Part shown: piece after piece, positions 1 to 64,000 of the stretch | Numbering within the stretch: the stretch's first letter is position 1 | Layout: each line of letters begins with the position of its first letter | Origin: Acidimicrobiales bacterium mtb01 | Lineage (GTDB): Bacteria; Actinomycetota; Acidimicrobiia; Acidimicrobiales; Ilumatobacteraceae | NCBI GenBank assembly: GCA_004379135.1 | Contig: NBNI01000007.1 | Coordinates: 1-64,000, forward strand | Length of the DNA stretch: 64,000 nt | Direction: 5' to 3' | The notes under the pieces: generated by a model | Database searches by the model: none | What the model was told of the DNA's origin: nothing | What the model saw: only the letters and a program-made list of their open reading frames with translations | Made by a program: the position numbers and the translations under genes

Positions 1-375
1 GGGAATCGAACCCCCGTCCATCAGGCGGAGACTGCTCGCGCTACGACCATTCCCGACTTCGAAGCTGACGCAACTTCACCGGCGGGTCGGTTGTCCGTCA
101 TCGCTGGCGGACCACGACACGTCTTTCCGTGCGGTCAGCGGTCTTTCTCGCCGTCAGCGGTCTTTCCCGCCGCCATTCCCCGCTTCTGTTGCCGGGCTGC
201 GGTGAATCGGCCCCGTGCGCCATTTCTGGTCACGATGTCTCTGCGTCACCTGACGAATCAGGCGGCGAGAGCGAACTGCTGGTTGGCAATTCTTTGGGTT
301 GCCCCGTTTAGCGAGTCTGAGCAACTCGGGTCGCACGGACGGCCACCGGAACTGCTGTCGAAACCTGTCAGCCCC
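1..375 (-). ncRNA. ssrA: tmRNA, second copy (3' end cut by the window edge)
   Basis: This segment is the same RNA as the complete tmRNA at 2776-3162. The RNA 5' end is at 375 (GGGGCTGACAGGTTTCGACA on the minus strand). The tag reading frame at 261-287 encodes ANQQFALAA followed by TGA at 258-260. Only the last 12 nt, including the acceptor 3' strand and CCA, lie beyond position 1. Against the other copy there are two differences: T142/A2929 and G264/A3051 (plus strand). The second is silent in the tag (GCC versus GCT for Ala). Tag and acceptor sequences are preserved, so the copy may be functional. Upstream, a TATCCT -10-like box lies at 396-401, outside the repeated region. Confidence 0.9.
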
Positions 376-388
376 AGATCTGTCGTGT
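1..388. repeat. long direct repeat, left copy (tmRNA duplication)
   Basis: Positions 1-388 match 2788-3175 with two mismatches (142 and 264). Identity stops 13 bp upstream of the tmRNA 5' end. The left limit is outside the window. The unit holds essentially the whole tmRNA gene but not its promoter. Confidence 0.95.
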
Positions 389-549
389 TCGCCTCAGGAT
401 AACGGGTGAAGCCCGGTTTACTCTTCCGGAGTGGGGGTTGTGCAGCCGCAGACTAGTTGGGAGTTGGCGCAATCGCTGAGTGCGACTTCACCATCAGCGG
501 GTTGGTGTTCATCCGGGAGTGACCGGCCGAGGGGCAGGGAGGAGTTTGC

Positions 550-1980
550 CTAACTGGTCATCTTGTTCGCGAGTGCCCAACGGATGAGGTCGACATTTGA
601 ACTGACGTTGAGTTTCCGCATCGCGTTCGATTTATGGGCACTCACGGTCTTCGGGCTCAGTTTCAGCAAATTTGCGATTTCGCCGCAGCGCATTCCATTT
701 GCGAAGTAGCCCACGACTTCCGATTCGCGCGCACTGAGATCGCTTGTTTTTCTGAGCCGCTCAGCCAACAGTTGACCAACATTTGGCGAGAGGTATCGGT
801 GGCCCTGAGCGATGGTTCGGATGGCATCGACTAGTTCGTTTGGTGATCCACCTTTGGAAACGAAACCATCGGCACCCTGTTCGATCGCTCGAATCGCGTG
901 CGGGTTCTCGGGGAGAATTGTGAGGATGAGAACGCGAATGGACGGGTAGAGGTCTCGCAGATTTGGGATCGAATCGATGCCGGACTGATCGCCGAGGACC
1001 ACATCAAGCAGGACGACATCCACGGTGGACGATGCACCCAGCATGAATTCGTGGGCTTCGGCAAGACTCCCGACCGCTTCGGTCAAATGCACCTCGGAGT
1101 GATTCTGGAAGATTCGAGTGAGCCCTTCCCGAATCGCCCAATGATCATCGATCACTAGTACGTTGATCATCTCCCCCCCCCCCGAGTTTGGAATTTCTGC
1201 TTTTACAACTGCTCCCTTCCTCGGGCCGGAAATGCCGAGGGTTGAGATCTCGAGGTGCCCTCCAGCGTTTTCCACTCGTTCGGTCAAGAGCGTCAGGCCG
1301 GAACCGAGATGGCCATTCAGGAAACCAACGCCGTCGTCGGTGACAACGATTGAGTTCGTCAAAAGGTCGATATTCAAGTCGACCGTGCAATGGTCGGCAC
1401 TGGAGTGCTTCTCGCAGTTGCGAACCAATTCGCGAACAGCTCCGAGCAGGACCGTTGAAATTGACGGACTGACTGTGCATAGGCGGTCAAGAGATGCGCG
1501 AAGATGGAGAGAAGTGACGATCCCGGATTTCCGTTGCGTCTCCTCCAATAGCTCGGAGGATTTGAGGAGAAACTCCCACACATCGATGTCGTTAACAATG
1601 AGATCGCTTATCTCCTGTCTAATCCGGAGGGAGGCCGTTTCCAGATGGTGAGCTGCCCGGTGAATAAAACCGTTCGAATGGGGTTCCTGCTCGATGAAGC
1701 CAAAGAGTTCGGTTCGTGCCGTGGCTAGGCTTTGGCTGACGTCGTCGTGCAGAACTCGAGCGAGACGGGACTTCTCTTCTCGCCGGGCTCTTCTGATTTC
1801 CCGGGCAACCAGAAGGATGGAAGAACTCGAGTCGACTTGCTCGCTCGAAACGGTGTCGAGGGACGTCAATTCTTCAACAATTTCACTTGCCACACCGACA
1901 ACCTTCTTGTCAGTCATGATCAGAGGAATGTGCACTGCTTGCACCTCGATGCTGTCACCGAGTTTGGAGTGCGTTTCCAA
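550..1980 (-). CDS. histidine kinase fused to a NarL/LuxR-type response regulator, 5' end broken
   Basis: The 476-residue frame has a HisKA_3 dimerisation segment (RLARVLHDDVSQSL, phospho-acceptor His78), a HATPase_c domain (N box RELVRNCEKHS, G1 DDGVGF, G2 GSGLTLL, about 175-265), a receiver domain from residue 271 (D278/D279, phospho-Asp326) and a LuxR HTH at about 415-470. Kinase and regulator are normally two proteins; here they are fused through codons lying in an 11-G run. The frame opens at TTG 1980 without a clear ribosome site. Upstream DNA in this and a neighbouring frame still encodes a PAS domain, so the present start is probably what remains after a frameshift and a stop codon. 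The gene lies between two tmRNA copies in visibly less GC-rich DNA, consistent with acquisition. The signal it senses is unknown. Confidence 0.75.
   Translation of the reverse strand: METHSKLGDSIEVQAVHIPLIMTDKKVVGVASEIVEELTSLDTVSSEQVDSSSSILLVAREIRRARREEKSRLARVLHDDVSQSLATARTELFGFIEQEPHSNGFIHRAAHHLETASLRIRQEISDLIVNDIDVWEFLLKSSELLEETQRKSGIVTSLHLRASLDRLCTVSPSISTVLLGAVRELVRNCEKHSSADHCTVDLNIDLLTNSIVVTDDGVGFLNGHLGSGLTLLTERVENAGGHLEISTLGISGPRKGAVVKAEIPNSGGGEMINVLVIDDHWAIREGLTRIFQNHSEVHLTEAVGSLAEAHEFMLGASSTVDVVLLDVVLGDQSGIDSIPNLRDLYPSIRVLILTILPENPHAIRAIEQGADGFVSKGGSPNELVDAIRTIAQGHRYLSPNVGQLLAERLRKTSDLSARESEVVGYFANGMRCGEIANLLKLSPKTVSAHKSNAMRKLNVSSNVDLIRWALANKMTS
1173..1183. repeat. 11-nt homopolymer (poly-G on the coding strand)
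   Basis: Eleven consecutive C on the plus strand are read as G11 in the kinase-regulator gene. They encode the Gly-Gly-Gly between the ATPase and receiver domains. The next in-frame codons are GAG and ATG, so the regulator half (550-1170) has its own possible start directly after the tract. A one-base slip would uncouple the two halves. Confidence 0.9.
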
Positions 1981-2177
1981 CTGCTCTCGCCGGGCTTCTC
2001 CTCTAAGGGCAGCATTCGTGATCGATTTGTCGCGCGGTTAGAGGATGAACTCATAGACAGATCGTCCGATGGTTTCGTTTTCTGTCCATTCGCAGAGCCT
2101 TTTGCCGCGTCTGACCAGACCGTGATCAGACCTTCGGGGTCCGTGACGATCACCACGAGGGCCGAAATCTCAGCCAT
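1981..2177 (-). pseudogene. decayed PAS-domain 5' part of the kinase gene
   Basis: From ATG 2177 the minus strand reads MAEISALVVIVTDPEGLITV..., a typical PAS opening. At the run of four A (2100-2103) the frame is lost; with one more A it would continue as RLCEWTENETIGRSVYEFIL, the expected PAS core. That restored frame meets TAA at 2038-2040 and then runs without further stops (PRDKSITNAALRGEA...) into the kinase frame at 1980. The original protein was therefore probably PAS-HisKA-HATPase-receiver-HTH, now interrupted by a one-base deletion and a nonsense codon. A weak GGAAG lies just upstream of ATG 2177; an alternative TTG start exists at 2243. Confidence 0.7.
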
Positions 2178-2243
2178 TGACTTCCAGGTCTGGAGAGGAG
2201 TTAGGGAGTTTCTCAACTTTGTTGTCACAATCTGTCCCGCCAA

Positions 2244-2775
2244 GGGGACTATTCCGAATGGTTGAGAAGATTCTTGTCGTCAATTCCTTGCGATCTGAGT
2301 TTCGACCAATACTGATTTCCCGGGCCGGCCTGATGACAAATCATCTGGTTGGTCCGAGGCTCAGCGAAACGTCGCCAGATGTCTCCGCGAAGCGCTGACG
2401 CTGGATCAGAGAATTCCTATATCCCTACAGTGCTTTCTCAGGTACGCCCAAGAGCCGTTCTAGGAGCCTCTTACCTGGTGGAGAAATCGGTGTAGCCGCA
2501 GAGCTTTCATGCCGAGTGGCCGCTTCGACATCGTCCGACGATGACGTGTGCTTGCCCTTGGTGCTACGTGGTTGATCCTTGAGTATCGCGATACTCGAAC
2601 AAACAAAAAACGTCATCATTTGGTAACTACGTCAACGAAGCGCCACACGAAATCGATGGCGAAGACGTCGGTCTCGTGCTTGCAGTCCCTTTAGTTCAGG
2701 CCGGTACTCGTGACTAGATCAATGGTGCCGAAAGACGAGCTGGCGGCTCTCTTGCAGTCACCGGGAAGTCCGAAA
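2244..2775. other. stretch without a supported gene between kinase remnant and tmRNA
   Basis: No reading frame here resembles a known protein. A 64-codon minus-strand frame (2425-2619) has no ribosome site and no recognisable domain. The DNA is less GC-rich than the rest of the window. No integrase or transposase is visible between the tmRNA copies. Confidence 0.6.
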
Positions 2776-3162
2776 TGGTGGAGCTGCGGGAATCGAACCC
2801 CCGTCCATCAGGCGGAGACTGCTCGCGCTACGACCATTCCCGACTTCGAAGCTGACGCAACTTCACCGGCGGGTCGGTTGTCCGTCATCGCTGGCGGACC
2901 ACGACACGTCTTTCCGTGCGGTCAGCGGACTTTCTCGCCGTCAGCGGTCTTTCCCGCCGCCATTCCCCGCTTCTGTTGCCGGGCTGCGGTGAATCGGCCC
3001 CGTGCGCCATTTCTGGTCACGATGTCTCTGCGTCACCTGACGAATCAGGCAGCGAGAGCGAACTGCTGGTTGGCAATTCTTTGGGTTGCCCCGTTTAGCG
3101 AGTCTGAGCAACTCGGGTCGCACGGACGGCCACCGGAACTGCTGTCGAAACCTGTCAGCCCC
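2776..3162 (-). ncRNA. ssrA: tmRNA (transfer-messenger RNA)
   Basis: tmRNA rescues ribosomes stalled on broken messages and adds a degradation tag, working with SmpB. The 5' end (GGGGCTG at 3162) pairs with the 3' acceptor strand (CAGCTCC), leaving A and an encoded CCA (2776-2778). A T-arm (GGGGGTTCGATTCCCGC) precedes it. The tag at 3048-3074 reads Ala-Asn-Gln-Gln-Phe-Ala-Leu-Ala-Ala and ends in TGA at 3045-3047; it is short but has the expected ALAA protease signal. Length is 387 nt. smpB lies 2.9 kb upstream in the same orientation, so this is probably the native copy. Confidence 0.95.
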
Positions 3163-3175
3163 AGATCTGTCGTGT
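2788..3175. repeat. long direct repeat, right copy (tmRNA duplication)
   Basis: Matches 1-388 with two mismatches. Homology ends at 3175; the following bases (AAGTAAAC) differ from those after 388 (TCGCCTCA). Confidence 0.95.
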
Positions 3176-3192
3176 AAGTAAACGCAGAGGCG

Positions 3193-3198
3193 AGGATA
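3193..3198 (-). promoter_or_regulatory. candidate -10 box of tmRNA
   Basis: On the minus strand TGTATCCT, an extended -10 pattern, lies about 31 nt before the mature 5' end, leaving a short leader for RNase P to remove. No convincing -35 is seen. The other tmRNA copy has its own TATCCT at 396-401 in unrelated flanking sequence. Confidence 0.4.
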
Positions 3199-3211
3199 CA
3201 GGGATTCCGAG

Positions 3212-6004
3212 TCAGGAAAACAGCGTGAGGTGGCCGGTGACCATCCCTGCCGCCGCCAGCCACACGAGTGCACCGAGCGAACGTCTGAGCGCCACGTTCG
3301 GCCAGGTTCCCCCGCTACGGCCGAACAACTCGATCACACCGATCAGAACACCTGGCAGAAGCAGCCAGATGAACGACGACTTGATGGCATCGGCTCCTGC
3401 GTCGGCACCGATGAGACGAGAACTGAGGTACGCACCGAGAACGAGAGTGCAGAGGAAGCGGAAAAGTCCTCGAGGGAACCACTTGTTGAGGACCACCGAG
3501 TTCGGAAGATCGTCCTCCCACATCTTCAAAACAAAGGGGATCCCCAGGAGGACCGCAGCGACGAGCGTCGTTGTCGTGATGCCGAAAAATGGTTCACAGA
3601 TCATCAAGAAGACAAGAGTTCGCGCCGCGATCGACACGCTCGTCACGGCCTTGCCGGGCGAAGCCAGTTTGGCCGGCTGCACTTGAATCATGCGCTCGGG
3701 GTACCAGTGGGCAGCGATGTCCTCGAAAAGTAGGCGCGCGATGATGCTGGCCCAGACGATCCAACGGAGCGTGCTCACGTCCGACGCCGACACGATCTCG
3801 AGGCCCGAGAGCCCGTTGAGCGCCTTCAACATCGATCCCGTTGCGAACGCGACGAAGACCGGCATCATCAGGTAGTCGAAGATTCTTTCCCAGAACTCGA
3901 AGCGGTTTCCTTTCACGAACCGCCGAAGAGGGCGGATGACATGCGCCAGGAGCGCAGGCGTTGCAAGGAGCACGAAGAGTCCCAGGATCGTGCGTATGTC
4001 GGCCCACCCGCCGATCGACCCGGTGGCCAGGGCGAGAATGGACATCGTCAGCCAGGCCGACGCGCCACCCCCTGAGTCGATGATTCCGAGAACCACGATC
4101 ACCGACAGCCATGTGGCGGTCGGCGTGAGCGGTGAGTCGGTTCCGACGAACGATGCGAGCGAGCCGAGCACGGCGCCGACAATCCAGGTGGTGTACCCGA
4201 ACGAGCCGAACATCGCGCGGAGCCACGCACCGTCCACCAAAACACGTGATCCTGCCGCCGAAAACTTGCCGACGCGGTTCGGGACATCGCGACTGAAGCG
4301 GTCGGTGAGCGTGGTGGCGGGTAGCGCCCAGGTTCCGCTCAAGTCACCCCAAGCAGAACTGGATACCTGGATTCCCTTCAGCTTCTTGGTGACGACTCCG
4401 GCCAGTTTCCCGCGGGAGTTCTTCTTTCGTTCGCCGTCTCGGTCCGACGATCCGGAGTCGTCGTCCGACTCGCGATTCGATGGTTGATCCGTGGTTGAAG
4501 AGGATGGGCGGCCTCCCAGTCCAGCGGTGACGCCCCCCGCTCCGGCGAGTGCGATCAACGACATTGCGGTGACGGCGATCAGAGCCGTTGTCAGCGGTCG
4601 GGCATCGGGGTCCCACACGGGTCGGCCGAGTTCGAGTGCACGGGCAAGGCGCTCGTCATCGGGTCCGTTCAAGTCGGTGATCGCTCGAGGTTGAGCGATC
4701 CGGTCGAATGTCCCATCCGGTTCGAGGAGAAAAGATCCGGCGACGGTGATCGGTCCACCGACACCGTTTGCCTCGAAGACGACCGTGTGGCGGCCCTCAC
4801 CGAGATCGGCAGGTAGTGGAGCAGTGCCCGAGTAGGTGCCGTCCTCTCTGGCCACGCCATCGAGGATCAATTGCGGTTCGGAGTAGACCGTGACTCTTAC
4901 GGGTGTTCCGGGGGTGAGGTTCGACCCATCCACTTGCACAGGGGTACCTGCCGATTGATCACCAGGCTCCGCATCGATTCGTACATCGACGCTCTCGCCC
5001 TCCAAGTCGGAGAACATCGATTGCGGGGATCCTGAGGTTTCGCGAGGCTCTGAACTCGGCGCTGCGGATGTCGAAGGCGCGGAAGTTTCCGGAGACGGCA
5101 TCGTGGTTGACGGTGGGGCTGCAGATGACGTCGTCGTGCTCGGAGCCACCGTTGTTGGGGGCGTCGTCGGTGTCGTCGTGGTTGTGCCGGCGGACGGGGT
5201 GATCGCCGGCGACGGCGGACGTGTTGGCATCGCAGTGGTCGTGACCGCAATGGAGGTACTCGTTGTTGTAGTGCTCGAGGTCGGCGACATCGTCGTCGAG
5301 GTCGTGAGCGAGACCGACGACGGCGGAAACACCGGGAACACGGACGGGATGGTGCTGGTGCTGGTGCTGGTGCTGGTGCTGGTGCTGGTGCTGGTGCTGG
5401 ATGGGTCCTCGACCGACACCTTCATCAGGAAATTCGCTCCTGCGCAGGGACCGCTGACACTCGACCATCCCGACCCACTCGATTCCAAGGCTGTGAACGT
5501 TGGTGTCGGGCTCGCTGACGATGTGGGTGCCGGCGACGAGTTGCACTTCCAGCCAAAAGTCCCAGTCTTGTTCACGACGATGAAGTAGCGAGTGTTCGCG
5601 GAGAGGACCGGTGGGGAAGCGGGAGATTTCGCGTGCCAGCCGTCCGACCAACAACCCTTGTTTTGACTGGACTCGATGGTTGTCAACTGGGAACCGGGCA
5701 CGCCCGAGGCGTCGGACCACAGTTCAATCGTGAAGTTTCCTCCGGATGAACACGAATTGACCTCGGTCGCGACTCTGTATCTGATCCTCACCTCGGTCAG
5801 ATCCACCGTCGAGGACCCGGTCGTGAAACTTTGTGCCATGCCACTGATGACTCGCCAGGCCCCATCCGAGGTCCCTCCGTTGGAGTTGTCGAAAAGGACC
5901 GATGTGATTGCAACTGCGTGCCGAGGAGAACTTGAAAAGAGGCCCAACAAACCCACGAGAGAGGCCACAAACGCGATCGACAATCCCCGCCGCGCCAACT
6001 GCAT
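3212..6004 (-). CDS. large exported Ser/Thr-rich protein with C-terminal multi-pass membrane region (function unknown)
   Basis: The 930-residue protein starts at ATG 6004; longer frames run into smpB and encode implausible sequence. Residues 1-32 look like a signal peptide ending in AVA. Residues 33-200 form a Cys-containing beta domain resembling choice-of-anchor surface modules (LFDNSNGGTSDGAW, AQSFTT, NTRYFIVV). Residues 201-330 are a low-complexity Ser/Thr/Pro linker starting with an (ST)n run. Residues 345-430 are a second beta domain (VQVDGSNLTPGTPVRVTV). A membrane span at about 473-495 is followed by a charged loop, and residues 600-925 hold roughly nine more hydrophobic spans. The layout suggests a sensor or adhesion head on a stalk attached to an integral-membrane domain. 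I do not recognise the membrane domain. Confidence 0.8.
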   Translation of the reverse strand: MQLARRGLSIAFVASLVGLLGLFSSSPRHAVAITSVLFDNSNGGTSDGAWRVISGMAQSFTTGSSTVDLTEVRIRYRVATEVNSCSSGGNFTIELWSDASGVPGSQLTTIESSQNKGCWSDGWHAKSPASPPVLSANTRYFIVVNKTGTFGWKCNSSPAPTSSASPTPTFTALESSGSGWSSVSGPCAGANFLMKVSVEDPSSTSTSTSTSTSTSTSTIPSVFPVFPPSSVSLTTSTTMSPTSSTTTTSTSIAVTTTAMPTRPPSPAITPSAGTTTTTPTTPPTTVAPSTTTSSAAPPSTTMPSPETSAPSTSAAPSSEPRETSGSPQSMFSDLEGESVDVRIDAEPGDQSAGTPVQVDGSNLTPGTPVRVTVYSEPQLILDGVAREDGTYSGTAPLPADLGEGRHTVVFEANGVGGPITVAGSFLLEPDGTFDRIAQPRAITDLNGPDDERLARALELGRPVWDPDARPLTTALIAVTAMSLIALAGAGGVTAGLGGRPSSSTTDQPSNRESDDDSGSSDRDGERKKNSRGKLAGVVTKKLKGIQVSSSAWGDLSGTWALPATTLTDRFSRDVPNRVGKFSAAGSRVLVDGAWLRAMFGSFGYTTWIVGAVLGSLASFVGTDSPLTPTATWLSVIVVLGIIDSGGGASAWLTMSILALATGSIGGWADIRTILGLFVLLATPALLAHVIRPLRRFVKGNRFEFWERIFDYLMMPVFVAFATGSMLKALNGLSGLEIVSASDVSTLRWIVWASIIARLLFEDIAAHWYPERMIQVQPAKLASPGKAVTSVSIAARTLVFLMICEPFFGITTTTLVAAVLLGIPFVLKMWEDDLPNSVVLNKWFPRGLFRFLCTLVLGAYLSSRLIGADAGADAIKSSFIWLLLPGVLIGVIELFGRSGGTWPNVALRRSLGALVWLAAAGMVTGHLTLFS
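5351..5398. repeat. hexanucleotide tandem repeat, 8 x GGTGCT
   Basis: Eight perfect GGTGCT units encode eight Ser-Thr dipeptides at the start of the stalk of the exported protein. The unit is a multiple of three, so copy-number changes would alter stalk length without breaking the frame. Confidence 0.95.
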
Positions 6005-6062
6005 CGCCCAGAAAATAGCAGACGGGTTCGATGCAGAGGCGAGGGGTTGGGGCGTGTCGACG

Positions 6063-6539
6063 TCAGTAACCAGCCTTGCGGTCGCGTCCGAGTTCTCGGG
6101 CGATCTCCCGGGCGGCGTCCTTCTTCGCGATGGCCTGTCGCTTGTCGCCCTTGGTGTGGCCTTTGGCGAGAGCCAACTCCACCTTGGCCCGGCCGTCCTT
6201 GAAGTAGAGCGACAGGGGAACGAGCGCCAACCGCTCCTGTCCCATGCGCGCGTTGAGTCGTGTGATCTCGTCGCGATGCAGCAGCAGTTTGCGCGAACGG
6301 TTCGGGTCGTGGGCGCCAACGCCGTGGGCGAACTGGTACGGCGCGATGTGCACGCCCTCCAGCCACACTTCGCCGTCGTTGATCCGCGCGTAGGCATCGG
6401 CCAATTGGACCTGACCCTCGCGCAGGCTTTTCACTTCGCTGCCCTGCAGCATGATGCCGGCCTCGAACACGTCGAGGATCGAGAAGTCGTGGCGCGCCTT
6501 GCGATTGCTGGCGATGATCTTGGTGCCGGGACCAGGCAT
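6063..6539 (-). CDS. smpB: SsrA-binding protein SmpB
   Basis: SmpB binds tmRNA and takes it to stalled ribosomes. The 158-residue length is normal, and the sequence contains the expected NRKARHDF, GIMLQGSEVKSLREGQVQL, RSRKLLLHR and LYFKDGRAKVELALAKGHTKGDKR segments, with a basic C-terminal tail ending in DRKAGY. The ATG at 6539 is preceded by a GAGG five bases away and by TAGCCT (minus strand, 6549-6554), so the leader is very short. It shares its upstream region with the divergent metallopeptidase gene. Confidence 0.97.
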   Translation of the reverse strand: MPGPGTKIIASNRKARHDFSILDVFEAGIMLQGSEVKSLREGQVQLADAYARINDGEVWLEGVHIAPYQFAHGVGAHDPNRSRKLLLHRDEITRLNARMGQERLALVPLSLYFKDGRAKVELALAKGHTKGDKRQAIAKKDAAREIARELGRDRKAGY

Positions 6540-6563
6540 GGTTGCCTCAGGCTACGGAGGTCA

Positions 6564-6569
6564 TAGTCT
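6564..6569 (+). promoter_or_regulatory. -10 box of a leaderless transcript (mec-like gene)
   Basis: TAGTCT is followed by 7 nt and then GTG 6577. The same arrangement precedes many genes in this window. Confidence 0.5.
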
Positions 6570-6576
6570 TCGCACT

Positions 6577-7041
6577 GTGGAGATGGTCGATAACGCGGGG
6601 AGCACGAGCAGTCCAACCCAGGTTCTCGAGATCACTCCCGAGGTGCACGACCAGATGTGCGCGTTGGCGTTGGCCGAGTATCCGCTCGAAGCGTGCGGAC
6701 TCATGGCGGGGGAGCCCGGTCTCGCTCGCATCACGCGCTTCTTTCCGTGCCGCAACATCGAGAAGTCGGCCCGCATCTACACGCTCGATCCGAAGGATCA
6801 TCTGCGAGCCGAGCGCACCGCCGAGGACGCCGGTCTCGAGATCAAGGGCGTGATGCACAGCCACACCCACAGCGAGGCCTACCCGAGCGCGACCGACGTG
6901 GCCGCCGCTCCCGACCCGGACTGGCACTACCTGATCGTGACTCTCAAGCGCGAGAAGCCCGAGGTCCGGAGCTTCCGGATCGTCCAGGAATCTCACGACC
7001 AGGCCATCACCGAGGTCCGGGTCCGAGTCCTACCCGGCTGA
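6577..7041 (+). CDS. JAMM/M67-family metallopeptidase (Mec-like)
   Basis: Zinc peptidases of this family cleave after a C-terminal Gly-Gly; mycobacterial Mec releases cysteine from the CysO sulfur-carrier protein. Visible are the catalytic Glu in PLEACGLMAG and the metal site HSHTHSEAYPSATD. The gene next door is a CysM-type cysteine synthase, which fits that pathway, but no cysO-like gene is present between the two as in Mycobacterium. The start is placed at GTG 6577, 7 nt after TAGTCT; ATG 6583 two codons later is the alternative. The protein has about 154 residues, slightly longer than mycobacterial Mec. Confidence 0.88.
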   Translation: MEMVDNAGSTSSPTQVLEITPEVHDQMCALALAEYPLEACGLMAGEPGLARITRFFPCRNIEKSARIYTLDPKDHLRAERTAEDAGLEIKGVMHSHTHSEAYPSATDVAAAPDPDWHYLIVTLKREKPEVRSFRIVQESHDQAITEVRVRVLPG

Positions 7042-7095
7042 GATCACTGGGCGAGACCTGGGGGTTTCAACCGTCACGCCCGTAGGATCCCTGAT

Positions 7096-7125
7096 AAACC
7101 CGACTGGGTTTGTAGGTTTTAGGTT
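7096..7125 (+). promoter_or_regulatory. palindromic operator and promoter of the cysM-like gene
   Basis: AAACCC-GACT-GGGTTT (7096-7111) is a perfect 6-4-6 palindrome. It abuts an extended -10 (TGTAGGTT, box 7113-7118); a second TAGGTT lies at 7120-7125. The position is that of a repressor site, plausibly for a cysteine or sulfur regulator; the regulator is not identified. Confidence 0.5.
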
Positions 7126-7165
7126 CCCAGGCGATCGAGCCCCGACCCCGAGCGAGGTGAACACG

Positions 7166-8176
7166 ATGAGCATGTACTCCGGTCAGGGTGTCTCCGGCCA
7201 CGGCCACGGCCACTCGCACGCGTTCGCCAACTGGCACGAGAGCGTGCTCGACCTCATCGGCAACACGCCGGTGGTCGACGTGAGTCGCCTGTCGCCCAAC
7301 TCGAACGTGCGCATTCTCGCCAAGCTCGAGATGCAGAACCCGTTCGGCTCGGTGAAGGACCGCATCGCCAAGGCCATGATCGAGGAAGCCGAGGAATCAG
7401 GTCGGCTGCTTCCGGGTCAGACCATCCTCGAACCGTCGTCGGGAAACACCGGCATCGCGCTGGCCGCCATCGCGCGCATCAAGGGTTACCCCATCAAGAT
7501 CTTGATGCCCACCAGCGTCTCGATCGAACGCCGCCAGATGCTCGAGATCTTCGGCGCCGAAGTCATCCTCACCCCGGGCGAAGAAGGTTCGAACGGCGCG
7601 GTGAAGCGCGCCATCGAGATGGCGGCGCAGCACCCCGAGTTCTGCTTCTTGTATCAGTACGCCAACGACGCGAATCCGCGCGCGCACTACGAGGGGACCG
7701 GCCCCGAGATCCTGCGCGATGTCCCGGAGATCACCCATTTCGTGGCCGGTCTCGGAACGAGCGGAACCCTCATGGGAACCGGCCGTTTCCTGAAGGAGAA
7801 CAAGCCCGACGTCAAGATCGTCGCGGTCGAACCGCCGCTCGGTGAGCGCGTGGAAGGTCTGCGCAATCTCGACGAGGGATACGTACCGCCCGTGTTCGAC
7901 AAGTGGCATGGTTTCGACGTGCTCGACCGCAAGCGCGTGGTTCGTCCGCGCGAATCGATCGAGTGGACGCGTCGTCTCGTGAGCGAATGCGGCATCTTTG
8001 CCGGCATCTCGTCGGGAGCCGCACTGGCCGGAGCGGCCAAGGTCGCGAGCGAGATCGACGAGGGCACGATCGTGTTCATCGTGTGCGACGGCGGCTGGAA
8101 GTACTTGTCGACCGGTGCCTACACACTCGACCTCGACGTGGCCGAGCAGAACGCCGAAAAGATCATTTACTTCTAG
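7166..8176 (+). CDS. cysM: CysM-type cysteine synthase (PLP fold type II)
   Basis: The enzyme makes cysteine; the closest known pattern is mycobacterial CysM, which joins O-phosphoserine with thiocarboxylated CysO. Shared features are the PLP lysine in NPFGSVKDR, the SSGNTGIALA loop, THFVAGLGTSGTLMGTGRF, RNLDEGYVP and GWKYLSTGAY near the C-terminus. The start is placed at ATG 7166, eight bases after AGCGAGG; GTG 7157 is less likely. The first 20 residues are unusual, with a HGHGHSH stretch that could bind metal. A Mec-like gene lies upstream, but its usual partner cysO is missing, so the real sulfur donor is open. Confidence 0.88.
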   Translation: MSMYSGQGVSGHGHGHSHAFANWHESVLDLIGNTPVVDVSRLSPNSNVRILAKLEMQNPFGSVKDRIAKAMIEEAEESGRLLPGQTILEPSSGNTGIALAAIARIKGYPIKILMPTSVSIERRQMLEIFGAEVILTPGEEGSNGAVKRAIEMAAQHPEFCFLYQYANDANPRAHYEGTGPEILRDVPEITHFVAGLGTSGTLMGTGRFLKENKPDVKIVAVEPPLGERVEGLRNLDEGYVPPVFDKWHGFDVLDRKRVVRPRESIEWTRRLVSECGIFAGISSGAALAGAAKVASEIDEGTIVFIVCDGGWKYLSTGAYTLDLDVAEQNAEKIIYF

Positions 8177-8197
8177 AAATCCTGGGATATCCCGGCA

Positions 8198-9031
8198 TCA
8201 CCGTCCGGCGACGAGCGTGACGAGTCCGGCCAGGACCACGAACGACGCGATGATGCGTCGGCGTCCGGATGATTCCTTGAGGTAGCGCCACCCGATGAAC
8301 GTGGCCAGCACCACGCTCGATTCGCGCAACGCCGTGACGTAGCCCACGGGAGCCCGTTTCACGGCGGCCAGGACCATCCAATAGGTGACGGCCGAGGCCA
8401 AACCCGTGACCAGATACGTGCGCCAGGTGGTGCGCACCGAGGCCAGCATCTCGGCGCCGCGTCCGCGCACCAAGCCGTGCGTCGTCACGCCGAGCGAGGT
8501 GGGGATGAAGATGCTCCACGCGTACACCGAACTTCCCGATCCGCGGCTGCCCCGACTGTCGACCACCGTGTACGCACCGATCATCAGTGCCACGAACAGG
8601 GCCGAACGCGCGTGGGTCCAGTCGACGTGTCCGGCGATGAGCGACAGACCAACCGCCACGATCACGATGCCCAACGCCGACGCGAGCGAGAGGTGATCAT
8701 CGAGGAGCACCACGCCGCCGATCGCGGCCACGAGCGCACCGCCGGCGCGGGCGATCGGGTACGTCACCGAGAAGTCGGCGATGTCGTAGGTGCGCGCCAA
8801 CCGCGCGATGTACACGGTGTGGATGAGGCCCGACAGCGTGGCCCAGCCCCAGGCCGCGGCGTTCAGCGATCCGTCGAAGGTCGACCACAGTGCGAGTGGG
8901 AGTCCGACGACGGCGGCCGCGGTCATCTGGCCCCACAACGCGAGCCAACGATCACCCGATGTCTTGATCGCGTAGTTCCAGCCGGCGTGGAGCACGGCCG
9001 CGCCCAGCGCGAGAAGGGTGGCGATCAGCAC
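8198..9031 (-). CDS. EamA/DMT-family membrane transporter
   Basis: The 277-residue protein has about ten hydrophobic spans in two related halves, typical of drug/metabolite transporters. It begins LLALGAAVLHAGWNYAIK and has the repeat-end segment PIARAGGALVAAIGGVVLL and, in the second half, YVTALRESSVVLATFIGW. Four bases separate it from the upstream amidohydrolase on the same strand, so it is probably cotranscribed and may move the substrate or product of that enzyme. The substrate cannot be read from the sequence. It converges with the cysM-like gene. Confidence 0.85.
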   Translation of the reverse strand: MLIATLLALGAAVLHAGWNYAIKTSGDRWLALWGQMTAAAVVGLPLALWSTFDGSLNAAAWGWATLSGLIHTVYIARLARTYDIADFSVTYPIARAGGALVAAIGGVVLLDDHLSLASALGIVIVAVGLSLIAGHVDWTHARSALFVALMIGAYTVVDSRGSRGSGSSVYAWSIFIPTSLGVTTHGLVRGRGAEMLASVRTTWRTYLVTGLASAVTYWMVLAAVKRAPVGYVTALRESSVVLATFIGWRYLKESSGRRRIIASFVVLAGLVTLVAGR

Positions 9032-9035
9032 GAGA

Positions 9036-10373
9036 TCACGGAAGAGCGGCGCGTTCCCAGGTGAGGATCTCGTCGGCCCAGTTGCCCACCTTCTCGCCCG
9101 GCAGACGATTCTTGGTGGGCCACGGACGGTCGAGGTTCACCGGGTTGCCACGCGAGATCACGTGGCGCAGACGCGAGCGGTCCTGCAGAACGCGCACGTC
9201 ACGATCGGGCTGCCCGTCGACCACGATGATGTCGGCCCGGTAGCCGGTGGCGATCACGCCGAGTTCGCCGACCTTCTTCATGGCGATCGCATTGTTCTTG
9301 GTCGCACAGGTGATGGCTTCGAGCGGCGACAAGCCGATCTCGTTCACGAACACTTCCATCTCGCGCGCGTGCCAGTGACCGTAGGGGGTGAGAGCGAATC
9401 CACTCTCCGAGCCGCAGAGGATGGGAACACCAGCGTCGTAGGCCGCGCGCACCTTCTCGGCGGTGGCTTTGATCTCGCCGCGGAAGACGTCGGTCATGCC
9501 GACTCCCGCACCCACCTTGGCGCCGTAGTCGGCCAGGTTGGCCAGGAACGTGAACGTAGGGCACACCGCGGCACCCGACTCGATCACGGCTTCGAGGGCC
9601 TCGTCGTCCATGTACGACGCGTGGAGGATCAGGTCGACACCGGCCTTGGCGGCGTCGCGCGTGGAAGACGCGCTGCGGCAATGCGCGGTGACCGGGACGT
9701 TGAGCGAGTGCGCCGTGTCGCACACGGCCTTCATCTCGTCGAGGGTCCACACCTGCAACTCGCCCTTGTGCGTGGGAATGGAGCCGGTGGCGTGGATCTT
9801 GATCCAGTCGCCGCCGTACTTGATCTGACGACGGGTGGTAGTGACCATCTCCTCGATGGTGTTGACCACGGCGGCGTAGCCGACTTCGCCTTCGTCGGGG
9901 ATGAGTCGTCCGGCGGTGCCACCCACGGCGGTGAGGAGTGCCTGTACGCCGGTCGCGATGCGCGGACCCTCGATGGCGCCGGCTTCCACGGCGTCGCGGA
10001 CCTGCGGTCCGATTCCGTGCACGGTGTCGGGGTCCATCATCGACGTGACGCCCGCGAGCAGCAACTTGGGCAGGTTGAACGCCGTGACCACCGCGGCCAG
10101 TGCCGGCGGACGGTGGAAGAACAACTCGTCGTTCGACTGGACGTCGTCGAACGTGACGTGGCAGTGGGCGTCGATGAGGCCGGGCATCACGGTGAGGCCG
10201 CGGGCGTCGATCACGGTGGCCTGACGCAGGGTGTCGGACGGAACCGCTTTCGCGATCTCCGCGGCCGGAGCCACGGCAATGATCTCGTCGTTCACGGTGA
10301 CGATGTCGCGGTCGACGGCGGCGGCGCCGGTGCCGTCGATGACTCGCCCGTTGGTGATGTGGAGCACGGTCAC
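9036..10373 (-). CDS. metal-dependent amidohydrolase (imidazolonepropionase/prolidase-like)
   Basis: The protein has the amidohydrolase barrel: N-terminal strand THTNG-type segment (LHITNGRVIDGTG), metal-binding HCH in GLIDAHCHVTFD, a lysine in DWIKIHATGS, histidines in VPVTAHCRS and LILHASYMDD, and a C-terminal composite segment (GYRADIIVVDGQPDRDV). The usual Asp ligand region reads CGSESGFA. The start is GTG 10373, because TAGACT lies 7 nt upstream; the frame stays open much further but that part does not look like protein. It heads a two-gene unit with the EamA transporter and diverges from an SDR gene. Substrate unknown; related enzymes open cyclic amides or cleave C-terminal amino acids. 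Confidence 0.87.
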   Translation of the reverse strand: MTVLHITNGRVIDGTGAAAVDRDIVTVNDEIIAVAPAAEIAKAVPSDTLRQATVIDARGLTVMPGLIDAHCHVTFDDVQSNDELFFHRPPALAAVVTAFNLPKLLLAGVTSMMDPDTVHGIGPQVRDAVEAGAIEGPRIATGVQALLTAVGGTAGRLIPDEGEVGYAAVVNTIEEMVTTTRRQIKYGGDWIKIHATGSIPTHKGELQVWTLDEMKAVCDTAHSLNVPVTAHCRSASSTRDAAKAGVDLILHASYMDDEALEAVIESGAAVCPTFTFLANLADYGAKVGAGVGMTDVFRGEIKATAEKVRAAYDAGVPILCGSESGFALTPYGHWHAREMEVFVNEIGLSPLEAITCATKNNAIAMKKVGELGVIATGYRADIIVVDGQPDRDVRVLQDRSRLRHVISRGNPVNLDRPWPTKNRLPGEKVGNWADEILTWERAALP

Positions 10374-10380
10374 GGAAATC

Positions 10381-10407
10381 AGTCTATGAGTCGAACCGTG
10401 CCACACT
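10381..10407. promoter_or_regulatory. back-to-back leaderless promoters
   Basis: TAGACT on the minus strand (10381-10386) is 7 nt from GTG 10373. CACACT on the plus strand (10402-10407) is 6 nt from GTG 10414. The two genes are 40 bp apart, so their expression may be linked. Confidence 0.45.
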
Positions 10408-10413
10408 GTCGCC

Positions 10414-11163
10414 GTGGCAGACGAGATCGATGCACGCCTTCGGGTGCTGGTCACCGGCGCCGCTTCTGGGATCGGTGCGGCCTGCGCCGCCGTGCTGGCC
10501 CGCGAGGGCTGGGATGTGATCGCCACGGATCGTGTCGGTTCGAGAACAGACATGACAGTCACTCCGCTCGATGTCACGAACGAGGACGACTGGGACCGCG
10601 TGGTCCATGAGATGTTCGTCGGACCCCGACGTTCTTGGGACGCGTTCGTGTCGTGTGCAGGTATTCGTACGCGCGGGATGATCGTCGACACCTCGCTGGC
10701 CGACTGGGAACGACACCTCCAGGTGAACCTCACTGGAACCTGGCTCGGTCTGCGCGCGTTCCTGCGGAGCGTCACGCGCGATCGCGAGCGGGGTGACACG
10801 TCGCCGAAGTCGGCGGTCACCATCGCTTCGGTCAACGCGACCATCGCCGTGCCCAGTCAGGCGCACTACGTGGCGTCGAAGGGCGGCATCACCGCACTCA
10901 CTCGGGCCGCCGCGCTCGAAGGTGCACCGCTCGCGGTGCGCGTCAACGGCGTCGCACCCGGCCCCATCCGAACGCCGATGGCCGCCGAGCGGCTGAACGA
11001 TCCCGATCAGGTGAAGTGGCTGACAGGGCGTGTGCCCCTGGGCCGGGTGGGCGAACCCGACGAGATCGCCGAGGTCGTGGAGTTCTTGTTGTCGTCACGC
11101 GCGTCGTACATCAACGGCGAGATCGTCTACGCCGACGGCGGCTGGGCCAGCAACGCCGTGTGA
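10414..11163 (+). CDS. short-chain dehydrogenase/reductase (SDR)
   Basis: A 249-residue classical SDR, which oxidises or reduces an alcohol/ketone with NAD(P). It shows the cofactor loop TGAASGIG, CAGIRTRG in place of NNAG, catalytic Ser in TIASVNA, YVASK (Tyr and Lys), and the C-terminal GEIVYADGGW. An acidic residue after the second strand (VIATDRVG) suggests NAD rather than NADP preference. GTG 10414 is read without a leader. It opposes the amidohydrolase and converges with another SDR. Four SDRs occur within 7 kb, which points to a stepwise oxidation pathway. Confidence 0.9.
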   Translation: MADEIDARLRVLVTGAASGIGAACAAVLAREGWDVIATDRVGSRTDMTVTPLDVTNEDDWDRVVHEMFVGPRRSWDAFVSCAGIRTRGMIVDTSLADWERHLQVNLTGTWLGLRAFLRSVTRDRERGDTSPKSAVTIASVNATIAVPSQAHYVASKGGITALTRAAALEGAPLAVRVNGVAPGPIRTPMAAERLNDPDQVKWLTGRVPLGRVGEPDEIAEVVEFLLSSRASYINGEIVYADGGWASNAV

Positions 11164-11191
11164 GTGACGCGCACCGAATAGGTGCTGGGTT

Positions 11192-11980
11192 TCACGGTCC
11201 GGGGATACCCGGCGGTCGCGGGACGAGCGTCATGAGTGCCTCGCTGAAACCGCCGTCCACGTAGATCACCTGGCCGTTCACGTAGCCGGCCTGATCGGAC
11301 GCGAGGAACGACACCACATTGGCCACGTCATCGGGTTCGCCGAGTCGCCGCAACGGCACCGCGGCCGCGCGAACTTCTCGGACGGCCGGGTCGTCGTACA
11401 CGGTGCCCGTTCCGGGTGTGGGAACGAAACCTGGGCCCACCGCATTCGCGCGCACACCGCGCGGCCCCCACTCGAGCGCGGTCTGCCGGGTGAGTGCCAC
11501 CACACCCGCCTTCGACGCCGAGTACGCGCCGACTTTCGGATTGGCGGCCTGGGCGGCGATCGACACGATGTTGACGATCGAGCCGCCGCCGCTGGCGAGC
11601 ATCGAGCGGCCGAAGGCGCGCGTGCAGTGAAAGGTGCCGCTCACGTTGACGGCGAGGGTCCGGGCGAACTCCTCGGGTGTCACGTCCTCGAGGGCACCGA
11701 AACTCCACGCCCCGGCGTTGTTGACGAGAACGCTCACCGGGCCGAATTCTCGTTCCACGTGATCGGCCACACGATCGACGGCGGCCGCGTCGGAGATGTC
11801 GCAGGGAATCACGTCGGCGAAGCTCGACGAAGAATCGACATCGAGTCGAACGACACGGAAACCGTCGCGTTGGAGCCTCGCGGCGATGGCGGCGCCGATA
11901 CCGCGGCCGGCTCCGGTCACGACGGCGATGCGCGCTGGATCGGGGGTCCCTGAGCCGGTCGACGACGAGGTGCTGGTCAC
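11192..11980 (-). CDS. short-chain dehydrogenase/reductase (SDR)
   Basis: A 262-residue classical SDR with TGAGRGIG, NNAGAWSFG, the catalytic Ser in NIVSIAAQ, YSASK and the C-terminal GQVIYVDGG. The VVRLDVDSS segment suggests NAD use. GTG 11980 lies 6 nt after a minus-strand TAGTCT whose bases overlap the -10 box of the divergent ferredoxin gene. This close pairing suggests that the reductase and ferredoxin are expressed together. Substrate unknown. Confidence 0.9.
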   Translation of the reverse strand: MTSTSSSTGSGTPDPARIAVVTGAGRGIGAAIAARLQRDGFRVVRLDVDSSSSFADVIPCDISDAAAVDRVADHVEREFGPVSVLVNNAGAWSFGALEDVTPEEFARTLAVNVSGTFHCTRAFGRSMLASGGGSIVNIVSIAAQAANPKVGAYSASKAGVVALTRQTALEWGPRGVRANAVGPGFVPTPGTGTVYDDPAVREVRAAAVPLRRLGEPDDVANVVSFLASDQAGYVNGQVIYVDGGFSEALMTLVPRPPGIPGP

Positions 11981-11986
11981 GCACCG

Positions 11987-11996
11987 AGACTAGGTT
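11987..11996. promoter_or_regulatory. overlapping divergent -10 boxes
   Basis: AGACTAGGTT contains TAGGTT on the plus strand (11991-11996, 6 nt before GTG 12003) and TAGTCT on the minus strand (11987-11992, 6 nt before GTG 11980). The boxes share two base pairs, so polymerases could not occupy both at once. Confidence 0.5.
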
Positions 11997-12002
11997 GAGG
12001 AC

Positions 12003-12227
12003 GTGACCACCGAGCGATACACCGTCGTCCTCGACACCAACGAATGCGTGAGCGCCGGCAAGTGCGTGGCGTCGGCGCCGGGGTTCTTCGTCTTCGACGA
12101 CGATCAGATCGCCTCGGTCGATCACGCGGGTCCGCGGCCCGACGACGCGACTTTGCTTCGCATCGCGCGGGCGTGTCCGAGTGGCGCCATCCGGCTGCAG
12201 CTCGACGGTGTCGACGTCGAGATCTGA
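12003..12227 (+). CDS. small [3Fe-4S]-type ferredoxin
   Basis: The 74-residue protein has only three cluster cysteines, C15-x5-C21 and C58 followed by Pro, which is the pattern of the [3Fe-4S] ferredoxins that deliver electrons to actinobacterial P450s. Two P450 genes lie within 6 kb, so they are the likely partners. No ferredoxin reductase gene is seen in the window. The GTG start follows TAGGTT by 6 nt (leaderless). It converges with the neighbouring amidohydrolase, with a 6-bp gap. Confidence 0.9.
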   Translation: MTTERYTVVLDTNECVSAGKCVASAPGFFVFDDDQIASVDHAGPRPDDATLLRIARACPSGAIRLQLDGVDVEI

Positions 12228-12233
12228 CCCTCT

Positions 12234-13217
12234 CTATCTCAAACGAAGCAGGCGCCGGGCGTTGTCGTCGTAGGCGACCTCGGTGTCGGCCACGTCGATG
12301 AGCGGGATGTCCGATCGATCGGCCGGAGCGTCCCACCCGGCGAGATTGGTGCCCACCACCAGACGATCGCGGCCCACGCGTTCGGTCAGCAGCCTCAGCG
12401 ACTCCTCGTCGTGCAGGTGCTGGTCGAACCACAAGCGCTTCAAGCCGGCCAGGAAGTCGACCGGATTCTCGCGGGCCCACGGACGAGTGCGGCCCTGGTG
12501 TTCGAGACGGCCGGCCATGTAGGCCGTCGCGCCACCACCGTGCGACACGCAGATGTCGAGACGCGGGTGGCGTTCGAGCACGCGTCCGTACACGAGATGA
12601 GCGATGGCCATGGTCTCCTCGTACAAGAAGCCCACCGACAGGTCGAGGTCGTACTTGCGGATCCGCGCGTCGCGCAGCGGTCCGTCGATGCCCCACGGCG
12701 CGGGATGCACGAAGATCGGCACGTCGAGCGCGACCGCGCGCTCCCACAGCGGGTCGAGTGCGGGCTCGTCGAGGTCGATGCCGAAGTCGGTGCCGATGTA
12801 TGCGCCAACCAGTCCGTGCTTCTCGACGGCACGCGTGAGTTCTTCGCACGATGCGGCGACGTCCTGCATCGGGAGTTGGGCGAATCCGCGGAACCGATCG
12901 GGATGTGCTGCCACCACCTTGGCCATCTCGTCGTTGTGCCACTGGCAGAAATTGCGGGCCAGATCGGCCTCGATGTGGTGGAAGTACGTGAGCGGGTTGG
13001 GTGACAGCACCTGCAACTCGATGCCGAGATGGTCGTTGGCGCGCAGGCGGAGGTCGACGTCCATGAACGGCGAGTTGGCGTAGTTGACGCCATCGAGCAC
13101 GTAGCCGCCCACGCGGAAGCGGGGCCGACCCTCGGGGCCGGTGCCTAGTTCGGGGCCGTAGTGACCCGCACACCCCATGACTCCGCCCAGCACCACGTGG
13201 GCGTGCACATCGATCAT
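12234..13217 (-). CDS. amidohydrolase family 2 enzyme (ACMSD-like)
   Basis: A 327-residue metal-dependent hydrolase or decarboxylase of the 2-amino-3-carboxymuconate semialdehyde decarboxylase family. Visible are the N-terminal metal motif MIDVHAHVV, a second histidine in IFVHPAPWG, a third in DICVSHGGGA, and the late aspartate region VGTNLAGWDAP, where a canonical GSDYP-like motif is altered. Family members decarboxylate or hydrate ring-derived acids. ATG 13217 lies 6 nt after a GAGACT box that overlaps the promoter of the divergent TIM-barrel gene. Confidence 0.85.
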   Translation of the reverse strand: MIDVHAHVVLGGVMGCAGHYGPELGTGPEGRPRFRVGGYVLDGVNYANSPFMDVDLRLRANDHLGIELQVLSPNPLTYFHHIEADLARNFCQWHNDEMAKVVAAHPDRFRGFAQLPMQDVAASCEELTRAVEKHGLVGAYIGTDFGIDLDEPALDPLWERAVALDVPIFVHPAPWGIDGPLRDARIRKYDLDLSVGFLYEETMAIAHLVYGRVLERHPRLDICVSHGGGATAYMAGRLEHQGRTRPWARENPVDFLAGLKRLWFDQHLHDEESLRLLTERVGRDRLVVGTNLAGWDAPADRSDIPLIDVADTEVAYDDNARRLLRLR

Positions 13218-13222
13218 GTCGT

Positions 13223-13229
13223 TAGTCTC
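13223..13229. promoter_or_regulatory. overlapping divergent leaderless promoters
   Basis: TAGTCT (plus, 13223-13228) is 6 nt before GTG 13235. GAGACT (minus, 13224-13229) is 6 nt before ATG 13217. Only 17 bp separate the two start codons. Confidence 0.5.
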
Positions 13230-13234
13230 GCACC

Positions 13235-14071
13235 GTGACGAGCAAACATCGCGGTTCGGTGTACCTGGCCGCCGGATCGTTCCTCGACGTGTCGGCCGAC
13301 GAGTTGGTGGGGATTTCCCTCGGTCTGGATGTCAACAGGTGTTCCGGAATCGGTCTGCGCCTGTCGGGGGAGCATGCGATCACCGACTCGGGTCATGCCC
13401 GCGAACTCCGGTCTCGCCTGACGGATAGTGGTCAACGGGTGTTCGACGCCGAAGTGATTCGCGTGTCGGCTGATCGTTCGTCGGATTCATCGACGGATTT
13501 GCTATCGAGAAATTCATCGTCGACCACTTCGCTCATCGCCCAGGCGGCTGAGGTGGGTGCGGCGTACGTGCTCGCGGTCTCGGATCTCGACGATCTCACG
13601 ACATCGATCCGAGCCTTCTCGTCGTTGGCCGATGTCGCACGCGGCCATGGGCTCCGTGTGGCCGTCGAGTACATGGCCTGGACCACACCGTGTGACGTGG
13701 ACGGCGCATTGCGGGTCCACGCCGAGACCGGCTGTCGCATCGTGGTCGACCTGCTGCATCACACGCGCATCGGTGCCAGCGTGGCCGATCTCGAACGCCT
13801 CGTTCGGGCCGACGCGGTGGCCTGGGTCCAGATCTGCGACGCACCCGCGACGCTCGAGGCGTCGTCACTCCTCGCCGAGGCTCGTCATGACCGATTGGCC
13901 CCCGGCGAGGGAGCGCTTCCCCTTCGTGACTATCTGGCGCTGATCCCACCGCACGTCGACATCAGCATCGAAGTGCAGAGCGATCGTCTGCTCGCGGTCG
14001 ATCCGCGTGAACGCGCGCGCCGACTCGTCGATGCGACACGAGCGCTCCTCGGTCGAGTCGACCGCGTCTAG
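13235..14071 (+). CDS. sugar-phosphate isomerase/epimerase-like TIM barrel protein
   Basis: The 278-residue protein resembles the xylose isomerase-like/AP endonuclease-2 barrel family: AAEVGAAYVLAVSD, GLRVAVEYMAWTTP (metal-type Glu), CRIVVDLLHHTRIG, WVQICDAP, LAPGEGALPLRDYL and VDISIEVQSDRL. In this family the Glu, Asp, His and second Glu bind a metal used to isomerise sugars or inositol derivatives; several such residues are visible. GTG 13235 is leaderless (TAGTCT, 6 nt). Its stop overlaps that of the convergent P450 gene by 4 bp. Substrate not identifiable. Confidence 0.8.
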   Translation: MTSKHRGSVYLAAGSFLDVSADELVGISLGLDVNRCSGIGLRLSGEHAITDSGHARELRSRLTDSGQRVFDAEVIRVSADRSSDSSTDLLSRNSSSTTSLIAQAAEVGAAYVLAVSDLDDLTTSIRAFSSLADVARGHGLRVAVEYMAWTTPCDVDGALRVHAETGCRIVVDLLHHTRIGASVADLERLVRADAVAWVQICDAPATLEASSLLAEARHDRLAPGEGALPLRDYLALIPPHVDISIEVQSDRLLAVDPRERARRLVDATRALLGRVDRV

Positions 14072-15258
14072 GAGAACAGCACGGGGTACTTGCCGAAGTA
14101 CGGACGAGTGGTCGACTCGTCCATCACTGGAGGATCGCTCGGATCGGGTCGTGCGCCGTGGTCGAACAATGCCTGCACCGCGCAGGGCACGAGTCCGAAG
14201 GTGTGTTCGGCGTCCACGCTGTTGACGGCCGTGAGGCCGGCGGCGAGGTCCTGCCCGATGCACGCGTGCATTCCCGAACCGAACGACAGCCCGTATTGCG
14301 ACACTCCGTCGGGCGTCGCACGATGCGGATTGAAGTCGTCGGCGTCGGCGCCGAACACCGTCTGGTCGCGATTCACGGCCAGCAGATCGATCACGACCTT
14401 GCTGCCCTGGGCAATCTTGCGGCCGCTCTTGAGTTCGATGTCGGCCAGCGCCCAGCGCATGGCCACCGGGCTCGACGGCTGGAGGCGGATCGTCTCGTGC
14501 GTGCACCGTTGCACGAACGACTTGTCGGCGCGCACCAGTGCGGCATCTTCCGGATGGGCGTCGAGCCACTTGAAGATGTTGTGGGCGACGCGGGTGAACG
14601 CGGTAGCCGACGTGTGCGCTCCGGCCAGCAAGTAGAACGCGACTTCGCGGACCAGCACGTCGTGGGGGAGGTGCAACTGGTCCTCGTTGGCCAGGAGGAT
14701 GCTCATGACGTCCTTGGGCAACTCGTGGCCGGCGTCGAGCAACGCCTTGCGACGAGCCAGCGACGGCTTCACGAACGCTTCGTCGAACTCGGAGAGCTTG
14801 CCGGCAACCTCGGCTCGCTTGGCTTCCTTGTCGCCGGTGAAGTGGGCGAGCGTCGCGCCTTCGATGAAGCGCATCAGATAGTCGTACAGACGATGCGTCT
14901 CCTCGGGTGTTCCGAGCGGTCGATCCACGCCAGCCGTGCTGGCGGCCAGGTTCATCATCACCTGGTGGCCGAGGTCGACGAGTTCGGCTCGGCCCGTGGC
15001 GACGTGCGGGGCGATGGTCTCGGCGATGATCGGCGGGAAGAGCGTGCGCTCGTACAACTCGAAGGTTTCGCGGCGGAACAGACGATTCTCGAGACGACGG
15101 CGGTCGCGGTGCTCGGCTCCGTGCAGATTCACGAGAACATCGCCCATGATCACTTCACCGGCGTCGTAGAGCGCCTGGCGCAGATCCTTCTGGCGGTACG
15201 TGTCCTTGGCCTCGTCGAAGGTCGAGATCGTGACAACCGGGATGTCGGTGGTGCTCAT
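14068..15258 (-). CDS. cytochrome P450
   Basis: A 396-residue soluble P450 monooxygenase. The haem-ligand loop is FGSGMHACIGQ, and the ExxR motif is ETIR. The I-helix oxygen-activation motif reads AGAHTS, with His where most P450s have Asp/Glu. The N-terminal third (VNLHGAEHRDRRRLENRLFRRE) is shared with the P450 at 17642, so the two are paralogues. AAGACT lies 6 nt before ATG 15258. The gene is last in a same-strand row SDR, ThuA-like, SDR, P450. The three-cysteine ferredoxin nearby is the probable electron donor. Confidence 0.93.
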   Translation of the reverse strand: MSTTDIPVVTISTFDEAKDTYRQKDLRQALYDAGEVIMGDVLVNLHGAEHRDRRRLENRLFRRETFELYERTLFPPIIAETIAPHVATGRAELVDLGHQVMMNLAASTAGVDRPLGTPEETHRLYDYLMRFIEGATLAHFTGDKEAKRAEVAGKLSEFDEAFVKPSLARRKALLDAGHELPKDVMSILLANEDQLHLPHDVLVREVAFYLLAGAHTSATAFTRVAHNIFKWLDAHPEDAALVRADKSFVQRCTHETIRLQPSSPVAMRWALADIELKSGRKIAQGSKVVIDLLAVNRDQTVFGADADDFNPHRATPDGVSQYGLSFGSGMHACIGQDLAAGLTAVNSVDAEHTFGLVPCAVQALFDHGARPDPSDPPVMDESTTRPYFGKYPVLFS

Positions 15259-15268
15259 GGCCTCAGTC

Positions 15269-16033
15269 TTATGCGTTGGTGACGCCGAGCCCCAGCCCGC
15301 CGTCGACGGTCATGACGGCGCCGGTCGTCCATTCGGCCCGGGCCAGATATTCGATCGCCTCGGCGATCTCGTCGGCGGTGCCGATTCGGCCCAGCGCGTG
15401 AGCCGAGGCCAGGCCTTGGAGCCGCTCGAACGCGGTGGCGTCGTCGAACAGGCCGGCGCGTTGGTTGATCTCGGTGAACACGCCACCGGGTCGCACGCAC
15501 GACACGCGCACACCCTTGGACCCGAGTTCGGCGGCCAGCACTCCCGTCAGCGTCTCGACGGCCCCCTTCGTGGCGGCGTACGGCGACGCACCCGGAAACG
15601 CCCGTTGCGAGTGGACCGATCCGATGAAGATCACCGCGCCCTGGCTCGCTTCGAGATGGGGGAGCGCCGACTGTGTGAGCATCATCCCGGCGATCACGTT
15701 CGAGTGGAACACGTCGATGAGGCTCTGCTCGTCGAGCGTTCCGAGTGGGCCGCGGTACATGTTGCCCGCGTTGTTCACCAACACGTCGAGGCGCCCGTTC
15801 CCGTGCGCGACGGCGGCGTCGATCATCGCGGTGCGATCGGCGGCCACCGTCACGTCGCCCACGACGGTTGCGCACCGCTCGCCGATCGACTCGGCGACAT
15901 CGCGCACCTTGTCGGCGCGACGACCCGAGATGGTCACCCGGGCGCCGCGGTCGGCGAAGTGCTTGGCGGCGCCGGCACCCAAGCCGGACCCGCCGCCGGT
16001 GATCAACACCGACATTCCGTCGATCGGTCTCAT
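15269..16033 (-). CDS. short-chain dehydrogenase/reductase (SDR)
   Basis: A 254-residue SDR starting at ATG 16033 (MRPIDGMSVLITGGGSGLG) with AGGAG seven bases upstream. Motifs are TGGGSGLG, NNAGNMYRG, the catalytic Ser in FIGSVHSQ, YAATK and AVMTVDGGLG. Its start codon overlaps the stop of the ThuA-like gene (ATGA), so the two are translationally coupled. Ten bases separate it from the P450 downstream. It uses a normal Shine-Dalgarno site, unlike the leaderless genes around it, as expected for an internal operon gene. Confidence 0.9.
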   Translation of the reverse strand: MRPIDGMSVLITGGGSGLGAGAAKHFADRGARVTISGRRADKVRDVAESIGERCATVVGDVTVAADRTAMIDAAVAHGNGRLDVLVNNAGNMYRGPLGTLDEQSLIDVFHSNVIAGMMLTQSALPHLEASQGAVIFIGSVHSQRAFPGASPYAATKGAVETLTGVLAAELGSKGVRVSCVRPGGVFTEINQRAGLFDDATAFERLQGLASAHALGRIGTADEIAEAIEYLARAEWTTGAVMTVDGGLGLGVTNA

Positions 16034-16788
16034 GAACGGACTCCTGTCTCGGTCGGAACTCGCGCGGCCCAGCGAACCGATTGATCGATCAGTCGTGCCA
16101 CGTCGGGGTGGCGCAACGACTCCACGTCGTGGCCGAAGCACACGTAGGCCACGCGACCCTCACCGAATCGATGGGCCCAGACCACGGGTTGGTCGTCGTC
16201 ATCGGGTGTGCGGCGGGCGGTCGCCAGCACGTCGACGTCCCGCAGGGAGAGGTCTCCGTAGACCTCGTCGTGAAGAGTGATGGTGCTCGACACGCCGCGG
16301 GTGATGGCGTGGGAGCCGTCGATGATCGTGGCCGACACCGGCCCGCGCGGCGGATGGGACGACACGTCCCACACCCAACCGCCACCCATCACGTCGGCCC
16401 ACTCGGGCCAGTCGTCGAAGCAGATCGGAGCGGTGTGATTGCCCACCAGTCCGCCGCCGCGACGCACGAATTCGGTGATCGCGGTTCGGGTTCGATCGGC
16501 GGTCGTGTACGCCCATTCGTCGCGCCACTGCGCGTAGCGGTCGGCCAGCATGCGCCACCGCAGGGCGTTCACCACCAGGACGTCGACGCGCGGATCATCG
16601 AGTAAGGCGACCACGTCGTCGGGGTGGTCGACCAGTGCGACATCACGTCCGGTTCGCTCGACGATCGCGGCCAGGGCCGGGCCGGTCTCTACGAACGCGT
16701 GCGCGTAGTCGGGGCCACCGGTGAGAACGACCGCGCGTTTCTTCTCGTTCGGCGGCGTGCCGGTCGTCGTGCCCGTCGTCGTGTTCAT
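16030..16788 (-). CDS. ThuA-like domain protein
   Basis: The 252-residue protein starts at ATG 16788; the open frame extends upstream but overlaps the preceding SDR. It has the glutamine-amidotransferase-like ThuA fold: VVLTGGPDYAHAF at the start, VDVLVVNAL, EFVRRGGGLVGNHTA, WADVMGGGWVWD, SHAITRGV, HDEVYGDLS, PVVWAHRFGEGRVAYVCFGHD. ThuA-like proteins are linked to sugar (trehalose and other) utilisation, but their chemistry is mostly undetermined. The neighbours are SDRs and a P450. A run of Thr-Gly near the N-terminus (MNTTTGTTTGT) looks unstructured. Confidence 0.85.
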   Translation of the reverse strand: MNTTTGTTTGTPPNEKKRAVVLTGGPDYAHAFVETGPALAAIVERTGRDVALVDHPDDVVALLDDPRVDVLVVNALRWRMLADRYAQWRDEWAYTTADRTRTAITEFVRRGGGLVGNHTAPICFDDWPEWADVMGGGWVWDVSSHPPRGPVSATIIDGSHAITRGVSSTITLHDEVYGDLSLRDVDVLATARRTPDDDDQPVVWAHRFGEGRVAYVCFGHDVESLRHPDVARLIDQSVRWAARVPTETGVRS

Positions 16789-16796
16789 GCGCGTCG

Positions 16797-17588
16797 TCAC
16801 GAACGGGGCTGGTGGCCAACCGAGTCGACGCTGGCCGGACGCGGGAGGTGCGCGATCACCGAGCCCGTGACGCCGCCGTCGACGACGATGTTCTGGCCGT
16901 GGATGTACGACGCGTCGTCGGAGGCGAGGAAGAGGACCACCGATGCGATGTCGTCGGAGGTGCCGAGGCGACCGAGCGGCACTTTCGATTCGCGCGCCTG
17001 ACGAGTGGCTGGGTCGGCGTAGATGGGCTCCGACATGCCGGCGTCGATGAGGCCCGGAGCGACCGCGTTCACTCGGATGCCGATAGCACCCCACTCGATC
17101 GCCATCTGCGAGGTGAGCAAGGCCACCGCGGCCTTCGTCGAACCGTAGGCGCCGGCGTTGGGACCGGCCGCCACGCCGTTCATCGACGTGATGTTGACGA
17201 TCGCGCCCGACCGACCCGAACTCCGCCACGTCGACGCGGCCGCACGGGACATCAGGAAGGTGCCCACGAGATTCACGTCGACGACGGCGCGGAAGGCATC
17301 GGAGGCGAGATCGAGCAACGGGCCGAAGCGGACGATGCCGGCATTGTTCACCAGCACGTCGATCGGGCCGTGAGTCGAGATCACGGTCGATGCGAACGAT
17401 TCGTCGCTGATCGATCCGGACACTCTCGTGATGTCGGGACGTTGTGCGAGAGCAGAACCTTCGAACGAGACGTCGACCGCGATCACGCGGTAACCGGCCT
17501 CGGTTGCCCGCTCGGCGATGCGCTGACCGAGTCCGCGGGCCGCCCCGGTCACCAGGAGCGACTTGGGTCCAGAAGCGTTCGCGGCCAT
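16797..17588 (-). CDS. short-chain dehydrogenase/reductase (SDR)
   Basis: A 263-residue classical SDR with TGAARGLG, an acidic second strand (VIAVDVSFEG, NAD-type), NNAGIVRFG, catalytic Ser in NITSMNGV, YGSTK and GQNIVVDGGV. It is the first gene of the row running to the P450 at 14068. ATG 17588 lies 7 nt after a minus-strand TAGTTT (17596-17601), so the transcript is probably leaderless. A P450 gene starts 53 bp away on the other strand. Confidence 0.9.
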   Translation of the reverse strand: MAANASGPKSLLVTGAARGLGQRIAERATEAGYRVIAVDVSFEGSALAQRPDITRVSGSISDESFASTVISTHGPIDVLVNNAGIVRFGPLLDLASDAFRAVVDVNLVGTFLMSRAAASTWRSSGRSGAIVNITSMNGVAAGPNAGAYGSTKAAVALLTSQMAIEWGAIGIRVNAVAPGLIDAGMSEPIYADPATRQARESKVPLGRLGTSDDIASVVLFLASDDASYIHGQNIVVDGGVTGSVIAHLPRPASVDSVGHQPRS

Positions 17589-17595
17589 CGATGAG

Positions 17596-17630
17596 AAACT
17601 ATCCGGTTGAGCGCGCCGTCGGCCTAGGGT
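17596..17630. promoter_or_regulatory. divergent promoters of SDR and P450
   Basis: Minus-strand TAGTTT at 17596-17601 serves the SDR. Plus-strand TAGGGT at 17625-17630 lies 11 nt before ATG 17642 and would give a leader of only a few bases. The two units are therefore controlled from one 53-bp gap. Confidence 0.4.
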
Positions 17631-17641
17631 GATCTCGCGCG

Positions 17642-18862
17642 ATGAACACGATTGCTCTGTCCACGTACGCCGACGCCCGCGAGGCGTATCGCCACAAGGC
17701 TCTGCAGCAGGCCTTGTACGACGAGGGGCAGCGGTTGATGTCGGGAGTCATCGTCAATCTGCACGGACAGGCGCACCTCGACCGGCGACGCCTCGAGAAC
17801 CGGCTGTTCCGTCGGGACGTCTTCGCGTGGTTCGAGGCGGAGCGAATCCCCGAAATCATCGGCTCGGTTCTCGACCGGACGATCGCGGCCGGCCGGGCCG
17901 ATCTGCTTCCGCTCGCTCGGCGCACGATGATGACCCTGTCGATCGCGGTGGCCGGAGTCGACCGGGTCGTCGGTGACGACGACGAACTCGACGAGATCTA
18001 CGCCTTGATGGATCGTCTGGCTCGTGCGTCGACCGTGGCCCATGCGCTCGGCGACAAGGCCGCGATCGTCGAGGACGGTGATCGCGCCCTCGACGAGTTC
18101 CGTGATCGCTTCTACCTGGCATCGCTCGAGCGGCGACGTCGGCTCATCGCATCGTTCGACGACGGCGCGATCGGCGAGGACGAATTGCCGCGCGACGTAC
18201 TCACCACGCTGCTTCGCAACCAGGATCGCCTCGAACTGCCCGCCGATATCGTGCTGCGCGAGATCGCCTACTTCCCGTGGGTCGGTTCGCATTCGACCTC
18301 GAACCAGCTCGTTCACGCCATGCATCACGTGTTCGAATGGATCGAGGCGCGACCGAACGACCGCGAACGGCTATTGACCGATCGGATCCTCTTGCAGAGA
18401 TTCGTCCACGAGTCGTTGCGACTGCATCCGGCCAGCCCGGTCTCGTTGCGCCACGCCCTCGAGGACATCGCGTTGAAGTCGGGGGTCGCGATCCCGCGTG
18501 GTTCCCTGGTCGCGATCGAACTCGAGAAGGCGAATCGCGATGCTCTCGTGTGGGGCGATCGGGCCGACGAATTCGATCCGTTCCGTCCGCTCGCCGACGG
18601 TGTGATGCCGTGGGGACTCACGTTCGGACATGGTCTTCACGCCTGTCTCGGCCAGGAACTCGCCGGCGGGCTCGAGTGCCCGGCCCACGTGGCCGTGGGT
18701 GACGGCGCCGACCCCGGTGATCACCTCTTCGGTTCGATCGCCGTGATGGCCCACGCCATCCTGGTGGCCGGGGCCCGCCGCGATCCGGCCGACCCACCGC
18801 ATCGCGACGAGTCGACCACGCGGCAGGTGTGGGGCCGTTACCCGGTGATCTTTCAGCACTGA
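17642..18862 (+). CDS. cytochrome P450, paralogue of the one at 14068
   Basis: A 406-residue P450. The haem loop is FGHGLHACLGQ and the ExxR motif is ESLR. The I-helix reads VGSHSTS, so it also has His at the conserved acid position, and the following Thr is replaced by Ser. Start and end closely follow the other P450 (YRHKALQQALYDEGQ versus YRQKDLRQALYDAGE; ESTTRQVWGRYPVIF versus ESTTRPYFGKYPVLF). The active-site change could mean altered oxygen activation. It is followed by the TrmB-type regulator gene on the same strand. Substrate unknown. Confidence 0.92.
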   Translation: MNTIALSTYADAREAYRHKALQQALYDEGQRLMSGVIVNLHGQAHLDRRRLENRLFRRDVFAWFEAERIPEIIGSVLDRTIAAGRADLLPLARRTMMTLSIAVAGVDRVVGDDDELDEIYALMDRLARASTVAHALGDKAAIVEDGDRALDEFRDRFYLASLERRRRLIASFDDGAIGEDELPRDVLTTLLRNQDRLELPADIVLREIAYFPWVGSHSTSNQLVHAMHHVFEWIEARPNDRERLLTDRILLQRFVHESLRLHPASPVSLRHALEDIALKSGVAIPRGSLVAIELEKANRDALVWGDRADEFDPFRPLADGVMPWGLTFGHGLHACLGQELAGGLECPAHVAVGDGADPGDHLFGSIAVMAHAILVAGARRDPADPPHRDESTTRQVWGRYPVIFQH

Positions 18863-18901
18863 AAGACCGCGAGGTCTCTGGTCAAGACGAGGCGCGCCGT
18901 C

Positions 18902-18907
18902 TAGTTT
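18902..18907 (+). promoter_or_regulatory. -10 box of the TrmB-type regulator gene
   Basis: TAGTTT is followed by 6 nt and GTG 18914, giving the regulator its own leaderless transcript in addition to any read-through from the P450. Confidence 0.45.
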
Positions 18908-18913
18908 CGTCGT

Positions 18914-19792
18914 GTGCACACGCAGCGGGCAGTCGAGTTGCTCCAACAGGCCGGCATGACGGGTTACGAGGCCAAGGCCTACGTCGCGCTGCTCGGTGCG
19001 ACGTCGCCGATGAACGGCTACGAAGTCGCGAAGAAGAGCGGTGTGCCCCGCAGCACGGTGTACGAAACACTCGCCAAATTGGTGGCGCGCGGGGCCGCTT
19101 CCACGATCGCGAACGACGACGGAACATCTCGGTACGTGGCGCTCGAATCGAATCGCTTCGTGGACGGTATGCGTCGTGACATGTCGGCCACTCTCGATGG
19201 TCTCGACGCGGTGCTGGCCGAGTTGAGCGGCGAGCAGGACACCACCCTCGTCGTCCATGTCAACGGGCGAGCCCAGGTGCGCGACCGCTTCATCGACGTC
19301 ATCAACAAGTCGCGTGAGCGGTGCTGGCTCTCGGTCTGGCCGCGCGGCGCCGAAGAACTTCGAGCCACGGCGACCGCGGCGATCGAACGCGGGGTCGAGG
19401 TCACCTCGGTCGTCTTCGGCAACGACGTCGACTTTCCGGGCCAGGTGATCGAACACGAGTACTCCGATCCGAAGACCGTGCTCGAGGTGATGGGCTGCCT
19501 CTTCTACGTGGCGGTGGCCGACCAGAGCGAAGCCATCATCGGAATCCGCGAGAACAACACGACGTGGGGAGTCTGGAGCGACGACCTGGCCATCGTTTCC
19601 CTGGCCCTGCAGTACGTGCATCACGACATTTCCATGCAATTGATGGGAAAACGCCTGGCCGAACTTGGAGAGTCGGATTTCATGAAGTCGCACACGGGCT
19701 TCTCCGACATGCAGTCGACCGCAATGCTCGGCCGGTCGCTGCGCAATCTGGCCGAGCGCACGGCGTCGACGTCGCGGGGTGCGACGACCTGA
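18914..19792 (+). CDS. TrmB-family transcriptional regulator
   Basis: The 292-residue protein begins with a winged helix (about 1-75: [35 protein letters not shown]) typical of TrmB regulators. The C-terminal effector domain (about 105-260) has the PLD-like TrmB form ([40 protein letters not shown]). Known TrmB proteins sense sugars and control sugar ABC importers. A sugar-type ABC importer and Mo-hydroxylase operon lies on the other strand immediately downstream (3-bp gap), so this gene probably regulates it. That link is an inference. Confidence 0.85.
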
Positions 19793-19795
19793 TCG

Positions 19796-20284
19796 TCAGG
19801 GCGCCGGGTGCTCGACGGCCCAGCGCACCGATTCGACGATCATCTGGTAGCCGGTGCAGCGGCACAGGTTGCCTTCGAGCCCGCTGCGGATCTGCTCCTC
19901 GCTCGGGTCGGGGATCTCGTTCAGCAGGCTGGTGGCGGCCATGACCATGCCAGGTGTGCAGTAACCGCACTGCAGACCGTGGCATTGACGGAATCCCTCC
20001 TGCACGGCCGACATCCCGTTGTAGGGACCCGACAGACCCTCGATGGTCGTGATCGAGCAGCCGTCGGCCTGGACCGCGAGCACCGTGCAACTCTTGGCCG
20101 ACTCGCCGTCGATCATGATGGAGCAGGCGCCGCAGTTGGACGTGTCGCAGCCCACGTGGGTGCCGGTGAGGCGAGCATGTTCGCGGATGAAGTGCACCAA
20201 CAGGGTGCGGGCGTCGATGGTGCGCGTGATCGACTGGCCGTTGATGGTCATCGACACCGTCACGTTGCGAGTGATCGTGCTCAC
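19796..20284 (-). CDS. molybdenum hydroxylase small subunit, two [2Fe-2S] clusters (CoxS-like)
   Basis: A 162-residue subunit of the xanthine dehydrogenase/CO dehydrogenase family, carrying electrons from the Mo centre. The plant-type cluster cysteines are in [21 protein letters not shown]-type spacing (residues around 45-67), and the second cluster uses CGYCTPGM and CRCTGY. GTG 20284 overlaps the stop of the large-subunit gene (GTGA) and has GGAGG upstream. It is the last gene of the operon. The FAD-binding medium subunit usual in this family is not encoded nearby. Confidence 0.93.
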
Positions 20285-22602
20285 GAGTTTCCTCCGCTCT
20301 TCATGGCCTTCCAGATCTTCTCCGGCGTGGCCGGCATGTCGATGTGATCGACGCCGAACTCGGAGAGCGCGTCGACGATCGCGTTGATGACCGCGGGCGG
20401 CGCACCCACCGAACCGGATTCGCCGATGCCCTTGGCCCCCAACGGATTGTTGGGGCACAGCGTCGTGGTTCGTCCGACCTTGTAGTCGGGGAGATCGGCC
20501 GCCGACGGCACGAGATAATCGAGGAGGTTCGCGGTCACTGGCTGTCCGGTGGATGAGTCGTAGCTGACGCCCTCGTAGAGCGCCTGGGCGATGCCCTGGG
20601 CGACTCCGCCGTGCACCTGGCCTTCGGCCAGAAGCGGGTTGATGACCGTGCCGCAGTCGTCGACGAGGACCATGTCGCGAATCGTCACGTCACCGGTCTC
20701 GCGATCGATCTCCACCACGCACGCGTACGCACCCGACGGGTACGAGAAGTTGGGCGACTCCTGGAAGAGGCGCTCCTCGAGCGAACCCGCTTGGAGTTCG
20801 GGTGGGATGCGCAGCGGCTGGAACGAGGCCCACGCGACGTCGCCCCAACTGACCTTCTTGCCGGGCGATCCCTTCACGTTGAACGCGTCGTCCACCACCT
20901 CGAGGTCTTCCTCGGCGGCCTCGAGCAGGTGCGCCGCGATGCGCTTGGCTCGTGTGAGCACACGACTGGATGCGACCTTGACGGCCGAACCCGCGGTGGG
21001 CGCGCCTCGCGATCCCATGGTGCCGATGCCCTGCAGGACCGCGGCCGTATCGCCGGTGATCACCTTGATGCGATCGAACGAGATGCCTAGTTCGTCGGAC
21101 GCGATCTGCGAGAGCATCGTCTCGTGGCCCTGACCATGAGGCGACGAACCCGAGTACACGATGGCCGAACCGTCGGGTTGGATGCGCACCTGCGCCGACT
21201 CCCACGACGCCAGGTGGCCGAACCCTTCGAGTGATCCGTTGGGTCCGAAGCCGGCGATCTCGAGCCAGCACGACAATCCGATGCCGAGGAGCGGCTTGCT
21301 CGGATCGTTGCGACGCGCCTTCTGCTCGGCGCGCACCGCGTCGTAGTCGACGATGCGCAGGCATTCTGCGAGCGCAGCCGGGAAGTCGGCCGAGTCGTAC
21401 ACGACGGCTTCGTTATGGGTTTCGTAGGGGAACGCCGACGGCGGGATGAAGTTGCGCTGACGCACCACCGCGGGATCGAGTCCGGTCTGTCGGGCCACCT
21501 GATCGACGATGCGCTCGATCGAGTACGCGGCTTCAGGGCGGCCGGCTCCGCGGTAGGCGGCCACCGGCGTGGTGTTGGTGACCACCGTGCGGAACGACGT
21601 GGACACCTTCGGGATGCGGTACGCGCCAGCGGCCATCCAGGTGGTGAGAACCGCCAGGCCGAGTCCGGTGGGATCGCCGTAGGCGCCGAGGTTCTGCGAC
21701 ACGATGAGCCGCAGGGCCTTGATGGTCCCGTCCTTCTCGTAGCCGACCTCGATGTCGTGCACCTGGTCGCGGCCGTGCGCCATCTGCATCATCGCCTCGG
21801 TGCGCGTCTGGGCGAACTTCACCGGACGGCGCAGCAACTTGGAGATCACGGGTGCGATGAACAGCTCGGGGTACCACACGATCTTCGAGCCGAAACCGCC
21901 GCCAACGTCGGGTGCCACCACGCGGCAGTTCATCTGCGGAATGTCGAGCCAGGTGGCCAGGTAGTTGCGCAGGTGATGCGGCGCCTGGAACGTGGCCCAC
22001 ACGGTGAGACCATCGGGTTTCCAGTCGGCCAGAACGGCCATCGGCTCGATCGGAACGGCGGCACACCGCTGATTGACGATGTGCAGCGACGCGCGGCCGT
22101 GGCACTTGGCCAGTTCCTTCTCGAGGTCGTCCATGGTGGGGACGATCGTGATGACGTTCGAGCCGTGACGCGGGAAGAGCGGTACCGAATCGCCGGCCGT
22201 TGCGTCCTCGATGGTCGTCATCACCTTGAGGGGTGAGTACGACACGGTCACGGCGGCCACCGCATCGGCCGCGATGTAGCGATCCTCGGCGACGACGACA
22301 GCAACGGGTTCGCCGACGAAGCGCACGGTGTTGCGCGCCAGAGCCGGTCGTTCGAGAGTCGGAAGACCACCGGGAAGATCGGGGTAGTCGGTGAAGTCGG
22401 CCGCGGTGTACACGGCGAGCACACCAGGAATGGCGAGCGCCGCGCGAACGTCGATGGCGTCGATCGTGGCGTGGGCCTCGGCCGACGTGACGAAACTCGC
22501 GAACGCGCATTGGGCGGGCGACAAGTCGTCGACGTACGTGCCGGTTCCCGAGAGCAGGCGCGGGTCCTCCTTGCGCAGAACCTTGGCTCCGACGAGGCTC
22601 AT
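20281..22602 (-). CDS. molybdenum hydroxylase large subunit (CoxL/XdhB-like, form II type)
   Basis: The 773-residue catalytic subunit binds the molybdopterin cofactor and hydroxylates an unknown substrate. It has VGGGFGSK, the active-site loop [10 protein letters not shown], which matches the form II group and not the CO-oxidising form I (AYxCSFR), [12 protein letters not shown], and the C-terminal catalytic Glu in [17 protein letters not shown]. The start is placed at ATG 22602, eight bases after AAAGGA; an ATG three codons earlier overlaps that ribosome site. It lies 52 bp downstream of the ABC permease and is coupled to the small subunit. Confidence 0.93.
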
Positions 22603-22654
22603 CGGCCACATCCTTTCGTTTCGGGACGAATCGAGTTCATGGGTGTCGTGATCG

Positions 22655-23917
22655 TCATGGCTTCAGGTGATGGCCTTGTTTGTCCTCGGGATCGAACCAC
22701 CACTGCTGGGCGTTCTCCTTCGAAGTTTCCGTTCGAGGCGAACCCCAGCGGAGAAGCCGACCGAGGAAGTACTCGGGCCCGCTCTCCTCGCGGCGCCACC
22801 AACGGCGCTGGCCGCCGTGTACGCGTTTGCGGAACGACGAGAATCCGACGGCGACCACGAGGGCGATTCCGAAGAACAGTGCCTCGATCCAAGTGGAGCC
22901 GACGCCGGCCAACTGCAGGCCCTTGACTCCGGACTGGAGGACGAACACCGAGATGATCGCGCCCCACACGTTGAAGCGGCGCTTGAACTGCGTCGATCCG
23001 AGGAAGGCGGCTGCGAAGGCCGGCAGCAGGTACGGCGCTCCCGATTGGGCCTGGCTCGAGCCGAACTGCGACGCGAGCAGCACGCCGGCCATCGCGGCAA
23101 AGGTGGACGACACGACGAGCGATCCCCAGACGTAGCGGTCGGTCTGCACTCCGGCCAACCGGGCCGCTTCGCGCGCACCGCCGGTGGCGAACAGATAGCG
23201 GCCCACCGCGCTGTGCTCGAACACGAACCACAGCAGCACGGCGAGTACGAGTCCGAAGAGCACGGTCTTGTTGAGGCCCCATGCGAATTCGTTGGAGAGA
23301 TTCTTGAACGAGTCGGGGAAGCCGAGGATCGAGCGGTTGTTCGAACGCCACACGGCGTAGGCGGTGAGGATCGAACTCATGCCGAGCGTGGCGATGAACG
23401 AGTCGATCTTGATCTTGACCACCAGGAAGCCGTTGATGTTGCCGACGATGAAACCCACCAGGAGGGCGACGACGATCGCCACCGGCACCGACCATTGAGC
23501 CTCGACCAGCCCCCACGACACCGTGATGGCCGAGGCCGACACCACGCCGGCGATCGAGAGGTCGAACACTCCGGCCGCCAGCGGAACCAGCAGACCGAGG
23601 GCGACGACGGTGAGGATGGCGTTCTGGTTGAGGACCGAACGGTGAGTGAGCCAGGTGATCCAGGTGTCGGAGATCCAGGTGGAGAAGACCACCCACACCA
23701 GTGCGTAGAGATAGAGGACTCCGATGTTGCGCGGGTGAAAGGTCTTCCACTTGATGGGCGAGCGGCGGGTGTCGAAGCGCGAGTCGATCTTCTTCGTGCG
23801 CTCCACGCGCTCGTTCACCACGCGATGCCGACGGAGAACCTTGTTCTTCTTCAGCACCGGCTTCTTGACGACATCACCGGTCCGGGCGTCGATCTTGGCG
23901 GTCTTGGGCTTGGGCAT
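22655..23917 (-). CDS. sugar-type ABC transporter permease
   Basis: The protein has the BPD_transp_2 fold of ribose/xylose-type importers with about eight to ten spans (VVALGLLVPLAAGVFDLSIAG, GFIVGNINGFLVVKIKIDSFIATLGM, GRYLFATGG, RLAGV, FAAAFLGSTQF). Both ends carry long polar extensions not usual in the family: about 65 basic residues before the first span and about 60 after the last. ATG 23917 has GAGG eight bases upstream; the open frame beyond overlaps the ATPase gene. Ten bases separate it from the ATPase gene. It supplies the membrane channel for the importer. Confidence 0.92.
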   Translation of the reverse strand: MPKPKTAKIDARTGDVVKKPVLKKNKVLRRHRVVNERVERTKKIDSRFDTRRSPIKWKTFHPRNIGVLYLYALVWVVFSTWISDTWITWLTHRSVLNQNAILTVVALGLLVPLAAGVFDLSIAGVVSASAITVSWGLVEAQWSVPVAIVVALLVGFIVGNINGFLVVKIKIDSFIATLGMSSILTAYAVWRSNNRSILGFPDSFKNLSNEFAWGLNKTVLFGLVLAVLLWFVFEHSAVGRYLFATGGAREAARLAGVQTDRYVWGSLVVSSTFAAMAGVLLASQFGSSQAQSGAPYLLPAFAAAFLGSTQFKRRFNVWGAIISVFVLQSGVKGLQLAGVGSTWIEALFFGIALVVAVGFSSFRKRVHGGQRRWWRREESGPEYFLGRLLRWGSPRTETSKENAQQWWFDPEDKQGHHLKP

Positions 23918-23927
23918 CGGATCTACC

Positions 23928-25682
23928 TCACGACTTTCCGCGCAGACGATCGCTCGTGCGTCGGATCCATTGGGCGAACTTGCCGCCGCGCTTGTTGGCG
24001 GCGACCGCGGCGCGTTGGCGATCGCGACCATCGCTCGGACGTACGGTGATCGCTTCGCTGTCGTCGCGGATCACCTTGAAGTTGATGGGTTCGCGGTTGG
24101 TGCGCATGTTCTTGCGGTTCGACGTCGCCCCGAGCGTCTCGGCGACCAGGCGCTCCTCGGTGAGGTCGGCTCCGGCCAATTCGACGGCGACGGCGCCCGA
24201 TCGCATCACCAGGACGCGATCGCACATGTGGACCAGTTCTTCGGCATCGGATGACGCGATGACGACACCCATGCCGCCTTCGGCCGCCGCCACGATCTGG
24301 CGGTACACGGAGGCCTTGGCGCCCACGTCGACGCCCTGGGTCGGCTCGTTGAGGAGCAGGACCTGCGGATCGGTGCGTAGCCATCGCGCCAGGACCGCCT
24401 TCTGCTGATTGCCGCCCGAGAATTTCTCCATACGCCGGCCGAGCAACGGCGGTTGGACTTCGAGTTGCTCGACCCACTTCTTGACGTCCTTGCGGATCTT
24501 GCGATGTTTGAGACGGAAGCGTCCCTGAACCGTGCCGAGACGGGGAAGCGGCACGTGCTCGACGAGACGCTCCTGCGGATCGAGACCGGCCGCCTTGCGA
24601 TCGGCGGGGACCAGAGCCAAGCCGGCGCGGATGGCATCGCGCGGCGTGGCGAAGACCTTCTTCTTGCGCAGCAGCACCTTGCCGGCGAATCGCGGCGTCG
24701 CGCCGAACAGCGATCCGGCCACTTCCTCGCGACCCGAACCGACCAAGCCGGCGAAGCCGAGGATCTCGCCCTCGTACAACTTGAACGTGAGACCGCGCAG
24801 CGTGATGCCGAAGATCATCTCGGCTTCGAGGAGTTCGCGACTCGGAACGCGCCGCTTGGTGGGGTACAGGTCGGTAGCCGTCCGACCGACGATCAATTCG
24901 ACCAGACCGGTGGCGTTCATCGACGACGATTCGACGCCGCTCGCGACCACCTTTCCGTCGCGCAGCACCGTGATGCGGTCGGCCAGATCGAGCACTTCGT
25001 CGAGAGCGTGGCTCACGAACAGAACGGCGACGCCCATCGACGCAACGCGCCGGACCTCGCGGAACAACGCGTCGACTTCGCCACGATTGAGCGATGCGGT
25101 GGGCTCGTCGAGGATGAGCAGTCCCTTGGTGGAGTCATCCCAGTCCTGGAGTGCGCGCACGATGGCGATGGCGGCGCGCTCGGCCGCCGACAGCATCCCG
25201 ACCGGTTGACGCACGTCGGGGGCCAGTCCGAAGCGGAGCAGTAATTCCTGGGCGCGCTTGGCTTCGGTGCGCCAACGCATCCGTCCGGCGAATCCGGTGT
25301 CGAAACCGCGGCCGAGGCCGAGGTTCTCGATCGCCGACAGCGTGGGAACCAGGCCCAGATCCTGGTGCACGATGCGAATCAGTTTGCGGTCGTCATTCGC
25401 CATCGACCAGAGGTCGACCCGCTTGCCGAGCAAGCGAACATCGGCTCCGTGGTCGGCCTTGACGTAGCCGCCGAGCAGTTTGATCAACGTGCTCTTGCCC
25501 GAGCCGTTCTGCCCGACGAGTGCGTGGATCTCGCCCGGCGCGATGCGCAACGTGGCGTGATCGAGCGCGACTTGTCCGGGGTAGGTCTTCGACAGGTCGC
25601 GGATGTCGATGACCGGTTCGAGAACGGAAAGGGGACCAGCGTTTCCGCTGGTCCCCTTCGAGTCCCGTGTATCGACCGTCAT
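23928..25682 (-). CDS. sugar-type ABC transporter ATPase with two ABC domains
   Basis: A 584-residue tandem ATPase. Domain one (about 24-260) has an intact Walker A (GQNGSGKST) and Walker B (LLILDEPTA) but a weak signature (LSAAERAAI). Domain two has a degenerate Walker A (GLVGSGREEV), a good signature (FSGGNQQKA) and Walker B with Asn (LLLNEPTQ). This asymmetric pattern is normal for carbohydrate-type importers. A basic tail of about 65 residues is extra. ATG 25682 is the only start before the conserved region, although a strong hairpin lies inside its first codons. It sits between the binding protein and permease genes. Confidence 0.93.
   Translation of the reverse strand: MTVDTRDSKGTSGNAGPLSVLEPVIDIRDLSKTYPGQVALDHATLRIAPGEIHALVGQNGSGKSTLIKLLGGYVKADHGADVRLLGKRVDLWSMANDDRKLIRIVHQDLGLVPTLSAIENLGLGRGFDTGFAGRMRWRTEAKRAQELLLRFGLAPDVRQPVGMLSAAERAAIAIVRALQDWDDSTKGLLILDEPTASLNRGEVDALFREVRRVASMGVAVLFVSHALDEVLDLADRITVLRDGKVVASGVESSSMNATGLVELIVGRTATDLYPTKRRVPSRELLEAEMIFGITLRGLTFKLYEGEILGFAGLVGSGREEVAGSLFGATPRFAGKVLLRKKKVFATPRDAIRAGLALVPADRKAAGLDPQERLVEHVPLPRLGTVQGRFRLKHRKIRKDVKKWVEQLEVQPPLLGRRMEKFSGGNQQKAVLARWLRTDPQVLLLNEPTQGVDVGAKASVYRQIVAAAEGGMGVVIASSDAEELVHMCDRVLVMRSGAVAVELAGADLTEERLVAETLGATSNRKNMRTNREPINFKVIRDDSEAITVRPSDGRDRQRAAVAANKRGGKFAQWIRRTSDRLRGKS
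25629..25658 (-). terminator. strong intercistronic hairpin inside the 5' end of the ABC ATPase gene
   Basis: A perfect 13-bp stem (AAGGGGACCAGCG and its complement) closes a GAAA loop on the minus-strand transcript and is followed by TTTCCGTT. It lies between the binding-protein gene and the bulk of the ATPase gene. It could end part of the transcripts or protect the upstream message, so that more binding protein than ATPase is made. Confidence 0.6.
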
Positions 25683-25725
25683 CGACTCAAGTGTGCTTCA
25701 GAGTCGAACGAACGGTCGGATCGGA

Positions 25726-26955
25726 TCACAGACCCCAGAGGGCCGTGAACTTGTCCTGGAATCCTTCGACGCCCGGCCACAGAGCGGCCGCGTCGGCAAT
25801 CGAGTCCTTGGTGAGGATCTGCAGGGGCAGACCGCCAGCGAGGATGTCGGGGCGACCGTCGATCACGGCTTCGGCGCGCGCCTCGGCGCGACCCGGGCCA
25901 TTGCCGAGCAACACGCGAGCAGCGGCGTCGACGGCGCGCCAGCCGAGGAGCTCGGAGGCGAGGGCGACTTCGGCCACCTGGTGACGACCGCTCACGATGA
26001 AGTCGAAGTTCAACGGTCCGCCGGCCTGCGAGATGGCCTTGGCCTGATCGGTGAGACCAGCCGCGTCGAGTGCGTCCGGAACACCGAACAGCATGCCGCC
26101 GAACGCGTAGACGATGAAGTCGAGTTCGGGGTCGGCCTGCAGTGCCGACACGATCGCGCCGGGCAGGTTGGTGCCGATGTCGGTCACGGCCACTTCGGAG
26201 ATCTCCACCGAGCAGTCGGGGCACGCCTTGGCGATCTCGTCGGTGAAGCCCTGCTGCACCGTCGAGAGAACCGGGAACGTGGGCAGGCCGACGAAGTGGA
26301 TCTTGCCGGTCTTGGTGTTGGCGGCCGCGTAGTCGGCCATCAGCACGCCGTAGAAGTAGTAGTCGTCGTTGCTGAGCAGGTTGACGGAGATGCCGTCACC
26401 GGGCTCGTAACCCTCGGGGATCGACCACGAAATGACCGGGATGCCCTTGTCCTTGATCGTGGTGAGCTGCGACGCGAACCACTCGCGCGGGTTGCCCGAG
26501 GTGAGGATCACGTCGGGGCTGGCCGCGATGGCGGTGTCGAACGCCGACGCGACGGTGTCGGGCGTGTCCTGGTGCGAGGTGGTCTCGAAAGTCCAGCCGG
26601 CTGCGGTTGCAGCGGCCTCGATGCCGGTGGCGATCTCGGCGCACACGGCGACCGAGCACTGGACGTAGAACAACTTCTTGCCGGTCGGAGCCGCGATCGA
26701 CTCGTTCAACGGAAGTTCGGTGACGGGCTGCAGGAACGCTTCGACGCGCGCCGCTGCTTCGTCGCTGATGCTGACACCGGCCGGAGCGTCGGTGGACGGA
26801 GCCTCGCTGGCGGCGGGGGCTTCCGAGGCAGCCGGTGCTTCGGTGGCGGGTGCGTCACTGGAGTCGTCGTCTCCACCGCAGGCCGCGATCACGAGGCTCG
26901 AGGCGGCGAGGACGGCAGCCACCCAGCGCACGCGGGAATGGTTGGTCTTCTTCAT
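25726..26955 (-). CDS. sugar-type ABC transporter substrate-binding lipoprotein
   Basis: A 409-residue periplasmic-binding-protein-fold lipoprotein. The signal peptide ends in the lipobox SLVIAAC (lipidated Cys26), followed by an acidic Ala/Pro/Ser/Glu linker to about residue 60. The mature part has the type I fold of ribose-binding proteins (KLFYVQCSVAVCAEIATGI, SPDVILTSGNP, GIPVISWSIP, GKIHFVGLP, DFIVYAFGG). It is the first gene of the importer operon, with GGGGAG five bases before ATG. A TAGGGT box (27005-27010, minus) lies about 50 bp upstream. The ligand cannot be told from sequence. Confidence 0.92.
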   Translation of the reverse strand: MKKTNHSRVRWVAAVLAASSLVIAACGGDDDSSDAPATEAPAASEAPAASEAPSTDAPAGVSISDEAAARVEAFLQPVTELPLNESIAAPTGKKLFYVQCSVAVCAEIATGIEAAATAAGWTFETTSHQDTPDTVASAFDTAIAASPDVILTSGNPREWFASQLTTIKDKGIPVISWSIPEGYEPGDGISVNLLSNDDYYFYGVLMADYAAANTKTGKIHFVGLPTFPVLSTVQQGFTDEIAKACPDCSVEISEVAVTDIGTNLPGAIVSALQADPELDFIVYAFGGMLFGVPDALDAAGLTDQAKAISQAGGPLNFDFIVSGRHQVAEVALASELLGWRAVDAAARVLLGNGPGRAEARAEAVIDGRPDILAGGLPLQILTKDSIADAAALWPGVEGFQDKFTALWGL

Positions 26956-27054
26956 TGTCTCCCCTTAGTCGACCGCGAGCGGATGCCCAGCGGACCAGGG
27001 GAAAACCCTATCGGTCTGAGTGGAAGACGGGCCAACGGGCGAGAGGGTTTGCCG

Positions 27055-27060
27055 TAGCGT
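27055..27060 (+). promoter_or_regulatory. -10 box of murI
   Basis: TAGCGT is followed by 7 nt and GTG 27068, a leaderless arrangement for the murI-rph unit. Confidence 0.5.
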
Positions 27061-27067
27061 GATCAGG

Positions 27068-27907
27068 GTGCAGCGGCCGATCGGACTCTTCGACTCGGGC
27101 TTCGGGGGACTCACGGTGGCCCGGGCCGTGATCGATCTCCTGCCTGGTGAGGACGTCGTCTACATCGGCGACACCGGCCGGTATCCATTCGGCGACAAGC
27201 CCATCGACGACGTGCGGCGATACGCCCGCGAACTGGCCTGGAGTCTGGTCGCCGACCACCACTGCAAGGTGGTGGTGGTGGCCTGCAATACCGCGGCCGC
27301 CGCCCTGCCCATCCACGAACTCGAGGCCGAACTGGCTGCGGCCGGCCATGCGATCCCGGTCATCGGCGTGATCGAGCCCGGGGCGCACGCCCTCGTGCGC
27401 GCCACGCGCACGGGCTCGGTCGGCGTGATCGGAACGATCGGCACCATCAATTCGGGGGCGTACGACCGCGCTGTATCGCGGGCGGCGTACGGCGCGACCA
27501 TCCAACTGGCGAGTGCGGCCTGCCCGGGTTTCGTCGAGTTCGTCGAGCGAGGTCGCACCACGGGCGCCGAAGTCACGTTGTTGGCCGAGCGGCTCCTCGC
27601 TCCGATTCGCGACGCCAAGGTCGACGCACTGCTGCTCGGCTGCACCCACTACCCGTTCCTGGCGCGCACCATCTCCGAAGTGCTCGGCGACGACGTGATG
27701 CTCGTGTCGTCGGCCGACGAAACCGCCTTCGCGGTGCGCGAATTGCTGCACGAACGCGGGCTGCTGCAGTCGGACGATCGAACGGGTGTCACGCGCTTCT
27801 TGTCGAGCGGTGACGTGAACTGGTTCGAAACACTCGGACGCCGATTGCTCGGCCCCGAACTCGAAGCAGTCGAAATCTGGAACGGACCGAGCCGGGAGAT
27901 CCGATGA
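27068..27907 (+). CDS. murI: glutamate racemase
   Basis: MurI makes D-glutamate for peptidoglycan. The 279-residue protein has both catalytic cysteines in their motifs, VACNTAAAA (C73) and LGCTHYPF (C192), and the N-terminal [10 protein letters not shown]. The start is GTG 27068, 7 nt after TAGCGT; the open frame upstream does not look like protein. Its stop overlaps the rph start (ATGA). In Mycobacterium murI follows mec-cysO-cysM closely; here it lies 19 kb away, beyond the catabolic block. Confidence 0.96.
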
Positions 27908-28671
27908 CCACACGCCACGACGGACGCCAAGCCGACGAACTGCGATCCATCTCGTTCGAACGCGACTTCACCGAGATGGCATCCGGATCGGTGCTCGTCA
28001 CCTTCGGCCGCACTCGCGTGCTCTGCACGGCGAGCATCGACGAGGACGTGCCGCGTTGGATGAAGGGCAGCGGCAAGGGTTGGGTCACCGCCGAGTACTC
28101 GATGCTGCCCGGGTCGTCGCCCGAACGCGTCGATCGCGAAGCGGCCAAGGGCAAGCAGAGCGGCCGCACCGTCGAGATCCAGCGTTTGATCGGACGCAGC
28201 CTCCGCGCGGCTTGCGACATGGGTCTGTTGGGCGAGCGTCAAGTGGTGGTCGACTGCGACGTCCTGCAGGCTGATGGCGGAACCCGCACCGCGAGCATCT
28301 GCGGCGGCTTTCTCGCTCTGAACGATGCGTTGTCGCGACTGGTCCAGAGTCGTCTCATTTCCGAGCATCCGCTTCATTCGCTGTGCGCGGCCGTGAGCGT
28401 CGGCATCGTGAACGGCGCCCCTGTCATCGACCTTCCCTACGTGGAGGACAGCGGAGCCGAGGTCGACATGAACGTCGTCATGCTGCGGGGCAAGTCCGGA
28501 ACCAAGCACGCCGGCGTCAGTCGCTTCGTCGAAGTTCAGGGAACCGCCGAAGGAATGGCCTTCACGCGCGGCGAACTCGACACGCTGCTCGGCTTGGCCG
28601 AAAAAGGCCTGTCCGAAGTGTTCGACCTGCAGACCGAGATGATCTCGGTCGATCCGCCCCGCCGCTCCTGA
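27904..28671 (+). CDS. rph: ribonuclease PH
   Basis: RNase PH trims the 3' ends of tRNA precursors by phosphorolysis. The 255-residue protein has the family pattern: [64 protein letters not shown], and VDMNVVM...[10 protein letters not shown]. The start overlaps murI, and rdgB follows 16 bp later with its own ribosome site. The murI-rph-rdgB order is the one found in many actinobacteria. Confidence 0.97.
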
Positions 28672-28687
28672 ACGTCCAGGAAGATCC

Positions 28688-29296
28688 GTGGTGACTCTGC
28701 GTCTGGTCTGTGCATCGGCCAATCCCGACAAGGTGGCCGAGATCGAGCGTTTGCTGGCCGGTTCGGTGGAGTTGATCCCGCGTCCGTCTGATGTGCCGGA
28801 TGTCGACGAGAACACCGACACCTTGGTGGGCAACGCGCGCCTGAAGGCCCGGGCGATCTGCGACGCCACTGGTTGCGCCGCCGTGGCCGACGACACCGGA
28901 CTCTTCGTCGATGCCCTTCCCGGAGAACTCGGAGTGCACACCGCCCGCTACGCGAGCGATCGACCCGAGCACGCCTCCGATCCGTACGGTGCCAATCGGA
29001 ACAAGATCCTCGAACGACTGCGCGCAGTCGGCGCCCGCGCCGAGTCGGAGAGGCGGGCCCACTTCCTCACGGTCGTGATGGTGGTGTGGCCCGACGGTCG
29101 CGAGCTGATCGCCGAGGGCCGTTGCGACGGGGTCATCGCACCGAGCGAACAAGGGCGGCGTGGCTTCGGCTTCGATCCGCTCTTCGCTCCGATCGACGGC
29201 GATGGCCGCACGTTCGCCGAGATGACCGACGACGAGAAGAATGCCCTGTCGCATCGCGGTCGCGCGTTCGCGAACCTGGTCGCCGCGTTGCGCTGA
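28688..29296 (+). CDS. rdgB: RdgB/HAM1-type non-canonical purine NTP pyrophosphatase
   Basis: This enzyme hydrolyses ITP, dITP and XTP to keep deaminated purines out of nucleic acids. The 202-residue protein has CASANPDKVAEIERLL, the metal Asp in AVADDTGLFVDAL, GELGVHTARYA, GRRGFGFDPLF and the C-terminal KNALSHRGRAF. AGGAA lies five bases before GTG 28688; GTG 28691 is equally possible. It ends the murI-rph-rdgB unit and abuts the convergent racemase-fold gene. Confidence 0.96.
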   Translation: MVTLRLVCASANPDKVAEIERLLAGSVELIPRPSDVPDVDENTDTLVGNARLKARAICDATGCAAVADDTGLFVDALPGELGVHTARYASDRPEHASDPYGANRNKILERLRAVGARAESERRAHFLTVVMVVWPDGRELIAEGRCDGVIAPSEQGRRGFGFDPLFAPIDGDGRTFAEMTDDEKNALSHRGRAFANLVAALR

Positions 29297-30394
29297 TCAC
29301 CAGCCGCGGAGATCGACCGGCCAGACCTCGAGCACCTGTGCATCGGCGCCCCGGCGAACGTCGTCCACGACGTGCATCGCCGCGTGCATGGCGACGGTCG
29401 GATCGACGTGGGCCGGGCGCACGAGGACTCGTTCGCCGATGGCGGGCAACGTATGGCCGGGGTTCGGCGAGAACGTCGTGTGCTCGTCGCTGCAGAACCA
29501 CACCGCGGCGTCGTCGACGGTCGGGGTGCCGTGGTCCATGCCCAGCGACTTGAGGCCGATGTCGACAACCGCCCATGACGGCGAACCGTCGTTCGTGCCC
29601 CGAGTGCGGGAGATGACGGTTCCGACCACGAACAAGGCCTGCTCGAACGGGAGCGACAGCGCGCCGTAGTGCGTGTCCATGAGCGCGTAACTGCCGGCCT
29701 GGACTTCGTTCACTTGTCCGAGAATCGGATGCACCGGGTCGTAGAGATCGAACGTTCCGGTTCCACCGGCCGAGACGATGGATGCATCGTCGCCCACGGC
29801 TCGACGAACGGCGCGGGAGCACTCGATCAACGTCGTCATCGACGCGAGAACCTTGGCCCGCTGTTCGTCGCGATCCTTCAGCGCCATGAGGTGTCCTTCG
29901 TATCCCATGACGCCGCGCACCACCAGGTGCGACTCCGCGGCCCGGGTCGCCAGATCGGCTGCGCGTTCGGGTTGGATTCCGCAACGCGGCAAACCGACGT
30001 TCACGTCGATCAACACGTTGCGAAGGCCAGCGGCGCGCGCCGCTTCGAGCGTCTCGACCGAATCGACGGCCACGGTCACCATGGCGCCGGTCGCGCTCTC
30101 GACCCGCGCCATCGCCGCCAGGCGCACCGGATCGATGGTTTCGTTGGCCAGCAGAAGATCGGTGCCGACGCCCGCTTCGGCCATGCCGACCACCTCGCGC
30201 GGAGTCGCGCACGTGAAAGTGGAGTGCCCGTGCGTCACTTGGTGGGCGGCAAGCGACGTGCTCTTGTGCGCTTTCACATGCGGCCGGAGAGTCGCGCCCG
30301 GGCGCACCGCCGCCATGGTCGCGAGGTTGCGCTCGAAGGCGCCGGCATCGACGACCAACGCCGGAGTCGGCAGGTCGATCAATCGCGTCGTCAC
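29297..30394 (-). CDS. alanine racemase-fold PLP enzyme (D-threonine aldolase/D-serine dehydratase-like)
   Basis: A 365-residue fold-III PLP protein. The PLP lysine is in RPHVKAHKS near the N-terminus, as in D-threonine aldolases and D-serine dehydratases. The C-terminal domain ends with the family's metal site region, here RPAHVDPTVAMH: the His is kept but the usual Cys of the H-x-C pattern is Asp. That change may alter metal binding or the reaction. GTG 30394 overlaps the acetyltransferase stop (GTGA), so it is translated as the second gene of that unit. A specific substrate cannot be assigned. Confidence 0.85.
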   Translation of the reverse strand: MTTRLIDLPTPALVVDAGAFERNLATMAAVRPGATLRPHVKAHKSTSLAAHQVTHGHSTFTCATPREVVGMAEAGVGTDLLLANETIDPVRLAAMARVESATGAMVTVAVDSVETLEAARAAGLRNVLIDVNVGLPRCGIQPERAADLATRAAESHLVVRGVMGYEGHLMALKDRDEQRAKVLASMTTLIECSRAVRRAVGDDASIVSAGGTGTFDLYDPVHPILGQVNEVQAGSYALMDTHYGALSLPFEQALFVVGTVISRTRGTNDGSPSWAVVDIGLKSLGMDHGTPTVDDAAVWFCSDEHTTFSPNPGHTLPAIGERVLVRPAHVDPTVAMHAAMHVVDDVRRGADAQVLEVWPVDLRGW

Positions 30395-31401
30395 GAGGGC
30401 AGTCTCGCAGAGTGATCGATCTGCGCGTCGACGAAACGTGCTTCGAGTTCGAAACCGAGCGAGCGATAGAGACGCGACGCTCCGGTGGGGCTGTCGGCAT
30501 CGACGCCGATCATCGCATGCGACAGACCATCGTCGCGGTAGGCGCGCAGCGCCGCACCGATGAGCGCCGATGCGACGCCGCGGCCACGCCACTCGCGCAG
30601 GGTGCCCAAGTTGTCGACCCAGGCCTGTCGACGACCGACGATCTCGTCGTCGGCGGGATAGCGCGTCGAGAAGAGATGGGCGACCACGCGTCCGGTCGTC
30701 GTGTCGCGGGCCACGAACGACAGATCGAGGCGGCTGCCGTAGCCGAGGATGTGCTCGCGCCATCCTTCCGCGGTCATCGGAGCCGAGCCCCAATGATCGA
30801 GAAACGAGGTGTTCTTAGCCGAACGAATCTCGTCGAGAAGGGGATCGGCGGCCGGCCAGGGTTCGATGCGGACGCCCGGAACATCGATCGGGTCCGGAAC
30901 GTCGGCGAGTGGCCGGACCAGATCCTCGAACCAGCGAATCGGCGCGAAGCCGAAGCGAGCGCTCAGTCGACGCGTCGATTCGTCGTCGACTCCATGATGG
31001 ATCCGGACGTACTTCGCTCGGTCGTTCGGGCTGGCCGCGAGCAGTTCGTGCGCGTGTTCGACCGACCATTCCATGAGCGAGCGTCCGACACCTCGGCCGC
31101 GATGCTCGGGATCGACCCCGCCCTCCACGTAGCAGCGCTCGTCGGACGAATCACTCGGCAGGTTGAGCGTCCATGCGTAGCCCACGATGCGGCCCGAATC
31201 GTCGATGGCGACTCGCGTGTCGTGCTCCATGCGCGTCCTGGATGATTCGAGGTCTTCTCCGAGCTCGTCGGCCTGCATGTTGACGCGCAGGCCGGAGGCG
31301 TGGATCCGCCGGTTGACGACCGCCACGAGTTCGGGCAGGTCGTCGGATCGGATCGGGCGAAGCGAATTGTTCGTCTTGTTCGTCATGTGCGTCTTGATCA
31401 T
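30391..31401 (-). CDS. two-domain GNAT acetyltransferase
   Basis: About 336 residues with two acetyl-CoA-binding GNAT domains. The first has GGVDPEHRGRGVGRSLMEW; the second has VDNLGTLREWRGRGVASALI followed by VDADSPTGASRLYRSLGF. This tandem layout resembles the mycothiol synthase MshD group but similarity is not enough to name it. The start is uncertain: ATG 31401 or ATG 31386, neither with a good ribosome site. Only 23 bp separate it from tRNA-Leu on the same strand, so the two may share a promoter. It is coupled to the racemase-fold gene downstream. Confidence 0.82.
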   Translation of the reverse strand: MIKTHMTNKTNNSLRPIRSDDLPELVAVVNRRIHASGLRVNMQADELGEDLESSRTRMEHDTRVAIDDSGRIVGYAWTLNLPSDSSDERCYVEGGVDPEHRGRGVGRSLMEWSVEHAHELLAASPNDRAKYVRIHHGVDDESTRRLSARFGFAPIRWFEDLVRPLADVPDPIDVPGVRIEPWPAADPLLDEIRSAKNTSFLDHWGSAPMTAEGWREHILGYGSRLDLSFVARDTTTGRVVAHLFSTRYPADDEIVGRRQAWVDNLGTLREWRGRGVASALIGAALRAYRDDGLSHAMIGVDADSPTGASRLYRSLGFELEARFVDAQIDHSARLPS

Positions 31402-31424
31402 CACCGGTGTCGGGCGACGTCGAG

Positions 31425-31506
31425 TGCGGGCGGAGGGACTTGAACCCACACCCCTTTCGGGACAGGAACCTAAATCCTGCGCGTCTGCCAGTTTCGCCAC
31501 GCCCGC
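31425..31506 (-). tRNA. tRNA-Leu (anticodon UAG)
   Basis: The minus strand folds as a class II tRNA: acceptor GCGGGCG with CGCCCGC, anticodon stem CAGGA/TCCTG with loop TTTAGGT (anticodon TAG), a variable arm around TCCCGAAAGGGG, and T-loop GGTTCAAGTCC. Length is 82 nt with the discriminator A. CCA is not encoded. Confidence 0.96.
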
Positions 31507-31529
31507 GTCCGGGTGACCCCAGCTCTCGA

Positions 31530-31535
31530 AGCCTA
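31530..31535 (-). promoter_or_regulatory. candidate -10 box of tRNA-Leu
   Basis: TAGGCT on the minus strand lies 23 bp before the tRNA 5' end, leaving a short leader for RNase P. Confidence 0.4.
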
Positions 31536-31611
31536 CGGTCAGGGGTCGAGTGACTCGTGCCGTGAGGTTTTCCGACCCGAACCACCGCAGTTCGGTGCGG
31601 GTGGGGTCCTC

Positions 31612-31630
31612 GTTTGACAAACTGTCAAAC
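31612..31630. promoter_or_regulatory. perfect 8-3-8 palindrome abutting a start codon
   Basis: GTTTGACA-AAC-TGTCAAAC is a perfect inverted repeat whose last base touches GTG 31631. It covers the place where a leaderless -10 would be. It looks like a repressor site for a dimeric regulator, perhaps of the TetR kind, controlling the two PLP genes downstream. Confidence 0.6.
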
Positions 31631-33166
<1,536 letters not shown>

Positions 33167-33168
33167 AC

Positions 33169-34452
33169 ATGCTGCGCTGCGCGGCTTGTTCGCGCTCGCT
33201 CGACGCGGGCCAGCCGCTCCCGTGGCGTTGTCCGGGTGAAACCGGCGACCGCCATCACATCCTGCTCATCCACCGCGACGAGCCGATGGTGAGTGATGCG
33301 ACGCGATCGGCCATCGCCAACGATCCCAATCCATTCGTTCGGTTCGCCCCGCGGCTGGCCTGGTGGGACTTCGTTCACGCCCACGGCTGGACCGACGATC
33401 AGGCGATCGGTGCGGTCAAGCGGCTCGACGAGCGAGTCGCGACCGTGGCCGGAACGGGCTTCCGGATCACTCCGCTCGAGGAATCGTCGTCGTTGGCCGA
33501 TGCGGTCGGGCTCGACGGACGAGTGTTCGTGAAGAACGAAACCGGCAACGTCGCCGGTTCGCACAAGGCCCGCCATCTGTTCTCGATCCTCTTGCATCTC
33601 GTCGCGGCCGAGGAATCGGGCCTCGTCCCGTGGCGTCGGCGGGAAGATCGTCCGGCGTTGGCGATTTCGTCGTGCGGCAACGCGGCCATCGCGGCGTCCA
33701 CGCTCGCGGCGGCGGCCGAATGGCCGATCGACGTGTTCATTCCCGAATGGGCGGGGGGTGTCGTCGTCGAGATCCTCGACTCCCTCGGAGCGCGAGTGAA
33801 TCGATGCCCGCGTCGCTCTGATGATCCGCCTGGCGATCCGACGGTGCACCGCTTCCGCGAAGCCGTGGCGCGCGGTTCGATCCCGTTCAGCGTGCAGGGT
33901 CCGGAGAACGCGTTGTGTCTCGACGGGGGACGCACCATCGGTTGGGAAGCGGCCGAACAGTTGAACGCGCGTGGCGTTTCGTCGCTCGACGCGGTGTACG
34001 TGCAGGTCGGCGGAGGAGCATTCGCGGCCTCGTTGTCACGTGGTCTCGCCGAGGGCGGAGTTCGTGCGCCGTTGGTCGCGGTGCAGACCGCGGGTTGTGC
34101 ACCGTTGGCACGAGCGTGGCGGATCGCCCACGATTCGACCCAGGCCTGGGCCACGGATTGGACGCGATTCATGTGGCCATGGGAGCACGAACCGACTTCG
34201 CTTGCCGATGGCATTCTCGACGACGAGACCTACGACTGGGTGGCCGACTTCGCGCAGCTCGAATCGACCGGAGGCCGAGTGGTGGTCGCCGCAGAGGACG
34301 ACGTGGTTCTGGCCGCTTCGCTGGCGCCGCGGGCGGCGGGCATTCCGGCCAGCCCGACTGGCACCGCTGGAGTGGCCGGACTCATCACCGAAGCGCGTGG
34401 TGGTCAGGTGAGGGGCGACGTGCTGGTGGTGTTGTCGGGCGTCAAGCGCTGA
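33169..34452 (+). CDS. threonine synthase-like PLP enzyme (fold type II)
   Basis: A 427-residue protein opening with a short Cys-pair segment (MLRCAACSRSLDAG...WRCPG) as in threonine synthase-like proteins, where it resembles a zinc ribbon. The PLP lysine is in NVAGSHKARH, followed by SSCGNAAIAAST, and a glycine-rich VQVGGGAFAASL loop. ATG 33169 comes two bases after the stop of the preceding PLP gene, so both are one operon under the palindrome at 31612. The stop overlaps the convergent carbonic anhydrase gene by 11 bp. Classical threonine synthase function is doubtful given the partner gene. Confidence 0.82.
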   Translation: MLRCAACSRSLDAGQPLPWRCPGETGDRHHILLIHRDEPMVSDATRSAIANDPNPFVRFAPRLAWWDFVHAHGWTDDQAIGAVKRLDERVATVAGTGFRITPLEESSSLADAVGLDGRVFVKNETGNVAGSHKARHLFSILLHLVAAEESGLVPWRRREDRPALAISSCGNAAIAASTLAAAAEWPIDVFIPEWAGGVVVEILDSLGARVNRCPRRSDDPPGDPTVHRFREAVARGSIPFSVQGPENALCLDGGRTIGWEAAEQLNARGVSSLDAVYVQVGGGAFAASLSRGLAEGGVRAPLVAVQTAGCAPLARAWRIAHDSTQAWATDWTRFMWPWEHEPTSLADGILDDETYDWVADFAQLESTGGRVVVAAEDDVVLAASLAPRAAGIPASPTGTAGVAGLITEARGGQVRGDVLVVLSGVKR

Positions 34453-34957
34453 CTTCGTCGAGGATTCCGGTCTCGACCTGGTACACGAATCCGCGGATGA
34501 AGTCCTTGTGGCGGATGAACGGATTGAGTTTGATGCGGACCATGCTCTGACCCACGTCGGTGTACGGATCGCGGAACGATTCGACCGACCACCACGGCTT
34601 CACGCCGACCTCGGCTTCGATCTCGTGCTTGAAGTCGTCCTCGTTCACCTGCTGCAACCCGCAGTTGGTGTGGTGGATGAGGATGATCTCGCGCGTGTTG
34701 AGGAATCGCTGCGACAGAACGAGCGATCGAATGACGTCATCCGTCACCACGCCGCCGGCGTTTCGGATGATGTGCGCGTCGCCGTGGTCGAGACCGAGGA
34801 TCTGGAACATGTCCATGCGGCTGTCCATGCACGCCACCACGGCGAGTTGACGGCGGGGAGCGAGGGCCAGGCCGGCGTCGGGAAAGTCCTTGGCGAACAA
34901 CCGGTTCTTGACGAGCAACTCGTCGGCATTGGGCCGAAACGATGCGTCGCTGTTCAC
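34442..34957 (-). CDS. beta-class carbonic anhydrase
   Basis: Interconverts CO2 and bicarbonate. Counting from GTG 34957, the zinc ligands are C43 (in VACMDSR), H96 and C99 (in HHTNCG), with the Asp45-Arg47 pair present. Total length is 171 residues, short but normal for the small actinobacterial subgroup. GTG 34957 is preferred because CATAAT lies 6 nt upstream; an ATG seven codons earlier is possible. It diverges from clpP, the starts being 38 bp apart. Confidence 0.93.
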
Positions 34958-34963
34958 CCCCTG

Positions 34964-34988
34964 ATTATGGCGGTTCAAGGGCTAGCCT
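34964..34988. promoter_or_regulatory. divergent leaderless promoters of carbonic anhydrase and clpP
   Basis: CATAAT on the minus strand (34964-34969) is 6 nt before GTG 34957. TAGCCT on the plus strand (34983-34988) is 7 nt before ATG 34996. Confidence 0.5.
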
Positions 34989-34995
34989 GCGAACC

Positions 34996-35583
<588 letters not shown>

Positions 35584-36036
35584 TCACGGGGCCGGTGTCG
35601 CCGGCGGAATCGTGACCGGCACGCTTCCCTCCACACCCACCACGTCGGGCATCGCCACACCGCAGGTCGTCTCCACCCAGATCGCCACATCGCGCGCCGA
35701 CCGCTCGGCCTTGTAGGCGGCGTCGGCGACGTCCTGGCGCGAGCGCGGGTCGCTCGGGTCGACGTCGGAGGCCAACTTCATCAACTCGGTGATCGTTCGC
35801 CACTCGTCCTCGATGGCCAAGGGGGTGATGCGGTCGAGCTTCTCGTAGCGGTCGACCAGTGCGTCGATGTCGCCGGACTCGACGAACGGACCTTCCAGGA
35901 ACGGGACCTGTCGGGCGATCTCGCCGCAGAATCGCTCGGCGCCCCGATCGGTGTCGCTGCACGCGGCCAGCGAGATCGGGACGAGCGTGGCGAGGACCGC
36001 CGGGACGATTCTCGAGACGTGTCGGAACGGGCTCAT
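35584..36036 (-). CDS. small lipoprotein, function unknown
   Basis: A 150-residue secreted protein. The signal peptide (MSPFRHVSRIVPAVLATLVP) ends in a lipobox ISLAAC, so it is probably anchored to the membrane outer face. The mature part is mostly helical by appearance and acidic, with a Cys pair (RFCGEI and TTCGVA) and a Pro-rich C-terminus. No known domain is recognised. ATG 36036 is chosen because the longer frame adds sequence before the signal peptide. It ends exactly where clpP ends on the other strand. Confidence 0.75.
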   Translation of the reverse strand: MSPFRHVSRIVPAVLATLVPISLAACSDTDRGAERFCGEIARQVPFLEGPFVESGDIDALVDRYEKLDRITPLAIEDEWRTITELMKLASDVDPSDPRSRQDVADAAYKAERSARDVAIWVETTCGVAMPDVVGVEGSVPVTIPPATPAP

Positions 36037-36113
36037 GGACGGCCGACAGTCTCGCAGGTGCGGGTCCGACGGGTCGGTCACCGCGAGGTCACACGGTTTT
36101 CCCACATCACGGC

Positions 36114-37622
36114 ATGTTGTCGAACGTTCTCTCCGCCACCGTTCTCGGTGTTCATGGTCAACCAGTCGCCGTCGAAGTCCACATCGGCCAAGGACTCCCG
36201 GGTTTCACGATCCTCGGTCGACCCGACGAAGTGTGCCGCGAAGCGCGTGATCGCGTTCGAGCGGCGTTCGTGTCGAGCGGACTCGACTGGCCGGCCCGTC
36301 GCATCACCATGAACCTCGCACCGTCCGATGTGCGAAAGGTCGGTTCGTCGCTCGACTTGGCGATCGCCGTTGCGGTGCTCGTCGCCGACGAGAAGGTGCC
36401 GGCGGCGTCGGTCGCGAACACGGCGTTCGTGGGCGAACTCGGCCTCGACGGTGGATTGCGAGCAGTGGTGGGTGCCGCGCCGATGATCGCGGCGCGGCGC
36501 GACGTCGATGTGGTCGTGCCAGTGGAAAACGCTTCCGAGGCGTCCATCGTCCGTCCCCGTTCGGTTCGCGTCGCGTCATCGTTGCGCGAAGTCGTCGACT
36601 GCTTGAAGGGTGTGCGTGAATGGACATGCCCCGACGGCAGCCGACGTCCGGACGGCGACGCGGTCGTCGTGCCCGATCTCGCCGACGTGAGGGGCCAGCA
36701 CACGGCTCGGCTCGGTCTCGAATTGGCGGCCAGCGGCGGGCACCATCTCCTGCTCATCGGACCGCCGGGCTCGGGCAAGACGATGCTCGCACAGCGGTTG
36801 CCCGGACTCCTTCCGCGACTCGACGACGACACGTCGCTCGCCGCGACGATGATCCGCTCGGCGGCCGGCGAGTCGTTGCCAGCCGGCGGACTCGTGACGG
36901 TCCCGCCCATTCGCATGCCGCACCATTCGCTCAGCCACATCGCGATGGTGGGAGGCGGTTCGGGAGTGCTGCGCCCCGGTGAGATCAGCCTGGCGCACGG
37001 CGGTGTTCTCTTCCTCGACGAGCTCGGTGAGTTCGCGCCGTCCACTCTCGACGCCCTTCGACAACCGCTCGAGGAAGGACTCGTTCGTTTGTCGCGCGCC
37101 TCTGCCGCCGCCACGTTGCCGGCTCGTTTCACTCTCGTCGGGGCGACCAACCCGTGTCCGTGCGGTGGTGGGCCGCCCGGTTCGTGCTCGTGCGACGACG
37201 CCGCGTTGGCTCGTTACCGACGGCGATTCTCCGGGCCTCTGCTCGATCGTTTCGATCTGCGCGTGGTCGTTCAGCCCCCGGAAGCCGACGACCTCCTCGG
37301 TATGGCCGCGGGGGAGTCGACCGCCGACGTGGTGGCTCGCGTTCGGGCGGCGCGTGAACTCGCGGTCGAGCGGCAGGGTCGGCTCAACGCCGCTCTCGAT
37401 GCGGCTTCGATCGACGTGCACGCTCCGCTCCGCGACGCCGCGCGTCGACTCCTGCGCGACAACGTCGAACGGGGCCGCCTCTCGGGCCGCGGTCTGCTCC
37501 GGGTGCGCCGGGTCGCGCGATCGCTCGCCGATCTCGCCGGACATGACGGTGAACTCGACGACCATCACATCGCGGCGGCGCTGGCGCTGCGATCGCACAT
37601 CGGAGTGCGTCCGCGGCCGTGA
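36114..37622 (+). CDS. comM: YifB/ComM-type AAA+ ATPase (Mg-chelatase-like)
   Basis: The 502-residue protein has the N-terminal ChlI-like domain (GFTILGRPDEVCREARDRVRAAF, ITMNLAPSDVRKVGSSLDLAIA), a Walker A at about 216-224 (GPPGSGKT), Walker B (GGVLFLDELGEF), the zinc-like cysteine cluster NPCPCGGGPPGSCSC and a C-terminal helical lid. In naturally competent bacteria ComM helps branch migration during DNA uptake. The start ATG 36114 gives the standard N-terminus (MLSNVLSATVLGVHG). dprA starts within its stop codon (GTGA), a conserved pairing. Confidence 0.95.
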   Translation: MLSNVLSATVLGVHGQPVAVEVHIGQGLPGFTILGRPDEVCREARDRVRAAFVSSGLDWPARRITMNLAPSDVRKVGSSLDLAIAVAVLVADEKVPAASVANTAFVGELGLDGGLRAVVGAAPMIAARRDVDVVVPVENASEASIVRPRSVRVASSLREVVDCLKGVREWTCPDGSRRPDGDAVVVPDLADVRGQHTARLGLELAASGGHHLLLIGPPGSGKTMLAQRLPGLLPRLDDDTSLAATMIRSAAGESLPAGGLVTVPPIRMPHHSLSHIAMVGGGSGVLRPGEISLAHGGVLFLDELGEFAPSTLDALRQPLEEGLVRLSRASAAATLPARFTLVGATNPCPCGGGPPGSCSCDDAALARYRRRFSGPLLDRFDLRVVVQPPEADDLLGMAAGESTADVVARVRAARELAVERQGRLNAALDAASIDVHAPLRDAARRLLRDNVERGRLSGRGLLRVRRVARSLADLAGHDGELDDHHIAAALALRSHIGVRPRP

Positions 37623-38785
37623 ACGATCACCCGAGAGATCACTCCGCCGACCACATCGCCGTCACACGGCTGCTCGGCTTGCCCGCCCTCGGTCCGCGTC
37701 GACTGCGAGCACTTCTGCGCGAGCGACGGCCGACGGAGATCGAACACGATCTGCGACGTGGTCGCCGCGTTTCGAACGACTCGACCGATTTGCACGAGGC
37801 GTGGACGAAGGCGCTCGCGGGCGGCCCGTCCGATCGTGAAATCGCGTCGCGTCTGGCCACGATGCGGGTCGCCATTCTCGGCGACATCGACTATCCGGAG
37901 TCGTTGGCCGTCGACCCGGCGGCGCCGGCCGCGTTGTTCTCGCGCGGCGACGTCACCGTGATCGATCGGTATCGACGTGTGGCCATGGTCGGCACCCGCC
38001 GGGCCACCGAGTACGGGCGCGGGGCCGCCCACGACTTCGGCCGGTACCTCGCCTCGCACGGAGTCGCGGTGGTGTCTGGTCTGGCCCTCGGCATCGACGC
38101 TGCCGCCCACCGCGGTTCGCTCGCCGCGCGAACGGTTGTGAACTCGAGTGCCCGAACGCCACCGGGCGCCGCGCCGCCCATCGGCGTCGTCGCGTCCGGG
38201 CTCGATGTGGTGTATCCGCGTCTGAACTCGCGGCTGTGGTCGGACGTCGCCGAGCGGGGAGTGCTGGTGTCGGAATCGCCGCCCGGCACCGAACCCGATC
38301 GTTTCCGCTTCCCGCTCCGCAACCGGATCATCGCCGCCTTGGCCGAAGTGTTGGTGGTGGTCGAGTCGCGCGCGACCGGTGGCTCGATGCTCACGGTCAA
38401 CGAGGCCTTGCAGCGCGACGTTCCCGTGATGTCGGTTCCCGGCGCGACACGATCGTTGGCCAGCGAGGGAACGAACTTGTTGTTGCGCGATGGAGCACTC
38501 GTCGCGGCGTCACCCGATGACGTGCTCACCGTGCTCGGTCTCACTCCGACTCGACACGACGCCGTCCGCGAACTGCGGCCGGTGCCGATGGGAGTCGATC
38601 GCGACGTGCTCGCCGTCATGGGCTCCGATCCGATGGGGCTCGACGACGTGGTGCGAGCCAGCGCGCCGCACTCGCTGGGTGCGGTCGCCTTGGCCCTCGG
38701 ACGTCTCGAAGCGATGGGTTGGGTCATGTGCACCGACGGCTGGTTCGAACTGGCCAACCCGTCGTCGGCCCACTCGGTACCCTGA
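37619..38785 (+). CDS. dprA: DNA-processing protein DprA
   Basis: DprA protects incoming single-stranded DNA and loads RecA. The 388-residue protein has the Rossmann-like core: AMVGTRRATEYGRGAAHDFG, VVSGLALGIDAAAHRGSL, GVVASGLDVVYPRLN, SESPPGTEPDRFRFPLRNRIIAALA, VESRATGGSMLT and VPG. A short extra segment (about 177-190, SSARTPPGAAPP) interrupts the core between two strands. A winged-helix-like C-terminal domain follows. The GTG start overlaps comM. Confidence 0.95.
   Translation: MNDHPRDHSADHIAVTRLLGLPALGPRRLRALLRERRPTEIEHDLRRGRRVSNDSTDLHEAWTKALAGGPSDREIASRLATMRVAILGDIDYPESLAVDPAAPAALFSRGDVTVIDRYRRVAMVGTRRATEYGRGAAHDFGRYLASHGVAVVSGLALGIDAAAHRGSLAARTVVNSSARTPPGAAPPIGVVASGLDVVYPRLNSRLWSDVAERGVLVSESPPGTEPDRFRFPLRNRIIAALAEVLVVVESRATGGSMLTVNEALQRDVPVMSVPGATRSLASEGTNLLLRDGALVAASPDDVLTVLGLTPTRHDAVRELRPVPMGVDRDVLAVMGSDPMGLDDVVRASAPHSLGAVALALGRLEAMGWVMCTDGWFELANPSSAHSVP
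38778..38783 (+). promoter_or_regulatory. -10 box of xerC
   Basis: TACCCT, partly inside the end of dprA, is followed by 6 nt and GTG 38790. Confidence 0.45.
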
Positions 38786-38789
38786 CCGT

Positions 38790-39719
38790 GTGGCGAACGC
38801 GGCGCGATCGACGAAAGCGAAGTCGTCTCGTGACGCGTGGCGACTCGACGACTTCGTCATGTCCCTCACGAGGGCGTCGGCCAATACGGTGACCGCCTAT
38901 CGCACCGACCTTCGCGACTTCATCGAGTGGTGCGAAGACGATGACGACACCTCGAATCGCGTCGGTGCTCCGGGCCGGGTCGACCGCATCGTGCTGCGTC
39001 GCTACCTCGCGCATCTCGGCGCCGAAGGATTCGCCAAGCGTTCGATCGCACGCAAAGCGTCGGCACTGCGCCGCTACTTCGCGTGGGCTCGTCGAAACGG
39101 GCTGGTGACGGCAGATCCGTCGCTCGGTTTGCGTGCACCATCCGGTGAGGGTCGACTTCCGCGCGTGCTCGACGGTCGCGAACTGCGCGATCTGCTCGAA
39201 CCCGAAGCGCTTCCGGAGGACGTGCCGCACTGGCGTCGACTGCGCGATGACGCTCTGCTCGAACTCCTCTACGGCAGCGGCTTGCGCGTGAGCGAAGTAT
39301 GCGGACTCGACCTCGACGGCTGCGATCTGCGGCGTTCGGTGGTCACGGTGTGGGGCAAGGGCGGCAAGGAGCGCCGGGTGCCCATGTCGCAGGCCGCGTC
39401 CGACGCGGTGAAGGCATGGGTCCGCGTGCGCAAGGAGGTCGTGTCCGAACGTTCGGCCGCCGCCTTGTTCCTCAATTCACGGGGCTCCCGCCTCGGTCCG
39501 CGCGACGTTCGCCGGGTCATCGACGAGCGGAGCTCGTCGCCGACGCATCCACACGCATTGCGCCACACCTTCGCCACTCATCTGCTCGACGGCGGCGCCG
39601 ATCTGCGCATCGTTCAGGAATTGCTGGGTCACAGCGACGTCTCCACCACGCAGCGATACACGCACGTGAGCAAGGAGCGTCTACGGTCGGTGTACACATC
39701 GACCCACCCACGCGCCTGA
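38790..39719 (+). CDS. xerC: tyrosine recombinase XerC
   Basis: XerC resolves chromosome dimers at dif. The 309-residue protein has an N-terminal SAM-like domain and a catalytic domain with R166 (GSGLRVSE), K190 (VWGKGGKE), H255-x-x-R258 (HALRHTFATHLL), H281 (LLGHSDVSTTQ) and nucleophile Y290 (RYTHVS). GTG 38790 is chosen because TACCCT is 6 nt upstream. Its place between dprA and whiG is the conserved actinobacterial one, which argues against a phage integrase. Confidence 0.94.
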   Translation: MANAARSTKAKSSRDAWRLDDFVMSLTRASANTVTAYRTDLRDFIEWCEDDDDTSNRVGAPGRVDRIVLRRYLAHLGAEGFAKRSIARKASALRRYFAWARRNGLVTADPSLGLRAPSGEGRLPRVLDGRELRDLLEPEALPEDVPHWRRLRDDALLELLYGSGLRVSEVCGLDLDGCDLRRSVVTVWGKGGKERRVPMSQAASDAVKAWVRVRKEVVSERSAAALFLNSRGSRLGPRDVRRVIDERSSSPTHPHALRHTFATHLLDGGADLRIVQELLGHSDVSTTQRYTHVSKERLRSVYTSTHPRA

Positions 39720-39720
39720 G

Positions 39721-40497
39721 ATGACCCCACCCGACCCCGAGAAACCATCGCGAGACACACCAGCGATACACCGGGCCTGGCAACGGTGGGTCGACGACAA
39801 GGATTCGGCGTCGCGCGAAGTTCTGATCGTCCACTACTCGCCGCTCGTGAAGTTCGTGGCCGGACGCGTGGCCGCGGGCCTGCCGGCCGGAGTCGACACC
39901 GGCGAACTCATCGGAACCGGAATCTTCGGCCTGATGGACGCGGTCGATCGTTTCGATCCGTCGCGCGGATTCAAGTTCGAGACGTTCGCGGTGCCGCGCA
40001 TCAAGGGCGCGATCCTCGACGGGTTGCGGGCCATCGACTGGGTGCCCCGTACCGTGCGCCAGCGTTCGCGCCAGATCGAGCAGGCGGTGTCGGAACTCGG
40101 CAACGAATTGAAGCGTGCGCCGTCCGACGAGGAGATCGCCGGGCGTCTCGGCATCAGCGAGGACGAGTTGCACGACTGGTTGAGCGCGGTGGCCGTGGCC
40201 AACGTGGGTCCGCTCGATCATCTGGTGACCGACGGCGAGCCGCGTCAGCTGCCACCCTCCACCGACGCCGGACCCGACCGCGTTCTCGAGGATCGCGAGG
40301 TGCGTTCGGTGATGCGCGCCGAGATTCGCCAACTGCCCGATCGCGAGCGCACCGTCGTCGCGTTGTATTACGACGAAGGCATGACCCTGGCCGAGATCGG
40401 ATCGGTCCTCGGTGTGACCGAGAGCCGCGTCTCGCAGATCCACTCGAAGGCCGTCATCATGTTGCGGTCGCGTCTCACCGCCGCCGGAATTCCCTGA
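39721..40497 (+). CDS. whiG: FliA/WhiG-family RNA polymerase sigma factor
   Basis: A 258-residue group 3 sigma factor. Region 2 (FVAGRVAAGLPAGVDTGELIGTGIFGLMDAVDRFDPSRGFKFETFAVPRIKGAILDGLR split over residues 45-105), region 3 (VRQRSRQIEQAV...RAPSDEEIAGRLG) and region 4 (LPDRERTVVALYYDEGMTLAEIGSVLGVTESRVSQIHSKA) are all present. Streptomyces WhiG sits next to rpsB and controls sporulation; in other bacteria relatives drive motility genes. The role here is not shown. It starts one base after xerC stops, with no clear ribosome site, so coupling is likely. Confidence 0.9.
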   Translation: MTPPDPEKPSRDTPAIHRAWQRWVDDKDSASREVLIVHYSPLVKFVAGRVAAGLPAGVDTGELIGTGIFGLMDAVDRFDPSRGFKFETFAVPRIKGAILDGLRAIDWVPRTVRQRSRQIEQAVSELGNELKRAPSDEEIAGRLGISEDELHDWLSAVAVANVGPLDHLVTDGEPRQLPPSTDAGPDRVLEDREVRSVMRAEIRQLPDRERTVVALYYDEGMTLAEIGSVLGVTESRVSQIHSKAVIMLRSRLTAAGIP

Positions 40498-40515
40498 CCC
40501 CGCGCACACTCGGCC

Positions 40516-41046
40516 GTGCTCGTCGCGGTCCTCGTCGCCTCGCTGTGCCTCGTGCCGCCCGTGAACGCTCCGGTGGTCGAGTCGTTCACGGCGCCGGTGT
40601 GCCCGTACTGCGCCGGGCACCGCACGATCGAGTACGCGAGCGCGGCCGACGTCGCGGTGGTGGCCCCGGTCGCCGGTCGGGTGGCGTTCGCCGGCGAGGT
40701 GGCCGGGCGGCGTTACGTGTCCATCGGCGTCAGTGCCGGCGCCGGTGACGGCACCGGCGACGTCACGGTCACCGTCGGCGGACTCGGCTCGCTGGCCGTG
40801 GTGGCCGGGCAGATCGTGGTGGCCGGCCAAATCGTCGGGCGGAGCCAGTCGTGGGCAGCGGGACCGGTGACGGGGCCAGTGACACTGAGTGTCCGCCGGG
40901 ACGCCGGCCAGCCGAGCGAGCAGTATCTCGATCCGGCTCGGTACCTGGCCCGCCGGGTGGCCCGTGCCCGCTTGGTGCCCACCGACGGCACGCCTCCCCG
41001 GCGGACCGCGGCCCGGACCCGGCTGGTCTGCCCGACCGGCCGATAG
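40516..41046 (+). CDS. degenerate LytM/M23-like secreted protein
   Basis: A 176-residue protein with a short hydrophobic leader ([17 protein letters not shown]) and a beta-rich domain. A LytM peptidase gene usually sits between whiG and rpsB. Here the first zinc motif is altered (GHRTIEYAS instead of an HxGxDxA pattern) and the second HxH motif is absent (LSVRRD where LHFEVR is expected), so it is probably not catalytic. Inactive LytM proteins often activate amidases; that role is only a possibility. CACACT lies 5 nt before GTG 40516. Confidence 0.7.
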
Positions 41047-41049
41047 TCT
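41044..41049 (+). promoter_or_regulatory. -10 box of the rpsB operon
   Basis: TAGTCT overlaps the stop of the LytM-like gene and would start a transcript with a leader of about 105 nt before rpsB. Unlike most promoters here, this one leaves room for leader control. Confidence 0.45.
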
Positions 41050-41162
41050 CGCCAACGGCCCGGAAACGGGTCACCCATCACTGCACGTCGCTCATCCTGC
41101 GGTCGTTCCTTCGGGGGCGCGAGATGGCGTGCCGGCAACCGCAGACCAGGAGGAAAGAAATC

Positions 41163-42005
41163 ATGGCCATCGTGACGATGCGTCAAATGTTGGAGGCCGG
41201 CGTCCACTTCGGCCATCAGACCCGTCGGTGGAACCCCAAGATGAAGCGATTCATCTTCGGCGAGCGCCACGACATTTACATCATCGATCTCGAGCAGACG
41301 CTCACCCGGATCGAAGAGGCCTACGCCTTCGTGCGCGATCTCGTCGCCAAGGGCGGCACGATCCTGTTCATCGGCACCAAGAAGCAGGCCCAGGACCCGG
41401 TGGCCCAATTCGCCGACAAGTGCGGCATGCCGTACATCAACGAGCGTTGGCTGGGCGGAATGCTCACCAACTTCGAAACGATCCACAAGCGCGTGCAGAA
41501 GATGCTCGAACTCGAGCGGATGAAGGCCTCGGGCGAATTCGACGTCATGCCGAAGAAGGAAGCCCTCCTCAAGGATCGCGAGCTCACCAAGCTCCAGAAG
41601 AACCTCTCGGGTATCCGCCACATGACCCGCCGCCCCGATGCGGTGTTCGTGCTCGACACGAAGAAGGAGCACATCGGCGTCACCGAAGCCAACAAGCTCG
41701 GCACCCCGGTGGTCGCCGTGGTCGACACCAACGTCGATCCCGATCTCGTGCAGTTCCCGATCCCGGGCAACGACGACGCGATCCGCGCCAACGAGTTGAT
41801 GTGCAAGGTCATCGCCGAAGCCGTTCTCGAGGGTCGTTTCATCGCCGGCAAGGGCGGCGGCACAACCGCCGAGCGTTCGCCCGAGGAGCAGGCCGCGTTC
41901 GCAGCGGCTCAGGCCGATGCGCGTGCGCAGGCCGCGGCGGCTCAGGCCGACCGCGAGGCCCGTCTGGCCGCCAGCAAGGCGACCACCGAAGGTGCGGAGG
42001 GCTGA
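41163..42005 (+). CDS. rpsB: 30S ribosomal protein S2
   Basis: The 280-residue S2 protein starts [31 protein letters not shown] and includes [54 protein letters not shown] and DDAIRANEL. An Ala/Gln/Glu-rich tail of about 40 residues extends beyond the conserved core. ATG 41163 has AGGAGG nine bases upstream, the best ribosome site in the window. It heads rpsB-tsf-pyrH-frr. Confidence 0.98.
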
Positions 42006-42008
42006 TCA

Positions 42009-42797
42009 GTGTCGTTCACCGCGAAAGACGTCCAGAGCCTGCGCCAGTCCACGGGCGCCGGCATGATGGATTGCAAGAAGGCTCTCGAGTCGACCAGTGG
42101 CGACATGGAAGCCGCCAAGCAGTGGTTGCGCGAAAAGGGTCTGGCCGCGTCGGCCAAGCGCGACGATCGCGAGAACACCCAGGGTGTCGTCGCACTCGTC
42201 GTGAAGGGCAACGTGGGCGCCATCGTGAAGCTGAAGTGCGAGACCGACTTCGTCGCCGCGAGCGATCAGTTCAAGGGTGAGGCCGAGGCTCTCGCCGATT
42301 TGGTGGCCGCCAAGGGCGAAGCCGCGGTCGCCGAGCGCGCCAACATCCTCGAGGATCTCAAGATCACCCTCAAGGAGAAGATCGAACTGGGCGAAGTCGT
42401 GCGCGTCGAAGCCGCCGCCGGCAACGTTCTCGATTCGTATCAGCACATCCAGGGCGGTCGTGGTGTGAACGCCGTGCTCGTCGAAGTGAGCGGCGGCAAC
42501 ACCGATCTCGCGCACGACATCGCCGTGCACATCGCCTTCGCGCGTCCGAAATACCTGAAGCGCGACGAAGTGCCGGCCGACGTGGTGGAGAAGGAGCGCG
42601 CGACGCTCGAGACCATCACGCGCAACGAGGGCAAGCCCGAGCCGGCCATCGCCAAGATCGTCGAAGGCCGCATCGGCGGTTTCTACAAGGACATCTGCCT
42701 GCTCGAGCAGCCGTACGCCAAGGACGACAAGCAGTCGGTTCAGCAGATCCTCGGATCGGCGTCGATCGCCCGCTTCGCTCAGGTCGAGATCGGCTGA
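42009..42797 (+). CDS. tsf: translation elongation factor Ts
   Basis: EF-Ts reloads EF-Tu with GTP. The 262-residue protein has the UBA-like N-terminus with [14 protein letters not shown], the [16 protein letters not shown] loop, [17 protein letters not shown] and the C-terminal [22 protein letters not shown] 42009 follows rpsB by three bases. Its upstream sequence has no strong ribosome site, so coupling to rpsB is likely. Confidence 0.98.
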
Positions 42798-42804
42798 TCC
42801 CGAC

Positions 42805-43545
42805 GTGGGCAACGCCGCCAGCGAGAACCGTCCGCGCTGGAAGCGGGTCGTTCTGAAGTTGTCGGGTGAGGCGTTGGCCGAACCCACCGGATTCGGTCTC
42901 GACACCGGCGTTCTCCAACAGGTCGCGCTCGAGATCAAGGATGCGCGCGAGGCACTCGGTGTCGATGTCGCCATCGTCGTGGGCGGTGGCAACTTCTGGC
43001 GCGGGCTCAAGGGTGCGGGCCAGGGCATGGATCAGGCGCAGGCCGACTTCATGGGAATGATCGCCACGGTCATGAACGGACTCGCGCTGCAGGACGCGCT
43101 CGAACGCGTGGGTCAGCACAGCCGTGTGATGACCGCGGTCGAGATGCCCAAAGTGGCCGAGCCGTACATCCGTCGTCGCGCCGAACGCCATCTCGAGAAG
43201 GGTCGCGTCGTGATCTTCGCCGGCGGTACGGGCAACCCGTTCTTCACCACCGACACGGCGGCCGCGTTGCGGGCCGCCGAGATCGACGCACAAGCGATCC
43301 TGAAGGGCACGCACTCCGGAGTCGATGGCGTGTACACGGCCGATCCCAAACTCGACCCCACGGCGACCCGCTACGACCGGGTCTCGCACAAAGAGGTCAT
43401 CGAGAAGGAATTGCGGGTCATGGACGCCACCGCCATCGCGTTCTGCCGGGACAATCGCATCCCGATCGTGGTCTTCGACGTGAGCACGCCGGGCAACATC
43501 AGATCCGTTCTGGAAGGTCGACCCGTAGGTACGCTGGTCGGGTGA
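42805..43545 (+). CDS. pyrH: uridylate kinase
   Basis: UMP kinase makes UDP in pyrimidine synthesis. The 246-residue protein has the amino acid kinase motifs [61 protein letters not shown] and [14 protein letters not shown] 42805 lies seven bases after tsf. The stop overlaps the frr start (GTGA). Confidence 0.98.
43530..43535 (+). promoter_or_regulatory. internal -10 box before frr
   Basis: TACGCT inside the end of pyrH is followed by 6 nt and GTG 43542, so frr may also be made from its own leaderless transcript. Confidence 0.35.
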
Positions 43546-44099
43546 CCGACGAGATCCTCCTCGAGGCCATCGAGAAGATGGACAGGGCCGTCGAACACGC
43601 GCGGTCCCAGTTCACGACGGTCCGCACCGGTCGGGCCACACCCGCCCTCGTCGAGAAGCTGATGGTCGAGTACTACGGGTCCGACGTGCCGCTGCAGCAA
43701 CTCGCCGGCTTCCAGGTGCCCGAGGCCCGCATGTTGGTGGTGAAGCCCCACGATCGTGGGGCATTGGCCGCCGTCGAGCGGGCCATCCGCGACTCCGATC
43801 TCGGCATTTCGCCGTCGAATGACGGCACCGTCATCCGACTGAACTTTCCGCCCCTCACCGAGGAGCGTCGCCGCGACTACGTGAAGCTCGTGAAGAACAT
43901 GGCCGAGGACGGCCGGATCGCCGTGCGCAACGTGCGCCGCGACGCGCGCAAGTATCTCGAGAGCGCGGAGAAGAATGGAGACATCTCGGCCGACGAACTC
44001 GAGCGTGCCGAGAAGGAACTCGAGAAGATCACCCACGATCACATCGAGCACATCGACCAGGCCGTGAAGAAGAAAGAGCAGGAACTGCTCGAAGTCTGA
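43542..44099 (+). CDS. frr: ribosome recycling factor
   Basis: RRF splits ribosomes after termination together with EF-G. The 185-residue protein has the two-domain pattern with [64 protein letters not shown] and the final helix [24 protein letters not shown]. It overlaps pyrH by four bases. Confidence 0.98.
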
Positions 44100-44112
44100 G
44101 AGCGAGAGGATC

Positions 44113-45609
44113 ATGAGCGACGACATGTGGCGCCGGGCGGGCGACAACGATCGGGACGACGATCACGACGACGGCGACGATTTCGGCGAACTTCGGTTCT
44201 CCGACGACGAGCCGTCGCAACCAGCTTTGCGGTTCGGAGAGAGTGACACCGGTCCGCTTCCGCACTGGACGCAGCCGCCGACCGGCGAAGTGCCGCGTCT
44301 GTTCGGCGAGGAGCGCACCGCGTCGGCGCCGCGACCCCGGCCTGACGTTCCGACGTCGTCATCGTCGTCTTCGTCTTCTTCGTCCGGTGATGACGACGTC
44401 GACGTGTGGGGCTCGTACTCCGGGTCGGCCCCGCGCCCGATTCCCGATCGTCCGGCGGCGTCGAGCAGCGACACCAGTGGCAGTCGCCCACGCGTTCGCC
44501 TCGGCGAGCCGAGCGGTGGTGTTCGTCGTGATCCGAGTGGTGGTGTTCGGCGCGAGCCGTCGGGTCCGCTGCGTCGTGCCGAAGACCCGACCGCATCGGG
44601 TCCGGTCGCGCGCCGCACGTCCGACACGTCCGAAACCCGCCGCACGGTGCGGACCGCCGACGAATCGGGGAGTCGTCCCCGTCCGCGTCCGACCGCCGAC
44701 CGCGGCCCGCGACCCGGTGCGCCTCGCACATCGTCGCGCCCCAAGTCGACACGTCCGTCCACGGCCGGTGCCGGTGGGCGCGACATGCCCACCGCGGTGG
44801 CCGTCGGTCTGCTGATCGCGGCGGCGTTCATCGGTGCGTTGCTCTGGAAGCCGATCGCCGTGTTGGCGATCGTCGTACTGGTGTGCGGTCTGGCCGCCGT
44901 CGAGTTCTTCGACAAGGTGACCGAACGCGGTTATCACCCGGCCACGATCGTCGGCATCGCGGCCGCCGTGTGCACGCCGCTCGCTGCGTACTGGGTAGGG
45001 GAAGGTGCGCTGCCGCTCGTTCTCGTCCTCGCACTCGTGGCCTCGGGTATCACCTTCGTGGGTGCCGATGGCGTGTCGGCCAGTCCGATGCCGAACATGG
45101 CCATCACCTCGCTCGGCATCGTGTGGATCGGCCTCATGGGTTCGTACGCCGCGCTGTTGGCGGGTGTCTCCAATGTGCGCGGTCTCGACAACGTCGGCAC
45201 CGACACGTTGTTCATCCTCGCTTGCGGTGTGGTTGCCAACGACGTGGGTGCGCTGTTCGTCGGCTCGGCCGCTGGCCGCACGCCGCTGCGCCAGTGGATC
45301 AGCCCCAACAAGACGCTCGAGGGGTTCCTGGGCGGCGGGCTCGCCACGATCGTCGTGGTCTGGATCGTCAGCTTGCAGAGCGATACCTGGAACGACGTGG
45401 GTGAGGCGCTGTTGCTCGCCATCGTGATCGCGCTGCTCGCGCCGCTCGGCGATCTGGTGGAGAGCATGTTCAAGCGGAACCTCGACATCAAGGACTTCGG
45501 TACGGTCGTTCGCGGACACGGGGGAGTCCTCGATCGGTTCGACGGCTTCTTGTTCGTGCTGCCGGCCGCGTACTACCTGCTCCAGGTCCTCGAACCTTTC
45601 GCCTCCTGA
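44113..45609 (+). CDS. cdsA: phosphatidate cytidylyltransferase with a long disordered N-terminus
   Basis: CdsA makes CDP-diacylglycerol for phospholipids. The membrane domain (about 225-495) has eight or so spans and the CTP-transferase signature ESMFKRNLDIKDFGTV...GHGGVLDRFDG. The first 220 residues are strongly charged and low-complexity: Asp-rich start, a run of ten Ser, then Arg/Pro/Ser/Thr repeats (GGVRRDPSGGVRREPSG). The usual enzyme is about 270-300 residues, so the extension nearly doubles it. ATG 44113 has GAGAGG four bases upstream. It follows frr as in other actinobacteria. Confidence 0.93.
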   Translation: MSDDMWRRAGDNDRDDDHDDGDDFGELRFSDDEPSQPALRFGESDTGPLPHWTQPPTGEVPRLFGEERTASAPRPRPDVPTSSSSSSSSSSGDDDVDVWGSYSGSAPRPIPDRPAASSSDTSGSRPRVRLGEPSGGVRRDPSGGVRREPSGPLRRAEDPTASGPVARRTSDTSETRRTVRTADESGSRPRPRPTADRGPRPGAPRTSSRPKSTRPSTAGAGGRDMPTAVAVGLLIAAAFIGALLWKPIAVLAIVVLVCGLAAVEFFDKVTERGYHPATIVGIAAAVCTPLAAYWVGEGALPLVLVLALVASGITFVGADGVSASPMPNMAITSLGIVWIGLMGSYAALLAGVSNVRGLDNVGTDTLFILACGVVANDVGALFVGSAAGRTPLRQWISPNKTLEGFLGGGLATIVVVWIVSLQSDTWNDVGEALLLAIVIALLAPLGDLVESMFKRNLDIKDFGTVVRGHGGVLDRFDGFLFVLPAAYYLLQVLEPFAS

Positions 45610-45673
45610 CCGTGCCGTTGTCACGGCGGGCGACGGGGCATCCGTCGCTTCGCGGTGCGAGAATGTTCGGGTC

Positions 45674-46822
45674 GTGAGCACCACCAAGGTCGCCATCGCC
45701 GGGTCGTCCGGCTCGATCGGAACGCAGACGCTCGATGTCGTGCGCGCCGAACGCGAACGTTTCGAAGTCGTCGGACTCGGCGTGTCGTCGTCGGTCGACG
45801 TATTGATCGAGCAGGCGCTCGAGTTCCGCCCGAAGGTGGTGGCGGTCGCCGATCCGTCGAAGCGATCCGCGGTCGCGGCCGCACTCCCGTTCGCCACGGT
45901 GGTCGACGACCTCTCGCATCTGGTCGACGACGCCGACGTGGTGGTCAACGCCGTCGTCGGATTCGCCGGACTGCCGGTTACGTTGCGCACGCTGTCGTCG
46001 GGCCGCCGTCTGGCCCTGGCCAACAAGGAGTCGCTCATCGCCGCCGGTCCGGTGGTTCAGCCGTTGCGCTCGACCCCGGGGGCCGAACTCGTGCCGGTCG
46101 ACAGCGAGCACTGCGCGGTGCACCAATGTTTGCGCGCCACCATCAGGCCCGGTGTCGAGGTGTCGCGCATCGTTCTCACCGCCAGTGGCGGCCCGTTCCG
46201 CGGGCGAACCGCGGCCGAACTGGCCGACGTCACGGTCGAGCAGGCTCTCGCACACCCGACCTGGAGCATGGGTCCGAAGATCACGATCGATTCGTCGACG
46301 CTCATGAACAAGGGTCTCGAAGTCATCGAGGCGCACGAGTTGTTCGGCGTGTCGTACGAGCAGATCGAGGTCGTGGTGCATCCGCAGTCGGTGGTCCACT
46401 CGATGGTCGAGTTCACCGACGGCTGCACCATGGCTCAGTTGAGCCTTCCCGACATGCGTCTGCCCATCGGATACGCGCTGGCCCACCCCGAGCGAATCGG
46501 AACTCCGTTCGGCCGCATCGACTGGGCGCACTTGTCGCGTCTCGACTTCTCGCCGCCCGATGTCGCCACGTTCCGCTGCCTCGCGTTGGCGTACGCGGCC
46601 GGTCGATCGGGCGGAACGGCTCCGGCGTTCCTGTCGGCCGCCAATGAAGTGGCCGTCGAGGCTTTCCTGGCCGGGCGTCTGCGGTGGCCCGATATCGCCG
46701 CTGTCATCGAACGATCGCTCGACGCACATCAACAACATCACGGAACGATCACGAGCGATGACGTGATCGCGGCCGATGCGGCCGGACGACGTGCGGCGCG
46801 CGCGATCGTGGAGGCGCGATGA
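45674..46822 (+). CDS. dxr: 1-deoxy-D-xylulose 5-phosphate reductoisomerase
   Basis: Dxr makes MEP, the first committed step of the non-mevalonate isoprenoid pathway. The 382-residue protein has the NADPH loop GSSGSIGTQTLD, ALANKESLIAAG, PVDSEHCAVHQCL, ASGGPFRG, HPTWSMGPKITIDSSTLMNKGLEVIEA and the C-terminal AFLSAANEVAVEAFL. GTG 45674 lies 7 nt after GAATGT. It is coupled to rseP (ATGA) and close to ispG, so two steps of the same pathway flank the protease gene. Confidence 0.97.
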   Translation: MSTTKVAIAGSSGSIGTQTLDVVRAERERFEVVGLGVSSSVDVLIEQALEFRPKVVAVADPSKRSAVAAALPFATVVDDLSHLVDDADVVVNAVVGFAGLPVTLRTLSSGRRLALANKESLIAAGPVVQPLRSTPGAELVPVDSEHCAVHQCLRATIRPGVEVSRIVLTASGGPFRGRTAAELADVTVEQALAHPTWSMGPKITIDSSTLMNKGLEVIEAHELFGVSYEQIEVVVHPQSVVHSMVEFTDGCTMAQLSLPDMRLPIGYALAHPERIGTPFGRIDWAHLSRLDFSPPDVATFRCLALAYAAGRSGGTAPAFLSAANEVAVEAFLAGRLRWPDIAAVIERSLDAHQQHHGTITSDDVIAADAAGRRAARAIVEAR

Positions 46823-48084
46823 CTCTGTATCGCCAGTTCCGCGACGAGATGATGGCGGGCGGGGCCACCGAGGAGAAGCCCGATCAACCCGGTGGTGCGA
46901 CACGCACCGCTTTGGTCTCCGGAGTCGCGATCCTCGGACTGCTCGTCTGGCTCGGCTTCAGCAATCCGTGGAGTCTGTTGCTGGTCGCCGGCCTTCTCGT
47001 CTCGATCTTCCTTCACGAGGTGGGGCACTTCGTGACGGCCGGGTGGGCGGGTATGAAGCGCACCCAGTTCTTCATGGGTTTCGGCCCGCGTCTCTGGAGC
47101 TTCCGGCGCAACGGTGTCGAGTACGGCGTTCGCGCGTTGCCGCTCGGCGCGTTCGTGCGCATCGTCGGCATGAACAACCTCGATCCGGTCGAAGCGGGCG
47201 ACGAGTCGCTCGCGTACACATCGAAGCCGTATCGGTGGCGCATGCTGGTCATCACCGCCGGCTCGATCATGCATTTCATCATCGCCATCGTGCTCCTGGT
47301 GTTCGTGTACACGGTGGGCGGTCGCTTCCAGGCCACGGGCGAGACGGTCGTGACCGGCGTGGCGCCGTCCTCGCCGGCGGCGGCGGCCGGACTCCGTGAC
47401 GGCGACGTGATCGAACGGGTCGACGACGTGGTGGTTGTCGAGCCGTCGGATCTGCGCAACTACGTGCGTTCGCGTTCGGCCGGTGACACCGTGACCGTGG
47501 TCTGGTCGTCCGGAGGCGTCGAGAAGTCGGCCGACATCACCTTGGCGCCGGTCGACTCGGGCACCGCACCCGGCTCCGACGATTCGGCGCAACCGGGCTT
47601 CTTGGGAGTGGGCACCGACAACTTCGCGCGCGAGCGACTCTCGGTTCCCTCGGCTCTCGGACACGTGGGTGGCGATCTGGCCGACAGCGTGTGGGCCACG
47701 TTCGAAGGCATCGGCACGGTGGCCAATCCGTGGAACCAGTGGGATCAACTCACCAACGAGGACGCCGATCCCACCAAGCGACCCACCACGGTGGTGGGCA
47801 TCACGATGGTGGCCGGTGACATCGGCGAAAGTTTCGGCTTCTACGCCGTGATGGAGATCCTGGCGTCGGTCAACGTGTTCGTCGGCATCTTCAATCTGCT
47901 GCCGCTGCTGCCGTTCGACGGGGGCCACGCGGCCATCGCCACCTACGAGCGCGTGCGATCGCGGCGCGGTCGGCAGTATCGCGCCGACGTCGAGAAGATG
48001 TGGCCGCTCACCGTCGCGGTCGTGACGCTGCTCATGTTCCTCACGTTCACCGGCCTCTATCTCGACATCACGCGCCCCTTCTGA
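46819..48084 (+). CDS. rseP: RseP-type site-2 intramembrane zinc protease
   Basis: Cleaves anti-sigma factors or other proteins inside the membrane. The 421-residue protein has the zinc motif HEVGH at residues 66-70 in a hydrophobic span, one PDZ domain (about 168-250), and the second active-site motif LLPFDGGH in a later span. About 30 polar residues precede the first span. Four transmembrane segments fit the family. The dxr-rseP-ispG order is the conserved actinobacterial one. Confidence 0.95.
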   Translation: MTLYRQFRDEMMAGGATEEKPDQPGGATRTALVSGVAILGLLVWLGFSNPWSLLLVAGLLVSIFLHEVGHFVTAGWAGMKRTQFFMGFGPRLWSFRRNGVEYGVRALPLGAFVRIVGMNNLDPVEAGDESLAYTSKPYRWRMLVITAGSIMHFIIAIVLLVFVYTVGGRFQATGETVVTGVAPSSPAAAAGLRDGDVIERVDDVVVVEPSDLRNYVRSRSAGDTVTVVWSSGGVEKSADITLAPVDSGTAPGSDDSAQPGFLGVGTDNFARERLSVPSALGHVGGDLADSVWATFEGIGTVANPWNQWDQLTNEDADPTKRPTTVVGITMVAGDIGESFGFYAVMEILASVNVFVGIFNLLPLLPFDGGHAAIATYERVRSRRGRQYRADVEKMWPLTVAVVTLLMFLTFTGLYLDITRPF

Positions 48085-48102
48085 AACACTGATTCGACAG
48101 CC

Positions 48103-49329
48103 ATGAACGCTCTCCGTTACCCCCGCCGACCCACCCGCCAGATCATGCTGGGCAAGGTCCCCGTCGGCGGCGACGCACCCATCACGGTGCAGTCGATGAC
48201 CATCACCAAGACGGCCGACGTCGAGGGAACACTGCAGCAGATCTATGCGCTGGCCGCGGCTGGTTGCGACATCGTTCGGTGCACGTGCAACGAGATCGAA
48301 GCCGCCGAGGGTCTCGCGCAGATCGTCCCGCGGTCGCCCATTCCGATCGTCGCCGACATCCACCATCAGTACAAGATGGCGCTGGCCGCGATGGAAGCTG
48401 GGGTGCACGGGCTCCGCTTGAATCCGGGCAACATCCGACGCCCCGAGCACATCAAGGCGGTGGCGTCCGAGGCGCGCGATCGCCGTATTCCGATCCGAAT
48501 CGGTGTCAATGGCGGATCGCTCGATCCCGAGCTCTACGACAAGTACGGCGGCAAGGTCACACCCGAGGCGATGGTCGAGTCGGCGCAGCGCGAGATCGCG
48601 TACTTCCAGGAGGTCGACTTCGACCTCATCAAGATCTCGGTGAAGGCATCCAACGTTCCGCTGATGGTGGAGGCGTATCGGCAGTTGAGCGAGGTCACCG
48701 ACCATCCGCTGCACGTCGGCGTCACCGAGGCCGGGCCGCCGCCGGCGGGTCTGGTGAAGGCGACGGCCGGAATTTCCACGCTTCTGCTCGAAGGCATCGG
48801 CGACACGATCCGCTACAGCCTCACGGCCGATCCGGTGGAGGAGGCGCGCGCGGGTCGTCAGTTGCTCGAGGCCTTGGGGTTGCGCGAGCGCAAGAACGTC
48901 GACCTGATCGCGTGTCCGAGTTGCGGGCGGGCCGAGATCGACGTGATCGACGTGGCCAAGCGGGCCATGGATGCGTTCGGCGATCGCAAGATTCCGCTGC
49001 AGGTCGCGGTGATGGGTTGCGTGGTGAACGGCCCGGGTGAGGCGCGCGAGGCCGACCTCGGAATCGCGGCCGGCAACAAGCGCGGGCACTTGTTCGTGAA
49101 GGGTCGCAACGTGGCGGTCGTTCCCGAATCGGAGATGGTTGAGGCGCTCGTCGAGTGGGCCGAGTTCATCCACGAGCACGGGACCGAGGCGGCCATGGCG
49201 CGGGCGGATGTCGAGAAGGCCGAACGCGAAGCGGCCAAGGATCGTTCGGCGTTGCTCGACGCCAAGGGCGACGACGCCAACGACTCCACCTCCAAAATCG
49301 TCGAAATCCGCCGCCGTTCTGGTGACTGA
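48103..49329 (+). CDS. ispG: (E)-4-hydroxy-3-methylbut-2-enyl-diphosphate synthase
   Basis: IspG is a [4Fe-4S] enzyme of the MEP pathway. The 408-residue protein has the TIM barrel N-terminus (ITVQSMTITKTADVEGTL, VADIHHQYKMAL, RLNPGNI) and cluster cysteines in ACPSCGR and MGCVVNGPGEA. A charged tail of about 35 residues follows the conserved core. The last codons and the stop (GGT GAC TGA) lie inside the left inverted repeat of the element at 49317-49796, so that element defines the present C-terminus. Confidence 0.97.
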   Translation: MNALRYPRRPTRQIMLGKVPVGGDAPITVQSMTITKTADVEGTLQQIYALAAAGCDIVRCTCNEIEAAEGLAQIVPRSPIPIVADIHHQYKMALAAMEAGVHGLRLNPGNIRRPEHIKAVASEARDRRIPIRIGVNGGSLDPELYDKYGGKVTPEAMVESAQREIAYFQEVDFDLIKISVKASNVPLMVEAYRQLSEVTDHPLHVGVTEAGPPPAGLVKATAGISTLLLEGIGDTIRYSLTADPVEEARAGRQLLEALGLRERKNVDLIACPSCGRAEIDVIDVAKRAMDAFGDRKIPLQVAVMGCVVNGPGEAREADLGIAAGNKRGHLFVKGRNVAVVPESEMVEALVEWAEFIHEHGTEAAMARADVEKAEREAAKDRSALLDAKGDDANDSTSKIVEIRRRSGD

Positions 49330-49362
49330 AAGTCACCGTATAGGTGACGAACTCGCACCAGA
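49317..49362 (+). repeat. left inverted repeat with nested hairpins
   Basis: Contains GGTGACT-GAA-AGTCACC (49321-49337) and, overlapping it, GTCACC-GTATA-GGTGAC (49332-49348); only one of the two stems can form at a time. It includes the stop codon of ispG. Confidence 0.9.
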
Positions 49363-49394
49363 TTCCCTCGACTCCTCAGTGTGCACGAGGCGAA

Positions 49395-49697
49395 TCAGTC
49401 GAATGACGTCCAGTTGCTGAATCGCATCGGAACCTCAGCCGACTTCAAAAGGTCGATGACATCGGCCGCGAGCGTTTCGCGGATGAAGGTGCTCAATTCG
49501 ACATCGCCGGGCACCGTGAGCAATTCGCGAACCAGGGGGAGTTGAGCGCGGTCGATCGTGTAGCACCACTCGTAGGTCGACGAGCCGAAGAACCGTCGAA
49601 CGGTCGACCCGGTGTCTTCGCCACGGATCACGAGGTTGCCGGCCGGATCGATGGCCACGGTGGTGCATCGGCGATCGTCGCCTTCAGTGGCACCCAC
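49395..49697 (-). CDS. small unrecognised protein inside the inverted-repeat unit
   Basis: GTG 49697 is preceded by AAGGAGG with a five-base spacer, the strongest evidence that this 100-residue frame is translated; an upstream TTG (49739) is less likely. The protein has no signal peptide or membrane span. It begins VGATEGDDRRCTTVAID, then alternates hydrophobic and acidic residues (LVIRGEDTG, EWCYTIDRAQLPLVRELL, STFIRETLAADVIDLLKS) and ends FSNWTSFD. The look is that of a small alpha/beta conserved hypothetical protein. I recognise no domain and assign no function. Confidence 0.7.
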   Translation of the reverse strand: MGATEGDDRRCTTVAIDPAGNLVIRGEDTGSTVRRFFGSSTYEWCYTIDRAQLPLVRELLTVPGDVELSTFIRETLAADVIDLLKSAEVPMRFSNWTSFD

Positions 49698-49750
49698 ATG
49701 AACCTCCTTCGTCGACTCGTGAACGATCGAGAGCGGCAATCATGTGCGTT

Positions 49751-49796
49751 TCTGGTGCGACTTCGTCACCTATACGGTGACTTTCAGTCACCAGAA
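49751..49796 (-). repeat. right inverted repeat
   Basis: Inverted copy of 49317-49362 with one mismatch, including both nested hairpins. It begins 7 bp beyond the stop codon of manA, so manA transcripts read into the same sequence as ispG transcripts. Confidence 0.9.
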
Positions 49797-49803
49797 GCAC
49801 GGG

Positions 49804-50937
49804 TCAGGGTTCGGTGGTGCGGAAGAGGGTGGCCTTGCCGGTGAGGGTCAACTCCTCGCCCTTGCGCAAAAAGCACACTTCACCGCGCTGCAACCGATCG
49901 GTCGACCCGACCCCGCACATCGTCAACTCGCGAGCCCGGGCCCGGATGGTCTCGGTTCCGTCGATCTGGTGCACGAAGAACTCGAACGGAGCCCCGGGTG
50001 TCGGATACCGCCACAGCCGTCCGGCCGCCGTGCGCGCCACCGACTCGGCCCGCACCACCGGATCGGCCAGCGGCGACGGATCGACCGTCGCCAGCAACTC
50101 GTTCACGTCGACGTGCTTGTTGGTGAGCCCGCACCGAACCACGTTGTCGGAAGAACCCATCACCTCGACCCCCATGCCCGACAGGTACGCGTGCAGGTTG
50201 CCGGGTCCTAGATAGAGCGCCTGACCTGGTTCGAGCACCACGTGGTTGAGGAGCAACGTGGCGGCCACGGCTGGATCGTCGGGGTACGCGCGAGCCAACT
50301 TCACGACCCAGCGCGCGCTCGCCGAATCGTGTTCGGCACAGGCCGCGATCACGTCGTGCAGCACGGGTTGGAATTCTTCGCCGCCGGTGAAGATGAATTG
50401 GATCGTGTGGGCCAGATCGTGATCGGCCAACAAGGTGGCGATCGTGGAAGCCCCGCCTCCGATGTCGTGCAGGAAGTCGACGGTCTCGGTCGGATCGCGG
50501 AATCCGCACAATGCCTCGAACTTGCCGAGCGCGCAGATCAACTCGGGTTTGGCGAACGGGTCGCGGTAGATGCGTCGCGAGTTGCTGACGGGAACCGCGA
50601 GACGGTTCTCACGGGCGTAACCGGCTTGCGCCTGGGCGAGCGACGGGTGGGCCTGCAGCGACAATGGCTCGGCCGCGGCGAGGAACTTCACCAGGAACGG
50701 CAACTCGCCGGCCACCGACACCAGCGGCGACGACAGGCCGTTCGTCTCGTCGATGGCCGAATGGGTCCGCTCGATCACCGTTTCGTCGATGTCGAGGATG
50801 CGCGACGGGCCGCCCAGGTGCGTGCCGAACCACAACTCGGCCCAGGGGCGGCCGTCGGGTTCGATGCCGAGCAACTTCGGTATGGCCGACGCATGTCCCC
50901 ACGCGTAGTGCTGGACGACGCCGCGAACGAGTCGCAT
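49804..50937 (-). CDS. manA: mannose-6-phosphate isomerase, type I
   Basis: Interconverts mannose-6-phosphate and fructose-6-phosphate for mannose-containing glycoconjugates. The 377-residue protein has the zinc-site segments ELWFGTHLGGPS, LSLQAHPSLAQAQAGYARE and KPELICALGKFEALCGF, and the sugar-site region PGNLHAYLSGMGVEVMGSSDNVVRCGLTNKHVD. ATG 50937 follows the proS stop after one base, so both are cotranscribed. manA is not a usual member of this gene neighbourhood. Confidence 0.95.
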   Translation of the reverse strand: MRLVRGVVQHYAWGHASAIPKLLGIEPDGRPWAELWFGTHLGGPSRILDIDETVIERTHSAIDETNGLSSPLVSVAGELPFLVKFLAAAEPLSLQAHPSLAQAQAGYARENRLAVPVSNSRRIYRDPFAKPELICALGKFEALCGFRDPTETVDFLHDIGGGASTIATLLADHDLAHTIQFIFTGGEEFQPVLHDVIAACAEHDSASARWVVKLARAYPDDPAVAATLLLNHVVLEPGQALYLGPGNLHAYLSGMGVEVMGSSDNVVRCGLTNKHVDVNELLATVDPSPLADPVVRAESVARTAAGRLWRYPTPGAPFEFFVHQIDGTETIRARARELTMCGVGSTDRLQRGEVCFLRKGEELTLTGKATLFRTTEP

Positions 50938-50938
50938 G

Positions 50939-52693
50939 TCAACTCCGACAGGTAGCGACCAGCGCGTCGACGACGTCGCCCACCGGCACGTCGCGGCGAT
51001 CACCGCTCTTGCGGTCGCGCACCTCGACGACACCGTCGGCGAGGCCTTTGCCCACCACGACGATCGTCGGCACGCCGAGCAGCTCGGCGTCCTTGAACTT
51101 CACGCCAGGAGACACGTTCGATCGATCGTCGATGAGCACGCGCACCGCGCGGGTCTCGAGAGCGGCGGCGATCTCCTCGGCCTTGGCCGCGACGTCGTCA
51201 CCGCCCTTGCCCGCGATCACCAGATGGACGTCGGCCGGCGCGACTTCCCGAGGCCAGCAGAGACCGATGTCGTCGCACGACGCCTCGGCGATGGCGGCCA
51301 CGGCGCGCGACACGCCGATTCCGTACGAACCCATCGTGACGACGACCTGCTTGCCGTTCTGATCGAGCACGGTGAGATCGAGCGCCTCGGCGTACTTGCG
51401 ACCCAACTGGAAGATGTGGCCGATCTCGATGCCACGGGCCATCTCGAGCGAGCCGGGGCACTGCGGGCATCCGTCGCCCGCACGCACCTCGGCGGCCTCG
51501 ATTGCTCCGTCGGCCGTGAAATCGCGGCCCATCACCAGATTCACGACATGTCGACCGGGCTCGTTCGCACCAGTGACCCAGCGCGTTCCGTCGACGACAC
51601 GCGGGTCGACGAGATAACGAATGCCGTGCGCGGCACCGAGCGCACCGGGTCCGATGTAGCCCTTCTTGAGTTGCGGATGCTTCGCGAAGTCGTCGTCGGT
51701 GAACGCCTCCGGCTCGGCCGGACCCACCTGTGCTTCGAGGCGCTTCATGTCGACGTCGCGATCGCCGGGCACGCCGATCGCCAGCGGCTCGCGCGTGCCG
51801 TCGGGATGGCGCAGCATCACGATGACGTTCTTCAACGTGTCGGCCGCGGTCCAAGCGCGGTCGCCGCGCGCGAGCTCGGGTCGCGCGTTCAACAAGTCGA
51901 CGAGCGTGGCGATCGTGGGCGTGTCGGGAGTGTCGTGGACCTGCGCGGCCGGAACCGCCGACGCGTCGACCGCGGAAGGCACCGGAACGTTGACGGCCTC
52001 GGTGTTGGCCGCGTAGCCGCACGAACCGCAACGCACGAAGGTGTCCTCGCCGACCTCGAGCGGTGCGAGGAACTCCTCGCTCTTCGAGCCGCCCATCGCC
52101 CCCGACATGGCCGAGACGATCACGTACGGGAGACCGAGGCGATCGAAGGTGCGGATGTACGCGGCGCGGTGCGCGTCGTACGACGCGGCCAGACCAGCGT
52201 CGTCGATGTCGAACGAGTACGAATCCTTCATGACGAACTCGCGACCGCGCAGCAGGCCGGCCCGCGGACGGGCCTCGTCGCGGTACTTCGTCTGGATCTG
52301 GTAGATCGACAGCGGCAGGTCCTTGTACGACGAGTAGAGGTCCTTCACCAGCAGGGTGAACATCTCCTCGTGCGTCGGCCCCAGCAGATAGTCGACTCCG
52401 CGCCGGTCCTTCAGGCGGAACAGGTTGTCGCCGTACTCGGTCCATCGGTTGGTGGCCTCGTACGGCTCCTTCGGCAGGAGAGCGGGGAAGTGGACCTCCT
52501 GGAATCCGGCCTTGTTCATCTCGTCGCGCACGATGTTCTCGACGTTGCGGTACACCGCCCAGCCGAGCGGCAACCAGGTGAATCCACCGGGGGCGGCGCG
52601 GCGGATGTACCCGGCCCGGACGAGCAGCTGGTGGCTCGGCACCTCGGCGTCGGAAGGGTTCTCACGCAGGGTGCGGACGAAGAGAGTCGACAT
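50939..52693 (-). CDS. proS: prolyl-tRNA synthetase (bacterial type)
   Basis: Charges tRNA-Pro. The 584-residue protein has class II motif 2 ([27 protein letters not shown]), an insertion editing domain between motifs 2 and 3, motif 3 ([14 protein letters not shown]) and the C-terminal anticodon-binding domain ([24 protein letters not shown]). A cysteine pair CGSCGY lies at the start of the insertion. ATG 52693 is used; TAACCT (52710-52715, minus) sits 16 bp upstream. It diverges from the rimP-nusA-infB operon. Confidence 0.97.
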
Positions 52694-52727
52694 CCGCAGC
52701 ACGTGTGAGAGGTTACTTCTGGCCCGG

Positions 52728-52733
52728 TACACT
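52728..52733 (+). promoter_or_regulatory. -10 box of the rimP-nusA-infB operon
   Basis: TACACT would start transcription near 52740 and give a leader of about 117 nt with two hairpins before rimP. Confidence 0.45.
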
Positions 52734-52773
52734 GCTGGGGTCTAGATCGCCCGGACACCCGGGATTGTCGAAG

Positions 52774-52799
52774 GCGTGGGAGAAATCCCACGTCTTTTT
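52774..52799 (+). terminator. terminator-like hairpin in the rimP-nusA leader
   Basis: CGTGGGA (52775-52781) pairs with TCCCACG (52786-52792) around a GAAA loop, followed by TCTTTTT. This is a good intrinsic terminator placed 58 bp before rimP, ahead of the gene for the elongation factor NusA. A small upstream stem CCCGG-ACAC-CCGGG (52750-52763) may be part of the switch. Confidence 0.7.
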
Positions 52800-52856
52800 C
52801 AGTCTTAGGGGCCCATGTCGATCTCGACCACAACCGAGCGGACAACAGGAGGTGAC

Positions 52857-53495
52857 ATGAGCGAAGAGAGCGCCCTCGAACGTCGTCTCCACTCGCTCGT
52901 GGCCCCGATCGTGTCCGATCTCGGACTCGAGTTGTACGACCTCGATTACGCCGGCGGCATCCTGAAGGTCACGATCGACACACCTCCCGGATCACCCGGT
53001 GGCGTCGACGTCGACACTCTCGCGCAGTGCACGCGCCTCGTGTCGCGCGAACTCGACCACACCGATCCGATCCCGGGCCACTACACCCTCGAGGTCTCGA
53101 GCCCCGGTCTCGAGCGCACCCTGCGCACTCCGCGCCACTTCCAGCGCGAGATCGGCAAGACCGTGTCCATTCGCCTGCGCGACGTCGGAAACTCCGACCG
53201 CCGCATCAACGGAGTCCTGGTGGCGGCCGACGACACCGCCTGCACCGTTCGCGTCGACGGCACCGCGGCCGCGCCCATCGGCGACGACCGGGTTGTCCCG
53301 TACGACCAGATCGACCGGGCCAAGACCGTCTTCGTGTGGGAAGCCGCTCCCAAACCGGGCGGACGCGGCAAGCCCGGGAGCAAGCGGGCCAACCGCCCGG
53401 CAGACTCAAGTGCCCCGAAAAGGGCGCCGAAGAAGACACCGACCGTGAACAGCACCGACAATCACCCCAACGACCAGGAGAACATGCCCTCATGA
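52857..53495 (+). CDS. rimP: ribosome maturation factor RimP
   Basis: RimP helps assemble the 30S subunit. The 212-residue protein has APIVSDLGLELYDLDYAGG, VDVDTLAQCTRLVSRELD and YTLEVSSPGLERTLRTPRHFQREIGK. A basic, Pro/Lys/Ser-rich tail of about 45 residues is longer than usual. ATG 52857 is chosen over one 14 codons upstream because AGGAGG lies five bases before it. Its stop overlaps the nusA start (ATGA). Confidence 0.95.
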   Translation: MSEESALERRLHSLVAPIVSDLGLELYDLDYAGGILKVTIDTPPGSPGGVDVDTLAQCTRLVSRELDHTDPIPGHYTLEVSSPGLERTLRTPRHFQREIGKTVSIRLRDVGNSDRRINGVLVAADDTACTVRVDGTAAAPIGDDRVVPYDQIDRAKTVFVWEAAPKPGGRGKPGSKRANRPADSSAPKRAPKKTPTVNSTDNHPNDQENMPS

Positions 53496-54637
53496 GCAAT
53501 CTCGACATGGCCGAAGCCGTGCGCCTGTTGGCGAACGAAAAGAACATCTCGGTCGACGACCTGCTCCAGGTGCTCGTCGACGCGCTGGCCACGGCGTACA
53601 AGCGCCGGCCCGGAGCGGCTGAGGAGGTCGAGGTCGGACTCAACCCCGACACCCTCGAGATCACCTTCACCGCCTACGACATCGACGAGGACGGCAACTG
53701 GATCAATCCGCGCGACGACACGCCCAGCAAGGGCGAGCTCGGCCGCATCGCCGCCCAGACCTTCCGCCAGGTCATGGGCCAGCGCATCCGCGAGGCCGAG
53801 CGCGAGCGCAAGTTCGAGGAGTACGCGAACCGCGAGGGCGACATCGTCACCGGCATCGTGCAGCAGACCGACCATCGCTTCGCCCTGCTCGATCTGGGCA
53901 AGGTCGAAGCACTCATGCCGCAGAGCGAGCAGGTGCCGTACGAGCGCGCCAATCCGGGCACGCGCATGAAGGCCTACATCGTCGAAGTGCGCCGCACGCA
54001 GAAGGGTCCGCAGATCATCGTGAGCCGCACGCACCCCGGTCTGGTGAAGCGCCTCTTCGAACTCGAGGTTCCCGAGATCGCCGACGGCGTCGTGGAGATC
54101 AAGGCCTGCGCGCGCGAACCAGGCCATCGCACCAAGATTGCGGTGTGGTCGAACGACAACAACGTCGACCCGGTGGGAGCCTGCGTGGGCGCCCGCGGTG
54201 CTCGCGTCCGCATGGTCGTGAACGAACTCAATCAAGAAAAGATCGACATCGTTCCCTTCAGCGACAACCTGCCCGACTTCATCGCCAAGGCGCTGTCGCC
54301 GGCCAAGGTGACCGAGGTGCGGGTCAGCGACGACCGCACCCAGGCCGATGTGATCGTTCCCGACTTCCAGCTGAGCCTGGCGATCGGCAAGGAGGGGCAG
54401 AACGCCCGTCTGGCCGCTCGTCTGTCGGGTGTGCGCATCGACATCAAGAGCGAGACGCAGGACCGCAACGAGAAAGCCGGCATCTTCGTCGACTCCGACG
54501 AATTCGCCGACGGTGCATGGGTGGTCAACGCCGACACCGGCGAACAGGAATGGCATGCCGCCGACGGAACCATCATGACGGTGGCCGAAGTCGAAGCAGC
54601 CAATGCGGCGCGCGAGAGCGCACGGGGAGAGGGCTGA
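53492..54637 (+). CDS. nusA: transcription termination/antitermination factor NusA
   Basis: NusA binds RNA polymerase and modulates pausing and termination. The 381-residue protein has the N-terminal polymerase-binding domain, an S1 domain (EGDIVTGIVQQTDHRFALLDLGKVEALMP), and KH1/KH2 (VGACVGARGARVRMVVNEL, LAIGKEGQNARLAARLSG). It overlaps rimP by four bases. It could act on the terminator-like hairpin in its own operon leader. The YlxR gene that normally follows is absent; infB comes after six bases. Confidence 0.97.
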   Translation: MSNLDMAEAVRLLANEKNISVDDLLQVLVDALATAYKRRPGAAEEVEVGLNPDTLEITFTAYDIDEDGNWINPRDDTPSKGELGRIAAQTFRQVMGQRIREAERERKFEEYANREGDIVTGIVQQTDHRFALLDLGKVEALMPQSEQVPYERANPGTRMKAYIVEVRRTQKGPQIIVSRTHPGLVKRLFELEVPEIADGVVEIKACAREPGHRTKIAVWSNDNNVDPVGACVGARGARVRMVVNELNQEKIDIVPFSDNLPDFIAKALSPAKVTEVRVSDDRTQADVIVPDFQLSLAIGKEGQNARLAARLSGVRIDIKSETQDRNEKAGIFVDSDEFADGAWVVNADTGEQEWHAADGTIMTVAEVEAANAARESARGEG

Positions 54638-54643
54638 CGTCGA

Positions 54644-57499
54644 GTGGCAGCAGCCAAGATCAAAGTCTCTGACCTCGCCAAGAAACTCGGCATGACCAAT
54701 GCCGAGTTGATCGAACTCGCCAAGACGAGTTTGATCCCCGTGAAGAGTCCGTCCACCACGCTCGTCGACGCCTACGTGTCGATGCTCGAGAAGAAGGCGC
54801 ACGCACAAGGTCTCGTCCGCGAAGTTGCGCCCGTCGAAGACAAGCCGGCCAAGAAGACCACCAAGAAGGCCGCTGCCGATGGTGATGACGCGGCCACGGC
54901 CACCAAGACCACGAAGAAGGCGCCCGCCAAGACCGCCAAGACCGCCGCGGATGAGGGCGAATCGGCCGGCACGGCTCCCGTTGTCGAGGCTCCGGCACCG
55001 GCCGAGTCGACGGCTCCGGTCGCACCAGTGGCACCGGCCGTTGCCGAGACGCCGACAGTCGCGCCGACATCCACGCCGGCACCTGCTGAGGCACCTGCCC
55101 CCGCGCCGGCTCCCTCGACCGGCCGAGTGATTTCGGGTCGCGACACCACGCGCGATCTCCCGCGCCCGGCCGCCCCGCGCCCGAGCACCACATCGACTCC
55201 GGCGCCCGGAACCCCGGCGCCCGGAACCCCGGCCGCTCCGGCGGCTCGCACGGCACCTCCGGCTCCGCCGCGACCCCTCAGCCCGTCGGGTCGTCCGGTT
55301 CCTCCACCCCCGTCTCGTCCGGTCGGCCCTTCGGGTCGGCCCGTTCCGCCCCCGCCGGGTGGTCCGCGTCCCACTGGCCCGCGACCGGGTGGTTTTGGTG
55401 GCGGCGGTCAGCGTCCCGGTGGTTTCGGCGGTCCGCGCCCTGGTGGCGGCCCCGGTGGTCCTGGTGGTCCGCGTCCGGGTGGTTTCGGTGGACCTCGTCC
55501 GGGTGGCTTTGGCGGACCGCGTCCTGGTGGCGGCCCCGGTGGTCCCGGCGGCGGTCGTCCTGGCGGCGGCCCTGGTGGTCCTGGTGGCGGTCGTCCTGGT
55601 GGCGGCCCGCGCCCGTCGGGTCAACGTCGCGCGCCGCGTTCGTCGCGTCGGCGTCGTCGTGGCGAAGAAGAATTGCTGCCCACCGAGATCCGGTACACCG
55701 AGTCGAGTGTTCCGGTTCCCGAAGGCATCGTCGTCATCGAACGCGGTGTGTCGGCGCAGGAGTTCGCTCCGCGCCTGAACCGCACTGCCGCCGACGTCGT
55801 TCGCTTCCTCATGAAGAACGGCGAAATGGTCACCGCGACCATGACGTTGTCCGACGAGCAAATGGAGTTGTTCGCGCTCGATATCGGCGGCGAGATCCTT
55901 CTCGTCGAGCCGGGTCAGCAAGAGGAGATGGAACTCCAGGCGCTGTTCGACGACAGCGACGACATCGACGAGGCCGCTCAGGCGCCGCGCCCTCCGGTCA
56001 TCACCGTGATGGGTCACGTCGACCACGGCAAGACCACACTGCTCGACAAGATTCGCAACGCCAACGTGGTCGCCGGTGAGGCCGGCGGTATCACGCAGCA
56101 CATCGGCGCGTACCAGACCGTTCAGAACGGCAAGCGCATCACGTTCATCGACACCCCGGGCCACGCCGCGTTCACCAAGATGCGTGCCCGTGGTGCGCAG
56201 GTCACCGACATCGTCGTGCTCATGGTCGCCGCCGACGACGGCGTCATGCCCCAGACGGTCGAAGCCATCAACCACGCCCGCGCCGCCGAGGTTCCGATCG
56301 TGGTGGCCATCAACAAGATCGACAAGGAGAACGCCGACGTCCAGCGCGTGATGTCGCAGTTGTCCGAGCAGAACCTCATCCCCGAGTCGTGGGGTGGCGA
56401 CACGATCTGTGTGGAGATGGCGGCCCAGCAGGGTCTCGGCATCGACGATCTGCTCGAGCAGTTGAGCGTCGTGGCCGAGCTCGAAGATCTCACCGCCAAC
56501 CCCACCGGTCGCGCCAAGGGCGTGGTGCTCGAGGCCAACCTCGACGTGGGCCGTGGCCCGGTTGCCACCATCCTCGTCGACAAGGGAACCCTCAAGGTGG
56601 GCGATCCGATCGTTGCCGGCGCGTCGTGGGGTCGCGTGCGCGCGATGATCGACGACAAGGGCCAGCAGGTGAAGGAAGCCGGTCCGTCCACTCCTGTTCA
56701 GGTGCTCGGCCTGTCATCGGTGCCCAATGCCGGTGACGAGTTCCGCGCCGCTCCCGACGAGAAGACCGCCCGCACTGTTGGCGAGGCGCGCGAACAGCGC
56801 CTGCGCGCCAAGATGCAGCGCGGCGACGCCCGCGTGCAGAAGGGCGTCAAGCTCGAGGACATCTTCACGCAGATCCAGGCCGGCGAAGTGGCCACCCTCA
56901 ACCTGGTGGTCAAGGCCGACGTTCAGGGTTCGCTCGAAGCCGTCACCGAGAGCCTGCGCCGTCTCGAACGCGACGAAGTCAAGTTGGCCTTCGTGCACCG
57001 TGGCGTGGGGGCCATCACCGAGAACGACATCACGCTCGCCGCGGCCACCAACGCCACGCTCATCGGTTTCAACGTGCGTCCCGACCGCAAAGCACGCGAC
57101 CTCGCCGAGGCCGAGAAGGTCGAGATCCGCACCTACGAAATCATCTACAAGCTCCTCGAGGACATCGAAGCGGCCATGGTGGGCATGCTCGCTCCCGAGT
57201 TCGAGGAAGTCGTCACCGGCGAAGCCGAGGTTCGCGAGATCTTCCGCGTTCCCCGCATCGGTGCCATCGCCGGTTGCTACGTCCGGACCGGCCAGATCAC
57301 CCGTGGCTCGAAGGTTCGCTTCCTCCGCGACGGCGTCATCATTTGGAAGGGGAGCATCCAATCGTTGCGCCGCTTCAAGGACGACGTGCGCGAGGTTCGA
57401 GAGGGCTTCGAGTGCGGTATCGGTCTGTCCGACTTCCAGGATCTCAAGCAGGGCGACCTCATCGAGACCTACGAAGACAAGCTCATCGTCAGGACCTGA
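54644..57499 (+). CDS. infB: translation initiation factor IF-2
   Basis: IF-2 places initiator tRNA on the ribosome. The 951-residue protein has the small N-terminal fold (KIKVSDLAKKLGMTNAELIELAK), a long Ala/Pro/Lys then Gly/Pro/Arg linker to about residue 345, the IF2_N segment (LPTEIRYTESSVPVPEGIVV), the GTPase domain from about 450 (GHVDHGKTT, DTPGHAAF, NKIDK) and the C-terminal tRNA-binding domains. GTG 54644 gives the normal N-terminus. Its stop overlaps the next start (TGATG). Confidence 0.98.
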   Translation: MAAAKIKVSDLAKKLGMTNAELIELAKTSLIPVKSPSTTLVDAYVSMLEKKAHAQGLVREVAPVEDKPAKKTTKKAAADGDDAATATKTTKKAPAKTAKTAADEGESAGTAPVVEAPAPAESTAPVAPVAPAVAETPTVAPTSTPAPAEAPAPAPAPSTGRVISGRDTTRDLPRPAAPRPSTTSTPAPGTPAPGTPAAPAARTAPPAPPRPLSPSGRPVPPPPSRPVGPSGRPVPPPPGGPRPTGPRPGGFGGGGQRPGGFGGPRPGGGPGGPGGPRPGGFGGPRPGGFGGPRPGGGPGGPGGGRPGGGPGGPGGGRPGGGPRPSGQRRAPRSSRRRRRGEEELLPTEIRYTESSVPVPEGIVVIERGVSAQEFAPRLNRTAADVVRFLMKNGEMVTATMTLSDEQMELFALDIGGEILLVEPGQQEEMELQALFDDSDDIDEAAQAPRPPVITVMGHVDHGKTTLLDKIRNANVVAGEAGGITQHIGAYQTVQNGKRITFIDTPGHAAFTKMRARGAQVTDIVVLMVAADDGVMPQTVEAINHARAAEVPIVVAINKIDKENADVQRVMSQLSEQNLIPESWGGDTICVEMAAQQGLGIDDLLEQLSVVAELEDLTANPTGRAKGVVLEANLDVGRGPVATILVDKGTLKVGDPIVAGASWGRVRAMIDDKGQQVKEAGPSTPVQVLGLSSVPNAGDEFRAAPDEKTARTVGEAREQRLRAKMQRGDARVQKGVKLEDIFTQIQAGEVATLNLVVKADVQGSLEAVTESLRRLERDEVKLAFVHRGVGAITENDITLAAATNATLIGFNVRPDRKARDLAEAEKVEIRTYEIIYKLLEDIEAAMVGMLAPEFEEVVTGEAEVREIFRVPRIGAIAGCYVRTGQITRGSKVRFLRDGVIIWKGSIQSLRRFKDDVREVREGFECGIGLSDFQDLKQGDLIETYEDKLIVRT
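55355..55620 (+). repeat. Gly-Pro-Arg low-complexity repeat inside infB
   Basis: Imperfect tandem units such as GGFGGPRPGG and GGPGGGRPGG form a flexible linker. Units are built from near-identical codons, so the length may vary among strains. Confidence 0.85.
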
Positions 57500-58137
57500 T
57501 GGCCGATCTCGAGTTCTTCTTCGATCCGGTGTGCCCGTGGGCCTGGATCACGTCGCGCTGGGTCGAAGAGGTGCGCACTCAACGCAACTACGACGTGCGC
57601 TGGCGGTTCATCTCGCTGAAGATCCTGAACGCCAACAACACCGCCGAGTGGTATTCGCCGGAGTACAAGCACATGCACGCCATGGGCCACGAGGCCTTGC
57701 GCATCGCGGCCCACCTCGACGCCGTCGAGGGCAACGCCGCGGTTGGTCGCTTCTACACGGCGGTCGGAACCGAGGGCCACAGCAAGGGTCGTCGCGACGA
57801 TTTCATGGCGCGCACCGACGAGTTCTTCGCCGAGATGCTCGCCATCGCCGGCCTCGACTCGTCTCTCGCCGCCGTCTCCAAGAACGGTTCGCTCGATGCG
57901 CGCATCGCCGACGACACCGAGGTGGCCTTGTCGCGCGCGGGTCGCGACGTCGGTACACCCATCCTCACGTTCCGTCCGGGCGCGGCCGACGAAGGGTCGT
58001 TCTTCGGCCCCGTGATCGCTCGCATCCCGCGCGGTGCCGAGGCGCTGCGTCTGTGGGACGCGGTCGAGACGGTCGCCACCACTCCTGGTGTGGCCGAACT
58101 CAAGCGTTCACTGCGCGACCGCCCCGATTTCTCGTAG
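57499..58137 (+). CDS. DsbA-fold protein with a single active-site cysteine
   Basis: The 212-residue protein has the thioredoxin/DsbA fold of the mycothiol-dependent reductase family (Rv2466c-like): FFDPVCPWAWITSRWVEEV at the N-terminus and GTPILTF near the cis-Pro loop. The active site is CPWA with Cys12 the only cysteine, where Rv2466c has CPWC. It is cytoplasmic, without a signal peptide. The start overlaps the infB stop, so it belongs to the operon, an unusual place between infB and rbfA. A thiol-transferase role is possible but unproven. Confidence 0.85.
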   Translation: MADLEFFFDPVCPWAWITSRWVEEVRTQRNYDVRWRFISLKILNANNTAEWYSPEYKHMHAMGHEALRIAAHLDAVEGNAAVGRFYTAVGTEGHSKGRRDDFMARTDEFFAEMLAIAGLDSSLAAVSKNGSLDARIADDTEVALSRAGRDVGTPILTFRPGAADEGSFFGPVIARIPRGAEALRLWDAVETVATTPGVAELKRSLRDRPDFS

Positions 58138-58140
58138 TCT
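58135..58140 (+). promoter_or_regulatory. -10 box of rbfA
   Basis: TAGTCT begins with the stop codon of the DsbA-like gene and lies 6 nt before GTG 58147. Confidence 0.5.
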
Positions 58141-58146
58141 GACCGC

Positions 58147-58548
58147 GTGACCCGGCCGCGCAAGTCCAGTGGTTCGCGTGGTTCCTCCCGCGGCTATCCC
58201 CGCGCGGTTCGCCTCGGCGAATCGCTGCGCGAAGTCATCGCCGACGAGCTCGTCCGCATCGACGACGAGCGCTTGTCGTTCGTGACCATCACCCGGGTGG
58301 AGGTCGACGCCGAGATGAATCGCGGTGTCGTGTACTTCGACTCGCTGAGTGGCGAGGAAGGCGATGCCGAGATCATCGAAGCCCTCGACGAGCACCGCAT
58401 ACGCCTGCAGAGTTCGGTGGGTCGTCAGGTGCGGGCGAAGAAGACGCCGATCCTGTCGTTCAGAGTGGACGAAGTCATCCGTTCGGCCGAGCGGATCGAT
58501 CAGATCCTGCGCGACAATCCCAGTCCGGCCCGCCGCGACGACGCCTGA
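58147..58548 (+). CDS. rbfA: ribosome-binding factor A
   Basis: RbfA matures the 30S subunit and 16S rRNA 5' end. The 133-residue protein has the KH-like core with RLGESLREVIADELVRIDDERL, VTITRVEVDAEMNRGVVYFD and a C-terminal RVDEVIRSAERIDQIL. A Ser/Gly/Arg-rich lead of about 18 residues precedes it. GTG 58147 is leaderless from TAGTCT. Its stop overlaps the truB start (TGATG). Confidence 0.96.
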   Translation: MTRPRKSSGSRGSSRGYPRAVRLGESLREVIADELVRIDDERLSFVTITRVEVDAEMNRGVVYFDSLSGEEGDAEIIEALDEHRIRLQSSVGRQVRAKKTPILSFRVDEVIRSAERIDQILRDNPSPARRDDA

Positions 58549-59519
58549 TGGCCCGTCGCAAACCGCCGCAGGTGCACGGCCTGCTGGTGATCGACAAACC
58601 GGCCGGGATGACCAGTCACGACGTGGTCGATCGTGTGCGCAAACGGCTCGGCGAACGCCGGGTGGGGCACGCCGGCACGCTCGATCCCGACGCGACTGGC
58701 GTGCTGCTGGTCGGCGTGGGCAACGCCACGCGGCTCATGCGGTTCATGGACCTCGTCGAGATGGACGGTCGGATGATCAGTCGCAAGTCGTACACCGGAA
58801 CCGTCGTTCTGGGCATCGAAACGTCAACTCTCGATGCGGCCGGCGAGGTGACAGCAACCCACGACATGACCAGCGTGTTCGACCGGCTCGCGAAGCCGGA
58901 TGGTGTGGAGTTCGTGCAGTCGATCGTCGACGCCAATCTGCTGGGCGCCATCATGCAGATCCCTCCGATGGTGTCGGCCATTCGGGTGGACGGGAAACGT
59001 CTGCATGAATTGGCGCGCGAAGGCGTGGAAGTCGAACGCGAACCGCGGCCAGTCACGGTGTTCTCGTTCGCGGTCACCGGCGTGGCCGGTGACACCATCG
59101 ACATCGACGTCACCTGTTCGTCGGGCACGTTCATCCGCACGCTCGCGGCCGACCTCGGTCGATTGCTGGGCGGGGGAGCGCACCTCCGCAGTCTGCGCCG
59201 CACGTCGGTGGGAGCATTCACCATTCACGAGGCGGCGGGCATCGACGATGCGCCGTTGCGCCCAACCGAAGACGCCGTGCGCGGTTTGGCTGCGTTGCGC
59301 GTCGCGGGCGAGCGCGCGGTCGAACTGCGGGCCGGTGCGGCGACCGGAAAGATCCTCCCTGTCTCGACATTCGCGTCGTGCGGCCCGGAGCCGTGGGCGC
59401 TCTTCACCGAGGACGGGAGTGCCGACGGTCGACTGGTGGCCGTCTACGAATCGTTCAGCAACGAACGTGTCGGATCCGGCATGGCTCGGCCCGCCGTCAG
59501 CCTGGCTTCTGCTACCTGA
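58548..59519 (+). CDS. truB: tRNA pseudouridine-55 synthase
   Basis: TruB makes pseudouridine 55 in the T-loop of tRNAs. The 323-residue protein has GLLVIDKPAGMTSHDVVDRVR, catalytic Asp46 in HAGTLDPDATGVLLV, YTGTVVLG, IMQIPPMVSAIRVDGKRLHELAREG and SSGTFIRTLAADLG. The C-terminal PUA-like region is loosely conserved. It is coupled to rbfA and overlaps the convergent hydrolase gene by 8 bp. Confidence 0.96.
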   Translation: MARRKPPQVHGLLVIDKPAGMTSHDVVDRVRKRLGERRVGHAGTLDPDATGVLLVGVGNATRLMRFMDLVEMDGRMISRKSYTGTVVLGIETSTLDAAGEVTATHDMTSVFDRLAKPDGVEFVQSIVDANLLGAIMQIPPMVSAIRVDGKRLHELAREGVEVEREPRPVTVFSFAVTGVAGDTIDIDVTCSSGTFIRTLAADLGRLLGGGAHLRSLRRTSVGAFTIHEAAGIDDAPLRPTEDAVRGLAALRVAGERAVELRAGAATGKILPVSTFASCGPEPWALFTEDGSADGRLVAVYESFSNERVGSGMARPAVSLASAT

Positions 59520-60333
59520 GCAATCCGCGGCACCAGTCGAGCATCTTGGCCGAGTACTGCTCGGTGTGGAAGAGCATCAACTGGTGCTTTCCGTCCGGGA
59601 GCACGTAGAACTCGACGGGTCCGGTCGTCGCGTCGACCACTCGCTGCGCCACCGGAACTGGGAACGTCGGGTCGTTCTCGCCCACCGCATACAGAATCGG
59701 CTTGGTGTTCTTCTGAATCGGCACGGCCGGGTCGTAACGCATGATCGACGCCCACGAGGCCATGTCGTACATCCAGGTGTTGTACGGATCGGCGTGCTTC
59801 TGCTCCTTGGCGCCGACGTATCCGTAGTCGGCATCGAAGTCGAAGTAGCGGTCGATGTCGAGACGGAAGCGCGAACCCCAGATCTTCTCGATCTTCTCGT
59901 AGGCCTCGCTCCGGAACGGATTGTCGGGCGGAATGAGCGGCGAGCCGGGAATGGCGAAACCCATGAGGATCGCTCCGGCGAAGACATCGGACTTCGCGTA
60001 GGCCGAATAGGCGGCGGCCGATCCGAGTGATGACCCCGTGATGAACACCGGGAGGCCGGTGGTCTCCTTGATGTGTTCGCCGTAGGCGACTGCGGCGTCG
60101 ACCCACTGCTCGAGCGTGAACTGCCCGGGTCGTTGCGAGATGCACGAGCGGCCGTGGCCGGGGGCATCCATCGAGAAGATGTCGACGCCCTGACGGGCGT
60201 GGTGGGCGCAGAAGTTGTCGTAGATCCCGCCGTGGCTCGCGATGCCGTGCTGGATCAGAAGTGCGTGGTCGGCCTTCGGACCTTGGAAGCGGTACGAGAA
60301 GACCTCGCCCAAAACGTATTCGTCGCGTCTCAT
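59512..60333 (-). CDS. alpha/beta hydrolase (monoacylglycerol lipase-like)
   Basis: A 273-residue serine hydrolase. The oxyanion region is IQHGIASHGGIYDNF, the cap side shows SMDAPGHGRS, the nucleophile elbow is GSSLGSAAAYS, the acid lies in AVGENDPTFPV and the His in DGKHQLMLFH. The HGIASHGG start is typical of lysophospholipase/monoglyceride lipase-like enzymes. Ten bases separate it from the VOC gene upstream on the same strand, so the two may form a small catabolic unit. Natural substrate unknown. Confidence 0.87.
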   Translation of the reverse strand: MRRDEYVLGEVFSYRFQGPKADHALLIQHGIASHGGIYDNFCAHHARQGVDIFSMDAPGHGRSCISQRPGQFTLEQWVDAAVAYGEHIKETTGLPVFITGSSLGSAAAYSAYAKSDVFAGAILMGFAIPGSPLIPPDNPFRSEAYEKIEKIWGSRFRLDIDRYFDFDADYGYVGAKEQKHADPYNTWMYDMASWASIMRYDPAVPIQKNTKPILYAVGENDPTFPVPVAQRVVDATTGPVEFYVLPDGKHQLMLFHTEQYSAKMLDWCRGLLR

Positions 60334-60343
60334 GAATCGTGCT

Positions 60344-61063
60344 TCAGGAAGCGACCGGGGGAGTGGTTTCGCTCATGTTGTCCCACACGAATTGGTCGTC
60401 GAGACCCATGATTCGCTCGTACGCAGCCGGCGTGTACGCCATGCGCGGCCCGGTCGAATCGAGCGGCGGCTGGGGCACGGCCCGCGCGGGTCGGTCGAAC
60501 TGCGCCGGGCTGATCATGCGCTTCAATTCGTCGTCGGAGATTCCGCACAGACCCACCACTTCGGGGTCGACCCAAGCCTTCTCATCGATGTCGTGACCCA
60601 CCGCCACCTCGAGAGTGAGGCCTTCGGGGCCGGCGAAGTAGATGGATTGGATGAACCCGTGGTCGATGGGTCCGAGAACGTGCACTCCACGACTCCGGAT
60701 GCGATCGCGCATGGCGTAGAGCTCGTCGAGGGTGTCGACATGGAGCGCGAGATGTTGCATGGTGCCGTGGGTGACCTTGCCGCCAGGGTTGCCGGCGTGG
60801 GTCACCCCCACCTCGATCCGAGTCGGGTTCTCAGGGTGCTGCACGAAGGCCACGTACGAATCCTCGGAGAGTTCGACGAAACCGTGGAAGCAGCCGTCGA
60901 CTCCGTGCATCCAGTACAGCGCGCGCAGGGGACAGCCGAGCACATCGCACCAGAACTCGAGTTGCTCCTTCATGTTCGTCGTCGACAACGCCAGATGATT
61001 GACCCCGCGTGGATGCAATGTGGATGTTGTGCCCGTCGTGTTTCCCGACACGATTCCCTCCAT
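60344..61063 (-). CDS. VOC-superfamily protein (glyoxalase/extradiol dioxygenase-like)
   Basis: A 239-residue protein with the paired beta-alpha-beta modules of the VOC fold. Candidate metal ligands are His in GVNHLALSTTNM, His in MQHLALHVDTLDEL and Glu in GLTLEVAVGHD. A C-terminal extension of about 80 residues (PPLDSTGPRMAYTPAAYERIMG) is not part of the fold. Family members cleave aromatic rings or isomerise glutathione adducts. It precedes the hydrolase gene, a pairing that fits ring cleavage followed by C-C or ester hydrolysis; this is inference. Confidence 0.83.
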   Translation of the reverse strand: MEGIVSGNTTGTTSTLHPRGVNHLALSTTNMKEQLEFWCDVLGCPLRALYWMHGVDGCFHGFVELSEDSYVAFVQHPENPTRIEVGVTHAGNPGGKVTHGTMQHLALHVDTLDELYAMRDRIRSRGVHVLGPIDHGFIQSIYFAGPEGLTLEVAVGHDIDEKAWVDPEVVGLCGISDDELKRMISPAQFDRPARAVPQPPLDSTGPRMAYTPAAYERIMGLDDQFVWDNMSETTPPVAS

Positions 61064-61146
61064 GATTCAGGGCTGAGCCAGCCGTGACCGCCGTCGCTCA
61101 GGCTAGGACAGTCGGGACGACCCGAACGACCACGACCGTTCGGAAG

Positions 61147-61152
61147 TAGCGT
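61147..61152 (+). promoter_or_regulatory. -10 box of ribF
   Basis: TAGCGT is followed by 7 nt and GTG 61160. Confidence 0.5.
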
Positions 61153-61159
61153 CTCGCCC

Positions 61160-62149
61160 GTGATGATCGTCGAGGACTTCGCCGAACGGGTGTGGCCCGG
61201 GCAGCGCAGCATCGTGACCATCGGCGCCTACGACGGTCTGCACGCCGGCCACCGCACCGTCATCGAGCACGTGAAGTCCGTGGCCCGCGAACGGTCGGCC
61301 AAGAGCGTGATCGTCACATTCGATCGGCACCCGGCCAGCCTGGTTCGCCCCGAGTCGGCTCCGCGCCTGCTCACCGATCAGCACCAGAAACTCGAGCTGC
61401 TCGCCGAAACCGGAGTCGACGCGGTCGCCATCGTGCGCTTCGACGAGGCTCAGGCCGCCGAATCCCCCGACGATTTCGTGCGCCGAGTGCTGGTGAACGG
61501 TCTCGGCGTGGCCGGAATCGTGGTGGGTGAGGACTTCCACTTCGGTCGCGGCCGGGCCGGCAACGTCGCGCTCCTTCGCACCCTCGGCCGCGATCTCGAC
61601 TTCGACGTGGTTCCGCACGAGTTGATCACGGCCGGCCCGGATTCGGGATCATCCGCGAACTCGTCGACCGTGATCTCGTCGACGGCGATCCGCCGGGCCA
61701 TCGCTGACGGTGAAGTCGAACGGGCCAACGAGTGGCTGGGACGTCCGTACGAACTGCGCGGCGTCGTGGGCGACGGAGACAAGCGCGGTCGCACGATCGG
61801 CTTCCCCACCGCGAATGTGGAAGTGCCCTCGGCGATGTGCATTCCCGGTGACGGTGTGTACGCGGCCTGGTACGAACGCGATTCGGGGCCTCGGGCCGGT
61901 GCCGTGTACCCGGCGGCGGTGAACGTCGGACGTCGACCGACGTTCTACGAGAATCAGCCGGTGTCGCTCATCGAGGCGCACGTCCTCGACAACGGACCCG
62001 CCGAACACCAACCGCTCGACCTCTACGGCGAGAGCGCTCGGTTGCGCTTCGTGGCGCGGTTGCGCGGCGAGCAGAAGTTCGACGGGATCGACGCCCTCAG
62101 AGCCCAACTCGACCGCGATATCGACGCCGCGCGACGAGCACTCGGCTGA
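61160..62149 (+). CDS. ribF: bifunctional riboflavin kinase/FAD synthetase
   Basis: Converts riboflavin to FMN and FAD. The 329-residue protein has the nucleotidyl-transferase half (SIVTIGAYDGLHAGHRTVIEHV, VIVTFDRHPASLVRP, GVAGIVVGEDFHFGRGRAGN) and the kinase half (LRGVVGDGDKRGRTIGFPTANVE, GVYAAWYE, AAVNVGRRPTF, IEAHVLD). GTG 61160 is leaderless; the next codon is ATG. It follows truB as in other actinobacteria after two inserted genes. FAD made here would serve the flavin-dependent steps in the cell. Confidence 0.96.
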   Translation: MMIVEDFAERVWPGQRSIVTIGAYDGLHAGHRTVIEHVKSVARERSAKSVIVTFDRHPASLVRPESAPRLLTDQHQKLELLAETGVDAVAIVRFDEAQAAESPDDFVRRVLVNGLGVAGIVVGEDFHFGRGRAGNVALLRTLGRDLDFDVVPHELITAGPDSGSSANSSTVISSTAIRRAIADGEVERANEWLGRPYELRGVVGDGDKRGRTIGFPTANVEVPSAMCIPGDGVYAAWYERDSGPRAGAVYPAAVNVGRRPTFYENQPVSLIEAHVLDNGPAEHQPLDLYGESARLRFVARLRGEQKFDGIDALRAQLDRDIDAARRALG

Positions 62150-62182
62150 GCTGTCGGCTCAGTACTCGACTGGAGAGCTCGT

Positions 62183-64000
62183 TCAGTTGCCGGCGACCGG
62201 ATGCAGATGGCGGTACGCCGTGTTGCGCTGCACGAGGGTGCGACCCAGCGGGGCCGTCACGGCCCGGAAGCCGTCCTCGGTCATCTTCTGGCCGTGATTC
62301 GCGCCGGCGGCGCGCGAGATGTTCTCGTCCATGAGCGTGCCGCCCATGTCGTTGCAGCCGGCCTGGAGGAGTTGGCGGGCGCCGTCCACGCCGATCTTGA
62401 CCCAGCTCACTTGAACGTTGTCGATGAGGCCGTCGTACACGATGCGACCGATCGCGTGCATGAGAACCGTCTCGCGGAAGGTCGGGCCGCGGCGCGACTT
62501 CTTCTGCAAGTAGATGGGTGAAGCCATGTGCACGAACGGCAGGGGAATGAACTCGGTGAAACCACCGGTCTCCTTCTGCAGATCGCGGGTTCGGATCATG
62601 TGCTCGGCCCAACTGCTCGGATCCTCGACCGAGCCGAACATGATCGTGATGTTCGAGTGCAGACCAACCCGGTGGGCGACGCGATGGCATTCGATCCACT
62701 CGTCGGCGTCGACCTTGTCGGGGCACAGAACCTTGCGCGCGCGAGTGTCGAGGATCTCGGCCGCCGTACCGGGCAACGACGCGAGTCCGGCCGCCTTCAT
62801 CTTGCGGAGGTAGGTCTCGAGATCTTCGCCGTTTCGCCGAGCACCCTCGGTGATCTCGAGTGCGGTGAACCCGTGCACGTGCATCTCGGGGACGGCGTCC
62901 TTCACGGCCTGGGTGACGTGGAGGTAGTAGTCGCCGTCGAAGTCGGGGTGGATGCCGCCCTGCAGCGTGACCTCACTGGCCCCCATGTTCCAGGCTTCTT
63001 CGGCGCGACGCGCGATGTCGTCGAGAGTGAGGAGGTACGGCGTGCCGCGGAGGTTGAGTGACAACGGACCCTTGGAGAATCCGCAGAACTTGCACTTGAA
63101 GGTGCACACGTTCGTGTAGTTGATGTTGCGGTTGTGCACCCACGTGACCGTGTCGCCGACCGCTTCACGTCGCAGGTGATCGGCGTATTCGGCGATCGTC
63201 GCGACCTCGCGACCGCGGGCGGCGAACAACGCGACGATCTCGTCGAAACCGATCTCCTGGCCGCCGCGATGGCCGTCGATGATCTCGTGCACACGGGAAC
63301 GGCCCGCGGTCGATGAAGTGGTGTTCGCAATTCCGGCCCCAGGAACCAGAGCGGCTGGCTTGTTGTTGGCTCCGCTGTACCACTGGGTGCTGCGATGGCC
63401 CACCAGCACCACTTCGGCACCGTCGTGCACCACGTCGGCGGCGGTGACCTTCTCGGGCCAGATCGCACCCGGATCGTCGCGTCCCATGCCCTCGGCGTCA
63501 CTGCGATCGAGGACCGTGAACCGAAGCGAGGGTTCGATCCACGGGCTGTCGCCGAGACCGAGCGAGTTCTCGCCGGTGATGAATTCGGGGTACACCGTGA
63601 GCCGCGGCGCCAGGTTCATTCCGCGTGATTCGGTCACTAGACGGAGACGGTCGAGATCGGGCCACGGGCGTTCGGGGTTCACGTGGTCGGCGGTCACCGG
63701 TGACACGCCACCCCAATCGTCGATACCGGCGTCGAGAAGGACACCGAAATCATCGGAGAGATTCGGCGGTGCCTGCAGGTGGATCTCGGGCGGCAGGATC
63801 ACGCGGGCCGCGGCGATCGACCACATGAACTCGTCGTGCGGGCACGGAGCCTCGTTCTGCATGCCGGTTCGGGGCTTGGGCAGGAAGTTCTGCACGATGA
63901 CTTCCTGGACGTGACCGTGTCGTGCGTGCGATTCGGCGATGGCGACCAAGGCGTCGATTCGGTCGGCGCGGCTCTCGCCGATTCCGCAGAGGATGCCGGT
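62183..64000 (-). CDS. fbiC: 7,8-didemethyl-8-hydroxy-5-deazariboflavin synthase FbiC (partial)
   Basis: FbiC makes Fo, the chromophore of cofactor F420. The frame is open to the window edge (it reads TGILCGIGESRADRIDALVA before 63949), so the 5' part is missing. The visible part covers the end of the CofG half and the whole CofH half. The CofH radical-SAM cluster motif is CTFKCKFCGF, and HNRNINYTNVC and TLQGGIHPDFDGDYY are typical. About 605 codons are present; complete FbiC has about 850. Its presence predicts F420-dependent oxidoreductases in the genome. Confidence 0.96.
   Translation of the reverse strand, partial: TGILCGIGESRADRIDALVAIAESHARHGHVQEVIVQNFLPKPRTGMQNEAPCPHDEFMWSIAAARVILPPEIHLQAPPNLSDDFGVLLDAGIDDWGGVSPVTADHVNPERPWPDLDRLRLVTESRGMNLAPRLTVYPEFITGENSLGLGDSPWIEPSLRFTVLDRSDAEGMGRDDPGAIWPEKVTAADVVHDGAEVVLVGHRSTQWYSGANNKPAALVPGAGIANTTSSTAGRSRVHEIIDGHRGGQEIGFDEIVALFAARGREVATIAEYADHLRREAVGDTVTWVHNRNINYTNVCTFKCKFCGFSKGPLSLNLRGTPYLLTLDDIARRAEEAWNMGASEVTLQGGIHPDFDGDYYLHVTQAVKDAVPEMHVHGFTALEITEGARRNGEDLETYLRKMKAAGLASLPGTAAEILDTRARKVLCPDKVDADEWIECHRVAHRVGLHSNITIMFGSVEDPSSWAEHMIRTRDLQKETGGFTEFIPLPFVHMASPIYLQKKSRRGPTFRETVLMHAIGRIVYDGLIDNVQVSWVKIGVDGARQLLQAGCNDMGGTLMDENISRAAGANHGQKMTEDGFRAVTAPLGRTLVQRNTAYRHLHPVAGN

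Follow-up and report, generated by a model that had tools for sequence, protein, structure and literature searches.

Two copies of a dispersed palindromic repeat flank a small gene between ispG and manA

The ispG-manA locus

The window, i.e. the whole stretch of 64,000 nucleotides that was analysed, contains ispG and a manA-like gene that face each other, with a small gene and two inverted repeat arms between them (Table 1). The Pfam families found for the neighbours were GcpE (IspG), phosphomannose isomerase type I and a class II tRNA synthetase with an editing domain. The arms (positions 49317-49362 and 49751-49796) are 46 nt long, 98% complementary and separated by 388 nt. Their core, GTCACCGTATAGGTGAC, was found twice in the window at up to three mismatches, compared with 0.08 matches expected in shuffled sequences. 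An earlier note on this DNA had described nearly perfect inverted ends, the left one supplying the ispG stop codon and the right one lying 7 bp past the manA stop, and these observations were confirmed. The left arm reads TCT GGT GAC TGA up to the end of the ispG ORF at 49329, and the manA ORF ends at 49804, 7 bp from the right arm. The IspG C-terminus is ...RRRSGD in the window's genome versus ...RRRSS in two relatives, G011 and G001.

Folding also bore out the two overlapping hairpins attributed to each end. Each arm can form either a local hairpin, GGTGACT-GAA-AGTCACC, or a long one in which TCTGGTG pairs with CACCAGA and GTCACC with GGTGAC, and these foldings are mutually exclusive. No U-tract follows the two repeat units (search of positions 48000-51500, in which the sole site lies elsewhere and is within chance). 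Defined as a GC-rich stem followed by a U-tract, an intrinsic terminator is not what the window's units represent.

Table 1. Features of the ispG-manA locus (positions in the window)
Feature	Position	Strand	Remarks
ispG (GcpE family)	48103..49329	+	Last codons and stop TGA within the left unit
Left repeat unit, L-5-R form	49318..49362	+	L toward ispG
Left unit, L half	49318..49337		
Left unit, spacer	49338..49342		GTATA
Left unit, R half	49343..49362		
Small gene, 100 residues	49395..49697	-	GTG start, AAGGAGG upstream; resident gene
Right repeat unit, L-5-R form	49751..49795	-	L toward manA
Right unit, R half	49751..49770		
Right unit, spacer	49771..49775		
Right unit, L half	49776..49795		
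manA-like gene, phosphomannose isomerase type I	49804..50937	-	ORF, Pfam

The single enclosed gene with a good ribosome site, also reported in the earlier note, was recovered as a frame scored as coding by a codon-usage caller, which picks an upstream TTG start. Among the 100 genomes searched, G011 and G015 have one homologue each, at 32% identity. Both homologues adjoin ispG in the same convergent arrangement, with no repeats, and by our own reading G001 retains a truncated remnant. There is no second copy in the window's genome, and no match was found in the genomes of the genus other than G011 and G015. On these comparisons, the small gene is older than the repeats at ispG-manA. It evolves fast, since the ispG identities for the two genomes with homologues are 98% and 91%. 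All three proteins (window, L031 and L032) nevertheless harbour the motifs GSS-x-YEW and, at the terminus, W-x-SFD. No Pfam, NCBIfam or PADLOC family was found for the small protein, and no relative of it in viral contigs; its G011 homologue has a PhoB-like match far below the cut-off. Folded as a single sequence, the protein gave a mean pLDDT of 58.

A repeat family at gene 3' ends

A search for the end sequence in the window's genome (G000; 2.56 Mb, seven contigs) showed that it recurs many times. The inverted arms are two copies of a dispersed, multicopy repeat, with no gene cassette. The repeat unit is a palindrome of about 45 bp, TCTGGTG-N8-TCACC-N5-GGTGA-N8-CACCAGA, and aligned G000 copies read CCTGAGGA-L-GYATA-R, L being the 20-nt sequence TCTGGTGACTGAAAGTCACC and R being GGTGACGAAGTCGCACCAGA. 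In G000, L gave 41 listed matches, 36 of them exact, while its reversed control gave 0; two of the 41 are opposite strands of one place, so that the copies number 40. Every listed copy of L sits in a palindromic unit. The genome has 31 asymmetric units of the L-5-R form and four loci with L-5-L' palindromes, and at C2:247262 L closes on itself as a 23-nt hairpin. At five loci, L-5-R units form close pairs, R to R and 17 to 40 nt apart, in which, by our own reading, TTC always comes after one R and AA after the other. The two units of the window obey this rule despite the 388 nt between them. Elsewhere in the genome units also occur singly.

The two halves differ in uniformity. Over 580 positions each, L has one mismatch and R has 34 when two variant copies of the 31, a duplicated pair, are set aside; with the variants included the counts are 7 and 36, of 620 each. 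The uniformity of L is not a probe artefact, because a search independent of L in the fetched G000 stretches and the window returned 35 framed units, 33 with L and two that are the variant pair. This count equals that of the genome-wide frame search for G000. The variant units (L106; C4:27922 and 30433) are identical, with the inner sequence ACCAGAAG, and lie 2.5 kb apart within near-identical flanks, apparently as parts of a larger duplication. An exact 19-mer of L had no match in viral contigs. Public genomes gave three, of which a single Aquimarina contig holds two, with identical flanking sequence, and a Rhodoferax contig one. These matches have no CACCAGA half by eye and, according to our own arithmetic, are about what chance yields in 257 billion bases; they were rejected as family members.

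To delineate the family, 149 genomes were searched for the frame at up to three mismatches. G000 has 35 places, G001 20, G011 20, G012 12 and G015 26, and G004, G008 and G014 have one place each with two to three mismatches. None was found in the other 141 genomes, and the reversed control gave 0 throughout. In the relatives, the inner 8-mers of the frame are different. A covariance model, for which 47 of the units seen were chosen, matched in 13 of the 24 genomes of the genus and weakly in one of 37 others (G072); its counts include both strands, and the places listed in both searches are the first ones per genome. A second clade (G006, G008, G010, G017 and G018) keeps both the 45-bp frame and its TCTGGTG/CACCAGA ends, with a centre that is different again, of TTCTTCA- or GTTGCG-like types. 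By eye, the feet of the units are CCTGAGGA-like in G000, mostly CGGTGT-like in G001, G011, G015 and G012, and GTGAT-like in the second clade. A larger palindrome, AAATC(C/T)CCC...GGGGGATTT, surrounds the units in L213 (G018:C24) and L217 (G010:C250) and may be one more composite form.

The units are placed behind genes. Of 92 elements in five genomes, 86 could be classified with our own codon-usage gene caller, the other six being at the edge of a stretch or having no gene on one side: 48 are convergent, 29 tandem and 9 divergent, compared with 12, 34 and 12 gene pairs in the window. For G001, G011, G012 and G015, these counts cover only the 56 elements in fetched stretches, not all copies. 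The 77 convergent or tandem elements have a median distance of 9 nt to the nearest facing gene 3' end, and 71 of them are within 30 nt, including 14 overlaps. The second clade has 22 convergent, 10 tandem and 2 divergent placements, also with a median distance of 9 nt, among 34 rows in which one place (G006 C103) is listed twice. Furthermore, the units are oriented: a facing gene 3' end lies within 30 nt on the L side of 24 of the 31 asymmetric G000 units and on the R side of seven, and L is nearer the gene end in 22, R in four. For four of the 31, our gene caller places no facing 3' end within 120 nt of either side. By our own reading, L (TCT GGT GAC TGA) holds the stop codon of five genes, ispG included, and CTGAGGA that of eight. 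The opposite orientation of the window's two units follows from ispG and manA facing each other.

Some arrangements stand apart. At C1:528447 and C1:849324 (L091 and L094), the unit lies behind a hairpin with a U-rich tail that is common to the sister genomes (by eye), and at C2:186271 (L098) another hairpin, with no clear U-tail, is on the R side of the unit, again also in sisters (by eye). In L175 (G011:C213:1900-8800), same-strand genes of 393, 433 and 490 codons each have a unit exactly 12 nt behind the stop, as though genes and repeat had been duplicated together. Three to four units stand in a row with a spacing of about 1 kb in L157, L171, L100 and L193, a stretch kept in G000, G001 and G011 and partly in G012.

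Shared sites, turnover and stem pairing

Flanking sequences match between genomes at many element loci. One flank set used 19 of 34 prepared flanks, and those 34 leave out seven of the 41 L matches. Ten G000 sites were compared with 20 same-site elements of other species, using 34 of the 36 G000 elements of the placement analysis. At least one flank is homologous at each site, often both, and at some only one matches. As these loci were fetched because the relative had a unit, they carry no information on the frequency of shared sites. The mean difference among G000 units is 5.07 of 45 positions, compared with 13.9 to same-site units of other species and 14.2 to any unit of those species. In G000, inner sequences agree with one another rather than with those at corresponding places in relatives. 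For G001 and G011, the differences are 4.2 at the same sites versus 8.1 otherwise (10 sites), a comparison by which their same-site units still show descent. We infer that the copies at old sites in G000 were replaced wholesale in place.

Of the 16 G015 elements examined, five have a G000 counterpart at the same place, against 0.24 expected if about 2400 ends, an assumed number, are equally likely. Conversely, 14 G000 regions were compared with G011 and/or G001, of which three were occupied, ten had no unit and one was unmatched. The occupied regions (D, K2 and M) are so in both relatives, M by a decayed version. Neither the G011 nor the G001 stretches compared contain a unit for regions A, B, C, F, I, J and N; E has none in G001, H none in G011, and K none at that place in G011, the G001 stretch spanning one side only; region G is the unmatched one. 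The unit at site A, absent from G001 and G011, is present in G015 and G012. Thus, losses occur alongside gains. Alignments of occupied and empty sites revealed, by eye, no clear target-site duplication of the kind expected for a MITE.

At ispG-manA itself, ispG was matched in the 23 other genomes of the genus, and none of the 22 that are readable past its end has a unit. G021 is readable for 310 nt only, and in G012 the contig stops early. Loose pattern matches in G016 and G023 lie inside the next gene and, by our own reading, are not palindromic. Since the gap is unit-free in these 22 genomes, the two units were most likely gained in the G000 lineage. With its many genomic copies and the gap empty in relatives, the repeat behaves as a spreading element. 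Of the earlier proposal of a non-autonomous element with a passenger gene, mobility with no transposase of its own thus fits, and a single two-ended element does not. That note reasoned that an end sequence found only here and conserved in place would argue against mobility; this is not the case at ispG-manA, and other family members are kept in place across species.

We then considered the stem. In G001 and G011 (28 units), it is near-perfect with paired changes: covariation amounts to 27 two-sided cells versus 7.6±2.3 in shuffles, with 0 of 500 shuffles as high. No such signal was found among the 26 units of G015 and G012, whose inner arms are mostly unpaired. The asymmetric G000 units have an internal loop, and their L half alone is a 7-bp hairpin. 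Over 200 pairs of same-site G001/G011 stems, there are 10 two-sided swaps, one one-sided change between standard pairs and 10 changes that involve a non-pair. Rfam analyses of five loci gave four matches, none reaching the gathering score; in L092 and L158, three of the four are hits of the palindromes to generic hairpin (microRNA) models.

Related systems and possible explanations

The search for a parent transposon consisted of the PF01797 and TIGR02249 signatures. No Y1/RAYT transposase (PF01797) was detected in the 24 genomes of the genus, compared with matches in 5 of 14 controls. This absence is not proof, because only seven of the 24 genomes are at least 90% complete with at most 5% contamination. 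The integron integrase (TIGR02249) had no match above cut-off in the 24 genomes, and weaker matches were found as in all 14 controls. Integron attC sites, also found in CALINs, are folded imperfect palindromes behind ORFs, with conserved outer boxes, and our units are likewise folded palindromes behind ORFs with conserved outer ends. However, the host genes here are syntenic in relatives devoid of units and are not cassettes. On both grounds, membership of the attC class was rejected.

The closest kind appears to be that of the REP/REPIN elements, in a variant without their usual transposase. According to PMC3733652, REPs are found downstream of genes, beside both 3' ends where two genes converge, and as pairs in opposite orientation; GTAG REPs often provide a TAG stop, and CGTC REPs have no dedicated transposase. 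Our family has the same locations (77 of 86 elements convergent or tandem), forms opposite pairs, can provide a stop, in this case TGA, and resembles the CGTC class in that no dedicated transposase was found. It also corresponds to a dispersed extragenic palindrome of 20-40 bp, slightly longer at 45 bp and in tens of copies. No GTAG or CGTC tag is present at the foot by eye, gtag occurring by chance in a single second-clade copy (L199). The word actinobacteria does not occur in the text of PMC3733652. In REPINs, described in PMC3116915 (also PMC8049555 and PMC6006769), the outer parts are conserved, the centres vary with compensatory changes, and RAYTs are present. The likeness extends to the symmetric, intergenic, multicopy hairpin, conserved outside and variable inside (PMC3116915), with compensatory changes that we found in G001/G011 and not in G015/G012. 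In contrast, the core here is 45 bp rather than the 71- or 110-bp REPIN segments given there, the ends conserved across the genus are about 7 nt, the copies number only tens, G000 fixes one 20-nt half far more than the other, and no cognate RAYT was found in the genus. The family thus behaves like REP/REPIN elements, but the defining tag is absent and no Y1 transposase was found in the 24 genomes, many of them incomplete.

DNA uptake sequences also have species-specific dialects (cf. PMC3630211, PMC2346458), and their closely spaced complementary copies can form terminator hairpins (PMC2267715). They number hundreds to thousands, however, compared with tens of copies here, and the listed L copies are all in palindromic units; this candidate was set aside on copy number. 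For MIRU as a possible analogue, nothing useful was found in the open-licence literature, nor was a description there of such a repeat family for this group.

Many copies, a 45-bp frame, placement after stop codons, inner sequences specific to each lineage and compensatory changes in two species characterize the family. As the probable explanation, we take both arms to belong to one family of short palindromic repeats, found in a single genus, that sit at gene 3' ends, are copied through their hairpins and have a role at mRNA 3' ends. The unit would form the 3'-terminal portion of the mRNA of the gene upstream, where the L half would fold and protect or end the transcript. Copies would spread to new gene ends and overwrite older ones; the copying would use the hairpin, by template switching with short-tract conversion or by some other enzyme, and proceed without the RAYT transposase that serves REP elements. 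In this manner ispG and manA would each have gained one unit. In the passenger-gene reading of the earlier note, the small gene would be carried by a transposon-like cassette bounded by 46-bp terminal inverted repeats. This reading has the geometry at this one place in its favour and is hardly tenable: each arm is a complete unit at the 3' end of its own gene, units are single elsewhere, and the small gene is single-copy and has homologues in place in G011 and G015 with no repeats. A wholly selfish element of the REP/REPIN kind, tolerated at gene ends and moved by an as yet unrecognized enzyme, is conceivable but on the unlikely side. The ten regions without a unit in G011 or G001, the new copies at ispG-manA in G000 only and the habits of REPs described above agree with it; the failure to find a Y1 transposase among the 24 genomes and the orientation of L toward the stop codon do not. 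The places shared by several species, G015 in particular, also speak against it. In this reading, and as a reservation about the gene-end family too, those places may be hot spots for insertion rather than sites inherited from an ancestor.

Two further explanations concern the putative hairpins at mRNA 3' ends. Bidirectional terminators kept by selection, repeated since one good hairpin was copied, would account for the convergent placement, the 9-nt distance, the stable hairpins and their compensatory changes. Nevertheless, the window units have no U-tract, and selection on hairpins alone leaves unexplained a near-invariant 20-nt sequence in G000 that differs from those of its sister species. 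Moreover, some copies follow other terminator-like hairpins, two of them U-tailed, so that termination is not needed there and is an insufficient account; we regard this explanation as quite doubtful. The two-sided terminator island of the earlier note thus retains its 3'-end hairpins and loses plain termination. Pairing of the stem might instead be a by-product of template switching during replication, i.e. palindrome correction rather than structural selection, a mechanism proposed in PMC8794818. The 10 two-sided swaps against one one-sided change are what it would produce, and covariation is therefore not proof of RNA function. We find this quite possible while leaning slightly the other way; it addresses pairing only and leaves the TCTGGTG/CACCAGA ends, the placement and the homogenization across loci unexplained. 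A further, unlikely reading is that each carrier genome has its own inner hairpin as a gene-end dialect, which a co-evolving factor would recognize in DNA or at mRNA 3' ends. A change of dialect in the G000 lineage would then have rewritten dozens of copies in place, old sites included, by a sequence-specific, non-HUH copy-over.

These results show that what looks convincingly like an 'inverted-repeat cassette' may consist of two gene-end repeats independent of each other. REP-like repeats are usually attributed to a resident RAYT; here a family persists in a genus in which no such enzyme was found. As the family is homogenized in one genome, at places that can be matched between species, it is now testable how short dispersed repeats stay alike within a bacterial genome, and whether gene-end repeats are parasites or 3'-end signals.
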